Assembly (NCBI GenBank): GCA_022788185.1
Contig: JALEVV010000073.1
Span: 1 to 55,510, forward strand
Length of the DNA: 55,510 bases
From: Spirochaetales bacterium
GTDB taxonomy: Bacteria; Spirochaetota; Spirochaetia; Sphaerochaetales; Sphaerochaetaceae
Direction: 5' to 3'
Positions 1 to 55,510 of this stretch are shown piece after piece. A program made the translations under genes and the position numbers. Below the pieces are notes generated by a model, which ran no database searches, had not been told where the DNA came from, and was given only the letters and a program-made list of their open reading frames with translations. Positions within the stretch are counted from its first letter, which is position 1; each line of letters opens with the position of its first letter.

Positions 1-885
1 ATTGTGGTCCTTGGTCAGTCCTGCCGCCTTACGTCCGATACGGGTGATGTAGCCGAACGTGGTGTGGACCATGTCGCCGTATCTGGCCTTCAGCCGTTCT
101 ACCAGCTTGATGCGCATCACTCCCATGAACGTCGGGGCCTTATATCCACCCTTGGGTTTCCGGAGCGTGAATTCGCCTCTGTGCAGTGCTGCGTGGCAGT
201 CGTGGCAGAGTGTCACCAGATTGTCCGGGCGGTCAGAGCCTCCGTCCCTGCGCTGGACGATGTGATGGACCTCAAGGTGCGTTCTTGACCTGCATTTCCG
301 GCATCTGTACTCATCACGCCACCTGACATACTCCTTGACGTTGTCGAATCCGTACTGCGGCCCCTGCTGGTAAGCGACGCCTTCGACATCCGGATTCTGG
401 ATTCTGTGTATGTCGAACTTGGCGTCCTCTACGGTTATGCTTGAAATCGGCAGGAGGCGGAGCACGAAGCCGATGAGATGGATGTGGTATCCGATGCGCT
501 GCTCCACGGATGGTGCAAGCCAGCCGGGGCGCTTTGAGCGTACGCGGTTGTCGAACCGCGGCTCCCTGTAGCGTGTCTTTCGGTTACGGCGTGAACGTCG
601 CAGTATCAGGCGCTTCTCCATCAGCTTCGGTATGTCGGTGCGGCATTCGGCGACGGCCTCGAACAGGACGCAGCTGTCCGTCGTGGCCGGCAGGCCTATG
701 TGGCGGTAGCCGGGGTCCACACCCAATGACACCGGCTGTACGTGTCCGTCGACGACGGACCTGAGGCGAATCGTGAAGGGGGTGTTCCTCACGCGACGGG
801 CGCGGTGCTGCTTCAGAAGGCGGCGTGCCTTCGCTTCAGTGCACGGCATCAGCGGTGCGCCGTCAATTGACTGTACATATACCAT
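1..885 (-). CDS. iscB: IscB RNA-guided nuclease (RuvC/HNH), C-terminus cut by window edge
   Basis: Ancestor-type relative of Cas9 that uses an omega-RNA to cut DNA. The 295 visible codons are open throughout. Domains in order: PLMP domain (residues 1-45, with GAPLMP at 9-14); RuvC-I (LGVDPGY, Asp57); an arginine-rich bridge helix (about 90-120); RuvC-II (ITVEDA, Glu153); and an HNH domain with CxxC at 195/198, His207-His208, Asn222, a second CxxC at 227/230 and His231. All of these catalytic residues are intact. The expected RuvC-III segment begins about where the window ends (TKDHN), so roughly 100 or more residues are unseen. The start is ATG at 885, with AGGAGG eight bases upstream. An ATG at 889 is in another frame and gives only a few codons. 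The upstream hairpin region is the expected omega-RNA. The family assignment is secure; activity is inferred. Confidence 0.92.
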   Translation of the reverse strand, partial: MVYVQSIDGAPLMPCTEAKARRLLKQHRARRVRNTPFTIRLRSVVDGHVQPVSLGVDPGYRHIGLPATTDSCVLFEAVAECRTDIPKLMEKRLILRRSRRNRKTRYREPRFDNRVRSKRPGWLAPSVEQRIGYHIHLIGFVLRLLPISSITVEDAKFDIHRIQNPDVEGVAYQQGPQYGFDNVKEYVRWRDEYRCRKCRSRTHLEVHHIVQRRDGGSDRPDNLVTLCHDCHAALHRGEFTLRKPKGGYKAPTFMGVMRIKLVERLKARYGDMVHTTFGYITRIGRKAAGLTKDHN

Positions 886-889
886 GCAT

Positions 890-1230
890 CTGTCCTCCTA
901 TGGGTGGTGTGACGCTGCGGTTCGTTTCGGTACATGTCACGTATATACCGGACGAAGCGGATGAAACGCCTTCAAGGCCTGCTTCCGCTGCAGTGACGGG
1001 GCCTCGCTCCCCGTAGTCCTTCGCCGATGTTACCGCCGGGTTTGATGTCCTGGGCACTGTCCCTACCCATCGGGACTGTTTAACCACGGACCGCAGAGCG
1101 CGGGATTAGGACACTCGTCCCGCGGTGCCTGTATATTCCGGCGTAACGTAGTGCACGAGGCACTGGGGCTAATCAATCAGGGTCCGGCTATCCGCCAACC
1201 CCCGGGGCTATGCCCCGTGGGTGATTGATA
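890..1230 (-). ncRNA. putative IscB omega-RNA scaffold
   Basis: About 340 bases without a convincing protein gene, directly upstream of iscB on its strand and rich in hairpins. Read on the minus strand it opens with a three-way junction: outer stem ATCAATCA/TGATTGAT (1229-1222 with 1179-1172) enclosing CGGGGC-ATA-GCCCCG (1217-1203) and GGGTTGGC/GCCGGACCC (1201-1180). Further hairpins are AGTGC/GCACT near 1150, CGCGGGA/TCCCGCG (1124-1099), GTCCC/GGGAC near 1070 and ACGGGG/CCCCGT (1014-996). Position and structure match the omega-RNA of known IscB loci. The guide would be the 15-20 bases just outside 1230. The exact 5' and 3' ends are inferred. Confidence 0.72.
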
Positions 1231-1662
1231 TTACCTCTTCTTTCTTCCTGAGAAAAACCACTGCGGCAGTTCATGTATCACGGCAATGCCGAGTACCATT
1301 GCAAGACAGGTTTTCAGTGCCCCGGTCCCGGTTGCCGCTGCCTGGGACATCTGGCCTGCCATCAGGTAGTATGCGGTCCAGTAGATTCCGGCACCGGGTA
1401 CTATCGGAAAGATTCCGGCAACCAGAAATGCGATCTCGGGACACTTCATGAGGACTGCCAGATACCTGCTGAAAAGCGCTATCACAAGAGTTGAGACGAA
1501 GATGGCTCCCATCTCCCCTGCAGCAGGGGTGAGCAGGGAGTACACTATCCACCCGGTCATTCCGTTGAGACCCGCGACCAGGCAGTAGCGGGACGGAATG
1601 TCATAGAGGATGGCGAAGGCAACCGTTCCGAAGAACGATGCAAGGATGACTTCCGGTCTCAC
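1231..1662 (-). CDS. yjjB: threonine/serine exporter family, small subunit (YjjB/ThrE C-terminal part)
   Basis: A 143-residue integral membrane protein of about four to five hydrophobic segments that corresponds to the C-terminal half of ThrE (DUF3815). It works with the larger partner encoded immediately upstream to export small organic or amino acids; the E. coli pair YjjPB is linked to succinate export. A glycine/proline-rich turn (GIFPIVPGAGIYW) matches the PLVPG motif of the partner. I chose GTG at 1662 because it overlaps the stop of the upstream gene (GTGA), although the frame stays open to 1728. The stop codon is the last sequence before the IscB element. The substrate is not evident. 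Confidence 0.85.
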   Translation of the reverse strand: MRPEVILASFFGTVAFAILYDIPSRYCLVAGLNGMTGWIVYSLLTPAAGEMGAIFVSTLVIALFSRYLAVLMKCPEIAFLVAGIFPIVPGAGIYWTAYYLMAGQMSQAAATGTGALKTCLAMVLGIAVIHELPQWFFSGRKKR

Positions 1663-2444
1663 AGCACTCTCCCTCCGGTAAGAGCGGAATAGATCATCAG
1701 AACGGATGCCACCCCCACCGCGATGCATATGAAGACCAGGACGGCATCGAGCAGTCTCACTGCACCTGATATGTAGTCCTCATCACCTATGTCCCTTATG
1801 CCGTTGACGAAGGCAACTCCCGGGACAAGGGGGATGACCCCGCCTCCTATCATGGATGTAAGGTTTGATGAAAACCCGATATGGAGGAAGAAGACACATA
1901 TGGCGGCCGTCACTGCGCCGCCCAGAATGTTTCCGGTCATCTTCGAAAGATAAGGTTTGAATATGAACTGGATGAAAAAGCCCAGGAAAATACCGGAAAT
2001 GAAGGATGCGGTTCCGTCCATAAGGTTCCCGTTTAGAAGCACCGTGAAGCACCCGGCGCCCAGGGCTGTCGCAAAGACCTGTATCGGCCAGGGGCGGTTC
2101 GGGGCATTCCTGATATCCTCAAGCTTTTTCCCGACCTCCTCAAGAGTGTACATTCCCTGAGAGATCTCACGGGAAAGCTGGTTTATGGCAATTACCTTCG
2201 ACAGATCGGCGCCATGTACGGGAATGTGCTCCACTTTGGCAAAAAGCCTGCCTTCACTGTCCTCTCCCGAGGAGAAGATACCGTTGGACAGGACGAAGAA
2301 GTTCTCATCATTCACGCCGAAGGATGCGGCAATACGCTTCATGGTATCCTCGACCCTGAATATCTCGGCACCATTTTCAAGCATTATCTTTCCGGCCTCC
2401 ATGCTGACAAGCAGCACGGAGCAGACCTCATTTCCTTTTTCCAT
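1659..2444 (-). CDS. yjjP: threonine/serine exporter family, large subunit (YjjP/DUF1212)
   Basis: A 261-residue protein. An N-terminal soluble segment of about 115 residues (GKIMLENGAEIFRVEDTM, typical of DUF1212) is followed by about five membrane helices, with a GGVIPLVPGVAFVNGIRDI motif near residue 200. It forms a split ThrE-type exporter with the downstream small subunit, which overlaps its last codons. No Shine-Dalgarno sequence precedes ATG 2444. Instead a GTGACA/TAGAAT promoter ends eight bases upstream, suggesting leaderless transcription. Exported substrate unknown (threonine/serine or dicarboxylates are family precedents). Confidence 0.88.
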   Translation of the reverse strand: MEKGNEVCSVLLVSMEAGKIMLENGAEIFRVEDTMKRIAASFGVNDENFFVLSNGIFSSGEDSEGRLFAKVEHIPVHGADLSKVIAINQLSREISQGMYTLEEVGKKLEDIRNAPNRPWPIQVFATALGAGCFTVLLNGNLMDGTASFISGIFLGFFIQFIFKPYLSKMTGNILGGAVTAAICVFFLHIGFSSNLTSMIGGGVIPLVPGVAFVNGIRDIGDEDYISGAVRLLDAVLVFICIAVGVASVLMIYSALTGGRVL

Positions 2445-2452
2445 GACTGTCT

Positions 2453-2481
2453 ATTCTAATGGAAAGAACGTCTGATGTCAC
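2453..2481 (-). promoter_or_regulatory. promoter of exporter pair
   Basis: The minus strand carries -35 GTGACA (2481-2476), a 17-base spacer and -10 TAGAAT (2458-2453). The -10 box ends eight bases before the ATG, so transcription should begin at or next to the start codon. Confidence 0.55.
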
Positions 2482-2552
2482 CAATGGCGTTTGGGATTCA
2501 TGAGAAATAGCGTGTGATCATCTGTTGCAATTCACATCGATAAAGGTGCAGA

Positions 2553-3371
2553 ATGAATCGCCGGAAAAGGAGCCCGATAAAAGTGTCTTTCACATCGCTT
2601 TCCACAATCATGCTGCTGTCATTTCTCTTTGCCCTCGCGGGATTCATCGATTCCATCGCGGGCGGAGGCGGACTTGTATCCCTTACCAGTTTATACGCAG
2701 TGGGCATGCCTGCAGTGAATGCGGTCAGTACCAACAAGTTCTCCATGACCTTCGGCACCCTCTTTGCCACGGCAAACTACGCACGGGAGAAGAAGATAAT
2801 CTGGCGCATCGCACTCTCAAGCGTCCCCTTTGCACTCATCGGCTCCTCGATCGGGGCCCAGCTGGCACTGAGATATGCCGACACGATCCTGAGATACATG
2901 CTTCTCATCGTGCTTCCGGTCCTCACCGTACTGACGCTGAGAAAGAAGGGTGAGCGGAAATCCTCCATGATAACGGAAAAGCCGGGACTATCAGGCTTCT
3001 GCATCACCGCACCCGCATACATAATCTCGGCAGCCGCATCCCTGGTGATAGGAGTTTACGACGGCTTCTTCGGCCCCGGCACGGGAACGTTTTACACGAT
3101 CCTTTTCTCCTTCATGGGCCTTCCCCTCATCTTCAGTGCAGGCACCACCAAGGTCCTTAACCTGGCCAGCAACATCGCGGCATTCGTGACGTTCATAGTC
3201 AACGGAACGATCATATTCACAGTGGGAATTCCCTGTGCCGTTTCGTCGGTCATAGGCAACCTCATCGGTTCCTGGTATGCGATAAAGAAGGAAGGAAAGG
3301 CGATAAGGAAGATACTCATCGTCGTCATCGCCCTGCTCTACGTCAGAATCCTCTCCTCCTTCTTCATGTAA
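2553..3371 (+). CDS. TauE/SafE (TSUP) family membrane permease
   Basis: A 272-residue, roughly eight-helix protein of the TSUP family, whose members move sulfite, sulfonates, sulfoacetate or related organic anions across the inner membrane. The first membrane segment holds the diagnostic AGFIDSIAGGGGL stretch, and a second internal repeat contains YDGFFGPGTGTF, typical of the duplicated TSUP fold. The start at 2553 has a weak AAAGGTG upstream. It stands alone, divergent from the ThrE-type exporter. Nothing nearby identifies the substrate. Confidence 0.9.
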   Translation: MNRRKRSPIKVSFTSLSTIMLLSFLFALAGFIDSIAGGGGLVSLTSLYAVGMPAVNAVSTNKFSMTFGTLFATANYAREKKIIWRIALSSVPFALIGSSIGAQLALRYADTILRYMLLIVLPVLTVLTLRKKGERKSSMITEKPGLSGFCITAPAYIISAAASLVIGVYDGFFGPGTGTFYTILFSFMGLPLIFSAGTTKVLNLASNIAAFVTFIVNGTIIFTVGIPCAVSSVIGNLIGSWYAIKKEGKAIRKILIVVIALLYVRILSSFFM

Positions 3372-3377
3372 AGATAG

Positions 3378-3407
3378 TTTCTTGCACCTTTTCCCTTTTG
3401 CTATTAT
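3378..3407 (+). promoter_or_regulatory. putative promoter, near-leaderless
   Basis: A -10 box TATTAT lies at 3402-3407, ten bases before the ATG at 3418. The best -35 (TTTCTT, 3378-3383, 18-base spacer) is weak. No Shine-Dalgarno sequence fits between the predicted start point and the ATG. Confidence 0.35.
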
Positions 3408-3417
3408 CCTTAGTCAC

Positions 3418-4227
3418 ATGAGTTTTCGAGTATTGTTTCTGGGCGAGATAGTCGGAAGGGCCGGGATAGCCTCGGTAAAGGATGGCCTGAAGGCCCTTAA
3501 GGAGAAGTACCATCCCGATTTCACCATCGCCAATGCGGAAGGAACCACCAACGGCTTCGGCCTTGGCAAGGCCCATGCCATGCAGCTGACCCATCTGGGA
3601 ATAAACCTGCTCACCGGCGGTGAGAAGATCTTCTACAAAGTGGAAATGGTTGATTTCTTCCCCAAGTGCAGCTTCGTGCTCCGTCCGATGAACTATCCTC
3701 AGAAAACCCCGGGCAAGGGATACAGGATCGTCGAAATCGCCGGCAAGCGCGTCGCGATCATAAACATGCTGGGCCAGAGCGGATTCTCAAGGGTTTGCGT
3801 CATGAACCCTCTCAATGCGGCCGACATGATACTGACGAAGCTCAGGGATGAAGCCGATGTCTTCCTCTTCCAGTTCCACTCGGCAACCACCGCCGAGAGT
3901 GCGACCTTCGCCCACTATGTCAAGGACCGCGCCGCGGCAGTGATAGTAACCCACTCCAAGGTCCTGACATCGGATGCATGCATAATGAACGGTTGCGCGT
4001 ACATCAGCGACAACGGCCGATGCGGCTCCTTCATGTCGGCAGGAGGCTTCAACCCCTCCTATGAGATAAACAAGCTGATGACGGCCCTCCCCGACAGAAG
4101 TCATGAGGCCTGGGATGACTGCGAGCTCCAGGGTGTGCTCGTAACCATCGGTGATGATCTCAGGGCGGAATCGATCGAGGTCATCAGGGAGAAGGTGAAC
4201 GTGCAGCGTCCGGAGGTCACGAAATGA
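3418..4227 (+). CDS. YmdB/TIGR00282-family phosphoesterase homologue with altered metal site
   Basis: A 269-residue calcineurin-fold protein of the YmdB family, whose active members hydrolyse cyclic nucleotides with two metal ions. The overall fold motifs are recognisable, but several metal ligands are changed: the first motif reads FLGEIVG (usually Asp, not Glu), the usual GNH reads GEK (residues about 65-67), the usual ENxxG reads EGTTNG, and the final THxH reads THSK. FQFHSATTAE keeps its histidine. Enzyme activity is therefore doubtful. The start was set at ATG 3418 because MSFRVLFLGEIVG matches the family N-terminus; the frame is open to 3382. It overlaps the next gene by four bases and heads the operon leading to the lpt genes. 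Confidence 0.85.
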   Translation: MSFRVLFLGEIVGRAGIASVKDGLKALKEKYHPDFTIANAEGTTNGFGLGKAHAMQLTHLGINLLTGGEKIFYKVEMVDFFPKCSFVLRPMNYPQKTPGKGYRIVEIAGKRVAIINMLGQSGFSRVCVMNPLNAADMILTKLRDEADVFLFQFHSATTAESATFAHYVKDRAAAVIVTHSKVLTSDACIMNGCAYISDNGRCGSFMSAGGFNPSYEINKLMTALPDRSHEAWDDCELQGVLVTIGDDLRAESIEVIREKVNVQRPEVTK

Positions 4228-4628
4228 AAAAGGAAGTAACCGTATATAAGGATGAGAAGGGCGAGCTCATCGCCTCCTGCGACAGGAGTGCCTGCGAGGG
4301 GTGCAAAAGTTCTCTATTCTGCAGGACCAAAAACTACTCCTTCCCAGTGGAAAACCCTAACGGCGTTGAAGTGAAGGAAGGAGAGAAGGTAATAATTGAC
4401 ATGCCCTCGGGCAGGACGGTCCTCTCATCGTTCATGTCGCTCTTCTTTCCGCTCATATGTTTCTTCCTCGGGATGGCTGCAGGAGCGTTCCTGCTCCACG
4501 GAAATGAGGTAATCCAGTTCTCACTTGCCCTTCTCGGGCTTGCAGTCGGCTTTCTCATCGCATTCATCTACTTCAGGGTTTCAGGAAGGAAGTTCACGCC
4601 AGAGATCCTCTCTGCAAAGGATGAGTGA
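4224..4628 (+). CDS. RseC/SoxR-reducing-system family membrane protein
   Basis: A 134-residue inner-membrane protein. The N-terminal soluble part carries the family cysteine cluster (C-x5-C-x2-C-x5-C at about residues 19-34), and two hydrophobic helices span about residues 72-115. RseC/RsxC-associated proteins act in sigma-E signalling or Rnf-linked SoxR reduction in proteobacteria; in spirochaetes the role is not settled. The gene overlaps the upstream phosphoesterase (ATGA) and its stop overlaps the start of lptC (TGATG), so it is translationally linked to both. The cysteines suggest redox or iron-sulfur chemistry (inference). Confidence 0.8.
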   Translation: MKKEVTVYKDEKGELIASCDRSACEGCKSSLFCRTKNYSFPVENPNGVEVKEGEKVIIDMPSGRTVLSSFMSLFFPLICFFLGMAAGAFLLHGNEVIQFSLALLGLAVGFLIAFIYFRVSGRKFTPEILSAKDE

Positions 4629-5158
4629 TGCACCGCCTTCTCTGTCTCCTGCTTTCAGCAATTCTTCTCACATCCTGCAGTAAGACTCCGGGAGACGGAG
4701 ATGTGCTGACCTCCGCGGAGATGGAGATGCCTGACATCACGCTCAGGAACACGGCATACACACTCTCAGTGGGAGAGGGAATGCCGATAGAGATAAGCGC
4801 ACGGGAGCTGAAGGTCTTCCTTGCTGAGGAAAAGGTGTTAATCGAAGAGTGTACCTTCCGATCCGATGATGAAAACGGAGAACCTTTCATCACCGGACAT
4901 GCGGGATATGGTAGAATAGATACTGCCACCAGGGAGTGTGAGTTCTCGGGCGGTGCATATCTGGAGCAGCTCAGGGACGGACTTTCGGTCACGGCTGATG
5001 AGCTGACCTTCAGAAGCAGGGAAAACACGGTGGAGGCACCGGGGGATGCCGAGGTTACCTTTGAGGGAGGACGCATTTCAGGCAGGGGCATATTTGCCGA
5101 CCTGACATCCTCAGTGCTGGAAATAGGAGAGCTTTATTCCGGAGAGATGGACAGATGA
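4628..5158 (+). CDS. lptC: LptC-like lipoprotein of the outer-membrane glycolipid export pathway
   Basis: A 176-residue predicted lipoprotein with a signal peptide and lipobox LLTSC near residue 17, followed by a beta-rich LptC/OstA-like domain. LptC normally bridges the inner-membrane LptBFG complex to periplasmic LptA. Identification rests on position (directly before lptA-lptB) and on the repeated short beta-strand pattern; sequence signature is weak. The start is ATG 4628, inside the stop of the previous gene; GTG 4625 is an alternative one codon upstream. It overlaps lptA by four bases. LptF, LptG and LptD are not in this window. Confidence 0.72.
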   Translation: MHRLLCLLLSAILLTSCSKTPGDGDVLTSAEMEMPDITLRNTAYTLSVGEGMPIEISARELKVFLAEEKVLIEECTFRSDDENGEPFITGHAGYGRIDTATRECEFSGGAYLEQLRDGLSVTADELTFRSRENTVEAPGDAEVTFEGGRISGRGIFADLTSSVLEIGELYSGEMDR

Positions 5159-5775
5159 AGAAGATTACTGTATTGCTTGCCTTGATCCTAACGGTGAACG
5201 TGCTCTTTTCAGCTCCGGTTACCTTCTCCGGAGGCTATTCGAAGGTTTCCCTGAAGGAAGGCAGGAGGAGTGTTTCCCTTACCGGAGGTGCGACGGTCAG
5301 TGCCGAGGGCATGGTAATAACCGCTGACTCGGTCACGCTCACGGGCGATGACTACGACGTTGTCGAATGCACCGGCACCATTGAGATAAAGGATGAGGAA
5401 AAGGGACTTTCGATAAAGACCACCGCCCTCTACTACGACAGGACGGCTGAGCGTCTCCTCATCTCTGCCTGGTGCGAGGTTTCGGACAGCGTGAACGAGC
5501 TTGAGGCCGGGGCCGGAGCCGTTTCCTATGACCTCAGAAACGAGGTTCTGAGCCTGGAGATGGCAGCCCGCCTGATGAAGGCAACCGATTCCGGACTGCT
5601 CAGTGCCAGGGCGGAGCGTATTACCTTTGACAGGGGCGCGGACACTCTGACACTGCAGGGAAATGCCGAAGTGGAGTGGAACAGGAACAGCTACAGGGCA
5701 AAGCTGATAACGATAAACCTTACGACAGAGGAAATAAGACTTGAGGGCAGGATAGAAGGAGAAGTCCATGGTTAA
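5155..5775 (+). CDS. lptA: LptA-like periplasmic OstA-domain protein
   Basis: A 206-residue secreted protein with a cleavable signal peptide (hydrophobic to about residue 20, ending LFSA) and an OstA/LptA beta-jellyroll repeat pattern with recurring strands such as ADSVTLTGDDYDVV and ARAERITFDRGADTLTLQG. LptA oligomers form the periplasmic bridge for lipopolysaccharide or related glycolipids. The gene starts within the lptC stop (ATGA) and its end overlaps lptB by eight bases. Which lipid is carried in this organism is not shown by the sequence. Confidence 0.82.
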   Translation: MKKITVLLALILTVNVLFSAPVTFSGGYSKVSLKEGRRSVSLTGGATVSAEGMVITADSVTLTGDDYDVVECTGTIEIKDEEKGLSIKTTALYYDRTAERLLISAWCEVSDSVNELEAGAGAVSYDLRNEVLSLEMAARLMKATDSGLLSARAERITFDRGADTLTLQGNAEVEWNRNSYRAKLITINLTTEEIRLEGRIEGEVHG

Positions 5776-6508
5776 TACACTCGCAGTTGAAGGACTATCC
5801 AAATTCTACGGCCGAAAGCAGGTCGTGAAGGGTATCTCTTTTTCAATGAACAACGGCTCGGTTACCGGACTTCTCGGCCCCAACGGAGCCGGTAAGACCA
5901 CCACGTTCTACATGATAGTCGGCTTCATCAGGAGCAACGGTGGAAAGATACTGCTGAACGGAGAGAACATCACGGCCCTTCCCATGCACAAAAGATCGGG
6001 GCTGGGACTGAGCTATCTTCCCCAGGAGAGCTCGATTTTCAGAAAGCTGACCGTTGAGGACAACATAAAACTCGTCATCCAGACCAGAGCGGACCTTAAC
6101 GGACAGGAAAGGAAGGAGCTTTTGGAACGCCTTCTGGAGGAGTTCGGGGTAACAAAGGTCAGGAAGCAGTTCGGCTACACCCTCTCAGGCGGCGAGAGGA
6201 GAAGGACCGAGATCGCCAGGGCCCTGGCGACAAACCCGAAGTTCCTTCTCCTGGACGAACCCTTTGCCGGAATCGATCCGAAGGCGGTTTACGAGATCAA
6301 GCAGATCATAAGAAAGCTCAGCGAGCAGGGAATCGGCGTGCTTCTGACGGACCACAACGTGAGGGACACACTCGAGATCACGACATGTGCCTACATCATC
6401 AATGAGGGAAGCATACTCGTATCCGGAAGCCGGGATGAGCTTATAAGAAATGAGATGGCCCGTGAGATCTACTTCGGACGGGACTTCATGAGAGAGGAGA
6501 TCGACTGA
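5768..6508 (+). CDS. lptB: LptB, ABC ATPase of the glycolipid exporter
   Basis: A 246-residue ABC ATPase with Walker A GPNGAGKTT (about residues 36-44), signature LSGGERRRTEIARAL, Walker B FLLLDEPFAGIDP and the switch histidine in LLTDHNVRDTL. These are characteristic of the LptB subfamily, which powers LptFG at the cytoplasmic face of the inner membrane. It overlaps lptA (8 bases) and its last base is the first base of rpoN. The lptB-rpoN pairing is the same as in many Gram-negative bacteria. Confidence 0.95.
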   Translation: MVNTLAVEGLSKFYGRKQVVKGISFSMNNGSVTGLLGPNGAGKTTTFYMIVGFIRSNGGKILLNGENITALPMHKRSGLGLSYLPQESSIFRKLTVEDNIKLVIQTRADLNGQERKELLERLLEEFGVTKVRKQFGYTLSGGERRRTEIARALATNPKFLLLDEPFAGIDPKAVYEIKQIIRKLSEQGIGVLLTDHNVRDTLEITTCAYIINEGSILVSGSRDELIRNEMAREIYFGRDFMREEID

Positions 6509-7896
6509 TGCTGACTTCATCCCTTTCACTTACCCAGAAACAGCAGCTTAAGCTCAATCTCCAGATGATACAGTCCCTGGAGCTCATGACACTGCCACTT
6601 CCTGAGCTTCTGGCAAGAATCGATGATGAGGCCTCAAAGAATCCGACTCTCGTGGTGGAGCAGCCTACAGGCAGCAAAGGCGTGAGCTATGAGGAGTACC
6701 TTGACAAGTACTCAAGAAGGGACAGGACCGAGGATTACTCCGATTCCTCAGCCTACGGCTCCGATCTCTCAGACAGCCATCAGGCATGGCTTGAGGGGGC
6801 TGTAAAGGAAGAGGAAACACTGGAAGAACACCTCATGGGCCAGCTTGGCGAGATGAAGCTGGAAAAACCTGTCTTCCATGTGTGTGAGATTCTCATCTCA
6901 TCCCTCGACTCAAAAGGCTTCTTCCAGAGGCCCCCTGAGGAGCTGCTCAGTGCGGGAGACAGACAATACCTGGACGAGGCGCTGAAGGTCCTGCACTCCA
7001 TGGATCCCTCTGGAATAGGCACGAGGGACTGGAAGGAGTCCCTCATTGTCCAGGCGGAAAACCTGGGCATGAAGGGATCCGAGCTTAAGGCCTTCTCATC
7101 GCTGGTTAATTACTATCTTGAGAAGATGAGGGCAGGCAAGACAAAGGACGTGGCAAAGGCCCTGAGAATGGATGAGGAGGATCTGGCAGGACTCTTTGAT
7201 TTCCTCAGGACCCTGACACCCTACCCCGGCTCCCGCTTTTCCTCCGATTACGACCAGCTCATCATCCCCGATCTCTCCATAAAGCAGGAGGACGGAAAGC
7301 TCGTCATGAGGATGAATGACATGGCACTGCCGGTCGTGAGCGTCGATGACGAGTACAGACAGATGCTGAAGGAGTACTCTTCCTCAGGGGATAAGGATGA
7401 GAAGGAAGCTTCAAAATATCTCAAGAGCCAGGTACAGTCGGCAGACCAGCTGATAAACCAGCTGGAGCTGAGACGCTCCACCCTTGAAAAGGTGGGCCGT
7501 GTGCTTCTGGAGAAGCAGAAGGCCTTCTTCCTCTTCGGAACACGAAGCCTCAAGCCCCTTACCCTGAAGGAAGTTGCCGATGAGATCGGGGTTCACGAAA
7601 CCACCGTGAGCAGGATAACCACAAGCAAGTACATCGATACCGACTGGGGCGTGTTCTCCCTCAAGGAGCTCTTCCCCAGTGCCCTCTCCAATTCGGAAAC
7701 GGGTGAGGTCATGAGCAAGACGGCCGTCAAGGACATCGTGAAGGAAATCATCGAAAACAACACCACGGGGAAGCCCCTTTCGGACCAGAAGATCAGCGAC
7801 ATGCTTGCGGAAAAAGGCATCTCATGCGCCAGAAGGACCGTAAACAAATATCGCAAGGAGCTTGCGATAGATTCATCCTTCGTAAGGGGCGTCTGA
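6508..7896 (+). CDS. rpoN: RNA polymerase sigma-54 factor
   Basis: A 462-residue sigma-54. Region I at the N-terminus is glutamine/leucine-rich (LSLTQKQQLKLNLQMIQSLELM). Core-binding and DNA-binding domains follow, with the helix-turn-helix near residues 355-385 (LKEVADEIGVHETTVSRI) and the RpoN box ARRTVNKYRKEL about twenty residues from the end, where the consensus is ARRTVAKYRE. Length is normal. It is cotranscribed with lptB. No enhancer-binding protein or -24/-12 promoter was recognised in the window, so its targets lie elsewhere. Confidence 0.97.
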   Translation: MLTSSLSLTQKQQLKLNLQMIQSLELMTLPLPELLARIDDEASKNPTLVVEQPTGSKGVSYEEYLDKYSRRDRTEDYSDSSAYGSDLSDSHQAWLEGAVKEEETLEEHLMGQLGEMKLEKPVFHVCEILISSLDSKGFFQRPPEELLSAGDRQYLDEALKVLHSMDPSGIGTRDWKESLIVQAENLGMKGSELKAFSSLVNYYLEKMRAGKTKDVAKALRMDEEDLAGLFDFLRTLTPYPGSRFSSDYDQLIIPDLSIKQEDGKLVMRMNDMALPVVSVDDEYRQMLKEYSSSGDKDEKEASKYLKSQVQSADQLINQLELRRSTLEKVGRVLLEKQKAFFLFGTRSLKPLTLKEVADEIGVHETTVSRITTSKYIDTDWGVFSLKELFPSALSNSETGEVMSKTAVKDIVKEIIENNTTGKPLSDQKISDMLAEKGISCARRTVNKYRKELAIDSSFVRGV

Positions 7897-7915
7897 CAAT
7901 TATTCAAATATAGTT

Positions 7916-7943
7916 TTGAAATCGCCTCACCTCATAGTATACT
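7916..7943 (+). promoter_or_regulatory. hpf promoter
   Basis: A -35 TTGAAA (7916-7921), a 16-base spacer and a -10 TATACT (7938-7943) precede a leader of about 24 bases containing a strong AGGAGG. This is a conventional leadered promoter that lets hpf be expressed apart from rpoN. Confidence 0.6.
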
Positions 7944-7973
7944 TAAATCATAAACCTGTTACAGGAGGTATAC

Positions 7974-8270
7974 ATGAATCTTACAGTAAGAGGCGTCAAC
8001 TACGTACCAAGTCAGGAAACACGTGACTTCATCGACAAGAAACTCCAGAAGCTTTCCTTCGCCGATGATTATCTCCACGATCTTGACATCGCCATCAAAC
8101 GCGAGAGCAAGGGAATCGGATTTCACATCGATGCCATTCTCCACTTCAGATGGAAGACCGAAAAGATCGTAAGCTATGACTGCTACGAGCTTTATGAAGG
8201 AATTGAGCTCATCGCCGACAAAATACAGGCGGCAGCGAAGAAGGAAAAGGAAAAGGTGATGGAAAAGTAA
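7974..8270 (+). CDS. hpf: short-form ribosome hibernation promoting factor / YfiA family
   Basis: A 98-residue protein of the HPF/YfiA fold, which binds the 30S decoding region and inactivates ribosomes in slow-growing cells. The N-terminus MNLTVRGVNY followed by a helix (FIDKKLQKLSFAD) and the C-terminal lysine-rich helix (DKIQAAAKKEKEKV) match the family. It lacks the long-form dimerisation domain. ATG 7974 has AGGAGG at good spacing. It sits behind rpoN, as in enterobacteria, and ends in a strong terminator. Confidence 0.88.
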   Translation: MNLTVRGVNYVPSQETRDFIDKKLQKLSFADDYLHDLDIAIKRESKGIGFHIDAILHFRWKTEKIVSYDCYELYEGIELIADKIQAAAKKEKEKVMEK

Positions 8271-8290
8271 ACCTCACCTGGTGATAGAAG

Positions 8291-8321
8291 AGGGACTGCA
8301 GAAGAGCAGTCCCTCATTTTT
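8291..8321 (+). terminator. Rho-independent terminator after hpf
   Basis: A perfect nine-base stem AGGGACTGC/GCAGTCCCT (8291-8299 with 8306-8314) with a six-base loop is followed by CATTTTT. It lies 20 bases after the hpf stop, and the opposing gene ends just beyond it. Confidence 0.88.
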
Positions 8322-8335
8322 ACACCTCCGAGATC

Positions 8336-9928
8336 TCACGACCAGAGCTTTTTCAGCCTGCTTCGGTCCAGCATCCCGACACTGTCCGCCGCAAGCGCCA
8401 CCTGAACCTGCAGGGAGGCAAGGCCTGAGGACGTCATGAAATAGTCCATTACGGAACTGAGCGCGACCGCAAGTGCGATTGCCTCAGAGGGAATGCCAAG
8501 CTGCAGGAATAGGACGGCAAACGTGGAAAGCGCTCCTCCGGGAATCGGAGGTGCAGCCATGGAAAGCAGTCCGATGCACAGAACAGCCATAATGAGGAAC
8601 TGCGGAGAAATGGAAATACCGTAAAACTCAGCCATGCACAGGACTATGGCAAAGAGTCCCAACACATAACCAGGCTTGTAAAGGACCTGTCCCAGGGGAA
8701 TGGCAAAGACCGCAACCTTCCCGGGTATTCCAAGCTCCTTTTCACACGTCTCCAGATTGATCGAAAGAGCGGCAGCCGAGGAAGCCGTCGACAGGGCTAT
8801 CAGATAGGTCGGCAGCATTTTCTTAATCAGCAGGATGGGACTTGCCGACAGCTTCACCGCGGCTACGGACACGTAAAACAAAGCCATCAGTATACTTCCG
8901 GGAATTGAAAGCAGGAATACCCTGAAAAGGCTCATGAATCCACTGTCAAAATCGGAAATCATAAGGTTGAAAAGGCTCAGGAAAACAAAAATCGGAACGA
9001 ATTTTCCCAGCACACCCATCAGGAACTGTATGATATCATTAACCTGCATAAGGAAACTCTGTACTGACGATACACGCTCTCCCAGAATGAGGAGGGTGGC
9101 ACCGAGACAGATTCCAAGGAATACCAGCTGCAGGCCATTCCCATTGAGAAACGGCGTGATGATATCGGAAGGCACGATTCCCAGCACCATCTGAATGATT
9201 TCAGAGAAATTACCGACACCTCCACCTGCTTCTCCCGCGGAAAGGGGAAAAAGCAGACAGCCTATGAGTGCCATGACTGCAGCCAGGACGAAAACTCCCC
9301 TGATCATACGTATTATAAGCTTCTGCCCGATTTTCCCCACAACCGACAGATCCCCGATGCTCACGATGCCGCAGCATACCGACAGGAATATAAGCGGGGA
9401 TGAAACCGAGCGGATCGCTCCGAAAATCAGATTGAAAAGGGGATTCGTTATCTGAGGTGCCAGACTCTGAATGGCAGGCACGGCCCTCACGCCGAAGCCA
9501 AGCACGACAGCCAGGATGACTGCAGTGAGCAGCTGGGCGAGCTGCCCGCCAGATGACTTCTTCTTAGGATTGCATGTAAGGCAGTTTTTCCCGTTCTTAT
9601 AAGCATACGAGAACGAGAGTCCCGACTGAGCGAGCATGCGGCTGGTAATGAGATACGCCTCATTATCCTTCTCCCAAGCGTCCATAAAGGGTCCGTCCAC
9701 GCTTATTTTCAGATAATCCCGACCGAATTTCCGTCCGCAGTCCACATGAACCGGAGCATCTTTCAGAGAAGCCAGCCAGATGCCGAGTATCTCCTCGAGG
9801 GAGAGGCGGATGCGGATAATATCCTTTTTGTCCGCACCTGCCGCCTCAAGAGTTTCCACGCAGATTGCGGACACCGAATCTATGGTCTGAGCCGACAGGG
9901 TGAATTTTTCATTTCGATTTGATATCAT
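8336..9928 (-). CDS. DAACS-type symporter fold with N-terminal anti-sigma-like (HATPase) domain; ion-site motifs lost
   Basis: A 530-residue fusion. Residues 1-125 resemble a degenerate RsbW/SpoIIAB HATPase domain (RIRLSLEEILGIWL at the N-box position, then KISVDGPF, and a final strand NCLTCN). Residues about 135-530 are a dicarboxylate/amino acid:cation symporter with about eight helices and hairpins. The serine-rich HP1 loop survives as STASSAAALS, but the helix 7 NMDG motif reads YKPG (about residues 417-420) and the helix 8 NxxGD region reads SSGLAS, so sodium and substrate binding look lost. The N-box lacks the Mg-binding asparagine. ATG 9928 follows a GGATGG-like site. Neighbours are a STAS protein and a second, more complete fusion. 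I infer a sensor or regulatory role rather than transport. Confidence 0.8.
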   Translation of the reverse strand: MISNRNEKFTLSAQTIDSVSAICVETLEAAGADKKDIIRIRLSLEEILGIWLASLKDAPVHVDCGRKFGRDYLKISVDGPFMDAWEKDNEAYLITSRMLAQSGLSFSYAYKNGKNCLTCNPKKKSSGGQLAQLLTAVILAVVLGFGVRAVPAIQSLAPQITNPLFNLIFGAIRSVSSPLIFLSVCCGIVSIGDLSVVGKIGQKLIIRMIRGVFVLAAVMALIGCLLFPLSAGEAGGGVGNFSEIIQMVLGIVPSDIITPFLNGNGLQLVFLGICLGATLLILGERVSSVQSFLMQVNDIIQFLMGVLGKFVPIFVFLSLFNLMISDFDSGFMSLFRVFLLSIPGSILMALFYVSVAAVKLSASPILLIKKMLPTYLIALSTASSAAALSINLETCEKELGIPGKVAVFAIPLGQVLYKPGYVLGLFAIVLCMAEFYGISISPQFLIMAVLCIGLLSMAAPPIPGGALSTFAVLFLQLGIPSEAIALAVALSSVMDYFMTSSGLASLQVQVALAADSVGMLDRSRLKKLWS

Positions 9929-9951
9929 AACTTATCCATCCGTATGAGGGC

Positions 9952-10248
9952 TTACCCGATTGTCAGGATATCGGAGAAGCCGGTTACCTCAAATACTTCC
10001 ATAACGGTTTCATTCACGTTCCTGATGACCATCGATCCCTGTCTCATCATGATTTTCTGCATTGCAAGGATAACGCGAAGCCCGGCAGAGGAGATGTACT
10101 CCAGCTTACCGAAATCCAGTACAAGCTCCGTAATCCCGCCGATACTGCTTCTGAGCTCCGCTTCAGCCACAGGGGCGGTTGTGGTATCGAGCCTCCCCTC
10201 AACTGTCACTTTCAGAGTGGTACCGTTCAGCTCTTTATTAATATTCAT
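9952..10248 (-). CDS. STAS-domain anti-sigma factor antagonist
   Basis: A 98-residue single STAS domain of the SpoIIAA/RsbV type. The strand-helix pattern is complete, and the phospho-site loop reads YISSAGLRVIL with serines at 53 and 54. In partner-switching systems an HATPase kinase phosphorylates this loop and the unphosphorylated form binds the kinase. Here it lies between two symporter genes whose N-termini look like HATPase domains, with no sigma factor or PP2C phosphatase nearby. This suggests it docks on the transporters (inference). The start is ATG 10248; only 23 bases separate its stop from the next gene. Confidence 0.92.
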   Translation of the reverse strand: MNINKELNGTTLKVTVEGRLDTTTAPVAEAELRSSIGGITELVLDFGKLEYISSAGLRVILAMQKIMMRQGSMVIRNVNETVMEVFEVTGFSDILTIG

Positions 10249-10300
10249 CTTTATTCTCCCGAAAAAATAATTTCTTTTTTTACTTCAAGCGTGACGCCTG

Positions 10301-11953
10301 TCAGCCCTTCTGATAATACTTATCCTTATCAAGCAGGTTCTCAGTGCCCGCAACGATTACGCTTGCGGCAACGTCTCCGGTCGTATTGGATGCGGTACAG
10401 ACCATGTCCGTTATCGTGAAGAATACCATCAGCAGGGGAATGCAGTCCATGGGAACTCCCGTCTGATTCAGCAGAACGGTACATGCAACCATAAACGCTC
10501 CCGGGACGCCCGGAGTCGCAACGGATACCAGCAGTCCGGATACAAGCAGCATGATGAGTTTACCGGAATCCATATCGACCCCGAATGATTTCGCCATGAA
10601 CAGTACTCCCGTCATGAAGGCAACCATGGCACCATCCATGTTGATGGTGGCACCGAAGGGAATCGAGAACGAGTAAACCCGCTGGGATATTCCGATTTTC
10701 CTGCAGAAATCCATATTGAGCGGCATGGAAGCATTGGATGAACACAGGGACATCACGTTCAGTGCCGTCGGAATATAGCGTTTCAGGAAGGGAAAAGGAC
10801 TGACTTTGGCCATCAGGGCTATCATCAGTGAGTAAGTGATGATCAGGATTACAAGGCCTGTGAGCAGCGTTCCGATCAGGGTCAGTAAGGATACAAGTGC
10901 ATCAGTTCCGGTAGTCAGGATCAGAATCATGACCGAGCAGAACGTGATCAGGGGAATCAGTCTGGCAAGCACCATTACCAACTGAAGAAACAGTTCATTC
11001 AGGGAATCAAAGATATTCTGAAGGACCTTTCCCTTTTCCCCGATCATATTGACCATCACCCCCAGGATCAGGCCCATGAGCAGTATCTGAAGGACATTGT
11101 TTTCGTAAAAGGCTCCCACGACATTGCTTGGGAAGATGTCAATGATGGTGTCCAGCAGTGATATTGAAGCACCGGAGGACGCTCCTGTCGTGATCATCGA
11201 TACGAAGCTGCCCTCAGTTCCGGGCTGAAGGAGATAGAAAACCCCTATTCCCGTAACACCCGCAACCAGGCTGGTAAACATATATATTCCCATTGTCTTC
11301 CCGCCGATCCGCCCGAAACTCCGCAGATCGGAGAACTGAATCATGCATGTGATCATGGAAAAGAACACAACCGGTCCCACCACCATCGACAGCAGGTTCA
11401 TGTAAATGGTTTTAATCGGATTCAGGACCATGCTGCATAGTGCGCCGGTGATGCTTTCACTCAGGAATAGACGCATGCAGACACCCATGATGACAGCCAG
11501 AACAATCGAAGAAAGCGTGACATACAGAGTCATCTGCGGATTCTTCTTTGTAATGATGTCAATGTAATTCATGTTCTTCCTGCGGGAGATTCTGAATTTA
11601 TCGGCAAATCCCTTCAGCAGCATGCTCTGAATCATTTCAATCGCATTGTCATCCACTTCGTCATCAAAGGCATGCTCCAGATCGGCTCCTGAGATCTCAA
11701 GGACATCGGAAAACCTGATTTCGCTTCCCCTGCACTTGATTTTCGTGATCACGCTGCCGAAAACGGAGCGTACCCATATCTCAAAAGCGGTTTTTTCCGG
11801 TGCATCCTTTTTTATCCTGAATAGGCATTCCTCAGCCAGGAGTCTGGTTTTGATGACATCCTTTTCAGACACCTTTTTCCCGTGAAGCTCATCAGAGAGA
11901 AACTCCAGAGCTTCGATAATACCTTCTTCCGACAGGTTAAATCTTCTCGCCAT
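10301..11953 (-). CDS. DAACS symporter with N-terminal anti-sigma-like (HATPase) domain
   Basis: A 550-residue fusion. The first 150 residues form a soluble HATPase-like domain (TRLLAEECLFRI at the N-box position, where the conserved asparagine is absent) that ends in a strand before the membrane part. The symporter part keeps key motifs: NMDG in helix 7 (PFGATINMDGAMV), CSSNASMP in the HP1 loop and TASNTTGD in helix 8, so ion binding is plausible. The usual helix 8 arginine is cysteine, so the substrate may not be aspartate or glutamate. The start is ATG 11953 with AAGGAAAT upstream, three bases after the stop of the binding-protein gene. It is paralogous to the gene at 8336-9928, whose motifs are eroded. 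Confidence 0.85.
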   Translation of the reverse strand: MARRFNLSEEGIIEALEFLSDELHGKKVSEKDVIKTRLLAEECLFRIKKDAPEKTAFEIWVRSVFGSVITKIKCRGSEIRFSDVLEISGADLEHAFDDEVDDNAIEMIQSMLLKGFADKFRISRRKNMNYIDIITKKNPQMTLYVTLSSIVLAVIMGVCMRLFLSESITGALCSMVLNPIKTIYMNLLSMVVGPVVFFSMITCMIQFSDLRSFGRIGGKTMGIYMFTSLVAGVTGIGVFYLLQPGTEGSFVSMITTGASSGASISLLDTIIDIFPSNVVGAFYENNVLQILLMGLILGVMVNMIGEKGKVLQNIFDSLNELFLQLVMVLARLIPLITFCSVMILILTTGTDALVSLLTLIGTLLTGLVILIITYSLMIALMAKVSPFPFLKRYIPTALNVMSLCSSNASMPLNMDFCRKIGISQRVYSFSIPFGATINMDGAMVAFMTGVLFMAKSFGVDMDSGKLIMLLVSGLLVSVATPGVPGAFMVACTVLLNQTGVPMDCIPLLMVFFTITDMVCTASNTTGDVAASVIVAGTENLLDKDKYYQKG

Positions 11954-11956
11954 TTT

Positions 11957-13069
11957 TTATTTCCTTTTCTTCAGGGCAGCATCCATCCAGTCGCAGGTCG
12001 GCATGTAACTGCTGTCCGTATAAGCGTCCGCTGCCACCTCGGAAAGATTTCTGACCGTGATGTTTTCTCCAGACATGATTTCTTCCTGTCGTACCAGGAC
12101 CGATGGGATCTCCATCCACATTCCGGGGCTTTCATAGTAGCTCAAAGCTTTCCTGATATCGTCATACTGTCCGGCCATTTCCAGCGCCAGCACCCGGCAT
12201 GCGAACTCGCCGTTCAGCGTCCAGTTGGTCGTGGCCGAGGCTTTCCAGTTCAGGCCTTCCGCCATAAAGGCAATATCCTCGTCACAGATATCCACGGATA
12301 CCATCGGGATGTCGCTTCCTGCTTCCCTGAGTGCCTTATAGACACCCTGGGCATAGGCATCATAGCAGCACCATATGGCATCTATCTCACCTTCTCCGTA
12401 TTTTTCAAGTGTCGCCTTTGTCACTTCTTCCATGGAGGATACCGGGCTAAGATGATCAGAGGGGGCAATCTGCTCCAGCGTCCTGATCTTTCCCACGGAT
12501 TCGTAAAGCTTATATCCGATCTGACGGCGGTCAAAGGCAATGATGTAGTTCTCCTCCTGTACCTGCAGGATATTCACCCTCTCCTTTTCCGGATACATGG
12601 CCAGGATCTCCTCCACAAGGACAGCTGCCAGTCCGGAATCCTGCTGGAACAGCTGCACCACCCCGTCGATCGTCTGAGTCTTTCCGTTTCCATCCCTGAA
12701 GGACGTATCGAAGGTTGCGATTTTGAGATTCGGGTACTCAGCAAGGACCTGTGTCAGGAACTCCCAGGAATAATCTGCTCCGCCATGGGATATAAGCAGT
12801 CCGTCATAACCATCCTCCGCACACCTGATGATCCTGCTTCTCAGGCTCTCATCACTGTCATTGCAGAAAAAGGCATCCGCTTCCATGCCGAGGGCTTCCG
12901 CAGTCTTTGTGAAGGACTCAACCCACAGATCGAAAATGGAAGAGGATGACATGTACATGATGTATGCCACCTTTTTCCCTTCAACCGGAGTGCTTTTCGT
13001 TTGAGAGCAGCCGGTCAGGCAGACGGCTGCCTGTAATACAGACAATAATAAAACAAGGGTTTTCCTCAT
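11957..13069 (-). CDS. sugar-type periplasmic binding lipoprotein (Peripla_BP_4-like)
   Basis: A 370-residue predicted lipoprotein (signal peptide with lipobox CLTGC at about residues 16-20) with a type I periplasmic binding fold: VAYIMYMSSSSIFDLWVESF at the first strand, DGLLISHGGAD near 90, and DAIWCCYDAYAQGVYKAL near 230. Such proteins bind sugars or autoinducer-like ligands. No matching sugar permease or ATPase is present; its neighbours are symporter fusions and an amino-acid-type ABC unit, so it may act as a ligand sensor. ATG 13069 was chosen over 13084 because GAGGAGT lies just upstream. Confidence 0.83.
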   Translation of the reverse strand: MRKTLVLLLSVLQAAVCLTGCSQTKSTPVEGKKVAYIMYMSSSSIFDLWVESFTKTAEALGMEADAFFCNDSDESLRSRIIRCAEDGYDGLLISHGGADYSWEFLTQVLAEYPNLKIATFDTSFRDGNGKTQTIDGVVQLFQQDSGLAAVLVEEILAMYPEKERVNILQVQEENYIIAFDRRQIGYKLYESVGKIRTLEQIAPSDHLSPVSSMEEVTKATLEKYGEGEIDAIWCCYDAYAQGVYKALREAGSDIPMVSVDICDEDIAFMAEGLNWKASATTNWTLNGEFACRVLALEMAGQYDDIRKALSYYESPGMWMEIPSVLVRQEEIMSGENITVRNLSEVAADAYTDSSYMPTCDWMDAALKKRK

Positions 13070-13095
13070 TGTTTCACTCCTCATTACTCACAGTT

Positions 13096-13120
13096 ACACC
13101 CTCTGTCTTCCAGAGGGTGT
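13096..13120 (-). repeat. intergenic hairpin between binding-protein genes
   Basis: A nine-base perfect stem ACACCCTCT/AGAGGGTGT (13096-13104 with 13112-13120) lies in the gap between the two binding-protein genes. It lacks a U-tract, so it probably acts on mRNA stability or expression ratio, not as a terminator. Confidence 0.5.
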
Positions 13121-13145
13121 CATTAATATTTTCATGGACATCGGA

Positions 13146-13955
13146 TTATTTACTCTTCATCGCTTCCAGAATCCTGTTCATGTCAAAGGATTTGGTCACA
13201 TAGGAGATCATATCCGTGTAATACTCATCGGTAAGCAGCAGTTCCTTCTTCTCTGAAGTGTATCCCTGCACATTGCCGTACCAGAAAATCACATCGATTC
13301 TCTCTGAACTCAGGGCTGAGAGACGGGCAGGCGCATCAACCTGAGTGAACGTAAAGGACACATCCATGACATCCCCTATTGCTTTCATCAGTGCCACATT
13401 GAAGCCTGCAGGTATTCCGTCGGCAGCGACATAATCCATCGGAGGCAGATCTCCGGTCACACCGACTATATAGGACTTTTCCCTCTGAACAATGTCCTCA
13501 AAACCTTCCAGCGAAATATCCGTAATGTAGTTTTTGATAAGCTCGTCAAGCTTTCCCTCACTTCTGAGAGTCCGGAGGCCTGTCTGAAGCACCTGGTAAA
13601 GCTCTGCATCCTCAGCGCGCACTGCCATGCGGATTTCCGTGGGAACACCGGCCCCGCCCGGTGCGACGGTAAGTGAATCATCCTGCGCCTTCAGATAGCT
13701 GGCAACGGATGTCGGTACAAGGATATATTCGATATTCCTGGCATTCAGATCCAGGATCATCGATGTAAGGCTGCTGTATTGTTTCCATTCACCGAGTGCG
13801 GGATGAGGGAATATCTCAAGATCTGATGGCTCCTGCCAATTCATGATGCCGCACTGAATGTTCTCATCCGATGCCACCTTCCTGCTGCACCCTGCCAGGA
13901 TGACAGTCAGCACAAGAATAACGATAACGCACATGAAACCGCACATTTTTCTCAT
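13146..13955 (-). CDS. periplasmic binding protein (PBP2 family) with lobes in permuted order
   Basis: A 269-residue predicted lipoprotein (hydrophobic segment then lipobox ILAGC). The half that normally ends an amino-acid binding protein comes first: SSLTSMILDLNARNIEYILV and a terminal-type helix LRTLRSEGKLDELIKNYI. The half that normally begins one comes second (YIVGVTGDLPPMDYV, then IPAGFNVALMKAIGDV and ERIDVIFWYG). The reading frame is intact. This suggests circular permutation, or a tandem PBP2 that lost its outer halves. The start is ATG 13955 with GGAGGAAG upstream, following the ABC ATPase stop by ten bases. It probably serves the adjacent permease and ATPase. Confidence 0.78.
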   Translation of the reverse strand: MRKMCGFMCVIVILVLTVILAGCSRKVASDENIQCGIMNWQEPSDLEIFPHPALGEWKQYSSLTSMILDLNARNIEYILVPTSVASYLKAQDDSLTVAPGGAGVPTEIRMAVRAEDAELYQVLQTGLRTLRSEGKLDELIKNYITDISLEGFEDIVQREKSYIVGVTGDLPPMDYVAADGIPAGFNVALMKAIGDVMDVSFTFTQVDAPARLSALSSERIDVIFWYGNVQGYTSEKKELLLTDEYYTDMISYVTKSFDMNRILEAMKSK

Positions 13956-13965
13956 CTTCTTCCTC

Positions 13966-15066
13966 CTACAATTCGATCTCGAATAAGTTGTTTTCCCCGT
14001 CAAAACGATAATCAAGCCGCTTTGCCGTATGATTTAAGATGGTGACGCCCAGATGGTTTTCGTCCTCAGGCTCCGTCTCAAAGGGGTTGTACCGCTCCCC
14101 TCTGCAGCTGAGGCGAATGGCCGCTGAGCCCTCCCGCTCGTCAAAGGAAATCAGGAGCCGGATATCCACGCCTGAACCGGAGCTGAGGCTGCCAAGCATT
14201 TCAAAGATAAGTTCCTCGGTGCACAGCTGAAGACGATAGGCTCTCTTTTCATCCATCCCGTACCTTCCCGCGAAGGTGCGTATGCTGCCCTGGAGCTGCA
14301 GGAAATCAAAATCCCGGCTGTCAGTCTGCCACGAGAAATACTTCATCCTGTGGATGAAATCCCTGGTCCTGCTTTTCTTCGGGGCATCAAAGATCTCCTC
14401 CGGCGTACCTTCCTCATAGATGCCCTGTTCATCCATGTAGAGAATCCTGGTTGCGATTTCCCTGGCAAAAGCCATTTCATGGGTGACTATCACCATGGTC
14501 ATCCCCTGCTTTGCCAGCAGTCTCAGTGTCGCAAGCACCTCCCCGACCATGGTAGGATCCAGTGCAGAGGTGGGCTCGTCAAAAAGCATGACCTCGGGCT
14601 CCATGGCAAGACAGCGGACAATGGCGATTCTCTGTTTCTGGCCACCCGAAAGATGTTCCGGCATCATGTATTTCTTACCTGAAAGGCCCACCATCTCCAG
14701 AAGCTTTTCCGCTTTCCTTTCAGCTTCCTTTCGTGAGAGTCCGAGCAGCTTAACGGGTGCGAGCGTGATGTTATCCAGTACATTCAGATGGGAAAACAGA
14801 TGAAAGCCCTGGTAAACCATCCCCACCCTGCGCCTGATGCGGTTCAGATCGGCCTTCGGCGCTGTCAGCTCCTCATCCATAATGAAAACCTTTCCCGCAT
14901 CCGGCTTTTCCAGCAGATCCATACAGCGGAGGAATACGCTTTTACCGCACCCTGAACCACCAATTATTACAATCCTCTCCCCTTTTTCAACAGTGAGGTT
15001 CACATCCTTCAGAACGTGTAAGGAACCGAAGGACTTTGACAGGTTTTCCACCCGGATCATGTTCAT
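13966..15066 (-). CDS. polar amino-acid ABC transporter ATPase fused to a C-terminal HATPase-like domain
   Basis: A 366-residue protein. Residues 1-250 form a GlnQ/ArtP-type ATPase: Walker A GGSGCGKS, signature [11 protein letters not shown], Walker [14 protein letters not shown], switch histidine VTHEMAFA. Residues about 255-366 are an added domain resembling RsbW-family HATPase_c: [14 protein letters not shown] at the N-box, GERYNPFE at the G1-like loop, then [15 protein letters not shown] and a final FEIEL strand. The N-box asparagine is missing. Normal family members end near residue 250. It overlaps the permease stop (ATGA). The added domain links the transporter to the STAS protein encoded three genes further on. 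Confidence 0.85.
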
Positions 15067-15749
15067 GCCTTCATTCTCCTATCCCGTCTCAGTGCATTAA
15101 GCCTGTCCGCCAGGGCAAAGCCCCCATAGCAGGCATATGCCATCCCGAGATACAGAATCAGACCCACGATGATCATGAATAGAGGCTGCATCGTACGGCT
15201 TCCTATATTGTTGATGACTCTTGTAAGATCCGTGATCGTGACATAGCCGACCACGCTGGTCCACTGAACCAGGGTGACGATCGTGGACTGATAGGTTCCC
15301 TTTGCAATTTCTGCAGCCTGAGGGAGGGTAATCAGGGTAAATGCCTGCCACCGGGAAAACCCCAGCGTCCTTGCAGCTTCTCTCTGCATGGCATCGCATG
15401 CCATTATGGCGGAATGAAAACACGCTGCCGAATAAGCGCTCATGTGAAGCGAAAAAGCAGCCACGGCCACTGACTCCGCACTAACCCCGCTTCCTGCAAA
15501 CACCACATAGTACATCAGCATCAGAAGCAGCAGAACCGGACTTCCCCTGAGTACGGCGATATAAAGGGCGACAAGGCGCGAAAGCGGCCTGAAACGGCTT
15601 CCCCTCATCGCTGTGACCAGCATTCCCATAAGAGTTCCGAGGATCACCGACAGCAGTGAAATATACAGAGTAACGCCAAGCCCCTTCAGGAGTGTCCTCC
15701 AGGAATTACCGGCAATGAGGGTACTGTATATCACTTCACTGATGTTCAC
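15063..15749 (-). CDS. polar amino-acid ABC transporter permease
   Basis: A 228-residue HisM/GlnP-type permease of about five membrane helices, with the EAA loop [22 protein letters not shown] that contacts the ATPase. The start is GTG 15749, nine bases after AAGGAGG; an ATG inside the ribosome-binding region leads only to an immediate stop. It is the first gene of the minus-strand string that continues through the fused ATPase, two binding proteins, two symporter fusions and the STAS gene. The substrate is unknown. Confidence 0.9.
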
Positions 15750-16012
15750 TCAGGCATACCTCCTTTTCCCGGCACAGGTTTTCAACACTTGCCTGAAAGC
15801 TGCATGTCCGGCTAATCCGGTGTGCGCATAAAATCTCCTGCTCCGACAGCACCCCATCCCACGGACATATGATGCTGTCACAGGTGAAGGAATTATCCTT
15901 CAGTCGCAGTGTCGGCATTTGGCGTAGGGCGATTATAACAGTATTTTCCTTTGGATAACCGTTCATTGCGGATTTGGTATTCGTTATGTCGTAATTGGTA
16001 TGTGAATTGAAA
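15750..16012 (-). promoter_or_regulatory. promoter and leader of the STAS/transporter operon
   Basis: A 263-base gap. On the minus strand a good -10 TATAAT lies at 15937-15932, with only a weak -35, giving a leader of about 180 bases. The leader holds a CCGG-TTAG-CCGG-like small hairpin near 15815 and two very short ATG frames. No known riboswitch was recognised. Confidence 0.4.
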
Positions 16013-16036
16013 AGGGCTCCCGGAAAGAGGAGCCCT
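16013..16036 (-). terminator. Rho-independent terminator after trkH
   Basis: An eight-base stem AGGGCTCC/GGAGCCCT (16013-16020 with 16029-16036) is followed on the minus strand by TTTTCAATT, six bases past the trkH stop. Confidence 0.82.
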
Positions 16037-16042
16037 GACTGA

Positions 16043-17497
16043 TCAGCCCTTACGCCAGAAGGACCGGGAAAAGAGTGCGTAGACTGTAAAGAGTTCAAGC
16101 CTTCCCACCAGCATCAGGAATGATGCCACCCACTGGAGCGCGGGAGAGAAGATCGAGAAGTTGCCACTGGGACTTGCATCCCCGAGGCCTATTCCGATGT
16201 TTCCTATGAAGAGGAATGCCGATGAAAGGCATGTTTCCAGCGATCTTCCGCTGGTGGAGATTATCAGGGCACCGACAAGTCCCGTCAGCATGTATGCCCC
16301 GATGAATCCGGCAATGGAAAGCGTCGTATCCTGTGCGATGATATCAGATCCGAGTCTCGTCTGGATGACAGCCCTGGGATGGAGGCGCTTCCTGATGGTG
16401 TTCCTGGCCAGTGCGATCAGTGTTGAAATCCTGACGACCTTCATGCCGCCTCCGGCAGAGCCCGCACAGCCTCCCACGAAGAACAGCAGGAAGAGCAGCA
16501 TCTGGTTGAAGACGGGCCAGTAAGTGTAATCGGCGGTGGCAAATCCGGTGGTGGTAAGCACCGAAATCACATGAAAGGCGGAGTATCTGAGGGCAGTCAG
16601 GAAGTCGGGATATACATGGTTAAGGAGGAGGCTTACGGCTCCCACCAGGGAGAATATGGCAATAAGGGACATGTAAACCCTGAATTCCACATCCTTCAGT
16701 ACCTTGTCGATCCTGCCCTGCAGGGCCTTGAAGAAGAGCGCGAAGTTCATTCCCGCAATCGTCATGAACACAATGCACACTACATCCACATATGCCGACT
16801 GATAACCTCCGATCGAACTGTTTTTGGCGGAGAAGCCCGCAGCGCCCATCGTACCGAAGGTTACTGTGACCGCATCGAAGAGCGACAGCTTTCCGAGAAG
16901 AAGGAAAAGAACCTCCAGAACCGAAAAGCCCACGTATATTCCCCATAGGATCATTGCGGTGTGCTGGATCTGGGGTGTCAGCTTATCCTTGGTCGGTCCC
17001 ACCGATTCGGCACTGACCAGGTTTGCACCCCTGACTCCCATGAAGGGAAGGATGGCGACGAAGAGAACGACGATTCCCATGCCGCCCAGCCAGTTCGTCA
17101 TGCCGCGCCAGAAGAGAATCGACTTCAGCTGATCCTCAATCGAGGTAAGTGCGGTGGCACCCGTCGTCGTGAATCCGGACATTATCTCAAAGTATGATGC
17201 CGAATAGGTATCGAAGGTATGCGTAAGGTATAGGGGAAGCGCTCCGAAAGCAGTTGCGATCACCCAGGTCAGGGTAACGAAGAGATAGCTGTCCTTTGCC
17301 TTGATCTTTATCGGCTCCTTTCTCAGAAACAGAAGGACCAGGGAGTGGACCGCCACCATCACGATGATCGTGAAGGAAAAGGCCTTTATCGCCTCCGTCT
17401 CCCCGTAGCCGAAGGCAAGCATTAAAGGCACTGCCATCAGCAGGGCTATGAAGAGCTGTATGAAGCAGAGCAGCTTTATTACGGATTTTACGTTCAC
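16043..17497 (-). CDS. trkH: TrkH potassium uptake channel subunit
   Basis: A 484-residue membrane protein with the repeated pore-loop architecture of TrkH/KtrB potassium uptake systems. Selectivity-filter regions are visible as SGFTTTGATALTS, FGTMGAAGFSAKNSS, TTTGFATADYTYWP and IGNIGIGLGDASPSG. It forms the membrane channel gated by the TrkA protein encoded immediately upstream. The start is GTG 17497, overlapping the trkA stop (GTGA). A terminator follows. The function is well supported. Confidence 0.95.
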   Translation of the reverse strand: MNVKSVIKLLCFIQLFIALLMAVPLMLAFGYGETEAIKAFSFTIIVMVAVHSLVLLFLRKEPIKIKAKDSYLFVTLTWVIATAFGALPLYLTHTFDTYSASYFEIMSGFTTTGATALTSIEDQLKSILFWRGMTNWLGGMGIVVLFVAILPFMGVRGANLVSAESVGPTKDKLTPQIQHTAMILWGIYVGFSVLEVLFLLLGKLSLFDAVTVTFGTMGAAGFSAKNSSIGGYQSAYVDVVCIVFMTIAGMNFALFFKALQGRIDKVLKDVEFRVYMSLIAIFSLVGAVSLLLNHVYPDFLTALRYSAFHVISVLTTTGFATADYTYWPVFNQMLLFLLFFVGGCAGSAGGGMKVVRISTLIALARNTIRKRLHPRAVIQTRLGSDIIAQDTTLSIAGFIGAYMLTGLVGALIISTSGRSLETCLSSAFLFIGNIGIGLGDASPSGNFSIFSPALQWVASFLMLVGRLELFTVYALFSRSFWRKG

Positions 17498-18858
17498 CTG
17501 AACAGCTCCTGCACGAATGTGCTGTTGCTGTGGAGACAGCAGACCAGAACGGTATCACCCTCGGTGAAAACGTAGTTTCCTCCGGGTACGAACGCATCAT
17601 CGCCGCTTCTTTTGACACCGGCAATGATCACCTGCCCTCTCAGGTTGACCTCCTTAAGCGCCTTGCCCAGATGGCGGAAGCTGCCGCTTATCGAGTACTC
17701 GTAAACCTCCAGCTTTCCGTCAAATAGGGTATGCAGGCTCATTATCCGGCCGCTTCTCAGGTGCTTCACGATGGTATCGACCGTTGCCTCGGTCGTAGAA
17801 ATCGGGGCATCGATATCGAACTGCCGCGCCAGGGAGATGTAGTTGGGATTGGTCTTGATCAGGGCGATCGACCTGTCCACTCCCAGCTTCTTGGCATAGG
17901 ATGCGGTTATGATGTTCTGCTCATCGTTCTCGGTGAGACTTATGAGAATGTCGCTGTCTGCCAGGGATTCATCCTCCCAGAGGGTTTCATCGGTGATCGA
18001 TCCGTTTATGACCAGCAGGTCTGGAAAGAGTGTGGAGAACTCTTCTGCCACCTGGGCATTCCTCTCGATAAGGGTTGAAGAGGCACGTTCCTTTAAAGTG
18101 AAGCGGGTAAGCAGCGCCCTGGTTACCTTCGTTCCACCGACAAGGATCATCCTTCCCGAGTCCGTCTGTCTGCCTGTCTTTCCCTTCTGGTCAAAGATGG
18201 CCAGCGTGTCATCACTGTCACAGATGATCGCAATGTCATCACCGGGACGGATCACGGTGTCACCTGAAGGGAGGATTACCTTTCCCTTCCTATGAAGGCC
18301 AGTGACCACGATGTTTCCTGAAAAGCGGGAACGGAACTGAACGAGACTCAGGTTCGCGAAGGGACTGTTTTTAGCCACGTGCATCGTGAAAAGCAGGAAG
18401 TTGGTGTCCGGGAACGTTATCGTGTCGTAGTAGAGACCGCTCCTGACCACGTCAACGATTCTCCTTGCCGCCTCACTGTCCGGGTTAACGATGTCCGAGA
18501 TTCCAAGGACAGGAAGGCTCTTTCCGCCCTCATCCTCAGAGAGGTATGAGATCGACCTGATCGCCGCCACCGTCTTGGTGACGTTGGGAAAGCTTGCGGT
18601 GACAAGACCGCAGCTGACCAGATTCACCTCGTCAGAATCCGTTACGGCTATTACCGTATCGGCCTCCTCGACTCCGGCTTCAATGAGTCTGTCAATATTT
18701 GTGGCGGATCCGCATACCGCCATACAGTCCAGCTTGGCGAGGGCACTCTGGCACCTGCTGCCTGAAATGTCAAGAAAAGTGACTGCCGCCTTTTCCTCGA
18801 TAAGATGTCTTGCCAGACGGAGCCCTCTTCTTCCGGCTCCGATAATGATTACCTTCAT
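17494..18858 (-). CDS. trkA: TrkA potassium uptake regulatory subunit
   Basis: A 454-residue cytoplasmic protein with two RCK repeats, each an N-terminal Rossmann nucleotide-binding half (MKVIIIGAGRRGLRLARHL at the start; MILVGGTKVTRALLTRF near 235) and a TrkA_C half. It binds NAD(H) or adenine nucleotides and gates TrkH. It is the first gene of trkAH. ATG 18858 lies nine bases after a perfect TATAAT, with no Shine-Dalgarno sequence. It diverges from hprK; the two promoters are about 15 bases apart. Confidence 0.95.
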   Translation of the reverse strand: MKVIIIGAGRRGLRLARHLIEEKAAVTFLDISGSRCQSALAKLDCMAVCGSATNIDRLIEAGVEEADTVIAVTDSDEVNLVSCGLVTASFPNVTKTVAAIRSISYLSEDEGGKSLPVLGISDIVNPDSEAARRIVDVVRSGLYYDTITFPDTNFLLFTMHVAKNSPFANLSLVQFRSRFSGNIVVTGLHRKGKVILPSGDTVIRPGDDIAIICDSDDTLAIFDQKGKTGRQTDSGRMILVGGTKVTRALLTRFTLKERASSTLIERNAQVAEEFSTLFPDLLVINGSITDETLWEDESLADSDILISLTENDEQNIITASYAKKLGVDRSIALIKTNPNYISLARQFDIDAPISTTEATVDTIVKHLRSGRIMSLHTLFDGKLEVYEYSISGSFRHLGKALKEVNLRGQVIIAGVKRSGDDAFVPGGNYVFTEGDTVLVCCLHSNSTFVQELFR

Positions 18859-18867
18859 ATATCTGCG

Positions 18868-18895
18868 ATTATAGCGGAAAAAGCCATATCTTCAA
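18868..18895 (-). promoter_or_regulatory. trkA promoter
   Basis: Minus-strand -35 TTGAAG (18895-18890), 16-base spacer, -10 TATAAT (18873-18868), then nine bases to the ATG. The predicted transcript has almost no leader. Confidence 0.6.
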
Positions 18896-18910
18896 ACACC
18901 CACCCGCCCT

Positions 18911-18939
18911 TTGTTTTTACTACCCTCTCATGCTACAAT
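18911..18939 (+). promoter_or_regulatory. hprK promoter
   Basis: -35 TTGTTT (18911-18916), 17-base spacer, -10 TACAAT (18934-18939), seven bases to ATG 18947. The predicted start point falls on the start codon. Confidence 0.6.
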
Positions 18940-18946
18940 GGGTGCC

Positions 18947-19918
18947 ATGAAAGACTTTACGGTACTCGATCTTCTCGACCTGGACGTGAAGGACAACGGA
19001 GTGCTGAAGCTGCGTGTCCTGGCAGGAAGGGCCGGACTGTCCCGCATAATAAGGACGCCGCTGCTCTCCAGACCGGGCCTTCCGCTCTCAGGTTTCTTCA
19101 TGAACTTCAACTCATGCACGATACAGCTCTTCGGAAAGGGAGAGCAGGCGTATATCAGGAAGCTGCTTGAGGAGGGAAGGACGGAAACCCTGGAGCGCAT
19201 CTTCTCCTCGGACATCCCGTGCTGCATCTTCACCAAGGCCACAGGACTGGATCCAGCCATAATCGCACTGGCCGATAAGCATGAGGTTGCGGTGCTGACC
19301 ACCGAGCTTGACAGCTCTGACTTCTCACGCATGTGCTATGTGGTCCTCGATGAGGTGTTTGCGAAAACAGAGACAATCCACGGGGTACTCACCGAAGTGT
19401 TCGGCATCGGTGTCCTGATAACGGGAAATGCGGGTATCGGAAAGAGCGAGACCGCCCTGGAGCTCATTGAGAGGGGGCATCGCCTCGTCAGTGACGATAC
19501 GGTCAGGCTCAAGAACATATCGGGAACCCTGCTTATCGGGACGGGAGCCAACCCTGCCCTCGCCCACCACATGGAGATAAGGGGTATCGGAATCATAAAC
19601 GTGGCAGCCATGTACGGTATCGGAGCGATCAGGGAAAAGAAGCAGGTCCAGCTCAACGTCTGTCTCGAGGAGTGGGACAGCAGCAGGAACTACGACCGCA
19701 TCGGTGGCATGCTTGAAGCCGAGTACCTCGGCATCAGGATCCCGAAAATAGAAATACCGGTCCGACCGGGCCGGAATGTCCCCATTCTCATCGAGACCGC
19801 GGCAAGACTGGAAAGGCTCAAGAAAAACGGCCTTTACAGCGAGAAGGATTTCGACAGAAGCGTGCTTGACTACCTGGAGGGTGAATCCGCGAAGGGACTT
19901 TTCATGACAAAGGAGTGA
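18947..19918 (+). CDS. hprK: HPr kinase/phosphorylase
   Basis: A 323-residue bifunctional enzyme that phosphorylates and dephosphorylates the regulatory serine of HPr. It has the N-terminal DRTGG-like domain, Walker A GNAGIGKSE at about residues 160-168, a phosphorylase-type SDDTV region, and the HPrK signature MEIRGIGIINVAAMYGIGAIR near residue 210. ATG 18947 gives the family N-terminus (FTVLDLLDLD); an ATG nine bases upstream is possible. No ribosome-binding site is present. It is followed after three bases by the HPr gene, its substrate. Confidence 0.96.
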   Translation: MKDFTVLDLLDLDVKDNGVLKLRVLAGRAGLSRIIRTPLLSRPGLPLSGFFMNFNSCTIQLFGKGEQAYIRKLLEEGRTETLERIFSSDIPCCIFTKATGLDPAIIALADKHEVAVLTTELDSSDFSRMCYVVLDEVFAKTETIHGVLTEVFGIGVLITGNAGIGKSETALELIERGHRLVSDDTVRLKNISGTLLIGTGANPALAHHMEIRGIGIINVAAMYGIGAIREKKQVQLNVCLEEWDSSRNYDRIGGMLEAEYLGIRIPKIEIPVRPGRNVPILIETAARLERLKKNGLYSEKDFDRSVLDYLEGESAKGLFMTKE

Positions 19919-19921
19919 GAG

Positions 19922-20191
19922 ATGGTTTCAGGTGAACTCACGGTGGAAAACAGGGCAGGAATCCATACAAGGCCTGCAGGACAGATAGTCAAAACGGCTT
20001 CCCGTTTCAGATCCGACATCTTCTTCATTAAGGATGACATGCGGGTCAACGGCAAATCGATCATGGGAATAATCACTCTCGGTGCGACCTACAGGACAAA
20101 GCTTACCTGTGAATGCACCGGGGAGGATGAAAAGGACCTTTTCGATGCAGTGAAAAAACTGTTCCTCAACCGCTTCGAGGCAGAAAGTTGA
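19922..20191 (+). CDS. ptsH: HPr phosphocarrier protein
   Basis: An 89-residue HPr with the PTS phospho-acceptor His15 (NRAGIHTRPAG) and the regulatory Ser46 (NGKSIMGI) that HPr kinase targets. Both sites are intact, so it could act in PTS phosphotransfer and in serine-phosphate signalling. No EI or EII genes are in the window. It lies three bases after hprK and overlaps the LexA-like gene by four (TTGA). Confidence 0.96.
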   Translation: MVSGELTVENRAGIHTRPAGQIVKTASRFRSDIFFIKDDMRVNGKSIMGIITLGATYRTKLTCECTGEDEKDLFDAVKKLFLNRFEAES

Positions 20192-20769
20192 AGGGGCGGC
20201 TGACAAAGCGCCAGGAGGAAATCCTTGCCTTCATCACTGCCTATCAGAGGGAGAACATGATATGCCCCTCTCTGGAGGAGATCTCAGACCACTTTAAAAT
20301 AGCGGTCAGCTCAGTCTTCGACCACATGGAGGCACTTGAAAAAAAGGGGGTAATCGAACGCATCCCGGGACAGGCCCGTTCAATACGGCTTACGGGAGAG
20401 GAACGTCAGCTGAAGGCCCTTACCATTCCCCTGACGCTGAAGGACGGAAGCACTTCCACCCTTACCCTCTCAACCCTGCTTCTCAGGGGTGAGATCCCCT
20501 ATTTTGCCGTCGAGATGCAGGATGACTCGATGAAGAACATCGGCATCATGGAAAATGACCTCCTGATCTTCAGGAAGACCTCTGTTGCGGAGGAGCGGGA
20601 CATAATATACTTTCTCGATGAAAGCAGCGAGGAAGTGCTTGTAAGAAGGTACACCAGGGAGGCATCACGTTTCGTCATGCTGCCCGAAAGCGACAACGTC
20701 CCTTCAAGAATATGCAGGAACATCACGATCCTCGGCGTGCTTTCAAAGGTTCTCAGAAGTTATGAATGA
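20188..20769 (+). CDS. LexA-like repressor with altered self-cleavage site
   Basis: A 193-residue protein with a LexA-type winged helix N-terminus (LTKRQEEILAFITAYQRENM, then SSVFDHMEALEKKGVIER) and a C-terminal S24 peptidase-like domain. The catalytic serine survives in DDSMKNIGI (about residue 113), but the catalytic lysine position reads EVLVRRY (arginine) and no Ala-Gly cleavage pair is visible between the two domains. Self-cleavage in an SOS response therefore looks impaired. The start is TTG 20188, overlapping the ptsH stop. It is followed by holA, again with overlap. Confidence 0.82.
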   Translation: MKGRLTKRQEEILAFITAYQRENMICPSLEEISDHFKIAVSSVFDHMEALEKKGVIERIPGQARSIRLTGEERQLKALTIPLTLKDGSTSTLTLSTLLLRGEIPYFAVEMQDDSMKNIGIMENDLLIFRKTSVAEERDIIYFLDESSEEVLVRRYTREASRFVMLPESDNVPSRICRNITILGVLSKVLRSYE

Positions 20770-21835
20770 CGCATACATACTATTCGGTCCGGAAGAAGGA
20801 AAGAAACAGGACTGGCTCACGGAAAAGAAGAAGGAGGTGCTCGGCGCCCATCCCGATGCGGAAACGGTACTGCTCTTTACCTTCGAAACCGGTCCCGATG
20901 AGCTTCTGGACGCCCTCCAGTCGGCATCGCTCTTCTCCTCCTACCGCCTCGTTCTCCTCAAGAACTTCAACGATATTAAGAAGGGTCCCTTTCTTAATGC
21001 TCTTGTGAAGTTCCTGAAAAGCGACTCTGACGGCACCACACTCATCATGGTGAGTGATGAAGTCTCCCAGAAGCGCTTTCCCGCGGAGCTCACTTCCGCT
21101 CTGGACAAATCCCGGATCATCCCGTTTTACGAGATGAGGGATGATGAGAAAAAGTACTACGTCCAGACACTCTTCAGGAAGGAAAACTTCAGGATCGAAG
21201 GCGAGGCAATCTCACTCATCCTCTCCCTTGTGGAAAACAACACGCTGGAGCTCAGGACCTTCTGCTACCCTGTCATAGACTTCTTTGCAAAGCGCAGTGA
21301 GCGGACGATCACGACCGATGACATCTCCGCATTTCTGGCCCATACCAGGGAGGAGACTCCATCCACCCTCTTTGCCTACATTGCCGACGGAAACCTCCAG
21401 GGGGCCATCAGCTCTGCAGACAGAATGCTGCTTATGAGAAATGACGGTGGAATCGGAACGGTATCGGCCCTGGGAAAGTATTTCAGGGTCCTGGAAGACC
21501 TCCACTCACTCACCCGGAACATGAGTCTCAGGGATGCCTTCCGGCAGGCAGGCTCCCTTAAGACCTCCCCCTTCGACTACAAGGGCGTCTTCAACCTCAA
21601 TGACCAGCAGAGCTACACCAAGGCCCTGAGAAGGTACGGTGCTGAGGACACTGACCGTATCATAGCCCTGCTGGAGAGTGCAGATGCAGAAGTGAGAAAG
21701 ACCCCGCCTGAGATGCTCAAGGTGACGCTGGAAACACTTCTGTCAGTGATAATCAGATCAAAGGGAAAGGTAACGCCCCTCACACTAGAGCGTGAGCTTA
21801 TGGATGATTCTTTCAGCCACATCAAGGGGAATTGA
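20762..21835 (+). CDS. holA: DNA polymerase III delta subunit (HolA)
   Basis: A 357-residue clamp-loader subunit with the N-terminal RecA-like domain (YILFGPEEGKK), a characteristic SSYRLVLLKNFNDIKKG region, and the C-terminal collar domain. HolA opens the sliding clamp as part of the gamma/tau complex. ATG 20762 lies within the end of the LexA-like gene. The 3' end overlaps the convergent uvrC by 51 bases. Confidence 0.88.
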   Translation: MNDAYILFGPEEGKKQDWLTEKKKEVLGAHPDAETVLLFTFETGPDELLDALQSASLFSSYRLVLLKNFNDIKKGPFLNALVKFLKSDSDGTTLIMVSDEVSQKRFPAELTSALDKSRIIPFYEMRDDEKKYYVQTLFRKENFRIEGEAISLILSLVENNTLELRTFCYPVIDFFAKRSERTITTDDISAFLAHTREETPSTLFAYIADGNLQGAISSADRMLLMRNDGGIGTVSALGKYFRVLEDLHSLTRNMSLRDAFRQAGSLKTSPFDYKGVFNLNDQQSYTKALRRYGAEDTDRIIALLESADAEVRKTPPEMLKVTLETLLSVIIRSKGKVTPLTLERELMDDSFSHIKGN

Positions 21836-23557
21836 GCACTTCTTCGCCAGCGCCGGACCATCCAGCTCGAGTATTCCCTCGACACTGCCGCACGCTTCCA
21901 TGATCTTCCGGCTTCTGGCCTTTCCGACGCCCTCAATCGACTCCAGGAGGGCGAAGGATGCATCCCGGCTTCTCATCCGCTGATTGGCACTGGTTGCGAA
22001 GCGGTGACACTCATCCCTGACGGCGATGAGCACTCGCAGCGCACTGTCAGCCCTATCCAGCACCAGATTAGGCCTGTCATCGGGGAAAACCAGCTCCTCG
22101 TTGCGCTCGGCAAGACCCACTACAGGCACGTTTTCAAGTCCGATTATCTCAAGCATGTCCACAGCGGCATGGACCTGTCCCTTACCGCCATCTATCAGAA
22201 TGAGATCCGGGATCTCCCGCTTCTCGTTCACGAGCCTGGTGTAACGTCTGGTGACGGCCTCCCTCATCGACTCAAAGTCATCGATCTTGCCATCAAGGCT
22301 CTTTATGTTGAAACGCCTGTAATCCTTTACCGACGGATTACCGTTTTTGAAGACAATGAGGGATGCAACGGTGTATTTACCTGCCAGATGTGCGATATCG
22401 AAGCCCTCGATGTGGAGGGGAACCTTTTCTATGCCGAGAAGCTCCCTGAGCCTTTCAAGAGCCGGAGTGTTGTCCAGTGCGCACATGCGCTTTTCCACAT
22501 CCTCCGAGGCATTCACTTCCGCCATTCTGAGAATGCGGTAGTGCTTACCCTCCTTTGGAAAGGCGATATAGAGACTCATGTGAAGCTCCTCACGGAAATA
22601 CCTTGTCAGCAGCTCGGTATCGATCTCATGGGAGACGTAGAGTTCATTGGGAAGGGAATCACCGTCCGAGTAGTACTGAATGAGGAAGCTCAGCAGTGTT
22701 TCCGTCTCATCTCCCATCGTCTCAGCCCGGTAGAGGGCACGGCCCACCAGGGAGCCGGACCTGATCTGCATTATGGCAACGGTACAGAGCGGTCCCCTCA
22801 TCTCCACTGCGGCGTAGTCCCGGGACTCGCCGGTGGCATCCTGCACTGCCTGCTCGGCAATGACTGTCTCAAGACTCTTCAGGAGCTCCCGCTTTTTCGC
22901 CGCCTCCTCAAATCTCAGCTCCCTGGCATCCCTCATCATCTCCTCCCTCAGCCTGATGAGGCTCTTCTGATCATTGCCGGAGAGAAACTCCCTGATCTCC
23001 TTCACCTCCTCACAGTACTCTTCCGATGTGACGCCCCCGATGCAGGGACCAAGACACTTATGTATGTGGTAGTAAAGACATGGGCTCTGACGTTTCCTGA
23101 GATCCCCATGGCAGAGCCTGAGATGGTATCCCGCCCGGATAAGCTCCAGATAGGTCTCCAGCTGTTTACCCTGGGAAAAGGGTCCGAAGTAATCGGCACC
23201 GTCGGGAAGGATCCTCCTGGTCTTGAAGACCCGGGGAAAGTCCTCCTTCGTTATCTTGATCATCGGATAACTCTTCCCGTCCTTCAGGAGGATGTTGTAG
23301 TGCGGGTTGTACTTCTTTATGAGATTGTTCTCAAGCACCAGCGCCTCATACTCATTGCCGGTGATGATGTAGTCGATGTGGTCGATCTTCGAAACCAGGG
23401 CGGATGTTTTGGCATCCCGTCCCGAAAGGAAGTAGGACGAGACGCGCCGTCTCAGGTTCTTTGCCTTTCCGACATAGATAACAGTGTCGGATGCATCCTT
23501 CATCATGTAAATCCCGGAGTTCTCCGGAAGGGCATGGGCTTGGTCTTTTGCACTCAT
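21785..23557 (-). CDS. uvrC: excinuclease ABC subunit C
   Basis: A 590-residue nucleotide-excision nuclease. Domains in order: GIY-YIG (NSGIYMMKDASDTVIYVGKAKNLRRRV, about residues 13-38), a cysteine-bearing linker (CLYYHIHKCLGPC), a UVR segment, the C-terminal RNase H-like endonuclease (EGFDIAHLAGKYTV and LILIDGGKGQ), and the helix-hairpin-helix end (LLESIEGVGKARSRKIM). ATG 23557 was chosen to match the family N-terminus; a TATTAT -10 ends seven bases upstream and there is no ribosome-binding site. It diverges from the radical SAM gene. Confidence 0.96.
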   Translation of the reverse strand: MSAKDQAHALPENSGIYMMKDASDTVIYVGKAKNLRRRVSSYFLSGRDAKTSALVSKIDHIDYIITGNEYEALVLENNLIKKYNPHYNILLKDGKSYPMIKITKEDFPRVFKTRRILPDGADYFGPFSQGKQLETYLELIRAGYHLRLCHGDLRKRQSPCLYYHIHKCLGPCIGGVTSEEYCEEVKEIREFLSGNDQKSLIRLREEMMRDARELRFEEAAKKRELLKSLETVIAEQAVQDATGESRDYAAVEMRGPLCTVAIMQIRSGSLVGRALYRAETMGDETETLLSFLIQYYSDGDSLPNELYVSHEIDTELLTRYFREELHMSLYIAFPKEGKHYRILRMAEVNASEDVEKRMCALDNTPALERLRELLGIEKVPLHIEGFDIAHLAGKYTVASLIVFKNGNPSVKDYRRFNIKSLDGKIDDFESMREAVTRRYTRLVNEKREIPDLILIDGGKGQVHAAVDMLEIIGLENVPVVGLAERNEELVFPDDRPNLVLDRADSALRVLIAVRDECHRFATSANQRMRSRDASFALLESIEGVGKARSRKIMEACGSVEGILELDGPALAKKCSIPLDVAERIIHKLTL

Positions 23558-23564
23558 AAGAACT

Positions 23565-23593
23565 ATAATACTACTCTGAAAGGAAAACATCCA
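23565..23593 (-). promoter_or_regulatory. uvrC promoter overlapping the divergent promoter
   Basis: Minus-strand -10 TATTAT (23570-23565) ends seven bases before ATG 23557. A weak -35 TGGATG sits 17 bases upstream (23593-23588). The same bases read TATAAT on the plus strand (23564-23569), probably the -10 of the radical SAM gene, so the two promoters share one AT-rich box. Confidence 0.45.
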
Positions 23594-24837
23594 TGAGCGC
23601 ATATGACTCTCTGCTGGCCTCCTTCCCGCCTGAAAGGCAGGAAGCCTTCACGGCCCTCTTCGAAAAGTACTCAATGACACAGGCTGACAGGCTTCAGTTC
23701 CTGAAGGACAGTGCCGATCTCGAACTCTTTCAGGAGAAGGATCTGCTTTCGGTACTAGATATGCAAAAAATCGATTCCCGGCAGGCCAAACGGAGGGCTG
23801 AGGAGCTGATGAGGGAGGAAAGGGCGTACATGAGGGCCCTCCGTTACACCCCAACCGACTACTCCTCCTTCAACCCTCCCGTCATCAGGAGAAAGAAGGA
23901 GTGCATTGAGGAAATAAGCTCAGAAGGCATGAAGCTCTGGGGAAAGTGTCCCTGTCCCGTGGACGGGGAGAAGACAAGATGCTGCAGGCTCACGACGCTG
24001 GATGCGGCAATGCAGTGCTCCTTCGGCTGTTCCTACTGTTCCGTCCAGTCCTTCTACAGCGAGAACAGGATAAAGGTCGTCACCGATCTGGAAAGAAGCC
24101 TGGAAAATGCCGATCTTAATGGAATCTGGCACATAGGAACGGGACAGGCCTCGGACTCCCTCCTCACGGGAGACAGGTACGGCACGCTCTCAGCCCTTTC
24201 AGCCTTCGCTGAAAAACATCCCGACATCGTCATCGAGCTCAAGAGCAAGAGCGGCAGAACCGATGTCTTTGACCGGGAATACCCTGCCAACATGATCTTC
24301 ACCTGGTCGCTGAACGCTGAGGAGATGATAAAAAAGGAAGAGCACCTCACAGCATCCCTCGAAGAGCGAATCCGGGCAGCAGCTGCGGCCAGGGACAACG
24401 GCTCCCCCGTCGGCTTTCACATCCACCCCATGATCTGGCATAAGGGCTGGGAAGAAGGATACGCCCATGTGGTCTCCCTGATCGAAAAAAACTTCTCACC
24501 CTCCGATATCTGCATGATAAGCTTCGGCACGCTTACCTTCACAAAGGCAGTCCTCCAGCATTTAAGGACCCACCGCACCCCGTCCCGGGTGCTTGAAATC
24601 CCCCTGGAGGAGGCTGCGGGAAAGTATTCATACAGTCTAGACATCAAGAGAGAGATGTTCTCGAAAGCATACTCCTTCTTTTCAGAGGAGTTTAAGAAGG
24701 AAGTCTTCTTCTACCTGTGCATGGAAGATCCATCCCTCTGGAAGCCATGCCTCGGCCGGGAATACGCCTCTGACAGCGAGTTTGAAGCTGACATGAAGAA
24801 ATCATACTTCCGGAAGATCAGGGACTTCGTCTCATAA
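23593..24837 (+). CDS. spore-photoproduct-lyase-like radical SAM protein
   Basis: A 414-residue protein of the SPL (SplB) radical SAM family. The iron-sulfur ligands are in CSFGCSYC (C-x3-C-x2-C) near residue 140, with the family features CPCPVDGEKTRCCRL just before and FHIHPMIWHKGWEEGY near 275. Known SPL repairs the UV-induced thymine spore photoproduct. Spirochaetes do not form endospores, so the substrate may differ. The divergent partner is uvrC, consistent with DNA repair. AAAGGA lies ten bases before ATG 23593. Its 3' end overlaps the mannosidase remnant on the other strand. Confidence 0.85.
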   Translation: MSAYDSLLASFPPERQEAFTALFEKYSMTQADRLQFLKDSADLELFQEKDLLSVLDMQKIDSRQAKRRAEELMREERAYMRALRYTPTDYSSFNPPVIRRKKECIEEISSEGMKLWGKCPCPVDGEKTRCCRLTTLDAAMQCSFGCSYCSVQSFYSENRIKVVTDLERSLENADLNGIWHIGTGQASDSLLTGDRYGTLSALSAFAEKHPDIVIELKSKSGRTDVFDREYPANMIFTWSLNAEEMIKKEEHLTASLEERIRAAAAARDNGSPVGFHIHPMIWHKGWEEGYAHVVSLIEKNFSPSDICMISFGTLTFTKAVLQHLRTHRTPSRVLEIPLEEAAGKYSYSLDIKREMFSKAYSFFSEEFKKEVFFYLCMEDPSLWKPCLGREYASDSEFEADMKKSYFRKIRDFVS

Positions 24838-25690
24838 GGCGCAAAGCAGAGCTTTCTGATATCAGCATCCCCCATCACCTCATCCATAAGCGTGCACTCA
24901 TGCACCGAGGAGTAGGCAAAGGGCACAGTAACCGATGCAACGGCCTCCTTGCGATGGGCTCATAGAGTCTTACGACAATACCCTTTCCGTCCATGCTCTC
25001 CTTAACAGAGTCGGCAACGACATCACCCGAGACGTTGACTATCGGTGTTACCTCCCGTCCACTGTAATGGAAAGGAAGCCTGTTCAGATTGTGGGCAAGC
25101 CTTACCGCTTCCATCCGTTCAGCGGCCCTGTGAGGCACGAATGCATAGATGAACTCATGCTCTCCCCTGTCGGCACTCTCATCAGGATAGGATGTAGATC
25201 TCAGCATATTGAGAGAAATCATTCCGTTTTTGGCTCTTAGACCATACTTACAGTCGTTGATGAGTGAGAATCCATACTCACCGTCATAGACAGTCACATA
25301 TCTTCTGGCACAGATTTCAAACTGGGTCTTCTCCACCGGGCTCTCATCGTGAGTGGTTCGCCTTATCTCACCGTTCTGGATCTCGCATATGACCTCATCA
25401 CCCCAGACGGAAGGTGAGAATTCAACTCTCAGCATCCGGTCGTTCTCATGCCAGTTAACGCGGGTATGGAAGTAAAGGGTATTCACACCGGGAAGAAGTA
25501 CTATGTGCTGCTCTATAGTGCTCTCTGAAAAGGCGTACCTGTTAACGACTCCCGAAACCGGTCCGTCCTCAAAGATCTGGCTCTCATAGGGTGTAAGCTC
25601 CTGCCTTTCCCCCTTATGGTACTCCAAGTCAATCTCCCAGGCTGTATATGATAGCCTTGAATTACCGAGAAAGATAACGAAAATTCCCCA
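24810..25690 (-). pseudogene. remnant of a GH38 alpha-mannosidase (C-terminal third)
   Basis: On the minus strand, a frame from about 25690 to 24940 matches the C-terminal domains of GH38 alpha-mannosidase: FEICARRYVTVYDGEYGFSL, INDCKYGLRAKNG, LNMLRSTSYPDESADRGEHEF and HNLNRLPFHY. The match then shifts frame near 24940. The alternate frame continues with VTVPFAYSSVHECTLMDEV and FAPYETKSLIFRK, the usual family ending, inside the 3' end of the radical SAM gene. About 600-700 N-terminal residues, including the catalytic domain, are absent. No promoter or start fits, so it is a dead fragment. Confidence 0.85.
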
Positions 25691-25986
25691 GAAAGATCGA
25701 ATCAATCCCGGGGCACTTAATTAAAGTGTCTCTATTAAGTAATCTCCATGAGTCGATAAGCGACAAAGGAGATTGGGAGAATGCCCTGCCACCTATAGTT
25801 CTCCATATAGTTTTTTCGCTGGGAATTGGAAGTGTCAGTAAATACGGCTATATTCTCCGTTTTAGGTATAAGATTCAATTTTTTTTTTGGTATTACTCAA
25901 TCATTAAAAAACCATAAGGCTTGACAGGGATTTGGATTGACACTCCAGATTCCCTAGTACATGTGGTGGGACCAGGCGAGGGAAGA
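25691..25986 (+). promoter_or_regulatory. AT-rich gap with twin TTGACA boxes before the HTH gene
   Basis: About 300 bases, clearly richer in A and T than the flanks, with a run of ten T near 25880. Two TTGACA boxes sit 16 bases apart (25921 and 25937) ahead of the double-HTH gene; good -10 partners are unclear. No gene is recognised, and a 63-codon frame here has no homology I can see. Confidence 0.35.
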
Positions 25987-26562
25987 ATGAAGGATCGGAT
26001 AAGGGAAATAAGGGAGCACTATGGGCTCTACCAGGCTCAATTTGCACAGAGGATAAACAAGTCCCCCGGCTTCATTTCGCTCGTCGAAACGGGGAGAAGC
26101 AACCTGTCCCGGGCAGTGGTGGAGCGAATCTGCGCCATCTATGGGGTGGATGAGGCTTGGCTGGTGGATGGAAAGGGTGAAATGACCGACAAGGCTCCTG
26201 TGGATATGGAGAACATAGGAGTACGGTTGAAAGCGGTACGGAAGGACAAGAAAATGACCCAGATGCAGTTCTCATCAGCAATCGGGTACTCGAAGCTCCA
26301 GATATGCTTCATAGATATAGGAATGAACAATACTTCCGATGAACTGATACATAAGGTAGTATCGGTGTTCGAAGTGAACCTGGAATGGCATCTCACAGGG
26401 AAAGGGGAGATGTATTCTTCAGCTCCTGAGAAGCTGGATGATGAGCTGGCAAGGTGGTTGAATGAGCACCCTGAAATGATCAGGGAGTTGAGAAGGCGAA
26501 GCGAGTTGGAGAAGAAAAAGAAGAAAAGAGAAAAAGTGGAGAAGAAAGCAAAAAAAATATAA
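25987..26562 (+). CDS. double-HTH (XRE-type) transcriptional regulator
   Basis: A 191-residue protein with two consecutive XRE helix-turn-helix domains: residues about 3-60 (IREHYGLYQAQFAQRINKS, then PGFISLVETGRSNLS) and about 74-130 (VRKDKKMTQMQFSSAIGYS). Each is followed by a short segment ending WLVDGKGEM or WHLTGKGEM, which marks an internal duplication. The C-terminus is a highly charged lysine-rich helix. The phage-repressor-like form, low GC and position in a decayed patch suggest horizontal origin. ATG 25987 was chosen over upstream codons because GAGGGAAGA precedes it and the HTH starts there. It ends in a terminator. Confidence 0.85.
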   Translation: MKDRIREIREHYGLYQAQFAQRINKSPGFISLVETGRSNLSRAVVERICAIYGVDEAWLVDGKGEMTDKAPVDMENIGVRLKAVRKDKKMTQMQFSSAIGYSKLQICFIDIGMNNTSDELIHKVVSVFEVNLEWHLTGKGEMYSSAPEKLDDELARWLNEHPEMIRELRRRSELEKKKKKREKVEKKAKKI

Positions 26563-26573
26563 AAGCAAACTAG

Positions 26574-26613
26574 AGACTCGTTGGCTGTGAAAGGCTGGCG
26601 AGTCTTTTTTTTT
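26574..26613 (+). terminator. terminator, copy 1 of a repeated G.U-rich hairpin
   Basis: A 12-base stem (26574-26585 with 26594-26605) pairs AGACTCGTTGGC with GCTGGCGAGTCT using three G-U pairs, with loop TGTGAAAG, then a T-run to 26613. Because of the G-U pairs it folds well only on the plus strand. Confidence 0.88.
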
Positions 26614-26753
26614 ATTCTTTCGTCTTGCCACCTTTCCTCAAACCTGACGGTCAAAGTAACGGGTAATGAAAAATTGTTTAGCTTCTACTTTCTTTCAAGG
26701 CGTAACCTCGATTATAATAATAAAAAATTCTTATACAAAGGAGCATATTTGAA

Positions 26754-27101
26754 ATGAAATCCAGATTGAAAACTTTGATTCTCTTTGCGTTGTTTTTGTG
26801 TATCCTGTTCACATCCGTTTCCTGCAAAAAGGTAGAAGCAACATTCTCAGATGGTTACAATACTTTTCAGCTTTATAAAGACGGAACAGGAAAGTTCATT
26901 AATGAATCAGGGAAAAAATTTGACTTGGCATGGAACGAAAGAGAAGTCACTACAAACAAGGTAAATGTATACAACATCTATAAAGATCAGTTCGGATATA
27001 TGAATAACGTCTTATTCACTAGTAAAGAAGATGTCCTTAGTTCAGATAAAATGATCCTCGAAGTAGAGAGAAACAAATTTAGTTGGCTTTATAGAGAATA
27101 A
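26754..27101 (+). CDS. small predicted lipoprotein
   Basis: A 115-residue protein of unknown function. It has a lysine-rich start, a hydrophobic segment and lipobox TSVSC at about residues 20-24, so it should be a lipid-anchored envelope protein. The mature part has alternating short beta-type stretches (FQLYKDGTGKF, KFDLAWNERE) similar in style to small immunity-type or DUF lipoproteins, but no family is recognised. Base composition is much lower in GC than the surroundings. AAAGGAGC precedes ATG 26754, and its own terminator repeats that of the upstream HTH gene, hinting that the two arrived together. Confidence 0.75.
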   Translation: MKSRLKTLILFALFLCILFTSVSCKKVEATFSDGYNTFQLYKDGTGKFINESGKKFDLAWNEREVTTNKVNVYNIYKDQFGYMNNVLFTSKEDVLSSDKMILEVERNKFSWLYRE

Positions 27102-27111
27102 AACTATAAGC

Positions 27112-27148
27112 AGACTCGTTGGCTGTGAAAGGCTGGCGAGTTTTTTTT
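27112..27148 (+). terminator. terminator, copy 2 of the repeated hairpin
   Basis: Bases 27112-27141 are identical to 26574-26603: the same stem, loop TGTGAAAG and G-U pairs, followed by eight T. It lies ten bases after the lipoprotein stop. Confidence 0.88.
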
Positions 27149-27221
27149 GGATCTAAATCGGGTGGAGGTGCGGACAAATTCTTGGACCTGAGATGACAGT
27201 GAGGAGTAGAAATGTCGTTTA

Positions 27222-27665
27222 GTGAGGAAGGAGTACGACTCTGACAGCGTATCCGTAGTAATAAAGGAGCTTCTGATCCGTTCCCTCTCCCTGCTTTCCA
27301 TAGACAGTGTCGCCTCCTCTTCCATGCCCGGCTGGCTTTACGACCTCACCCTGCTCCTGCACTCTCCCGAGTACATCACGCTCTTAGCAAAGCAGATCTA
27401 TGAGAAGAGCGGATACAGCGCACCTGTCGTCATCTCCGCCTTCCGCAGATACTTTTCAATGAGCGTGAAGAAATACATGACCGCAATAAGGATGGACCGG
27501 GCGAAAAGCCTTCTGACAGCCACAAAGCTTTCGGTGCTGGAAATCGTTTCAAGGCTGGGATACTCCAGCCTCAGCCACTTCACAAGGCTTTTCAGGGAAT
27601 ACTCGGGCATGCCGCCCTCCCAGTACAGGATGAGGTGGGAAGAAAAACACTCAGTTGCGGATTGA
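27222..27665 (+). pseudogene. 5'-truncated AraC-family regulator
   Basis: A 147-codon open frame whose C-terminal 100 residues form a normal AraC DNA-binding domain (AKQIYEKSGYSAPVVISAFRR; LSVLEIVSRLGYSSLSHFTRLFREYSGMPPSQYR). Known members carry an additional N-terminal sensor domain of 120 or more residues. Upstream sequence up to the terminator at 27148 holds no such domain in any frame, and the only start is GTG without a clear ribosome-binding site. I infer truncation by the adjacent AT-rich insertion. A functional stand-alone HTH protein cannot be excluded. Confidence 0.6.
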
Positions 27666-27667
27666 TA

Positions 27668-27696
27668 TTTCCATTCCGCCTTATTTTCAGTACATT
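27668..27696 (+). promoter_or_regulatory. promoter of the CmpB-like gene
   Basis: -35 TTTCCA (27668-27673), 17-base spacer, -10 TACATT (27691-27696), then six bases to ATG 27703. It is another leaderless-type arrangement, located at the end of the AraC remnant. Confidence 0.45.
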
Positions 27697-27702
27697 ACGA
27701 TT

Positions 27703-28632
27703 ATGTACAACGAGGAAAAACTGAATTCCAGACTGAGCCTATACTATGAAGCCCTGGCCCAGGAGGAAACGCTCTCTGACAGGGAAAGGGAAAAGCTTGT
27801 TAAGGACATTAACAGGGAAATTGAACGCATCAACAAGATGGCCGACAGGTACAGGGAGGCCCATAAGAAGCTGGTGGAGGCCTCTGATGAGCTTTCCACC
27901 AGACTCCGTGATACCGAGAAGAGCACGAAGAGGCACTTCGGTATAAAGAACGCTCCGGCCAACGGCACCATCGATTTCAGGGAGAATCAGATCGATCACT
28001 TTGCCAGGGGAATAAACTTCTACAAGCTCTTCATCATCTTCTTCTCAGGCTCCTTCGTCGGAGTCCTGATCGAACTGCTGTGGTGCTACCTCAGAAACGG
28101 ATATTTCGAGAGCCGTTCAGGACTGGTCTACGGCCCCTTCAACCTGGTCTACGGTATAGGTGCCCTGGTGCTGACAATGGCCCTCTACCGCTACAGGAAC
28201 AGGTCATGGACCTTTTCCTTCATCGGAGGCTTCGTAACCGGAAGCGTCATCGAATACTTCTGTTCATTCTTTCAGGAGCTTCTTTTCGGCTCCACAAGCT
28301 GGGACTACTCCAACATTCCCTTCAACCTCAATGGCAGGATATGCCTGCTGTACTCGGTATTCTGGGGCGTTCTGGGAATCTTCTGGATTAAGAAAATCTA
28401 TCCCAGGATCGCGGGATGGATACTGAGGATCCCGGACAGGGTGGGAAAAACTGTTGTCTGGATCCTGCTTGCATTCATGGTCGTCAACTCGGCAGTCTCC
28501 GGTGCGGCCGTATACCGCTGGGCGGAGCGCACCGGCGGAAAGGAAGCCTCAGGCTCCCTTGAGAGGGTGCTTGATGAAAGATTTCCCGATGAGCGGATGG
28601 AGAGGATCTATGCGAACCTGGAGTTCACCTGA
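27703..28632 (+). CDS. putative ABC-transporter permease family membrane protein (CmpB/PF06541-like)
   Basis: A 309-residue protein. Residues about 1-90 form a charged coiled-coil-like cytoplasmic region (REREKLVKDINREIERINKMADRYREAHKKL in pattern). Four to five membrane helices follow, with the family-type stretches SGLVYGPFNLVYGIGALVL, GSVIEYFCSFFQELLFG and FNLNGRICLLYSVFWG. The family is common in Firmicutes and spirochaetes; despite its name no transport role has been shown. ATG 27703 gives MYNEEKL; an upstream TTG at 27655 would overlap the AraC remnant. It ends by overlapping the convergent MFS gene by eight bases. Confidence 0.8.
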   Translation: MYNEEKLNSRLSLYYEALAQEETLSDREREKLVKDINREIERINKMADRYREAHKKLVEASDELSTRLRDTEKSTKRHFGIKNAPANGTIDFRENQIDHFARGINFYKLFIIFFSGSFVGVLIELLWCYLRNGYFESRSGLVYGPFNLVYGIGALVLTMALYRYRNRSWTFSFIGGFVTGSVIEYFCSFFQELLFGSTSWDYSNIPFNLNGRICLLYSVFWGVLGIFWIKKIYPRIAGWILRIPDRVGKTVVWILLAFMVVNSAVSGAAVYRWAERTGGKEASGSLERVLDERFPDERMERIYANLEFT

Positions 28633-29773
28633 AACGCCTGAGGAGGGCCCAGGCCGCAACGGCAGTGACTCCCATCATGGTTGCCACGGCAAAGTAGGCG
28701 GCCTCATATCCGGATGAGGATACGATGCTGCCCACGGCCACGGGACCGAGGGACATTCCTATTCCGTACACTGCCTGATAAAAGCCCATCGCGGTGGACC
28801 TCTTCTCCTCGCTCACGCTGCTCACTACCTTGGCCATGAGAAGACCGTTGATGATGAGGTTTCCGATACCGGCCAGGATGTTTGCAGCGGCCAGGAGCAG
28901 GCCTTCCCCGGAGAGACCTATGATGAGGGCAGCGGCTGCAAGAAGCATGAAACCGCCAAAGAGCGCCGTACGGGCACTGATGCGCCTTAACAGCTTCTTT
29001 CCGATGTAAGGTGCCGTGATTACCTGAATCAGGGTGAAGGACAGGGAGATAATCCCGATCATGAATGAGGATGTCCCCGCTGCCGCCGCTCTTCCGCTCG
29101 TGAACGAGAAGACGGTTCCCTGCATGTAGAACTGCATCATGACGGCAAGCAGGGAGGCTGCTATTATGGACGGGGTCTTTATCACTGAAACCACATGGGA
29201 GAAGCTGAAGCTCTCATGCTTTATCTTCACGGGCTCCAGCAGCAGGACTGCAAAGATACTGACGCAGCCCGTCAGGAAGGAGCATAACAGCGGTATCTTA
29301 TATCCCCAGACCGAGGCGGTAAGGATACCCAGGAAGAAGGCAAGCAGCTTTCCTCCGTTGGAGAACGCGTTCACGTTCGTCATTGCGGTGACGGACTCAT
29401 CATCCCGGTAGTACGCGTTGTACAGAACCGTGAAGGCAAGCCACGTCGAAGCGGCAAGGCCTGCGACGACGCGGCATGTTATTATCGCCCAGGCTGAGGT
29501 TGCGAGCATCAGGAAGAAGGACGAGAGTGTTGTGGCCACCGTTCCGAAGAGTATGGTCTTTTTGTAACAGGAGAAGGCATCCGTGATGATCCCGATAGGA
29601 ATTCGGGCGAATATCTGCGTAAAGCCATAGACACCCGTCATAATCCCTATGAGGGTCGAGGCAAAGCCCAGACCCTCCAGATATGGGGTGAAATAAGGTG
29701 CATGACAGTACTCCGATGCCCAGAAGAACACCATTGCGATACATAATAAATCCCGGGATCTCTTCTTTGTCAT
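28625..29773 (-). CDS. MFS transporter
   Basis: A 382-residue, twelve-helix major facilitator. The helix 2-3 loop reads GFTQIFARIPIGIITDAF, and helix 5 region VFSFTSGRAAAAGTSSFMIG lies after the central loop. It is the last gene of the minus-strand string that begins with the Gfo/Idh dehydrogenase and includes the tripartite transporter and the M24-fold protein, which suggests export or uptake of a related small molecule. GGGAGGGG precedes ATG 29773. The substrate is unknown. Confidence 0.87.
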   Translation of the reverse strand: MTKKRSRDLLCIAMVFFWASEYCHAPYFTPYLEGLGFASTLIGIMTGVYGFTQIFARIPIGIITDAFSCYKKTILFGTVATTLSSFFLMLATSAWAIITCRVVAGLAASTWLAFTVLYNAYYRDDESVTAMTNVNAFSNGGKLLAFFLGILTASVWGYKIPLLCSFLTGCVSIFAVLLLEPVKIKHESFSFSHVVSVIKTPSIIAASLLAVMMQFYMQGTVFSFTSGRAAAAGTSSFMIGIISLSFTLIQVITAPYIGKKLLRRISARTALFGGFMLLAAAALIIGLSGEGLLLAAANILAGIGNLIINGLLMAKVVSSVSEEKRSTAMGFYQAVYGIGMSLGPVAVGSIVSSSGYEAAYFAVATMMGVTAVAAWALLRRFR

Positions 29774-29799
29774 TGTATGCCCCTCCCATTACCTTAATG

Positions 29800-30885
29800 T
29801 CATTTTCTGACAAGTATGCCGGGGCGGAGGAAAACCCTTCCGTCGACTTCGATGGTGTTTACAGGGAAGATTGCGGGTCCTGTCACGGGGATGACCTCAT
29901 CCTTGGTGCAGATGACAGTATCCTCACTCTTCGTTCCGGTGATTGACGGATTCCAGCAGAAGGCCTGATGGTCACTGATGGTGCCCGGAGTGTCAAAGCC
30001 TACCCTGTAGTCCCTGCCCTGATAGCCGATGGGACCACCCTGATGGTGCTTATCGAATTCATCGGCATAGCCAAGCTCGGCATACTTCCTTCTTCCGGCC
30101 TCAAGGGCAGCCGTGAACGTTTCGCCGGGGCGCGATGCGTTCATGTAGGTGCAGTCGATCACCTGATTGTCGTGGTACTGCTTGAGCTCGGCTTCGGTCG
30201 GCTCATAGAACCAGACATAGCGGGTCAGGCAGATAACGAGTCCGCTCCGTCTGAAGTTTCCTCCGATCTGTACCCGGTTTTTGATCTTTCTGGAGGTCGG
30301 AAGCGGATGACGATAGAGAGCGATTCTCTCATCAGCGGCAACCATGCATGAAAGGATCTCAAGGCCCTTCTTCTCCATGGAGGCGATGATGTCGGCTGCA
30401 ACCTCATACTCGCTCATGCCGGGCACGATCCTCATTGCGGCTTCCTCCATCGCGACGGAGGCATCCTTTCCGATTTCCCTGTAGCGCTCAATCTCATCCT
30501 CAGTGAGGTCAAACCTGAGCTTCTGTATGAGGGAGGCCTCCGCACCGGTGTCGTATGCGACCCTGCCGGAGGGAACGAGAGCTGCTATCGTCCTCTTCTC
30601 AAAGGTGGCGTCATGCCACACTCCTGCATGGATCTCAAAGCCGAGCTCCTCCAGATGCTCCTCATCCCTCATGCGGGGTGCCTCAATATTGTTCGTGACG
30701 GCGTAACACTTATCGGCCGTCACCAGAAGGCCGCAGTTACCCGTGGCACCCATGCCCACATAGTTCCTGCCGCCGGCAGTCAGCCAGGCGAAGTTATCCT
30801 GCCCCTTGAGGTATACACCGTCAAAACCCTTTTCACTCATCAGAGTCCTGATTCTCGAAAGCTTTATTTCAATTTCCCTTTTCAT
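29800..30885 (-). CDS. M24-fold (Xaa-Pro peptidase/creatinase-like) protein lacking most metal ligands
   Basis: A 361-residue protein with the N-terminal creatinase domain (residues 1-125) and a C-terminal pita-bread domain. Active M24 enzymes use Asp-Asp-His-Glu-Glu to bind two metals. Here the two aspartates are missing (GGNFRRSGLVICLTRYVW), the histidine is present (HHQGGPIGYQGRDYR), the first glutamate reads asparagine (FCWNPSITG), and only the last glutamate remains (KSEDTV). It is probably not a metallopeptidase; a metal-free hydrolase or binding role is possible, since creatinase itself works without metal. It overlaps the tctA end by 17 bases. Confidence 0.8.
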   Translation of the reverse strand: MKREIEIKLSRIRTLMSEKGFDGVYLKGQDNFAWLTAGGRNYVGMGATGNCGLLVTADKCYAVTNNIEAPRMRDEEHLEELGFEIHAGVWHDATFEKRTIAALVPSGRVAYDTGAEASLIQKLRFDLTEDEIERYREIGKDASVAMEEAAMRIVPGMSEYEVAADIIASMEKKGLEILSCMVAADERIALYRHPLPTSRKIKNRVQIGGNFRRSGLVICLTRYVWFYEPTEAELKQYHDNQVIDCTYMNASRPGETFTAALEAGRRKYAELGYADEFDKHHQGGPIGYQGRDYRVGFDTPGTISDHQAFCWNPSITGTKSEDTVICTKDEVIPVTGPAIFPVNTIEVDGRVFLRPGILVRK

Positions 30886-32368
30886 TGTTTTTCTCCCTTA
30901 TGTTCCTCACTATTGAGAACACTATGATGACGACTGAAAGGATCAGGAAGACGCATGATATCGGATGGGTTATGAAGGTCATCCAGCTGTTTCCCGAAAG
31001 GATCAGTGCCCTGTTCAGATTTGATTCGGCAAGGGGTCCGAGTACTATTCCGAGCACCAGAGGGGCACCCGGGTATCCGAACTTCTTCATACCGAAGCCG
31101 ATTATACCGAAAATGATGGCAATAAGCACGTCAAAAAGATTGTTGCTGTTGGAAAACGCACCGACTATGCAGAGGCTTGCGATTACGGGCAGCAGTATCG
31201 TCTGGGGAATCCTCAGGATCCTCGGTGATATCTTTGCACATCCCAGTCCGGTCAGGAGCATGATGAACTGAATCACGATCATGCCGGCGAGAATGGCGTA
31301 GACCACCGTTATTCCTTCCGGTTCGACGAAGAGCTGCGGACCGGGCCTGAGACCGATGAGCGTGAGGGCGCCGAGCATTACGGATGTGACCGTATCTCCC
31401 GGGACACCTAAGCAGAGCATCGGAATGAGGGCACCGCCCGTGGTTCCGTTGTTGGATGCCTCAGGAGCGGCAATTCCTTCGGGAATACCCGTTCCGAACT
31501 GCTCCCCCCTCTTCGAGAGCTTCTTGACAACCTGGTAGGCGAGGAAGCAGCTTATCGCTCCGCCCGTTCCGGGGATGATGCCGATGAAGACGCCGATGAA
31601 GCCACCGATGACGGCAGAGAGCAGCAGGGCCCTGAAGTCTTCACCTGTGGGAATGACACGGCCAACCCTCTGGCTTGCCGCAGCCCCTTCCCTCTCCCCG
31701 CCCTTCTGGACGATGGTGAATACCTCGCTCATGGCAAAGACACCGATCAGGACCGGGAGCAGCTGCAGGCCTCTCATGAGGCGGACGTTTCCGAAGGTGA
31801 AGCGGTCAATTCCTGCCACGGCATCGACACCGACAGTGGAAATGAGAAGACCGACGAAGCCCGCAATGAGTCCCTTGACAGTATCCTTGCCGGTACTTGC
31901 CATTATGGAAAGACCAAAGATGCTCAGGGCAAAGAAGTCAGGGGAGGTGAATGAGAGGGCCACCTTTGCCAGCTGGGGAGCGATGAGTGCAAGACAGATC
32001 GCGCTGACAAGTCCTCCGATGAAGGAGCTGACTGCCGAAATTCCAAGGGCACGTCCCGCATCCCCGTTTCGGGTCATGGGATAACCGTCAAGGAGAGTTG
32101 CTGTTGCGGATGGGGTACCCGGAGTGTTCAGCAGGATTGCCGAAATGCTTCCTCCGTACATGCTGCCGCAGAAAAGCCCGCAGAGCAGAAGAAGCGCCGC
32201 ACTTGAATCCAGCTTGTAGACGAGGGGAAGCAGGAGGATGATGCCGGTGGAACCGGAGAGGCCCGGGAGCGCACCGATAACCACACCTGCGACGGTACCG
32301 AAGACCGCCATGAGGAAATTGAGAGGCTGAAACACATTTGCAAATCCAGCCATAAGCTCAGCAAACAT
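30869..32368 (-). CDS. tctA: tripartite tricarboxylate transporter large membrane subunit TctA
   Basis: A 499-residue protein with about twelve membrane segments and the family motifs GALPGLSGSTGIILLLPL at the first helices and FIGIIPGTGGAISCF in the second repeat, plus LLNTPGTPSATATLLDGYPM. TctA is the main transport subunit of a secondary, binding-protein-dependent uptake system for citrate or other carboxylates. Genes tctC and tctB are upstream on the same strand. The M24-fold protein gene overlaps its 3' end. Confidence 0.95.
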   Translation of the reverse strand: MFAELMAGFANVFQPLNFLMAVFGTVAGVVIGALPGLSGSTGIILLLPLVYKLDSSAALLLLCGLFCGSMYGGSISAILLNTPGTPSATATLLDGYPMTRNGDAGRALGISAVSSFIGGLVSAICLALIAPQLAKVALSFTSPDFFALSIFGLSIMASTGKDTVKGLIAGFVGLLISTVGVDAVAGIDRFTFGNVRLMRGLQLLPVLIGVFAMSEVFTIVQKGGEREGAAASQRVGRVIPTGEDFRALLLSAVIGGFIGVFIGIIPGTGGAISCFLAYQVVKKLSKRGEQFGTGIPEGIAAPEASNNGTTGGALIPMLCLGVPGDTVTSVMLGALTLIGLRPGPQLFVEPEGITVVYAILAGMIVIQFIMLLTGLGCAKISPRILRIPQTILLPVIASLCIVGAFSNSNNLFDVLIAIIFGIIGFGMKKFGYPGAPLVLGIVLGPLAESNLNRALILSGNSWMTFITHPISCVFLILSVVIIVFSIVRNIREKNNEKGN

Positions 32369-32380
32369 ATACCTGCCCCC

Positions 32381-32848
32381 TTATCCTAAAATTCCCCTGG
32401 GGAGGAATACCATGAAGACTCTGGAGAAGAGGATGTAAACCGCCACCGAGAATACGAGTGCTATGACCGCACCCTTCACTTTCCTTTTGTAGCCGAAGAG
32501 CATGAATGAAGCAAAGAGGTAGAGCGGTGTGGTGATCAGAAAGCCGACCGGTTTCATAAGTTTATAGTAGGCGAAGGTCAGTGCGGCCATTATCAGGGCG
32601 CGCACCAGGTATCTGGTATTGACTGCCCTGAAATCGATCAGGGGGATACCCTTTGCCGATATGATCACACTGATGAGCTGAAGCAGTGCAAGGAAAAAGA
32701 GCACCGCACAGATGAACATCGGGTAATCACCGGGGCCGATGCCCTTCTCCGCCGAGGGCATCCCAGATGCATTCAGAAAGAGGAATGCGCTCAGGATCAG
32801 CAGCATGATACTTATTATGAAATCCGCTGCCTTTTTCGTATCTTTCAT
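32381..32848 (-). CDS. tctB: tripartite tricarboxylate transporter small membrane subunit TctB
   Basis: A 155-residue protein of four membrane helices, typical length for TctB (DUF1468). Features include the MPSAEKGIGPGDYPMFICAVL stretch between helices 1 and 2 and KPVGFLITTPLYLFASFMLFG. It partners TctA in the inner membrane. It is 12 bases upstream of tctA. ATG 32848 follows GGAGG at close spacing. A hairpin with U-run between tctC and tctB should lower its expression relative to the binding protein. Confidence 0.9.
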   Translation of the reverse strand: MKDTKKAADFIISIMLLILSAFLFLNASGMPSAEKGIGPGDYPMFICAVLFFLALLQLISVIISAKGIPLIDFRAVNTRYLVRALIMAALTFAYYKLMKPVGFLITTPLYLFASFMLFGYKRKVKGAVIALVFSVAVYILFSRVFMVFLPRGILG

Positions 32849-32868
32849 CCATACCTCCTGGATTGACT

Positions 32869-32902
32869 TAAAAAAAACGGGAAGAGGTACTCCCCCTTCC
32901 CG
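32869..32902 (-). terminator. attenuating terminator between tctC and tctB
   Basis: A seven-base stem CGGGAAG/CTTCCCG (32878-32884 with 32896-32902) is followed on the minus strand by eight T (32877-32870). It sits inside the operon, right after tctC, a common way to make more binding protein than membrane subunits. Confidence 0.72.
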
Positions 32903-32925
32903 CCATGTAAACCTGAAAAGAGAGC

Positions 32926-33885
32926 TCAGAGAGTCTTTGCAAGTTCCGCGAATCTTGCGTCCTCGCTCTTCATGAAAGCAGTGGCATCGGCGCTGTTTTT
33001 GTATGTGACCTCAACGCTGAGTGATGTCATAGCCTCGATGAACTGGGGGTCTTCGGTGCACTGCCTGATGATTGAATCAAGCTTGTTTACGATTTCATCG
33101 GGAGTATCCTTGGGAACAACGACAGTTCTCCACTGGGGAAGCACGCAGTCCACTCCGCACTCCTTGCCTGTCGGGACTTCGGGGAAGGCAGTATATCTCT
33201 TGTCAGAGAAGACTGCGAGGATCCTGAGCTGTCCGCTCTGGACGTTCGCGATTCCTTCGGGAGCGTTTGCCATTACACAGTCGACCTCACCTGCGAGAAG
33301 ACCAGTAATAGCCGGACCACCGCCGCTGTAGGGAACATGTGTGAAGCTGAGACCTGTCTCGTTCTCGAAAATAAGGGCAGCAAGGTGGTTACCGCCGTTG
33401 GCACCTGCGTTACCGCATGTGACCTTACCGGGATTTGCCTTGACGTCCGCGATGAGATCCTGGAGGGACTGATACTTGCTGTCAGCCCTTACGACGAGGT
33501 AGTTGTAGGATGAAACGACCTGGCTGACTGTCCTGAATGTGTCAACACCTGTGATGACAGTCTCGGAAAGGTGAGTCTTTGCCATTGTTGCGTTGTTCCA
33601 GTGCATGATCGCATAGCCGTCAGCTGATGCATCGAGGAATTCGACCGCACCTGTGATACCTGAAGCACCGGGAACGTTCTTGATGACCATTGTCTGTCCG
33701 TTGGCATATTTCGGGAAGACATCGGCAAGAGCCCTGAATACGATGTCTCCGCCACCGCCTGCTGACCAGCCTACTGTGGCTTCAACGGTTTTTGAAGGAT
33801 AAGCGGAAGCTTCGCTTGCGCCCTGTGCGAAAATGGATGATGCGAGCATCAGAACCATTAACAGTGTTACCAGACACTTTTTCAT
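32926..33885 (-). CDS. tctC: tripartite tricarboxylate transporter substrate-binding protein TctC
   Basis: A 319-residue periplasmic binding protein (Bug/TctC family) with a signal peptide ending SSIFAQG near residue 21. Family motifs are AGGGGDIVFRALADVF, NVPGASGITGAVEF, HVPYSGGGPAITGLLAGEVDCVMAN and VPKDTPDEIVNKLDSII. It binds a carboxylate in the periplasm and delivers it to TctAB. Codon use (frequent GGT, GCA) suggests high expression. It is the second gene after the Gfo/Idh dehydrogenase. Confidence 0.95.
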   Translation of the reverse strand: MKKCLVTLLMVLMLASSIFAQGASEASAYPSKTVEATVGWSAGGGGDIVFRALADVFPKYANGQTMVIKNVPGASGITGAVEFLDASADGYAIMHWNNATMAKTHLSETVITGVDTFRTVSQVVSSYNYLVVRADSKYQSLQDLIADVKANPGKVTCGNAGANGGNHLAALIFENETGLSFTHVPYSGGGPAITGLLAGEVDCVMANAPEGIANVQSGQLRILAVFSDKRYTAFPEVPTGKECGVDCVLPQWRTVVVPKDTPDEIVNKLDSIIRQCTEDPQFIEAMTSLSVEVTYKNSADATAFMKSEDARFAELAKTL

Positions 33886-33921
33886 ATTTTATCTCCTTTT
33901 GCTGCCTGTATGGCATTTGTT

Positions 33922-34971
33922 TCATACTTCTGCGGGACGTCCCGTCTTTGCACTTTCGTAGATCGCCGCGATGATCCTCACGGCTTCGGTGGCACTCTCA
34001 CCGGTAACCTCAGGAGCCCTGCCGCTGATGATCGCATCGGCGAAATCCCTGAATTCCAGCTCATGACCTAGGGTGTTGATCGCCTTGGGATCGGAAGCGC
34101 CGCCTCCGGCCTTTGTCCTGTCGGCAAAGGAGCGCCTGATCTCCTCATCCTCAGGTCTCTCATTTCTGAAAGACCACACCTTTATGGACTCTTCCTCGAG
34201 GACGACGGAGCCTTCCGTTCCCGAAATCTCCAGCTTCTTCAGGAATCCGGGATAGACACCGGTACTTCCCTCTATAACACCCAGGGCCCCGTTTTCGAAC
34301 CTGAGCACCGCAACACCCACGTCCTCGACCTCGATCCTCTCATGGGCAAGGATCGAAGTATACGCCTGTACCTCACTCACCTTTCCGCAGATCCACTGCA
34401 GCAGGTCGATGGCGTGTATCGACTGATTCATCAGCGCTCCGCCGCCGTCCACCTTCCAGGTTCCCCTCCAGGCACCTGAATCGTAGTACTCCTGACTGCG
34501 GAACCACTTCACCTGAGCATCGCAGAGAGTCAGCTTTCCGAAGCGTCCCTCCTCCACGGCCTTCTTTATGAGACGGGGTGCCTCATAGAACCTGGACTGG
34601 AAGACACCTGTTACAATGACGCCGTATTTTTCAGCTTCCTTCAGTATCTCTTCGCAGCGCTCGGGTGTGATCTCAATGGGCTTTTCGATGATGACGTGCT
34701 TTGAGTGCCTGATGGCCGCAAGCGCGCTCTCCAGATGGTAGCCGGATGGAGTTGCAATCGTGACGGCTTCGATTTCAGGATCACTGAGGAATTCCTCAAG
34801 GTCCTCATATGCCTTTCCTTCCCCATGCTTTTCGCAGAAGGCCCGGGCCCTGCCCTTAACCATGTCGAACGCACCGACGAAGCGGCAGTTGTCATTCTTC
34901 TTTATTGCCAGCACATGAGTCTCCGCAATAACGCCGAGACCGATTATGCCGAATCCGACTTTACGATCCAT
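33922..34971 (-). CDS. Gfo/Idh/MocA-family NAD(P)-dependent oxidoreductase
   Basis: A 349-residue dehydrogenase with an N-terminal Rossmann fold (VGFGIIGLGVIAETHVLAI), the EKPIEI motif near residue 95 (usually EKP with catalytic lysine), and the C-terminal beta-sheet domain. It acts on sugars, inositols or sugar acids. It opens the string leading to tctCBA, the M24-fold protein and the MFS carrier, so the imported carboxylate may be a sugar-acid derivative (inference). ATG 34971 was chosen over 35010 because AAAAGGAG lies just before it. It diverges from a ROK regulator that probably controls it. Confidence 0.9.
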   Translation of the reverse strand: MDRKVGFGIIGLGVIAETHVLAIKKNDNCRFVGAFDMVKGRARAFCEKHGEGKAYEDLEEFLSDPEIEAVTIATPSGYHLESALAAIRHSKHVIIEKPIEITPERCEEILKEAEKYGVIVTGVFQSRFYEAPRLIKKAVEEGRFGKLTLCDAQVKWFRSQEYYDSGAWRGTWKVDGGGALMNQSIHAIDLLQWICGKVSEVQAYTSILAHERIEVEDVGVAVLRFENGALGVIEGSTGVYPGFLKKLEISGTEGSVVLEEESIKVWSFRNERPEDEEIRRSFADRTKAGGGASDPKAINTLGHELEFRDFADAIISGRAPEVTGESATEAVRIIAAIYESAKTGRPAEV

Positions 34972-35191
34972 TTGTGTCTCCTTTTGTTTCAGGTTATCAC
35001 ACATCCGCAATTTGTCAATTAATTTTACTAATTATTTTAACACCCCTCATTTTCCCTCCGGAAAAGGTGATGAACGATAATGACGGATTAATGAAAATGC
35101 GTTGTTGCCAATGAAAATATTGAAGCGAAATAATCACTTTTTTGTTTAAAACCACAAATATGTCTTGCCCGCTGAAGGTATGTGAACTAAA
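34972..35191 (+). promoter_or_regulatory. divergent control region, dehydrogenase/ROK
   Basis: A 220-base AT-rich gap between the divergent Gfo/Idh and ROK genes. Short AT-rich partial inverted repeats occur near 35015-35040, but no clear operator could be fixed by eye. ROK regulators usually bind such gaps. Confidence 0.35.
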
Positions 35192-36436
35192 ATGTCAGGG
35201 GTGAGATTTGAAGACCTTGAATTTGTAAACTATAAAAACATAATCGATGCCATCGGGGCAATGGAAAGTCCTTCCAGAGCCTCTGTGGCCAAAGCACTTG
35301 CCGTCTCCAAGACTACCGTTTCCTACGTAGTGAGTGACCTTATCGAAAAGGGAATCGTCGAGGAGACCGAGCTTCAGGACAGCGGAAGGCGCGGTCGCCC
35401 CGGACTTGGCCTCAGGCTCAGGGACGGTGCCTGGTGCGCACTCGGGGCTGCCTTCATCTCCTCCCACTGGAGCTTCGTGATCACAGGTCTTTCAGGCAGG
35501 GTTATCTTCCGGCACGAGGCACCGGAGATCTCGGTTCTCACGCCGGACAGTCTCCTGTCCAGCCTCAAGCATGAACTTAGAGAGATCATGTCATCACTTC
35601 CCCATACGATGCTCCCTGCTATCGGTCTGGGTCTTCCGGGAATTGTGGACATTGAGAGAAACCGGATCATAGTGGCAAACGACATGAAGTGGCATGATCC
35701 CATAGATTTCGGGAGCAAGATCGAGAAGGAATTCGGCATCAGGGTCTATTCCGTGAACAGATATACGGCGGCAGGTATTGCCGAGTTCAGGTATGCAAAC
35801 CCCGAAAGGGATCTGGACATGATCTACATAGGTCTTGGACACGGAATACGTTCCGCAATCTTCATCAACGGCAGGCTGCTCTCAGGCGCCACCTATTCAG
35901 CCGGACGTATCGCCCACATCGTGGTAGACCAGACAGGGCCGCTCTGTGACTGCGGCAAGAAGGGGTGTCTTCTCACACTTGCCAGCAGCGATGTGCTGAT
36001 CAGGAAGGCGGATGAGCTGAGAAAGCTCGATGAAAACAGGATTTCAAGGCTGAATGATGAGGGTGTGAAGCTCGATGAGGAGACCATATGCACGCTGGCG
36101 GATGAGTATGACACGTGTGCCATGAAGGCCATTGACACGATAGTCGAGCCGCTTGCAAGGGGCCTCGGGGAGATATGTGACATCATCAATCCCAGGAAAA
36201 TCATCATCGGAGGCCCGATCGGGTACTCATCCCGCTATCTGGTGACCAGGCTGAGGGAGTGTCTCAGGCAGAAGCTCACGGCCTCTCCTGCAGGTGAAGT
36301 CCTTAAAGTCGAACAGGCCTGTCTGAAAGATTACGGCTCCGCACTGGGAGCCGCATCACTGGTACTTGAAAACAAGGCCGACCTGCTTTACAGGGCTGAG
36401 AACGTGCACTCCTCCATCAAGAACGAAGAGAGGTGA
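35192..36436 (+). CDS. ROK-family transcriptional regulator
   Basis: A 414-residue regulator. An N-terminal MarR-like helix-turn-helix (SRASVAKALAVSKTTVSYVVSDLIEKGIV, residues about 27-55) precedes a ROK sugar-kinase-like domain with the zinc motif CDCGKKGCLLTLAS (about residues 250-263) and the glycine-rich IGLGLPGIVD stretch. It likely senses a sugar or sugar acid and represses the divergent dehydrogenase/Tct genes. The start at ATG 35192 is probable; GTG 35201 after AGGGG is an alternative. The last 49 bases overlap the pectinesterase gene tail to tail. Confidence 0.9.
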   Translation: MSGVRFEDLEFVNYKNIIDAIGAMESPSRASVAKALAVSKTTVSYVVSDLIEKGIVEETELQDSGRRGRPGLGLRLRDGAWCALGAAFISSHWSFVITGLSGRVIFRHEAPEISVLTPDSLLSSLKHELREIMSSLPHTMLPAIGLGLPGIVDIERNRIIVANDMKWHDPIDFGSKIEKEFGIRVYSVNRYTAAGIAEFRYANPERDLDMIYIGLGHGIRSAIFINGRLLSGATYSAGRIAHIVVDQTGPLCDCGKKGCLLTLASSDVLIRKADELRKLDENRISRLNDEGVKLDEETICTLADEYDTCAMKAIDTIVEPLARGLGEICDIINPRKIIIGGPIGYSSRYLVTRLRECLRQKLTASPAGEVLKVEQACLKDYGSALGAASLVLENKADLLYRAENVHSSIKNEER

Positions 36437-37242
36437 GCCTTATCGCCCCTGCCCGGCCATGCGATGAAGCCATCCTTTGAGATGTGTCTGGCGAATGTGC
36501 ACCTGACAAAGCGGGCCTTCCCCTCATCGCGCCACGGTCTCATCAGGTAGATTTCACCATCTACATCAAGCGGGGACGTGAAGGTGCAATCCTCGAAGGT
36601 CAGGCCATCCCAATCCTTCTTTCCGGAGGGAGCCGTGACAAAGCCCTTTTCCACGCTTATTATCTCGGCATTTCTGAAAATGGCATCACCGCCGCCGAAG
36701 ATGAAGTCGACGCCACCTGAAATGCTGCCGCCCTCAAAGAGGGTATAAGTCCTCTTTCTGGGCAGGAAGCATCTGGGACCGTAGAAGCCCCTCTCTTCCC
36801 TCTCCTCATCGGGAAGAGGTGCCAGGAAGAGTGTATCCTGATGACCCATGAGGTTCACGTTCACAAGGTGGGACTCATCCACGTCCAGGTAAAGCGCGAC
36901 GGCCTGTCCCGCATCACAGCCCTTCCCGGCCGTGTTCTGGATTGTGAGATTCTCAAGGTGAAGCTTTTCGCCTGAGAAGAAGGCAGTGTAGCTTCTGAAG
37001 GTCCCCCTCTTCCATCCATCGGCAAGCAGCTCCCTGGCTCCGTCGGAGTAGGTGATGAGAACCTTACCCTCACCCCTGATGACAAGATCATGCTTGTCGG
37101 AAAAGAGCTTTTCCCTGTAGATTCCTTCCTTCACCGTAATCGTGGCAGGAACCATGTAAGGCACTGCATCGAGTGCCTCCTGAATTGTCATGTATGAGCC
37201 GTTTCCGTCCTTGGAAACGGTAAGGGTGTATCTTCCGTTCAT
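36388..37242 (-). CDS. pectinesterase (carbohydrate esterase family 8)
   Basis: A 284-residue right-handed beta-helix protein of the pectin methylesterase family. Catalytic motifs are present: GHQDTLF (first Asp, about residue 132), GGVDFIFGGGDAIF (second Asp, about residue 175) and LMRPWR (Arg). It begins DGNGSYMTIQEALDAVP as the family does. No signal peptide is seen, so it would act in the cytoplasm on imported oligogalacturonides. It is linked by a four-base overlap to thyX, a likely accidental partner, in the malQ-rsmE-thyX string. Confidence 0.9.
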   Translation of the reverse strand: MNGRYTLTVSKDGNGSYMTIQEALDAVPYMVPATITVKEGIYREKLFSDKHDLVIRGEGKVLITYSDGARELLADGWKRGTFRSYTAFFSGEKLHLENLTIQNTAGKGCDAGQAVALYLDVDESHLVNVNLMGHQDTLFLAPLPDEEREERGFYGPRCFLPRKRTYTLFEGGSISGGVDFIFGGGDAIFRNAEIISVEKGFVTAPSGKKDWDGLTFEDCTFTSPLDVDGEIYLMRPWRDEGKARFVRCTFARHISKDGFIAWPGRGDKAHLSSFLMEECTFSAL

Positions 37243-38060
37243 TTCAATTTTGAGAGGAATATCTCCTTCTCCCTCTTTTCAAGGGTGCATTCACCGCCCT
37301 CCAGCATCACCTTAAGGGCCTCAAGCTCCCTGGCTGAGAAGGTGGCTGAGCCGAGCTTCAGATTGATGAACGCTTCAGCAGCCATCGGGCATACCGCCTT
37401 TACCATCTCCAGCATAACCTCGGCATATGCCCTGATCTCGTACTGGGCATGGCCGTCCAGGCGGAGGCGCAGGAAGTGGAAGAGATTGTGCAGGTCAATC
37501 TCCCAGTAGAACTCAGTGTACATTGAAAGCGGCAGGTTGATGCGGCTTATCTCTCTGGCAATTCCCTCATCGAGGAGCTCATGGTATACGCGGAAGGTCT
37601 CCTCCGCATTCTCCCTTAAGGCATTCTGAACCTTTGAGGCGACCTCCGGGCTGACAGGCTCGTTTTTGCGTCCCTGCTTGTTGTCCTCGCTCTGAAGCGC
37701 GATCTTATCGGATGAAGGAATATATACCTCATCCTTCATTACTGAGTATCTGCCGCTGATTTCGTTCATGCGGGCCGTGCGGTGACGCACCCACTGTCTG
37801 GCCACGAAGATCGGAGCCTTGACATGGAAGGTGAAGACCACCTGCTCAAAGGGGGAAGTATGGTCGTTTCTCAGAAGATAGTTGATAAGTCCCCTGTCCT
37901 GTCTGTAGCTCTTGGTGCCGTCCCCGTAGCTGACACGGGCGGCCTGCACTATCCTCTGATCGGAACCGAGGTAATCAACAAGACGGACAAAGCCGTGATC
38001 AAGAACGGTAAACTCCTTGTCCAGTATTTTTTCCGCTTCTTCCACAACACAGTGTGCCAT
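37239..38060 (-). CDS. thyX: flavin-dependent thymidylate synthase ThyX
   Basis: A 273-residue enzyme that makes dTMP from dUMP using FAD and NADPH. The diagnostic ThyX motif RHRTARMNEIS (RHR-x7-S) is near residue 92, followed by GRYS; the C-terminal region contains DLHNLFHFLRLRLDGHAQYEIR, which binds FAD and dUMP. It is somewhat longer than the usual 220-250. The gene lies between rsmE (10-base gap) and the pectinesterase gene (4-base overlap). Confidence 0.97.
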   Translation of the reverse strand: MAHCVVEEAEKILDKEFTVLDHGFVRLVDYLGSDQRIVQAARVSYGDGTKSYRQDRGLINYLLRNDHTSPFEQVVFTFHVKAPIFVARQWVRHRTARMNEISGRYSVMKDEVYIPSSDKIALQSEDNKQGRKNEPVSPEVASKVQNALRENAEETFRVYHELLDEGIAREISRINLPLSMYTEFYWEIDLHNLFHFLRLRLDGHAQYEIRAYAEVMLEMVKAVCPMAAEAFINLKLGSATFSARELEALKVMLEGGECTLEKREKEIFLSKLK

Positions 38061-38070
38061 TGTTTATCTC

Positions 38071-38778
38071 CTATATTTTACCCATCCTCTCAAGGGCGAG
38101 GGCCACGGCGGCAACCGCCGCTGTTTCCGTTCTGAGGATGTGGTTTCCCATTACGGTCGGGATGAATCCCGATTCGAGAAAGAGCATGCGCTCCTTCTCA
38201 CTCCACCCCCTTTCAGGACCTATTGCAAGGGTGACACTCCCCTTTTCCAGCTCCAGGGAGGAAAACCTCACCGATCCGACGACGTTGTCAAGCAGCAGGT
38301 GAAGACCAGGATCCGCCAGGGAAACAGCCTCCCTGACACTTCCTGCAAATATGCATTCGGCAACTCCCGTGTGCCCTCCCTGCATCGCACCGGAGAGCAT
38401 TATCTTCCGGTACTCACCCTCCGTGTAGAGCCCGGAGGAGCGGTAGCTCTTCTCACCGAGTTCTGACGTGGTGAGAATTATGCGGGATACCCCCAGGGAA
38501 ACAAGCTCCCTGAGAATACGCTTCATGCAGATCGGACGGACCATTGCGAGGATCACGGTGAGGGGAAAGAGACTGCTGTCCTCCTTCTCCGGTACAAAGG
38601 AGAAGGAGACACCTTCACCCGTTAACGATGTTACGGTGCACTCTCCCCTTTCGGCGTTGATGATTCCGCCCCGGAAGGTGCTGCCCTCTTTTGCATGCAG
38701 CACGTTCCTGAGGTGGTCAAACCGCTCATCGCCCTTTGTGAACTCCCGTTCATCCCTGTCAAAGAGGATTATGTTCAC
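38071..38778 (-). CDS. rsmE: 16S rRNA m3U1498 methyltransferase RsmE
   Basis: A 235-residue SPOUT-family methyltransferase. The N-terminal PUA-like domain (FDHLRNVLHAKEGSTF) is followed by the knotted domain with the SAM-binding ending LAIGPERGWSEKERMLFLESGF and GNHILRTETAAVAAVALAL. It modifies U1498 in 16S rRNA. Its start lies 20 bases inside the malQ 3' end, indicating coupled translation. Confidence 0.95.
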   Translation of the reverse strand: MNIILFDRDEREFTKGDERFDHLRNVLHAKEGSTFRGGIINAERGECTVTSLTGEGVSFSFVPEKEDSSLFPLTVILAMVRPICMKRILRELVSLGVSRIILTTSELGEKSYRSSGLYTEGEYRKIMLSGAMQGGHTGVAECIFAGSVREAVSLADPGLHLLLDNVVGSVRFSSLELEKGSVTLAIGPERGWSEKERMLFLESGFIPTVMGNHILRTETAAVAAVALALERMGKI

Positions 38779-40285
38779 TTTTCCTTCCGTAAAGATCGAT
38801 GTAGTACTTCAGACCGCTGAAGTTATTCTCATCCGCAAGCATCTCCGAGCTCATCTTCCAGGACCAGTTGGACGTCCCGCACGTGGAAGGGACATTCATC
38901 CTGGCATTCTCATCAAGGCCGAGCACGTCCTGTACCGGGATTATCGCATATGCGGCAGTGGATGAGAGCACTGCCCTTATCATCTTATAGACAATGCCGC
39001 CGTCATCGGTTTCAAGGTAGCGCCTGACGTAGTCCTTATCCTTATCACCGAGGGAACGGTACCAGCCCAGCGTCGTGTTGTTGTCGTGGGTACCGGTATA
39101 CATCACGCTGCTCTTTTCCACGTTGTGGGGAAGGTATGCGTTGGTTGTGTCGAATTCTCCATCATCATCAAAGCCGAAGGCGAACTGGAGGATCTTCATT
39201 CCCGGAAGTCCGTTTCCGTCCCTCAGGGCCTCCACATCCTCGGTAATGACACCCAGGTCCTCGGCGATGATGGGCAGGTTATCGCCCAAAGCACCCTTGA
39301 AGGCATCGAGAAGCTTCTGACCGGGAGCGGGGACCCACTTACCGTTTATTGCAGTATCCTCACCTGCAGGAACTTCCCAGCATGCGGCGAAGCCCCTGAA
39401 GTGGTCGATGCGGACGATGTCACACATCTTCAGCGTCTCCCTGAGACGGCTGATCCACCAGGCAAAGCCGGTTTTTTCATGCTCTTCCCAGCGGTAGAGA
39501 GGGTTACCCCAGAGCTGACCTGTGGCACTGAATGCATCTGGCGGTACTCCAGAGGAAGCTTCCTGCCTGCACTCCTCATCAAGTTTCAGCAGCTTCGCAT
39601 TCGTCCAGGCATCGACGCTGTCCGGTGCGACGAAGATGGGGATGTCCCCTATGATTTCTACTCCGTGCTCATTGGCATATTTCTTGAGTGCATTCCACTG
39701 GGAGAAGAAGAAGTACTGAAGGACCCTGACGATCTCGATCTCCTCAGCCTTTTCCTTCCTTACCCCGGCAAGGGCTGCTTCATCCCTCTTCCTGAGTTCT
39801 TCTGGCCATACGAGGAACCATCTGGAGTCATTGTATTCCTCAACGAGGACCGAGTAGAGGGCATAGTCATCGAGCCACCAGGCCTTATCGCTGCAGAATG
39901 CTGCATATTCCTCTGTGGGTGACTTGAGGAACTTACGGGCAGCCTTTCTAAGCAGGGGCATCTTGAATTCCCTTGCCCTGCCATAGTCAACGCGTTCCGT
40001 CTCGAACGACTTGCCCACCAGGTCAGTGATATCGAGAAGGTCATCGAGATAGAGGGTTTCCAGATCGATGAGAAGCTCATTGCCCGCAAAGGTCGAACGG
40101 GCTGCATAGGGACTGTCACCGAATCCGGTGGGGCCTAAGGGAAGTATCTGCCAGAGTGAGACGTGGGCAGCTTCAAGCTTATCAACAAAGGCGAATGCCG
40201 CCTTTCCAAGTGTGCCTATCCCGTACTTTCCGGGAAGACTTGTGGGGTGCAGCAGTACACCTGCTTTTCTTTTCAGTTCATTCAT
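38759..40285 (-). CDS. malQ: 4-alpha-glucanotransferase (amylomaltase)
   Basis: A 508-residue GH77 enzyme that transfers glucan chains during maltodextrin and glycogen metabolism. Motifs: GVLLHPTSLPGKYGIGTLG at the N-terminus, VRIDHFRGFAACWEVP (nucleophile Asp), LPIIAEDLG (acid/base Glu), and MYTGTHDNNTTLGW. ATG 40285 was chosen because it gives the family N-terminus; -10 TATACT ends seven bases before it and no ribosome-binding site is present. It is the first gene of malQ-rsmE-thyX-pectinesterase. Confidence 0.96.
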   Translation of the reverse strand: MNELKRKAGVLLHPTSLPGKYGIGTLGKAAFAFVDKLEAAHVSLWQILPLGPTGFGDSPYAARSTFAGNELLIDLETLYLDDLLDITDLVGKSFETERVDYGRAREFKMPLLRKAARKFLKSPTEEYAAFCSDKAWWLDDYALYSVLVEEYNDSRWFLVWPEELRKRDEAALAGVRKEKAEEIEIVRVLQYFFFSQWNALKKYANEHGVEIIGDIPIFVAPDSVDAWTNAKLLKLDEECRQEASSGVPPDAFSATGQLWGNPLYRWEEHEKTGFAWWISRLRETLKMCDIVRIDHFRGFAACWEVPAGEDTAINGKWVPAPGQKLLDAFKGALGDNLPIIAEDLGVITEDVEALRDGNGLPGMKILQFAFGFDDDGEFDTTNAYLPHNVEKSSVMYTGTHDNNTTLGWYRSLGDKDKDYVRRYLETDDGGIVYKMIRAVLSSTAAYAIIPVQDVLGLDENARMNVPSTCGTSNWSWKMSSEMLADENNFSGLKYYIDLYGRKSEHNPL

Positions 40286-40292
40286 AATTGTG

Positions 40293-40321
40293 AGTATATT
40301 GAACAAAATGCGTCTTTGCAA
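40293..40321 (-). promoter_or_regulatory. malQ promoter, leaderless type
   Basis: Minus-strand -35 TTGCAA (40321-40316), exact 17-base spacer, -10 TATACT (40298-40293), seven bases to ATG 40285. Confidence 0.65.
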
Positions 40322-40440
40322 TCAGACAATTGGTTTCAGATATTCCCATATCCAAACGGACACCCAAATTAATGGATTTAAAAAAATGAACGCCTTGAAC
40401 GATTACTCCATTATAATTATATATGTAATCTATATATATC

Positions 40441-40469
40441 TTGATTAACCCCCTGTTTTGTGCTATGAT
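40441..40469 (+). promoter_or_regulatory. carD promoter
   Basis: -35 TTGATT (40441-40446), exact 17-base spacer, -10 TATGAT (40464-40469), six bases to ATG 40476. The AT-rich stretch just upstream (40415-40440) may be an UP-like element. Confidence 0.65.
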
Positions 40470-40475
40470 TCGACC

Positions 40476-40973
40476 ATGGAAGGCAATGAAGTGATGTTTA
40501 CAGTCGGACAGCATGTAGTCTATCCGCAGCAGGGTATGGGGATCATCAGATCCATCGAGGAAAAAAAGCACGGCGGGGCAACTGAAAAGTATTACAGCAT
40601 ATATCTTAAGAACTCCGACATGAACATCATGATCCCTGTGAACAGGGCCGCTTCCATCGGGATCAGGAGTGTCGTCACCGCCGAGGAAGCAAAGGCTGCC
40701 ATCGACGGCATCAAGGGCAAGGTAAGATCTTCCACTCAGGACTGGAAGCAACGCCTCCACCAGAGTCAGGAGCTCCTTAATGACGGTGCGATCGCTTCCA
40801 TTGCAAAAGTGGTCCAGACACTGTATCATCGCTCTAAGATCAAGGAACTTCCCATTCAGGAAAAACGCATTTACGAGGGAGCCCTCTCGCTTCTCATCGA
40901 GGAATCATCCCTGGCCCTAAATCTTGGAGAGGAAGAAATCTCAGCCCTGATCCTTGAGAGACTTGAAAGCTGA
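40476..40973 (+). CDS. carD: CarD-family transcription regulator
   Basis: A 165-residue CarD_CdnL_TRCF-like protein that binds the RNA polymerase beta subunit and stabilises open complexes, often at ribosomal promoters. The N-terminal Tudor-like domain begins FTVGQHVVYPQQGMGIIRSIEE; the C-terminal helical domain includes DWKQRLHQSQELLNDG and ALSLLIEESSLALN. ATG 40476 is leaderless with respect to the upstream promoter. ATG 40494, preceded by GGAAGG, gives the more usual MFTVG start and is a real alternative. It is followed two bases later by ispD. Confidence 0.93.
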   Translation: MEGNEVMFTVGQHVVYPQQGMGIIRSIEEKKHGGATEKYYSIYLKNSDMNIMIPVNRAASIGIRSVVTAEEAKAAIDGIKGKVRSSTQDWKQRLHQSQELLNDGAIASIAKVVQTLYHRSKIKELPIQEKRIYEGALSLLIEESSLALNLGEEEISALILERLES

Positions 40974-40975
40974 AA

Positions 40976-41776
40976 ATGTCAATTCCGGGTTTTGCGCTTG
41001 TCGTCACCGCGGCAGGCTCCTCACTGAGGTTCTCATCGGCATTTGATGAGGGAGAAACGGTTAAAAAGGAATTTCTTGAAATCGACGGTCATTCCGTGCT
41101 TTACCGGGCGACCGAACCCTTTTTCGAACTGCCATCCCTGATGGCTGTCGTCATCACGTACAGAAAGGAATCCCTGGACGAGACCATCGTCGCCCTGGAG
41201 GATCTTGCAGACATCAACTCAATTCCGATGTTCTTCGTCGAGGGTGGTGCCACCCGACAGGAATCGGTGCGTCTTGCACTGGAAAAACTCAGTTCGCTGG
41301 GAATGGATTTCCCATATGTGGCCGTCCAGGACGGGGCAAGGCCTTATGTGACTCCCCGCCTTATAATAAACATACTTGCAACCGCGGCAGGAAGCTCGGG
41401 AGCGCTTCCCGCCCTTCCCATGACCGACTCCGTCAGAAGGATAGATGGCATGGGCAGGATCATCGAGTGTCCCTCAAGACGCGGTCTTGTACGGGTACAG
41501 ACCCCTCAGATCTTCGAGTTTGAAAAGCTGCTTGATGCCCATGAGAGATTTGCCGACCTTCAGGCAACCGATGACAGCGAGCTCTACGTGGCTGCCGGAT
41601 ATGAGTGCACGGTATGCGAAGGCAGTGAGGAAAATATCAAGATAACCTACGAAGCGGACATTCCTGATGCCCGTGAGCAGATTGCGAAGTACATAGAGGA
41701 CAGGAGGAAGGGACGCACTTCAAGGGAAGCCAATGAGACATTCCGCCGCCTTCTCCATTCAGGGGATGAACTATGA
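40976..41776 (+). CDS. ispD: 2-C-methyl-D-erythritol 4-phosphate cytidylyltransferase
   Basis: A 266-residue IspD, the third step of the MEP isoprenoid pathway. The nucleotide-binding N-terminus reads VVTAAGSSLRF, with the conserved lysine in KKEFLEIDG after a short insertion; VAVQDGARPYVTPRLI and RVQTPQIFEFEKLLDAH are typical. It is about 30 residues longer than most, with a charged C-terminal tail. It overlaps ispF by four bases. Confidence 0.94.
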   Translation: MSIPGFALVVTAAGSSLRFSSAFDEGETVKKEFLEIDGHSVLYRATEPFFELPSLMAVVITYRKESLDETIVALEDLADINSIPMFFVEGGATRQESVRLALEKLSSLGMDFPYVAVQDGARPYVTPRLIINILATAAGSSGALPALPMTDSVRRIDGMGRIIECPSRRGLVRVQTPQIFEFEKLLDAHERFADLQATDDSELYVAAGYECTVCEGSEENIKITYEADIPDAREQIAKYIEDRRKGRTSREANETFRRLLHSGDEL

Positions 41777-42234
41777 GGATCGGACAGGGCTTTGACCTTC
41801 ACAGACTGAAGGAAGGACGCCGTCTCCTGCTAGGCGGTGTGGAAATCCCCTCTGACATGGGTGAGGATGCCCACTCAGACGGGGATGTACTCCTCCATGC
41901 CCTCATCGACGCACTGCTGGGATCAAAGGCCCTGGGAGATATCGGACAGCACTTTCCACCCTCAGACATGAGATATAAGGACATGGACAGCAGGGAGCTG
42001 CTGAAACGCACCCTTGCCCTTGCATCCTTTCACATAATCAACATTGACTGCAACATCATCCTCCAGACGCCAAAGCTCTCCCCTCATATAATGGATATAA
42101 GAAAGAGCCTGGCATCCCTGCTGGACATGGATGTATCTGACATCTCAGTCAAGGCCAAGACGGCAGAGCACATCCTCGGGGAGCTCGGACGGGGCGAAGC
42201 AATCGCCGCGGAAGTAACGCTTCTTACCGAGTGA
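41773..42234 (+). CDS. ispF: 2-C-methyl-D-erythritol 2,4-cyclodiphosphate synthase
   Basis: A 153-residue IspF. The metal site is DLHRL (Asp8, His10) and the family motif HSDGDVLLHALIDALLG contains the third ligand. The C-terminus ends GRGEAIAAEVTLLTE as usual. It is encoded separately from ispD but with overlapping ends (ATGA), whereas some spirochaetes have a fused IspDF. A terminator follows directly. Confidence 0.96.
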   Translation: MRIGQGFDLHRLKEGRRLLLGGVEIPSDMGEDAHSDGDVLLHALIDALLGSKALGDIGQHFPPSDMRYKDMDSRELLKRTLALASFHIINIDCNIILQTPKLSPHIMDIRKSLASLLDMDVSDISVKAKTAEHILGELGRGEAIAAEVTLLTE

Positions 42235-42240
42235 CAAAGA

Positions 42241-42265
42241 ACGGGAGCCCTTTCGAGGCTCCCGT
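42241..42265 (+). terminator. bidirectional terminator between ispF and the P-loop gene
   Basis: A perfect nine-base stem ACGGGAGCC/GGCTCCCGT (42241-42249 with 42257-42265) lies between convergent genes. The T-tracts on both sides are modest. Confidence 0.7.
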
Positions 42266-42285
42266 ATCTGTATATTCCGAAATAA

Positions 42286-42993
42286 TCAGTGAGAGATCAG
42301 CATGGTTCTGGGATCCAGGCGTACACCAAGGGGTTTAGCCACTTCCTCACCATGTGCCCTTACCACGGTCATGACGACCTTATCCACATCCTCCCTGTAT
42401 CTGAGGCCCACGAGGACATCGATGTAGGGGAGATATTTTTCAAGAGTATTGGGTACGCCATACTCATCATAGACCACATCGGGACGGACGGGAGACACGC
42501 TGAACCAGACTTCCAGGTTCATCTCCTTTGCGAATTCCCTGATTCTGATGATGTCGTCATCATCAGCGATTGTGAGCTTGTAGCCGTCAAAGAGAATTGC
42601 ATCTGCCTTGAAGGCACCCTGCTCGATGAGGGACTTGAGTGACTTCAGGACCTTCTCGATCGAAACCTGATCCTGTGAGAAGTTCATGACGACACGATTA
42701 GATAAAATACTTGAATAAACATTATGAGCATCATCGAGACTCTGTACCTCGGAAATCTCCCTGAAGACTTCCTTATACCAGTTCATGACATGCTCAACAT
42801 TGCCTGAGAAAGACACGTGAATTACATTCTCGCCTCTGAGAAGCTTATCCGTAGCCAAGTGGACAAGGCATGCTGTCTTACCGACGCCGTGGCGTGAAAC
42901 GATGACGCCCATGTTGCCTTTTCCAAGACCGCCGTTGATTGCATCGTCAAAGACGCGGAGCGGGCTGATCTTGTTCAGTTCCTGGATATCCAT
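42286..42993 (-). CDS. RecA/KaiC-like P-loop ATPase, function unknown
   Basis: A 235-residue P-loop protein with Walker A SRHGVGKTA (about residues 33-41) and a Walker B-like ADAILFDGYKL near 131. The general pattern is that of a RecA/DnaB/KaiC-type core without accessory domains. It is preceded by its own promoter, in which an inverted repeat overlaps the -35 box. ATG 42993 was chosen because CGGAGGT lies six bases upstream; ATG 42999 overlaps that site. Similar proteins occur in spirochaetes, but I know of no defined role. Confidence 0.7.
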   Translation of the reverse strand: MDIQELNKISPLRVFDDAINGGLGKGNMGVIVSRHGVGKTACLVHLATDKLLRGENVIHVSFSGNVEHVMNWYKEVFREISEVQSLDDAHNVYSSILSNRVVMNFSQDQVSIEKVLKSLKSLIEQGAFKADAILFDGYKLTIADDDDIIRIREFAKEMNLEVWFSVSPVRPDVVYDEYGVPNTLEKYLPYIDVLVGLRYREDVDKVVMTVVRAHGEEVAKPLGVRLDPRTMLISH

Positions 42994-43025
42994 AACCATA
43001 CCTCCGATTGAGATTCGTTTTGCTC

Positions 43026-43063
43026 ATTATACCATGTGAATAATCTTAATCAACAAGATTATT
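43026..43063 (-). promoter_or_regulatory. promoter with overlapping inverted repeat
   Basis: Minus-strand -35 TTGATT (43053-43048), 16-base spacer, -10 TATAAT (43031-43026). The perfect nine-base inverted repeat AATAATCTT/AAGATTATT (43039-43047 with 43055-43063) spans the spacer and the -35, so a repressor bound there would block transcription of the P-loop gene. Confidence 0.6.
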
Positions 43064-43130
43064 GAACACCGCTTAACCTTTTTTCAGTGAAATGCAACTT
43101 AATTGTTACAATCAGGAACAGTCACGACAC

Positions 43131-43352
43131 TTGACGGGACAAAAATGAGTCAATATTATTAACTATCATCAAATGCGCACATGAAGTGCAAAGGAACCTA
43201 TCAATAGTGGACGAAATCCCGTTACAACGCGAGAACAATGAATCTGCTGATGATCCTCACAGTATAAGGATCATGAAAAAACACCTTCTCCTCTGACAGA
43301 TGACAGTCTAAGCGGAAAATCATCAGGAATTCAAAGGAGAAAACAGTAAGAA
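43131..43352 (+). promoter_or_regulatory. promoter and long leader of the CNNM/CorC gene
   Basis: -35 TTGACG (43131-43136), exact 17-base spacer, -10 TATTAT (43154-43159), giving a leader of about 185 bases before ATG 43353. The leader contains the hairpin ATGATCCT/AGGATCAT near 43250-43276 and ends in AAAGGAG. It has no open frame of note. It does not match the magnesium M-box consensus as far as I can see, but its size and the ion-transport gene behind it suggest a regulatory RNA. Confidence 0.5.
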
Positions 43353-44693
43353 ATGGTCTCAGTACCTAAACAGTTATTAATACAGGCGATACTCATAGCG
43401 CTCAATGCGTTTTTCGCAGCCATGGAGATCGCAGTCATATCACTCAACACTACAAAACTGAAGCGCCTTGTGGAAGAAGGCGATGAAAAAGCCGGAAAAC
43501 TTCTCAGTATGGCAGAGAACCCCGCAGGCTTCCTCTCAACGATTCAGGTCGGAATCTCACTCTCAGGCTTTCTGGGTGCTGCCTTTGCGGCAGACAGCCT
43601 TTCCGAGCCCCTTACGCTCTGGCTCCTTGAGATGGGCGTAAAGCTTCCCGAAGCCCTTCTCAATAATATTGCGGTCATCATAATTACCCTCATACTTACC
43701 TTCATGACGATAGTATTCGGTGAGCTCATACCCAAGAGGATCGCGCAGCAGAAATCCTACGAGGTTGCCAAGGCATGCTGCGGCATCATCAGTGTAATCT
43801 CCGTCATCTTCAAACCCATCATCCTTTTGATAAGCGGAACCACAAACCTCATTCTCAGGATGATGAAGCTCAAGACCGAGGCAGAGGACGAGCAGGTTTC
43901 CGAAGATGACATCAGGATGATGGTCGATGTGGGCGGCGAGTCGGGCTCAATCGAGGAAGATGAGAAGGAAATGATCCAGAACATCTTCGAGTTCAACGAC
44001 ATCGCGATCTCGGAAATAATGACCCGCGTGAGCGATGTGAACGCCATCAGCATCGAGGACAGCGAAGAGGACATTCTAAGGATAATCAAGGAAAGCGGAA
44101 ACTCCCGTTTCCCCGTATATAAGGATGATATCAATGACATCATCGGCATCCTGAATTCCAGGGAGTTTCTCATCAACCTCAACGATGAGAACGGAAAGAG
44201 CGTCAGGGACATGCTACGCAAGCCCTACTTCGTTCCCGAAACGATTAAGGCCGACCAGCTTTTTTCCGACATGCAGAAGAACAAGGTCCACATCTCCATC
44301 GTCATTGATGAATACGGTGAGACAAGGGGCATAGTAACCCTTGAGGACCTCCTGGAAGAAATCGTCGGCAACATCTACGATGAATATGATGCTGCGGAGG
44401 CCCCTGCAATCGAACCCCTTCCCGACGGAAGATGGAAGGTTCAGGGAACGCTTTCAATCGAGGATCTTAACGATGAGCTGGGCATCCATATCACCGATGA
44501 CAGGGATTACGACACGGTCGGCGGCATGATATTCTCATGCCTCCACACCATCCCGGAAGACGGCAAGCAGTTCACAGTCGAGGTGAACGGCCTTAAGATA
44601 ACGGTGACCAGAGTCGAGGACAAGAGGATAATCGAAGCCATTGTCGAGAAAACCGAAAAGGAGTCTGAGGACGAGGCAGAAAAGTCCGAGTAA
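43353..44693 (+). CDS. CNNM/CorC-family (hemolysin C-like) membrane protein
   Basis: A 446-residue protein with an N-terminal DUF21/CNNM domain of about four helices (residues 1-190, LNAFFAAMEIAVISLNTTKLKRL), two CBS domains (VNAISIEDSEEDILRIIKESG and YFVPETIKADQLFSDM), and a C-terminal CorC_HlyC domain. Family members move magnesium or cobalt or protect against divalent metal stress. AAAGGAG is 14 bases upstream. It ends two bases before the convergent tetR gene. Confidence 0.93.
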   Translation: MVSVPKQLLIQAILIALNAFFAAMEIAVISLNTTKLKRLVEEGDEKAGKLLSMAENPAGFLSTIQVGISLSGFLGAAFAADSLSEPLTLWLLEMGVKLPEALLNNIAVIIITLILTFMTIVFGELIPKRIAQQKSYEVAKACCGIISVISVIFKPIILLISGTTNLILRMMKLKTEAEDEQVSEDDIRMMVDVGGESGSIEEDEKEMIQNIFEFNDIAISEIMTRVSDVNAISIEDSEEDILRIIKESGNSRFPVYKDDINDIIGILNSREFLINLNDENGKSVRDMLRKPYFVPETIKADQLFSDMQKNKVHISIVIDEYGETRGIVTLEDLLEEIVGNIYDEYDAAEAPAIEPLPDGRWKVQGTLSIEDLNDELGIHITDDRDYDTVGGMIFSCLHTIPEDGKQFTVEVNGLKITVTRVEDKRIIEAIVEKTEKESEDEAEKSE

Positions 44694-44695
44694 CC

Positions 44696-45283
44696 TCACT
44701 CCCCCACCAGCTGGAGTATAAGACCTCTGATGCTGAGCCTCAGTGCCAGCCGGAGGTCTTTTATTTTGTCCGCATGCAGAAGAGAATACAGGATGAGCAT
44801 GTATGATGTGAAAAACCCATCCAGATCATTCTCATCATCGATGGCAAAGTAGGAGAACACCTCCCTGAGGAAGGAAAAAAGCCTGTCCATCTCATCGGAC
44901 AGGACCGTGAGTCCCGTCTTCTTCCTGATCAGGGCCTCCTCATGCTCATCCAGGATCCGGAATATGCCCCTTGAGTACAGTTCCCAGGTCAGGAACATGA
45001 ATACATCGGTGAGACTTGTCACTATGTGGTTCTCATCCAGTTCCTGGAGCAGCGCCAGGATCTTGTCGTTCATCTCGGTCCTGAAGGACGAGAGCACCGA
45101 GAGGAAGAGCTCCTCCTTGCTTTTGAAGAACAGGTAAAAGGTTCCCTTGGGAATCGATACCCGGCGTACCAGCTCATCGACGCTCACGCTCTCAACCCCT
45201 CCGTGAAACAGGGCTTTCTCAGCTTCCTCTATCAGCATCAGTCGGATGTTTTTCCGTTCTTCCTCGGTGTAGGTTTTCGGCAT
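44696..45283 (-). CDS. TetR-family transcriptional regulator
   Basis: A 195-residue regulator with an N-terminal TetR helix-turn-helix (VSVDELVRRVSIPKGTFYLFFKSKEELF, about residues 32-60) and a variable helical C-terminal ligand domain. It overlaps no neighbour but is convergent with the CNNM gene. An inverted repeat lies ten bases upstream and may be its own operator. The gene in the other direction, the MsmX-like ATPase, starts 150 bases away and may also be affected. Confidence 0.9.
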   Translation of the reverse strand: MPKTYTEEERKNIRLMLIEEAEKALFHGGVESVSVDELVRRVSIPKGTFYLFFKSKEELFLSVLSSFRTEMNDKILALLQELDENHIVTSLTDVFMFLTWELYSRGIFRILDEHEEALIRKKTGLTVLSDEMDRLFSFLREVFSYFAIDDENDLDGFFTSYMLILYSLLHADKIKDLRLALRLSIRGLILQLVGE

Positions 45284-45292
45284 AAATACCTC

Positions 45293-45324
45293 TTATTGAC
45301 CAAATATGTTTATATAGTCAATAA
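45293..45324. promoter_or_regulatory. candidate TetR operator
   Basis: Perfect eight-base inverted repeat TTATTGAC/GTCAATAA (45293-45300 with 45317-45324), with a 16-base AT-rich centre, just upstream of the tetR start. The GTCAATAA arm overlaps a TTGACT box that could be the -35 of tetR. Confidence 0.5.
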
Positions 45325-45435
45325 AACACCCATTTTTGCCCTTTTTCAAGGAAAAAAACGTGTTATTTCCTGAGATTTTTCTTTTTTCCACGAAAAATAC
45401 CCCTTAGAATTAAGACATCAAACAAAGGAGCAGAC

Positions 45436-46530
45436 ATGGCAACAGTAAAACTTGAAAATATCTGCAAGATCTACGATGGCGGCGTCAAGGCAGTTGATAA
45501 CGTCAACATCGACATCGAGGACAGAGAGTTCGTTGTTCTCGTTGGACCTTCAGGTTGCGGTAAGTCCACAACTCTGAGAATGGTCGCAGGTCTTGAAGAC
45601 ATCTCATCAGGTACACTCACAATCGACGGCAAAGTCGTGAATGACGTACCTCCCAAAGACAGAGACATTGCAATGGTATTCCAGAACTATGCTCTCTATC
45701 CTCACATGACCGTTTACGATAACATGGCATTCGGTCTCAAGATCAGGAAGTTCGACAAGGAAGAGATCGACCGCCGCGTACGTGAAGCAGCAAAGATCCT
45801 CGACATCGAGCAGCTCCTCGAGAGAAAGCCCAAGGCTCTCTCCGGTGGTCAGAGACAGCGTGTTGCTGTAGGACGTGCAATCGTAAGACAGCCGAAGGTA
45901 TTCCTCTTCGATGAACCTCTCTCAAACCTCGATGCTAAGCTGAGAGTCCAGATGAGAGCTGAGATCTCCGGTCTCCATCACCGCCTTAAGGCTACAATGA
46001 TCTACGTCACACACGACCAGGTCGAAGCCCTCACAATGGCAGACAAGATCGTCGTCATGAAGCTTGGTGTCATCCAGCAGATCGGCGGACCGCTCGAACT
46101 CTACAACAACCCCGACAACAAGTTTGTTGCAGGCTTCATTGGATCCCCACCGATGAACTTCATCAACACCAAGGTTGAAGCTCAGGGAGACAAGATCCTT
46201 GTCAACGAAGGCACATTCAAGCTCGAGGTCACACCCGCACAGGCTAAGTTCCTCAAGCCCTACGTCGGCAAGAACGTCACATTCGGTATCCGCCCTGAAG
46301 ATGTTGAGTTCACTCACACACCTGAAGCAGGCAAGACCATTGACGGACACGTATCAGTCGTAGAACCCCTCGGTGCAGAGACACACGTTTACGTTGCTAC
46401 CTCTACAGCCAAGGTCATCGGTAAGATCGACGGTACAGTCATCCCCGCAGTCGACACAAAGATCAGCCTCATCCCCAACATGGAGAAAGCTAAGTTCTTT
46501 GATGCAGAGACTGAACTCGCAATCCGCTGA
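45436..46530 (+). CDS. sugar ABC transporter ATPase (MsmX/UgpC type)
   Basis: A 364-residue ATPase of the carbohydrate-uptake CUT1 class. Walker [12 protein letters not shown]-loop [12 protein letters not shown], signature [15 protein letters not shown], Walker [14 protein letters not shown], then a C-terminal TOBE domain (residues about 240-364, [10 protein letters not shown]). It stands alone without permeases, so it probably serves several sugar transporters, as MsmX does. Codon choice (CTC, GGT, TAC) suggests strong expression. AAAGGAGC precedes ATG 45436; a terminator follows. Confidence 0.94.
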
Positions 46531-46553
46531 TAAGCGAAAGCAATCCCATACAG

Positions 46554-46578
46554 GCACAGCCAACCGGCTGTGCTTTTT
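46554..46578 (+). terminator. terminator after the sugar ABC ATPase gene
   Basis: Perfect eight-base stem GCACAGCC/GGCTGTGC (46554-46561 with 46566-46573), four-base loop, then TTTTTC. Confidence 0.9.
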
Positions 46579-46599
46579 CTTTCCCTTTGCATACATATA

Positions 46600-46625
46600 A
46601 AAATGGGGTCTCACTGAGAGACCCC
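46600..46625 (-). terminator. terminator after the aspartate kinase gene
   Basis: Eight-base stem GGGGTCTC/GAGACCCC (46605-46612 with 46618-46625). On the minus strand it is followed by ATTTTTATA, 20 bases past the lysC stop. Confidence 0.85.
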
Positions 46626-46644
46626 GTATCGTTGAAGTGGTTAA

Positions 46645-47940
46645 TCAGAAAACCTTTTCATAAATAGTCTGGACGGCTTTGGTGCAGTCCTCCTCGCTGA
46701 CTCCGATGAGAGCAGTGGTCCTGTTCACTCCGAAGTTCACGAAGTTGGTGTGAATGCCGCCGTCACGGAGGGCTACGACCGCATCGATGAAGGCTTCGCT
46801 CTCATCCATGTGACCACCGATGATGCCTATGATGGAAAGGCCGCGCTCAAAGATGACGTCATCAAGCTCAAAGTCCTTCTTCAGGCGCTCACACATGGAA
46901 GTAAGAACTGTATCAGTTGCCATTTTGCTCTCGAAGAGCCAGACGATGGAGTCGATACCGAAGAGTGAATAGGAAGGTCTGACGCCGTAGAGATGGAGGA
47001 TGGTAAGAAGTGCATGCCTCATTCCGGGCTTCTTGAACATCATGAGCTTCCTGAGCTTAAGTCTGGAGTAACCTGTCTTACCGGAGACACCGATCAGTCC
47101 TCTGGGATCGGCATCTGCACTGATGAGCGTACCGGGATCCTGGGGCCTGTTGGTATTCTTGATGTTGATGGGGATCTTTACGGGGATTACCGGTGCGATT
47201 GCTTCCTCATGGAAGACGGAAGCGCCCACGTCGGAAAGCTCTCTTACCTGAACGTATGTGAGTTCAGGGATTACACGGGCATTCTCAACCACTCTGGGGT
47301 CAGCGGAGTACATGCCGGAAACATCGGTCCAGTTCTCATAGAGCTCTGCGCCTACGGCACGGGCTGCGATTGCACCTGAAATGTCCGATCCGCCCCTGGA
47401 GAAGGTCTTGATCACACCCTCGGGGGATGCGCCGTAGAAACCGGGGATTACGTATTTGCTTCCCGTCGAAAGCCTTGTGGCAAGACGCTCATAGCTGATG
47501 GGATTGACCGTTCCGTCAGGATTGATGACGATGTAGTCAGCCGCATCAACGAACTCCCAGCCCAGATATTCCGAAATAAGGAGGGCTGAAAGATATTCAC
47601 CGCGGGAAGCCGCATAGTCTGTGCCTGATCCGGCATCGATCTTCCGTCTTACATCGTCAAGAGCCAGGGTAAGCTTCTTTGTATCAAGCTTCAGTGCCGC
47701 CGCAATGTCCAGATAGCGCTTACCGATCTCGGCAAAAACCCTTTTGCAGCTTCTGTCCTGCTGAACCAGGGAGTTGCACTCATAGAGCATGTCGGTAATC
47801 TTTCTGTCTTCCTTATTCCTCTTGCCGGGAGCGGAAACAATAGCGACCTTACGGTTCTTGTCCTCATCAAGGATGGCCTTGACTTTCTTTATCTGATTCT
47901 CATCGGCTACCGATGAACCACCGAATTTACATACGACCAT
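46645..47940 (-). CDS. lysC: aspartate kinase
   Basis: A 431-residue monofunctional aspartate kinase, first step in lysine, threonine and methionine synthesis. The kinase motif VCKFGGSSVAD opens the protein, with TFSRGGSDISGA near residue 195 and NWTDVSGMYSADPRV near 220, and C-terminal ACT domains for feedback control (FERGLSIIGIIGGHM). ATG 47940 was chosen because GAGG lies about ten bases upstream and VCKFGGSS follows at once. It is transcribed divergently from the MATE gene. Confidence 0.93.
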   Translation of the reverse strand: MVVCKFGGSSVADENQIKKVKAILDEDKNRKVAIVSAPGKRNKEDRKITDMLYECNSLVQQDRSCKRVFAEIGKRYLDIAAALKLDTKKLTLALDDVRRKIDAGSGTDYAASRGEYLSALLISEYLGWEFVDAADYIVINPDGTVNPISYERLATRLSTGSKYVIPGFYGASPEGVIKTFSRGGSDISGAIAARAVGAELYENWTDVSGMYSADPRVVENARVIPELTYVQVRELSDVGASVFHEEAIAPVIPVKIPINIKNTNRPQDPGTLISADADPRGLIGVSGKTGYSRLKLRKLMMFKKPGMRHALLTILHLYGVRPSYSLFGIDSIVWLFESKMATDTVLTSMCERLKKDFELDDVIFERGLSIIGIIGGHMDESEAFIDAVVALRDGGIHTNFVNFGVNRTTALIGVSEEDCTKAVQTIYEKVF

Positions 47941-48004
47941 AGCGTTAAACCTCAATGATTATTTTTTATAAAAAAACATGGCTTTGTACAATACCAACAC
48001 CCCC

Positions 48005-48043
48005 TTGCAAATTATTTTGATAAGACCTTATATATATAGGTCT
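48005..48043 (+). promoter_or_regulatory. MATE promoter with palindromic operator
   Basis: -35 TTGCAA (48005-48010) and -10 TATATA (48029-48034). The perfect inverted repeat AGACCT-N9-AGGTCT (48023-48043) covers the -10 and the predicted start point and ends at the base before ATG 48044. No ribosome-binding site is present. Confidence 0.62.
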
Positions 48044-49384
48044 ATGCAGAAAACCAACATAATGCAGAGCGAGACAATTCCCCGTCTCCTCTTTAAAATG
48101 TCCTTCCCAATGATGCTGAGCATGCTGATCCAGGCGCTTTACAACGTCGTGGACAGTATCTTCGTCGCCATGGTTTCCGAAACCGCCCTAACGGCAGTAT
48201 CTCTGGCGTTCCCGCTTCAGAACCTCCTGATTGCGGCTGCGGTCGGTACCGGGGTCGGTGTCAACAGCCTCCTTTCAAGACGCCTCGGCGAAGGAAGGAC
48301 AGAGGAAGCAAATGCGGTAGCCTCCTCCGCACTATTTCTTGCGTTAGCCCTTTCAGTTATCTTCATCGCTATAGGTCTCTTTCTGGCAAAGCCCTTCCTT
48401 GCTCTTTTCACCGACAGCAGTGAGCTGCTGGAGCTTTCCGCCTCATACTCCAGGATATGTCTCATAATATCCTTTGGATGCATGTTTTCCATTACAATCG
48501 AAAAACTCATCCAGGCCACGGGAAATTCGGTACAGCCCATGACGATGCAGCTGACCGGAGCGATAATGAACATAGTTCTTGACCCCGTATTCATCTTCTT
48601 CTTCGGTCTCGGAGTGAACGGTGCGGCCATCGCCACCGTGCTCGGACAGATCGGATCGATGGTACTGGCCTTCATATTCCTTAAGAAAAACAGCTACATC
48701 ACCATAAGGCTGAAGGACATCCGTCCAAAGGCAAAGATCATAGGTGAAATATATCAGGTAGGTCTTCCCACCATCATAATGAACAGCATCGGTACCGTAA
48801 TGGTCTCCGTCATCAATGCCATCCTCATCGGCTTCTCAGCCACGGCGGTTTCGGTCTTCGGTGTTTATTTCAAGCTCCAGTCCTTCGTCTTCATGCCCGT
48901 CTTCGGTCTCAATAACGGCATCATCCCGATTCTGGGCTTCAACTACGGTGCAAGGAACAGAAAGCGCATGACTGCCACCATGAAGCTGGGCCTTTTGGTC
49001 GCCCTTACGATAATGATACTGGGTACCCTGCTCTTCCAGCTGTTCCCATCCGAGCTTCTGTCCCTCTTCAGTGCCTCTGAGGAGATGTATGCGATTGGAA
49101 TTCCGGCACTGAGGATAATAAGCCTCTGCTTCATACCTGCCGCCATTTCGATAATACTGATCTCATCATTCCAGGCAACCGGCTTAGGACTGGCATCCAT
49201 GATGGTCTCGATCATAAGACAGCTGCTGGTGCTCTGCCCCGCGGCATTCATACTCTCCAGGTTATTCGGGATCAATGGAGTATGGGCCAGCTTTGCCCTT
49301 GCCGAGTGCTTCGGACTGACGTTCTCGGTCATTTTCTTCATCCATGTATACAAAACCAGAATAAGGAATCTGGAAAGAAGGTAG
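48044..49384 (+). CDS. MATE-family efflux transporter
   Basis: A 446-residue, twelve-helix multidrug/toxin extrusion protein in two six-helix halves. N-terminal motif PRLLFKMSFPMMLSMLIQALYNVVDSIFVA and the FPLQNLLIAAAVGTGVGVNSLLSRRLG stretch are typical of the NorM/DinF-like branch. ATG 48044 directly follows a palindrome covering the -10 box; an upstream frame to 47978 would place the promoter inside the gene. The amino-acid ABC binding-protein gene begins six bases after its stop, so the two may share a transcript. Confidence 0.92.
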   Translation: MQKTNIMQSETIPRLLFKMSFPMMLSMLIQALYNVVDSIFVAMVSETALTAVSLAFPLQNLLIAAAVGTGVGVNSLLSRRLGEGRTEEANAVASSALFLALALSVIFIAIGLFLAKPFLALFTDSSELLELSASYSRICLIISFGCMFSITIEKLIQATGNSVQPMTMQLTGAIMNIVLDPVFIFFFGLGVNGAAIATVLGQIGSMVLAFIFLKKNSYITIRLKDIRPKAKIIGEIYQVGLPTIIMNSIGTVMVSVINAILIGFSATAVSVFGVYFKLQSFVFMPVFGLNNGIIPILGFNYGARNRKRMTATMKLGLLVALTIMILGTLLFQLFPSELLSLFSASEEMYAIGIPALRIISLCFIPAAISIILISSFQATGLGLASMMVSIIRQLLVLCPAAFILSRLFGINGVWASFALAECFGLTFSVIFFIHVYKTRIRNLERR

Positions 49385-49390
49385 ATAAAC

Positions 49391-50137
49391 ATGAAAAAAA
49401 TCATGATTGCAGCAGTGACGATCCTGTCACTCCTGATGCTCTTCTCCTGCGCCAAGAAGGAAGAGAGCGCAAAAGTCTATGTCTTTGCCACGGACGCGAC
49501 GTGGCCTCCCCTCGAGTACATCGACGAGAGCGGTAACCTGACCGGTTTCGAGGTCGAGCTCGTACCGATGATCGGTGAGAAGGTCGGTGTTAAGATGGAA
49601 GCGAAGAACATCCCCTGGGATACGATCTTCGCAGGCCTTGCCAACGGCCAGTATGACGGTGTTGCCTCCGGTGTTTCAGTAACCGAGGACAGGAAGAAGA
49701 CCATGGATTTCTCCACCCCGATCCTCCAGGCAGGTCAGGTCATGATCGTCAGGAACGATTCAAAAGTAAAGGGTGCTGAGGACATGAAGGGTCTCAGGGT
49801 CGGCGTACAGATCGGAACCACGGGTGACCTGGTCCTTGATGACTACGATGTAACCAGAAAGCAGTATGACGACATCGGACTCGCGATCCAGGATATGCTC
49901 AACGGAAATCTTGATGCATGTGTCTGCGACTCACTCATCGCATCAGACTACGTGCTTGCCAACGAGAACTACAAAAACCGCCTCAAGGTAGCCGGTGAGC
50001 CCTTCACGGAAGAGGACATCGCGATTGCCGTGAAGAAGGGCAACAGCGAGCTTCTCGGTCTCGTCAACAAGGGACTTGAGATGATGAAGGCCGACGGCTC
50101 TTACGATGCACTGAAGGCCAAGTGGAACCTTCTCTAG
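49391..50137 (+). CDS. amino-acid ABC transporter substrate-binding lipoprotein
   Basis: A 248-residue PBP2-type binding protein with signal peptide and lipobox LMLFSC at about residues 15-20. It begins ATDATWPPLEYIDESGNLTGFEVEL and contains ANGQYDGVASGVSVTEDRKK and GVQIGTTGDLVLDDY, typical of polar amino-acid binding. A closely similar paralogue, without lipobox, follows at 50287. It lies six bases after the MATE stop and ends in a strong terminator that separates it from the paralogue. Confidence 0.93.
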   Translation: MKKIMIAAVTILSLLMLFSCAKKEESAKVYVFATDATWPPLEYIDESGNLTGFEVELVPMIGEKVGVKMEAKNIPWDTIFAGLANGQYDGVASGVSVTEDRKKTMDFSTPILQAGQVMIVRNDSKVKGAEDMKGLRVGVQIGTTGDLVLDDYDVTRKQYDDIGLAIQDMLNGNLDACVCDSLIASDYVLANENYKNRLKVAGEPFTEEDIAIAVKKGNSELLGLVNKGLEMMKADGSYDALKAKWNLL

Positions 50138-50145
50138 CATTAATT

Positions 50146-50173
50146 GGGATCCGGAATGCCGGATCCCGACTTT
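50146..50173 (+). terminator. terminator between the two binding-protein genes
   Basis: Perfect nine-base stem GGGATCCGG/CCGGATCCC (50146-50154 with 50159-50167), four-base loop, then GACTTTTTA. Confidence 0.9.
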
Positions 50174-50227
50174 TTATGCATCAATTTTAATCTAATTAAA
50201 CTTTTTTGCATTTTTATGCAGAAATTA

Positions 50228-50256
50228 TTGACATACTTTGCAAAAATATTCATTAT
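50228..50256 (+). promoter_or_regulatory. promoter of the amino-acid ABC operon
   Basis: -35 TTGACA (50228-50233), exact 17-base spacer, -10 CATTAT (50251-50256), with a leader of about 23 bases before ATG 50287. Confidence 0.65.
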
Positions 50257-50286
50257 ACAGTCATCTTAATCACAGGACGGTACAAA

Positions 50287-51045
50287 ATGAAAAAAACTAT
50301 TGCTGTATTACTTATCTGTTTGGTTGCCATGACCGGAATTTTCGCTGCAGGCGCAAAGGAAGCCGGTGAAAAATCATATACCTTCGCAATGAACTGTGAA
50401 TGGCCTCCCCTCGAGTACGTTGACGAAAACGGTGAGATCGTTGGCTTCGAGGTTGACCTCATCAAGGAAATGAGCAAGGTTTCAGGCGTCGAGATGAAGT
50501 ACATCAACACCGCATGGGACACGATCTTCGCAGGACTTGCCAACGGCCAGTACAATGCAGTCGCTTCAGGTGTTACTGTCACTGAGGAAAGAAAGAAGAC
50601 AATCGATTTCTCCGACACGCTCTTCACCATCAAGCAGTCCATCATCACGATGAAGGGAAATGAAAGCCTGAACAGCCTTGAGGCCCTCTCCGGCAAGAAA
50701 GTAGGCGTGCAGATGGGTACGACAGGTCACTTCGCAGTCGAGGCAAACAAGGATGCGGTCATCAAGGCATATGACTCCATCGGCCTTGCAATCGAGGATA
50801 TGATCAACGGCAATCTGGATGCATGTGTATGTGACTCACTGATCGCTTCCGACTTCGTGCTTGCAAACGCAAACTATGCCGACAAGCTCATAATCACGGG
50901 TGAGGCAAGCAGCGAGATCGAGGAAATCGCAATCGCAGTCAAGAAGGGCGACAAGGAACTGCTCGACCTGATCAACAGTTCACTGGCTAAGCTTAAAGAG
51001 AACGGCACAATGGATGCCCTCTACAAGAAGTATAACATTCTCTAG
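50287..51045 (+). CDS. amino-acid ABC transporter periplasmic binding protein
   Basis: A 252-residue PBP2-type protein closely similar to the one at 49391 (shared ANGQY-VASGV-TEERKK, GVQMGTTGHF and NGNLDACVCDSLIASD). The signal peptide ends GIFAAGAKEAG without a cysteine, so it should be soluble in the periplasm rather than lipid-anchored. ATG 50287 was chosen because the signal peptide starts there. It heads the operon with its permease and ATPase. The substrate is a polar amino acid or similar. Confidence 0.94.
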   Translation: MKKTIAVLLICLVAMTGIFAAGAKEAGEKSYTFAMNCEWPPLEYVDENGEIVGFEVDLIKEMSKVSGVEMKYINTAWDTIFAGLANGQYNAVASGVTVTEERKKTIDFSDTLFTIKQSIITMKGNESLNSLEALSGKKVGVQMGTTGHFAVEANKDAVIKAYDSIGLAIEDMINGNLDACVCDSLIASDFVLANANYADKLIITGEASSEIEEIAIAVKKGDKELLDLINSSLAKLKENGTMDALYKKYNIL

Positions 51046-51053
51046 GAGAACAA

Positions 51054-51908
51054 ATGGACAACAAGAGCATAGAAACTCTCGTTAAGACAGAGACTATCAG
51101 GAAAAAGGTAGTCTCTGTCGATCCTACAAAGGACGAGACAGTCAGGACCATAACGATGACCGATGGTCCGCTTATCCCGAAGAAAGGTGAGAAACACCTG
51201 ATGACCAGCTGGCGCATAACGTTTTTCCTTGCGCTGGCTGTCCTGTTGTTTCTGGTCATCTTCCGCCCGGATCCATACCGCGAGATCTTCATCGTATGTA
51301 TCAAAGGTGCTCCGGTAACCTTCGAAGTAACGATCTTCGCGATCATAGGTGCAGTATTCATCGGTGTCTTCACCGGACTCGGTTCCGTTTCGAAACACCA
51401 TGTCATCAATATGATCAGCGGTGTCTACGTCGAGTTCATCAGGGGTATTCCTCTCCTGGTACAGCTTATCTTCATCTACTACGCCCTCGGACGCTTCTTC
51501 CACATCGAAGGCATGATAGCCGCAATCATAGCGCTTTCAATCTGTTTCGGTGCATATATGGGTGAAATCGTCAGGGCCGGTATCCAGGCCATTCCCAAGG
51601 GACAGATGGAAGCTGCCACAGCCCTTGGCCTTACCAGAACACAGGCATTCATCCATGTAATCCTGCCCCAGACCGCAAAGGTCATCCTCCCGGCCATCGG
51701 AAATGAGTTCATCTCCATGCTCAAGGATTCATCCCTTGTTTCCCAGCTGGCACTCGCCGATATCCTGAGAAAAGGAAGGGAATACATCTCAAGAACCTTC
51801 CTGTCCCTTGAGACAATGCTCGTGGTTGCGCTGATCTACCTGATTTTCACACTCATCCTTTCCCGCTTAGTCGGTTTACTTGAAGAGAGGCTTCACAAGA
51901 ATGGCTAA
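51054..51908 (+). CDS. amino-acid ABC transporter permease
   Basis: A 284-residue HisM-type permease. A cytoplasmic N-terminal extension of about 50 charged residues precedes the first membrane helix. The EAA loop reads [24 protein letters not shown], and the ending helices ([18 protein letters not shown]-like) are normal. It lies eight bases after the binding-protein gene and overlaps the ATPase by eight. Extension function unknown. Confidence 0.94.
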
Positions 51909-52644
51909 AATAGAGATACGGAATCTTTGCAAGGACTTCGTTGCCAACGGCATCAGGACAGTCCATGCGGTTAAGAATGCATCCCTTACCGTCAACGACG
52001 GTGAAGTGGTCGTAATCATCGGTCCCTCCGGCTCCGGAAAGTCAACGCTCCTCAGAAGCGTGAACATGTTTGAGACTCCCACCAGCGGAAAGATCTTCAT
52101 CGATGACATCGAAGTCACCGATCCCAAAACAGACCTCAGGAAGGTCAGGGAGGAAGTGGGCATGGTATTCCAGTCCTTCAACCTCTTCCCTCACCTCACG
52201 GTGCTCGATAACATCACGCTTGCACCCAGAAAGGTCCTGAAGATGGAAAAGAAGGAAGCTGAGGAACTTGCCATGAAGCTTCTGGACAAGGTAGGTCTGA
52301 AGGATAAGGCAAAAAGCCATCCCAATCAGCTTTCCGGCGGACAGCAGCAGAGAGTGGCAATTGCCCGATCCCTGGCAATGAGTCCCAAGGCGATGCTCTT
52401 CGACGAACCCACCTCAGCCCTCGACCCCGAGATGATCAAGGAGGTTCTGGACGTCATGCTGGACCTGGCCAAGGACGGAACTACTATGCTGCTGGTAACC
52501 CATGAGATGGGATTTGCCAGAGCCGCAGCCGATAAGGTCGTCTTCATGGACAGCGGCGAAATCATCGAGGAGGGTGCACCCGAAGAGATATTCACCCATC
52601 CGAAAAGCAAGAGAACAAAAAGCTTCCTCGACCACATTCTCTGA
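51901..52644 (+). CDS. amino-acid ABC transporter ATPase (GlnQ type)
   Basis: A 247-residue ATPase with Walker [11 protein letters not shown]-loop [20 protein letters not shown], signature [16 protein letters not shown], Walker [15 protein letters not shown] and switch histidine VTHEMGFA. Length is normal for the family, with no added regulatory domain, in contrast to the homologue at 13966-15066. ATG 51901 was chosen to match the family start. A terminator follows within a few bases. Confidence 0.95.
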
Positions 52645-52648
52645 CATT

Positions 52649-52673
52649 ACTGCCCCTCTTCGGGGCAGTTTTC
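52649..52673 (+). terminator. terminator after the amino-acid ABC operon
   Basis: Eight-base stem ACTGCCCC/GGGGCAGT (52649-52656 with 52662-52669), five-base loop, then TTTTCATTT. It overlaps the 3' end of the convergent AraC gene. Confidence 0.85.
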
Positions 52674-53799
52674 ATTTACCCAGGTGAGCCCTCCTCCACT
52701 CAGTCGGCGTGATGCCCTTAACCTTTTTGAAAGCCCTGGTGTAATATGACTGATCCTCAAAGCCTGAGGCGACTGCCGCCTCCGCAATCGTCACATCGGG
52801 ATTCTTCAGGGACTCAAGGCTTTTGGTTATCCTCACCTCATTGATATATTCGAAAACGGTCTTTCCCACCTGCTTTGTGAAAAGTCTGGAGAGGTATGGG
52901 ACTGAAAGCCCTGCCGCTCCGCCGAGTTCATCAAGGCTCAGATGCTCTCTGTATCGACTGTCAATTATGAAAAGCACCGCCTTAATGGCTTCGGGATATC
53001 CCGCCCAGGAATAATCCCTGATAAGCAGGCTGTACTCCTTCATCATCTCCGCAATAAGGTCGCCCGCAGCCCTGGAGGTTGAAAGCTTTTCGATTCTCCG
53101 TCCGAAGATCGAGGAGAGCCTGTCCACGTAAAACGCCGCCACTCCGGATTCATAGGCGGCCCTCCGGAGGAGCGTGTTCGATATTATCGAGTAATTCTGC
53201 ATATTCCTTACCGGATTATTGTTTCTTTTCTCAATTTCCTTATCCATGCTGAAACCGGCAAACAATCCTTCGATGTACTCCAGATTACAGCTTTTAACGG
53301 CCTGCAGCATGGCATCCTCCCTCCGGTATCTCCTTGAGACCTCGGCAGCATTGTTATCCTCAATATTGTCAGAATAAATGCTGACATTTGGGCTTTCAGT
53401 GCCATTGATGTCATGAAATGAATATCCGTCACGATTCCAGAGAAAGTCGAAAAGTGTATCAATCATAGCCTTAAAGAGCCCCAGCTCGGCAACAGCCGGA
53501 ACTGAGAGGAGCTGACCCGGCTCAAATCCTATTCTGCCAGCCTCCTCCTCATCAATGTCCGCACCGGTAATGAAGTCGGTACGGTATGGGCCGATAAGGC
53601 CAAGGCTTTTCTCATGGCGGAAGAGAATGAACTTCACTCCGTAGTGCAGCGTTATTCTCACAACCTCACGCTCATGGGGAAGGCCGGAACTCCGGACGAG
53701 TTCATCGATGCAGGGAATTCCGAATTCCCCCTCGCTTATGATCTCAAATCCTATCATCTGACGGGCAAGCACCTCTTTGACATAATTAAGGATATCCAT
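52672..53799 (-). CDS. AraC-family transcriptional regulator
   Basis: A 375-residue regulator. About 270 N-terminal residues form an unrecognised sensor part (FGIPCIDELVRSSGLPHEREVV, then a helical stretch), and the C-terminal 100 residues form an AraC domain: LSLDELGGAAGLSVPYLSRLFTKQVGKTVFEYINEVR and TIAEAAVASGFEDQSYYTRAFKKVKGITPTEWRR. It diverges from the GPH sugar symporter and GH2 genes, which it most likely controls. No signal peptide or membrane segment. Confidence 0.9.
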   Translation of the reverse strand: MDILNYVKEVLARQMIGFEIISEGEFGIPCIDELVRSSGLPHEREVVRITLHYGVKFILFRHEKSLGLIGPYRTDFITGADIDEEEAGRIGFEPGQLLSVPAVAELGLFKAMIDTLFDFLWNRDGYSFHDINGTESPNVSIYSDNIEDNNAAEVSRRYRREDAMLQAVKSCNLEYIEGLFAGFSMDKEIEKRNNNPVRNMQNYSIISNTLLRRAAYESGVAAFYVDRLSSIFGRRIEKLSTSRAAGDLIAEMMKEYSLLIRDYSWAGYPEAIKAVLFIIDSRYREHLSLDELGGAAGLSVPYLSRLFTKQVGKTVFEYINEVRITKSLESLKNPDVTIAEAAVASGFEDQSYYTRAFKKVKGITPTEWRRAHLGK

Positions 53800-53917
53800 A
53801 CCTTATTTTCCCACGTATTTCAGTGTTTTCAACAGAATTATTCAAAGAGAGGATAAAATAGTTCAAAAGGAAATCACAAAACAGGGATTATCCTGTCTCT
53901 ATCAAAAGGAGAAAAAA

Positions 53918-55315
53918 ATGGCTAAAAAGGAAGTAAGACCATTTGGACTGAGGGACAAAATGGGATATCTCTTCGGTGACTTCGGTAACGACTTCACCTT
54001 CATCCTCTCATCTTCGTTCCTTCTCAAGTTCTATACCGACGTCATGGGCGTTAACGCCGCCATCGTCGGACTCGTGATGATGATCGCAAGATTCGTCGAT
54101 GCATTCACCGATGTGGCGATGGGCCGCATCTGTGACAGATCCAAGGTCGGTAAAAACGGTAAGTTCCGTCCCTGGATAAGAAGAATGTGCGGACCGGTTG
54201 CAATCGCATCATTCTTAATCTACCAGTCATCGCTTGCAGGCATGCCCATGGCATTCAAGGTCGCATACCTCTTCATCACCTACATCCTCTGGGGCTCAGT
54301 GTTCTACACATCTATAAACATACCCTACGGTTCAATGGCAAGTGCGATCTCCGCAGAGCCCGATGACAGGCAGTCCCTCTCTTCATTCAGAACCATGGGA
54401 GGTATGGCTGCAGGCGTAATCATCTCCATCGGCGTTCCCCTCGTGGCCTACGACACGCTCTCCAACGGCGACGTCGTTCTCAACGGAGGAAGATTCACCC
54501 TTATTGCAGGTGTGTTCTCCCTGCTTGCAGTAGGCTGTTACCTTCTCTGCTACACACTGACGACAGAAAGAGTCGTACCGGTTGTGGACGAAGCAAAGAT
54601 GAAGAACAACTCCATCGGCACGATGCTAAAAAATGCTGTCACTAACCGCTCACTCATCAGTATAATCGCCGCATCCGTAGTCATGCTTCTGGCCCAGCTT
54701 ACCCAGCAGTCAATGGCAGGTTACATTTACCCCAACTACTACAGGAACGCAACTGCACAGTCCATGTCATCTCTTGCGATGATGGGTGGCATGATCGTGG
54801 CGGCTGCAGTGGCAAAGCCCCTTGCCAGAAAGCTCGGTAAGGCAGAACTGTCAGTTATCTCCAACCTGTTTGCAGGTGCTGTCGGCGTCATTCTCTTCAT
54901 CGTCCGCCCCGCAAACGTCTGGGTCTTCGTTGCCCTCCAGTGCCTCTGCTGGTTCGGTCTCGGCATATTCTCCATGATCTGCTGGGCACTCATCACAGAT
55001 GTAATCGATGATGCCGAGCTCAGAAACGGCATAAGAGAGGACGGAAGCGTTTACGCACTCTATTCATTTGCAAGAAAGCTCGGACAGGCCCTCTCTGCAG
55101 GTCTTTCAGGTGCCCTCCTCTCAATGGTCGGATATTCCACCGAAACCGCATTTGACAAGGCAGTCACTGAAGGTATTTTCAATATCTCCACACTGGTCCC
55201 CTCTCTCGGCTTCGTGCTGCTTGCCCTGATCCTCTGGTTCTGGTATCCGCTCCACAAGAAGAAAGTCGATGAGAACGTCAGGAAGCTCAAGGAGCTCCAT
55301 GGTGAAAACAAATAA
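53918..55315 (+). CDS. GPH-family sugar/glycoside symporter
   Basis: A 465-residue, twelve-helix transporter of the glycoside-pentoside-hexuronide:cation family (MelB, XylP, UidB type). Motifs: KMGYLFGDFGNDFTFILSS at helix 1, FVDAFTDVAMGRICDRS after helix 2, and YTSINIPYGSMASAIS before helix 5. GGAGAAAA precedes ATG 53918. It is followed by a GH2 glycosidase and preceded by a divergent AraC regulator, so its cargo is probably a beta-galactoside, glucuronide or related glycoside. Confidence 0.93.
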   Translation: MAKKEVRPFGLRDKMGYLFGDFGNDFTFILSSSFLLKFYTDVMGVNAAIVGLVMMIARFVDAFTDVAMGRICDRSKVGKNGKFRPWIRRMCGPVAIASFLIYQSSLAGMPMAFKVAYLFITYILWGSVFYTSINIPYGSMASAISAEPDDRQSLSSFRTMGGMAAGVIISIGVPLVAYDTLSNGDVVLNGGRFTLIAGVFSLLAVGCYLLCYTLTTERVVPVVDEAKMKNNSIGTMLKNAVTNRSLISIIAASVVMLLAQLTQQSMAGYIYPNYYRNATAQSMSSLAMMGGMIVAAAVAKPLARKLGKAELSVISNLFAGAVGVILFIVRPANVWVFVALQCLCWFGLGIFSMICWALITDVIDDAELRNGIREDGSVYALYSFARKLGQALSAGLSGALLSMVGYSTETAFDKAVTEGIFNISTLVPSLGFVLLALILWFWYPLHKKKVDENVRKLKELHGENK

Positions 55316-55327
55316 GGAATAAAGCAT

Positions 55328-55510
55328 ATGAGAACAATTCAGAACATCAATGCCCTCTGGGCCTTCAGAAAGACATCAGAAGTCCCTTCATCCTTCGACC
55401 GCTCCTGGGAAATCATCTCCCTGCCCCACTGCTGGAACGCGGTGGACGGCATGGACGGCGGAAACGACTACTGGAGGGGCAAGGCCACCTATGCAAGGGT
55501 GGTAAACGGT
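55328..55510 (+). CDS. GH2-family beta-glycosidase, N-terminus only
   Basis: The first 61 codons of a gene cut by the window end. The sequence FDRSWEIISLPHCWNAVDGM, then GGNDYWRGKATYARVV, is the classic GH2 sugar-binding-domain start (LPHxWNaxDG, YxRG) of beta-galactosidases and beta-glucuronidases. No signal peptide, so cytoplasmic. It follows the GPH symporter by 12 bases and would hydrolyse the imported glycoside. Confidence 0.88.
   Translation, partial: MRTIQNINALWAFRKTSEVPSSFDRSWEIISLPHCWNAVDGMDGGNDYWRGKATYARVVNG

Follow-up and report, generated by a model that had tools for sequence, protein, structure and literature searches.

Genes of the operon

The window, a 55,510-nucleotide stretch of DNA from a Spirochaetales bacterium, contains seven minus-strand open reading frames (ORFs) at positions 8336 to 15749, neighbors being separated or overlapping by no more than ~60 bases. 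A preliminary description had proposed seven same-strand genes here, encoding an ABC permease, an ATPase, two binding proteins, two DAACS symporters, and a lone STAS protein; each ORF was found on the minus strand where it had been placed, and each was matched to its family by Pfam and NCBIfam profiles. The permease P0007 (15063 to 15749; 228 amino acids [aa], GTG start) matched BPD_transp_1 at 7.5e-14 and the NCBIfam model HEQRo_perm_3TM above its cutoff. P0006 (13966 to 15066; 366 aa) is an ABC ATPase with a C-terminal extension (ABC_tran, 3.5e-34); its Walker and LSGGQ motifs appear normal by inspection, and its best NCBIfam models, TcyN/EhuA/GlnQ, are of the polar amino acid type, all under their equivalog cutoffs. 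The two proteins were assigned to the PAAT ABC importers, subfamily profiles being at the top for the ATPase and over the cutoff for the permease. P0007 is 78.9% identical to its counterpart in an Oscillospiraceae metagenome-assembled genome (MAG; L049) and 71.2% to that of a member of its own family (L019), and P0006 is 80.6% and 71.2% identical, respectively, over its full length.

Two lipoprotein genes follow. P0005 (13146 to 14015) is a solute-binding protein (SBP_bac_3, 1.2e-16) in which the C-half precedes the N-half: residues 78 to 164 correspond to the C-part and residues 180 to 268 to the N-part of a solute-binding protein in the PDB. Its start is listed as TTG; an in-frame ATG at ~13955 is likelier. 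P0004 (11957 to 13084) is a PBP1-type lipoprotein, just under the cutoff for Peripla_BP_4 (1.8e-8), 69% identical to its counterpart in L062 and 66% to that in L019; the operon encodes no permease to match it. A promoter/terminator scan gave 4 promoter-like sites against 7.0 in shuffled sequences and nothing usable.

Both symporters carry N-terminal extensions. P0003 (DAACS1; 10301 to 11953; 550 aa) matched SDF (PF00375) at 1e-82 over residues 149 to 535, and P0001 (DAACS2; 8336 to 9928; 530 aa) matched it at 7.3e-57 over residues 131 to 500; an Endonuc_subdom match on P0003 (0.055) was judged to be due to chance. P0003 keeps the canonical NMDG and N..GD motifs, whereas in P0001 NMDG is replaced by YKPG and the TM8 N..xxGD motif is missing too, leaving a degenerate sodium site. 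NMDG was missing in all 18 DAACS2-type proteins compared and present in four of five plain DAACS proteins. Between the symporter genes lies P0002 (9952 to 10248), a 98-aa, single-domain STAS protein encoded by a separate ORF and not fused to a transporter. It scored 70.7 bits against TIGR00377 (anti-sigma factor antagonist; cutoff, 53.45) and also matched Pfam STAS. In PDB alignments S54 (codon 10087 to 10089) falls at the phosphoserine positions of SpoIIAA and RsbV, and S53 and S54 occur in 89 of 89 STAS domains labeled at related loci, drawn from the best of at least 564 relatives.

Fold and catalytic residues of the added domains

The preliminary description had also claimed RsbW/SpoIIAB-like domains on three of these transporter proteins and had suggested structure prediction as a check. 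The segments are residues 1 to 128 of P0001 (9545 to 9928), residues 245 to 366 of P0006 (13969 to 14334), and residues 1 to 141 of P0003 (11531 to 11953). AF2 models of the first two best matched UsfX, RsbW, and SpoIIAB (Foldseek/VIA), and for both models these ranked over other GHKL proteins (VIA, Foldseek's top 1000). As modeled, therefore, both extensions are GHKL folds of the anti-sigma subtype, and for these two the claim was borne out. The P0003 extension was placed by alignment and profile rather than by folding: it aligns with the family of the P0001 extension and matched the DAACS extension profile (A3), which was built including it, at 1.4e-35. In profile-profile comparisons (hhalign), the DAACS extensions and the ABC extensions (A4) matched intact RsbW (A7) with probabilities of 97.9 and 97.5, respectively, and each other with 97.8; the negative control, A3 against STAS, gave 0.2.

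Single sequences were less informative. P0006 showed a weak HATPase_c_2 match (E value, 0.14; residues 262 to 360), and the N-terminal extensions of P0001 and P0003 had no HATPase match in Pfam or NCBIfam, so that their HATPase identity is not provable by simple profile search. The A3 profile found unrelated weak matches and no HATPase among PDB sequences, and HATPase_c_2 was matched by only 4 of the 20 members of the DAACS extension set. The evidence for kinship thus comes from the folds and the profile-profile comparisons. Transporters without extensions served as controls: a plain PAAT ATPase (51880 to 52644; 254 aa) and a plain MATE protein (47978 to 49384; 468 aa) of the same window matched no HATPase family at 0.01, and a third DAACS detected in this genome (L046, 6808 to 8076; 422 aa) matched none of the extensions. 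Extension matches fell on three kinds of transporter (DAACS, PAAT ABC, and MATE), and a single ORF resembling an ABC exporter had one as well. The MATE labels are partly weak matches, down to ~1e-3; one MATE C-terminal domain matched HATPase_c_2 at 2.6e-11.

The DAACS and ABC extensions are eroded at catalytic positions. The N-box Asn is present in 3 of 20 DAACS and 0 of 18 ABC extensions, compared to 19 of 19 intact RsbW proteins, and the DxG Asp is present in 0 of 38 extensions, again compared to 19 of 19. At the Asn site the window extensions have I50 (P0001), R (P0003), and E45 (P0006). The catalytic Glu site is kept (E in 17 and D in 3 of the DAACS extensions; Glu in 18 of 18 ABC extensions), and some MATE extensions retain the E...N and D motifs by inspection. 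Judging from these residues, the DAACS and ABC extensions appear to be no longer capable of the kinase reaction. It is improbable, then, that the extensions, though tethered to transporters, still work in the manner of RsbW as kinases for STAS or for one another. The kept Glu site, the three DAACS extensions with Asn, and the MATE domains with retained motifs or a clear HATPase_c_2 match would fit such kinases, but the DxG Asp is lost in 38 of 38 and the Asn in 35 of 38 DAACS and ABC extensions.

Genomic association with STAS, phosphatases, and sigma factors

A survey of STAS against extended symporters, also suggested in the preliminary description, gave a clear association. In the class of the window genome, STAS was found in 8 of 8 genomes with an N-extended DAACS, compared to 19 of 297 overall (E < 1e-20, a cutoff chosen after the lists had been seen), and in a Clostridial order of 295 genomes it was found in 18 of 18, compared to 71 of 295 overall. 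The hypergeometric probabilities, 5.5e-11 for the class and 1.2e-12 for the order, are uncorrected for kinship and follow cutoffs picked after the lists were seen. At the looser original limits, STAS was present in 16 of 17 extension-match genomes of the class, several of these matches being RsbW-like ORFs and not DAACS, compared to 141 of 297. The order count sets aside 3 of 21 extension-match genomes, namely, one with a fragment containing stops and no STAS at 1e-20 (G381), one with an RsbW ORF (G468), and one with an RsbW-sized ORF and an exporter (G571); with these included, it is 20 of 21. Six further genomes with an extended DAACS all had STAS, and three with a plain DAACS had none. The L049 genome, closest to the ABC part of the operon, had no extended DAACS at 1e-10. 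Many of the surveyed genomes are MAGs, and co-occurrence does not prove contact between the two proteins.

These data bear on whether the extension serves a structural purpose or binds a metabolite, with STAS merely riding along in the operon. One genome (G033; 96% complete) encodes a DAACS with a diverged, partial, extension-like segment and no STAS at 1e-8, and contact between STAS and extension is itself putative. However, the co-occurrence persists where the two are unlinked (no STAS linkage within 6 kb), with STAS in 12 of 12 such genomes of the Clostridial order compared to 65 of 289 (P = 7e-9); related domains recur on unrelated transporters; and the folds closest to the extensions are those of kinases that bind STAS. 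A mere passenger STAS is therefore very improbable.

Related STAS loci were then compared using the best 80 of at least 564 relatives, of which 78 were counted, L113 and L123 having lost their STAS row in the ORF filter; the same filter removed a second extended DAACS in L065, and two DAACS fragments, in L075 (183 aa) and L098 (118 aa), were set aside. Among these 78 loci, 34 have an extension-matching transporter within 6 kb, 49 have a PP2C, and 48 have a match to the RsbW model. Only PP2C/RsbW is nearby in 37 of the 78, and none of these in 7, which indicates that the STAS family also serves other outputs. The neighbor survey covered 142 unlabeled operon neighbors, of which 137 were scanned, five of >1,000 aa being left out and two of those five scanned apart; the 25 commonest of 115 families were listed.

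No PP2C and no intact RsbW was found in the operon (8336 to 15749) from the ORF list or by Pfam/NCBIfam, as the preliminary description had said of the phosphatase. This does not hold for the genome or for the relatives. On contig C21, a SpoIIE-HATPase_c_2 (PP2C-RsbW) protein with an intact RsbW domain adjoins a second STAS, 64% identical to P0002, and the locus includes a MATE protein with a weakly similar C-terminal extension that gave no HATPase match at 0.01 and one at 0.07 in another scan. Further candidates in this genome are a weak SpoIIE match (C27) and a stand-alone HATPase_c_2 ORF (C90). In relatives (L019, L051, L062, and others) a PP2C-RsbW protein with intact kinase motifs lies inside the operon, and the membrane PP2C of L019 has 5TM/HAMP sensing parts.

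The claim that no sigma factor is present likewise stood for the window, where no sigma-70 gene was found, and not for the wider family. A profile from three sigma ORFs, followed by Pfam, found no sigma gene in the window, L013, L018, L019, or L044; the three queries find one another only partly, L198 and L200 never, and so reach near relatives only. ECF-type sigma genes proven by Pfam occur in 6 of the best 80 loci of at least 564 relatives, at distances from STAS of -22 (L057), 7,852 (L062), 3,069 (L063), 7,811 (L072), 5,202 (L107), and 164 (L108) bases, and are thus adjacent in 2 of 80 (L057 and L108). In L057, the ECF sigma, STAS, and a MATE with an extension lie in one row. In the usual arrangement, STAS would release a sigma factor bound by an anti-sigma kinase, and the domains on the transporters would be incidental or serve as decoys. 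This would suit the profile of P0002 as a normal anti-sigma antagonist, the intact RsbW domain on C21, the two adjacent ECF genes, and the four sigma-70 genes of the window genome, one of them ECF-sized. However, none of these four is on C54 or C21, no SigB/F/G-type sigma scored above the cutoff, and among the best of at least 564 relatives a sigma gene adjoins STAS in 2 of 80 loci, compared to 34 of 78 with extension-bearing transporters. There is thus little to recommend sigma control as the role of this operon.

Proposed mechanism and comparison with known systems

Partner switching is a textbook means of transcription control. Here, the operon probably encodes a partner-switching module in which transporters take the place of a sigma factor as outputs. 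This reading, already offered in the preliminary description, gains from the folds and the co-occurrence and is qualified by the PP2C-RsbW proteins and ECF sigma factors of the wider family. The best reading is that the transporters are direct outputs (or inputs) of the switch, presumably through STAS binding and an effect on transport. DAACS N termini, ABC ATPases, and MATE C termini are all cytoplasmic, where STAS is. Unphosphorylated STAS would dock on the pseudokinase domains and change transport; an intact RsbW domain would phosphorylate it at S54 and release it; and a membrane PP2C with 5TM/HAMP parts, such as that of L019, would dephosphorylate it on a signal that the orphan PBP1 lipoprotein P0004 may relay. 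The SpoIIE-RsbW protein on C21, the only such protein found in the window genome, would serve both STAS proteins in trans. Since the extensions seem to lack the kinase reaction, transporter-bound STAS would stay until a separate kinase or phosphatase acts, and one STAS pool could therefore set several transporters together.

The flow of information might also run the other way, with substrate state or flux changing the hold of the extension on STAS, which then acts on PP2C-RsbW, a sigma factor, or another regulator. Transporter-based sensing of the BceAB type is known and counts in its favor, as do the loss of NMDG in 18 of 18 DAACS2-type proteins, which is odd for an ordinary symporter, the orphan binding lipoprotein, and the sigma-STAS-MATE row of L057. 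On the other hand, the canonical motifs are retained in DAACS1, nothing seems to be missing from the ABC unit, whose ATPase motifs look normal, and no separate output gene was seen to be conserved across the relatives' operons compared. Such a sensing role is unlikely, though worth keeping in mind. Returning to transporters as outputs, we tentatively suggest, at somewhat less than even odds, a widespread and so far undescribed signaling class among gut bacteria. In it, eroded anti-sigma kinases would act as STAS sockets on unrelated transporters (DAACS, PAAT ABC, MATE, and perhaps ABC exporters), one phosphorylation switch would set several of these together posttranslationally, and DAACS2, which lacks the sodium-site motifs, would be a switch-gated carrier or transceptor and not an ordinary symporter.

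The fusions expose candidate STAS targets, in that unrelated transporters carry related docking domains. If the proposal is true, phosphorylation of a single small protein would let bacteria set uptake and efflux with no need for transcription, and in gut genomes some of the proteins annotated "anti-sigma factor antagonist" would be credited with the wrong target. The system lends itself to direct tests: the domains are small and soluble, the regulator has 98 aa, and transport can be assayed.

A literature search found no description of transporters with RsbW-like domains beside STAS. The operon resembles SpoIIAA-SpoIIAB and RsbV-RsbW of B. subtilis in the aligned STAS serine, the SpoIIAB/RsbW fold, and the PP2C-RsbW proteins of relatives, but its RsbW-like domains are transporter fused and catalytically eroded, there is no SigB/F/G-type sigma over the cutoff, and, unlike in canonical sigma partner-switching operons, PP2C and RsbW are not in the operon. 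The C-terminal domain of an ABC ATPase is known to let a regulator or ligand set transport, as in MalK-EIIAGlc inducer exclusion and the regulatory domains of MetN and OpuA; P0006 is alike in its architecture, with another domain and another regulator. In SulP/SLC26, too, a transporter is joined to partner-switching parts, but there the fused part is STAS, whereas here it is the kinase-like partner, and STAS stands alone. In the portions considered here of the papers on SiaABCD of Pseudomonas aeruginosa, a diguanylate cyclase, bound via its stalk, forms the output (PMC7647112, PMC8457831); the likeness is in working only, transporters with RsbW-like domains being the candidate output here. SypA-SypE of Vibrio fischeri and other noncanonical STAS-only proteins are, in the portions considered, single-domain STAS proteins whose state is set by a kinase and a phosphatase (PMC10120452, PMC8256260), and the corresponding part of the 2021 review among these names transporters only as SLC26/SulP. 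Like P0002, these are single-domain proteins whose target is not a sigma factor or is unknown, and for several STAS-only proteins the targets are given there as unknown (PMC8256260), whereas here candidates are visible as fusions.

Gene order and transporter features of the operon

The seven same-strand genes proposed in the preliminary description were confirmed by ORFs and profile matches, all seven being on the minus strand. In transcription order, they are the ABC permease (P0007, 15063-15749), the ATPase with its C-terminal extension (P0006, 13966-15066), the SBP_bac_3 lipoprotein (P0005, 13146-14015), the PBP1-type lipoprotein (P0004, 11957-13084), DAACS1 with an N-terminal extension (P0003, 10301-11953), the STAS protein (P0002, 9952-10248), and DAACS2, also N-extended (P0001, 8336-9928). 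Lipobox-like LTGC and LAGC motifs are present in the two binding proteins, and the SDF profile does not start until residue 149 (DAACS1) or 131 (DAACS2). Elsewhere in the window, a PAAT ATPase (254 aa) and a MATE protein (468 aa) are without an extension, as is a 422-aa DAACS on contig C24 of the same genome. The SBP halves of P0005 are swapped, residues 78 to 164 resembling the C-terminal part and 180 to 268 the N-terminal part of type-3 SBPs, an order that reads as in a circular permutant and was perhaps derived from a tandem SBP like GlnP. Apparently Lpt-like genes adjoining the operon would suggest a diderm host, probably a spirochaete.

DAACS1 has intact NMDG and N..GD motifs and a Cys at the site occupied by Arg in five plain DAACS; a Cys there would fit neutral amino acids, as in ASCT2. 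NMDG was found in 4 of 5 plain DAACS (the fifth has NMNG) and in 4 of 6 DAACS1-type proteins, and was absent from all 18 DAACS2-type proteins (P0001 and 17 relatives), which have also mostly lost the TM8 Asp of plain DAACS. Because of this NMDG loss, DAACS2 may be differently coupled or may be a transceptor. P0006 shares 80.6% and P0007 78.9% identity with its counterpart in an Oscillospiraceae MAG (L049), compared to 71.2% for the same-family locus L019, and P0001 is 65.9% identical to that of a Peptococcaceae MAG (L051) compared to 44.7% for L019. These higher identities to L049 and L051 suggest that operon genes were transferred between lineages.

Eroded extensions and the conserved STAS serine

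The roles of the N-box Glu and Asn and of the DxG Asp are known from SpoIIAB and histidine kinase work. All three were kept in every one of the 19 intact RsbW domains taken from the STAS loci. In the DAACS extensions (n = 20), the Glu position was E in 17 and D in 3, Asn was kept in 3, and Asp in none; the ABC extensions kept Glu in 18/18 and Asn and Asp in 0/18. The MATE extensions were mixed by inspection, with E...N and D retained in some. Judged by these residues, the transporter extensions look like pseudokinases. P0002, in turn, scored above the TIGR00377 cut-off, and its S54, counted in printed alignments, aligned with what we take to be S58 of SpoIIAA and S56 of RsbV. The S53-S54 pair was kept without exception in the 89 STAS domains that were labelled across the loci of the best 80 of 564 relatives.

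Co-occurrence of extended DAACS with STAS

Co-occurrence of N-extended DAACS with STAS, one of the checks set in the preliminary description, was found in two surveys, in 8/8 and 18/18 genomes. Among 297 genomes of the window's class, 8 had the extension at E < 1e-20 (G000, G021, G046, G089, G116, G137, G147, and G156), all within the 19 with STAS at E < 1e-20. The p value of 5.5e-11 (8.7e-10 minus the window's genome; no kinship correction) is too small, as six of these genomes belong to a single genus and the cut-off was picked afterwards. At the searches' own limits, 16 of 17 extension-hit genomes, several of them represented by RsbW-like ORFs, had STAS compared to 141/297. Extended DAACS and STAS also occur together in G005, G012, G022, G023, G025, and G026, and plain DAACS occur without STAS in G003, G006, and G010. 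G033 is an exception to the rule; its DAACS (contig C56; L022 4769-6397, L234) has a diverged N-extension that matches in part only, and the genome lacks this STAS.

In the Clostridial order of G326 (the genome of locus L099), full extended DAACS, with every ORF fetched and checked, were found in 18 of 295 genomes. STAS at E <= 1e-20 was present in 18/18 of these versus 71/295 overall (p = 1.2e-12), in 16/16 versus 69/293 minus two genomes first found via STAS (p = 2e-11), both without kinship correction, and in 20/21 when three set-aside genomes were added. STAS at this cut-off was not within 6 kb of the extension match in 12 of the 18, in some perhaps due to short contigs; these 12 alone gave p = 7e-9 (no kinship correction). 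Of the 14 genomes behind chosen loci, the two represented by L049 and L097 lacked extended DAACS and the other 12 had it. In L013 (G005, contig C8), a stop-riddled STAS remnant at ~9556-9678 lies just downstream of an extended DAACS, as if the two were once linked. Small ORFs lie near extended DAACS genes in G046 (L014 8022-8273; L015 486-767; L017 3475-3714, ~4.5 kb away): the first of these matches scored above the Nif11 cut-off (3e-6) in one ORF and below it (9e-4) in another, and the third ORF matched only DUF2624, weakly.

Kinases, phosphatases, and sigma factors around STAS

A search of genome contigs with the STAS supplied the loci surveyed, the best 80 of 564 relatives, mostly MAGs of Clostridia, Lachnospiraceae or Oscillospiraceae by title and many from animal gut. 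Among 78 of these best 80 loci (two were lost to the ORF filter), an extension-matching transporter lay <=6 kb from STAS in 34 (17 MATE, 14 ABC, and 11 DAACS), PP2C was present in 49, and an RsbW-model match in 48; PP2C/RsbW occurred alone in 37, and 7 had none of the three. Every full-length DAACS that passed the ORF filter (11, with two fragments outside this count) carried the extension, and so did a twelfth in L065. In L237, one ORF combines an extension-like domain with an ABC exporter-like ATPase. The same-genus L018 (G012) holds STAS, an SBP-permease fusion, an ATPase with C-extension, DAACS2, and PBP1. L019 (G022) holds permease, ATPase with C-extension, SBP, PBP1, STAS, a 936-aa protein (5TM-LYT; HAMP below cut-off; SpoIIE, 6.9e-51; HATPase_c_2, 5e-13), and DAACS2, and also an SBP-permease-ATPase-extension fusion.

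Other neighbors were also seen. STAS is fused to an APH-type phosphotransferase fold in L061 (12872-14050), and similar-sized ORFs in L053, L085, L090, and L116 were judged alike by size and STAS position only. CstA-family transporter genes lie beside operons in L018 (12103-13545) and 3/137 scanned neighbors, and GH3-family (amide synthetase-like) genes were among the commonest STAS-locus neighbors (5/137, including L099 15143-16768). Five loci (L080, L096, L112, L117, and L124) pair STAS with a stand-alone RsbW, plus PP2C in L112, and these genes are followed by a 156- to 161-aa ORF and ABC exporter-like ATPases.

The earlier view that PP2C is absent stands for the seven operon genes but not for the genome. 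Contig C21 carries a second STAS (64% identical to P0002), a 574-aa MATE protein whose C-extension matched the ATPase extension at 6e-4 (HATPase_c_2 at 0.07, no match at the 0.01 limit), a methyltransferase, a GNAT protein, and a SpoIIE-HATPase_c_2 protein running off the contig end. A weaker SpoIIE match is on C27, and C90 has a stand-alone 165-aa HATPase_c_2 ORF over the cut-off beside presumably hydrogenase-type genes.

No SigB/F/G-type sigma scored over the cut-off in the window's genome (1 of 14 control genomes has one). Four sigma-70 region 2 genes were identified in this genome, on C16, C49, C88 (ECF-sized), and C20, and none of them is on C54 or C21. ECF-type sigma genes were proved in 6 of the 80 STAS loci (best 80 of 564). 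In L057 the gene (9406-9945) directly precedes and overlaps the STAS start, followed by an extended MATE; in L108 it (9322-9834) ends 164 bases before STAS, with a stand-alone RsbW following; in the other four it is 3 to 8 kb away. This STAS family therefore probably controls sigma factors at a minority of its loci, and could, with low probability, do so at the window operon. The components, the fold of the extensions (as modelled for P0001 and P0006), their lost catalytic residues, the STAS serine, and the co-occurrence are established by the data. Under partner switching with transporters as outputs, STAS would dock on the transporter extensions in a manner dependent on the S54 phosphate, a kinase and phosphatase would act on STAS in trans, and docking would alter transport.

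In the titles and abstract starts of the open-access papers matched by our searches, we found no description of transporters bearing RsbW-like domains, and the portion of PMC2887360 consulted contains no transporter/RsbW-like fusion. STAS-only proteins that act on something other than a sigma factor, or whose targets are unknown, are described in PMC8256260 and PMC10120452, and SiaABCD (PMC8457831, PMC7647112) is a precedent.
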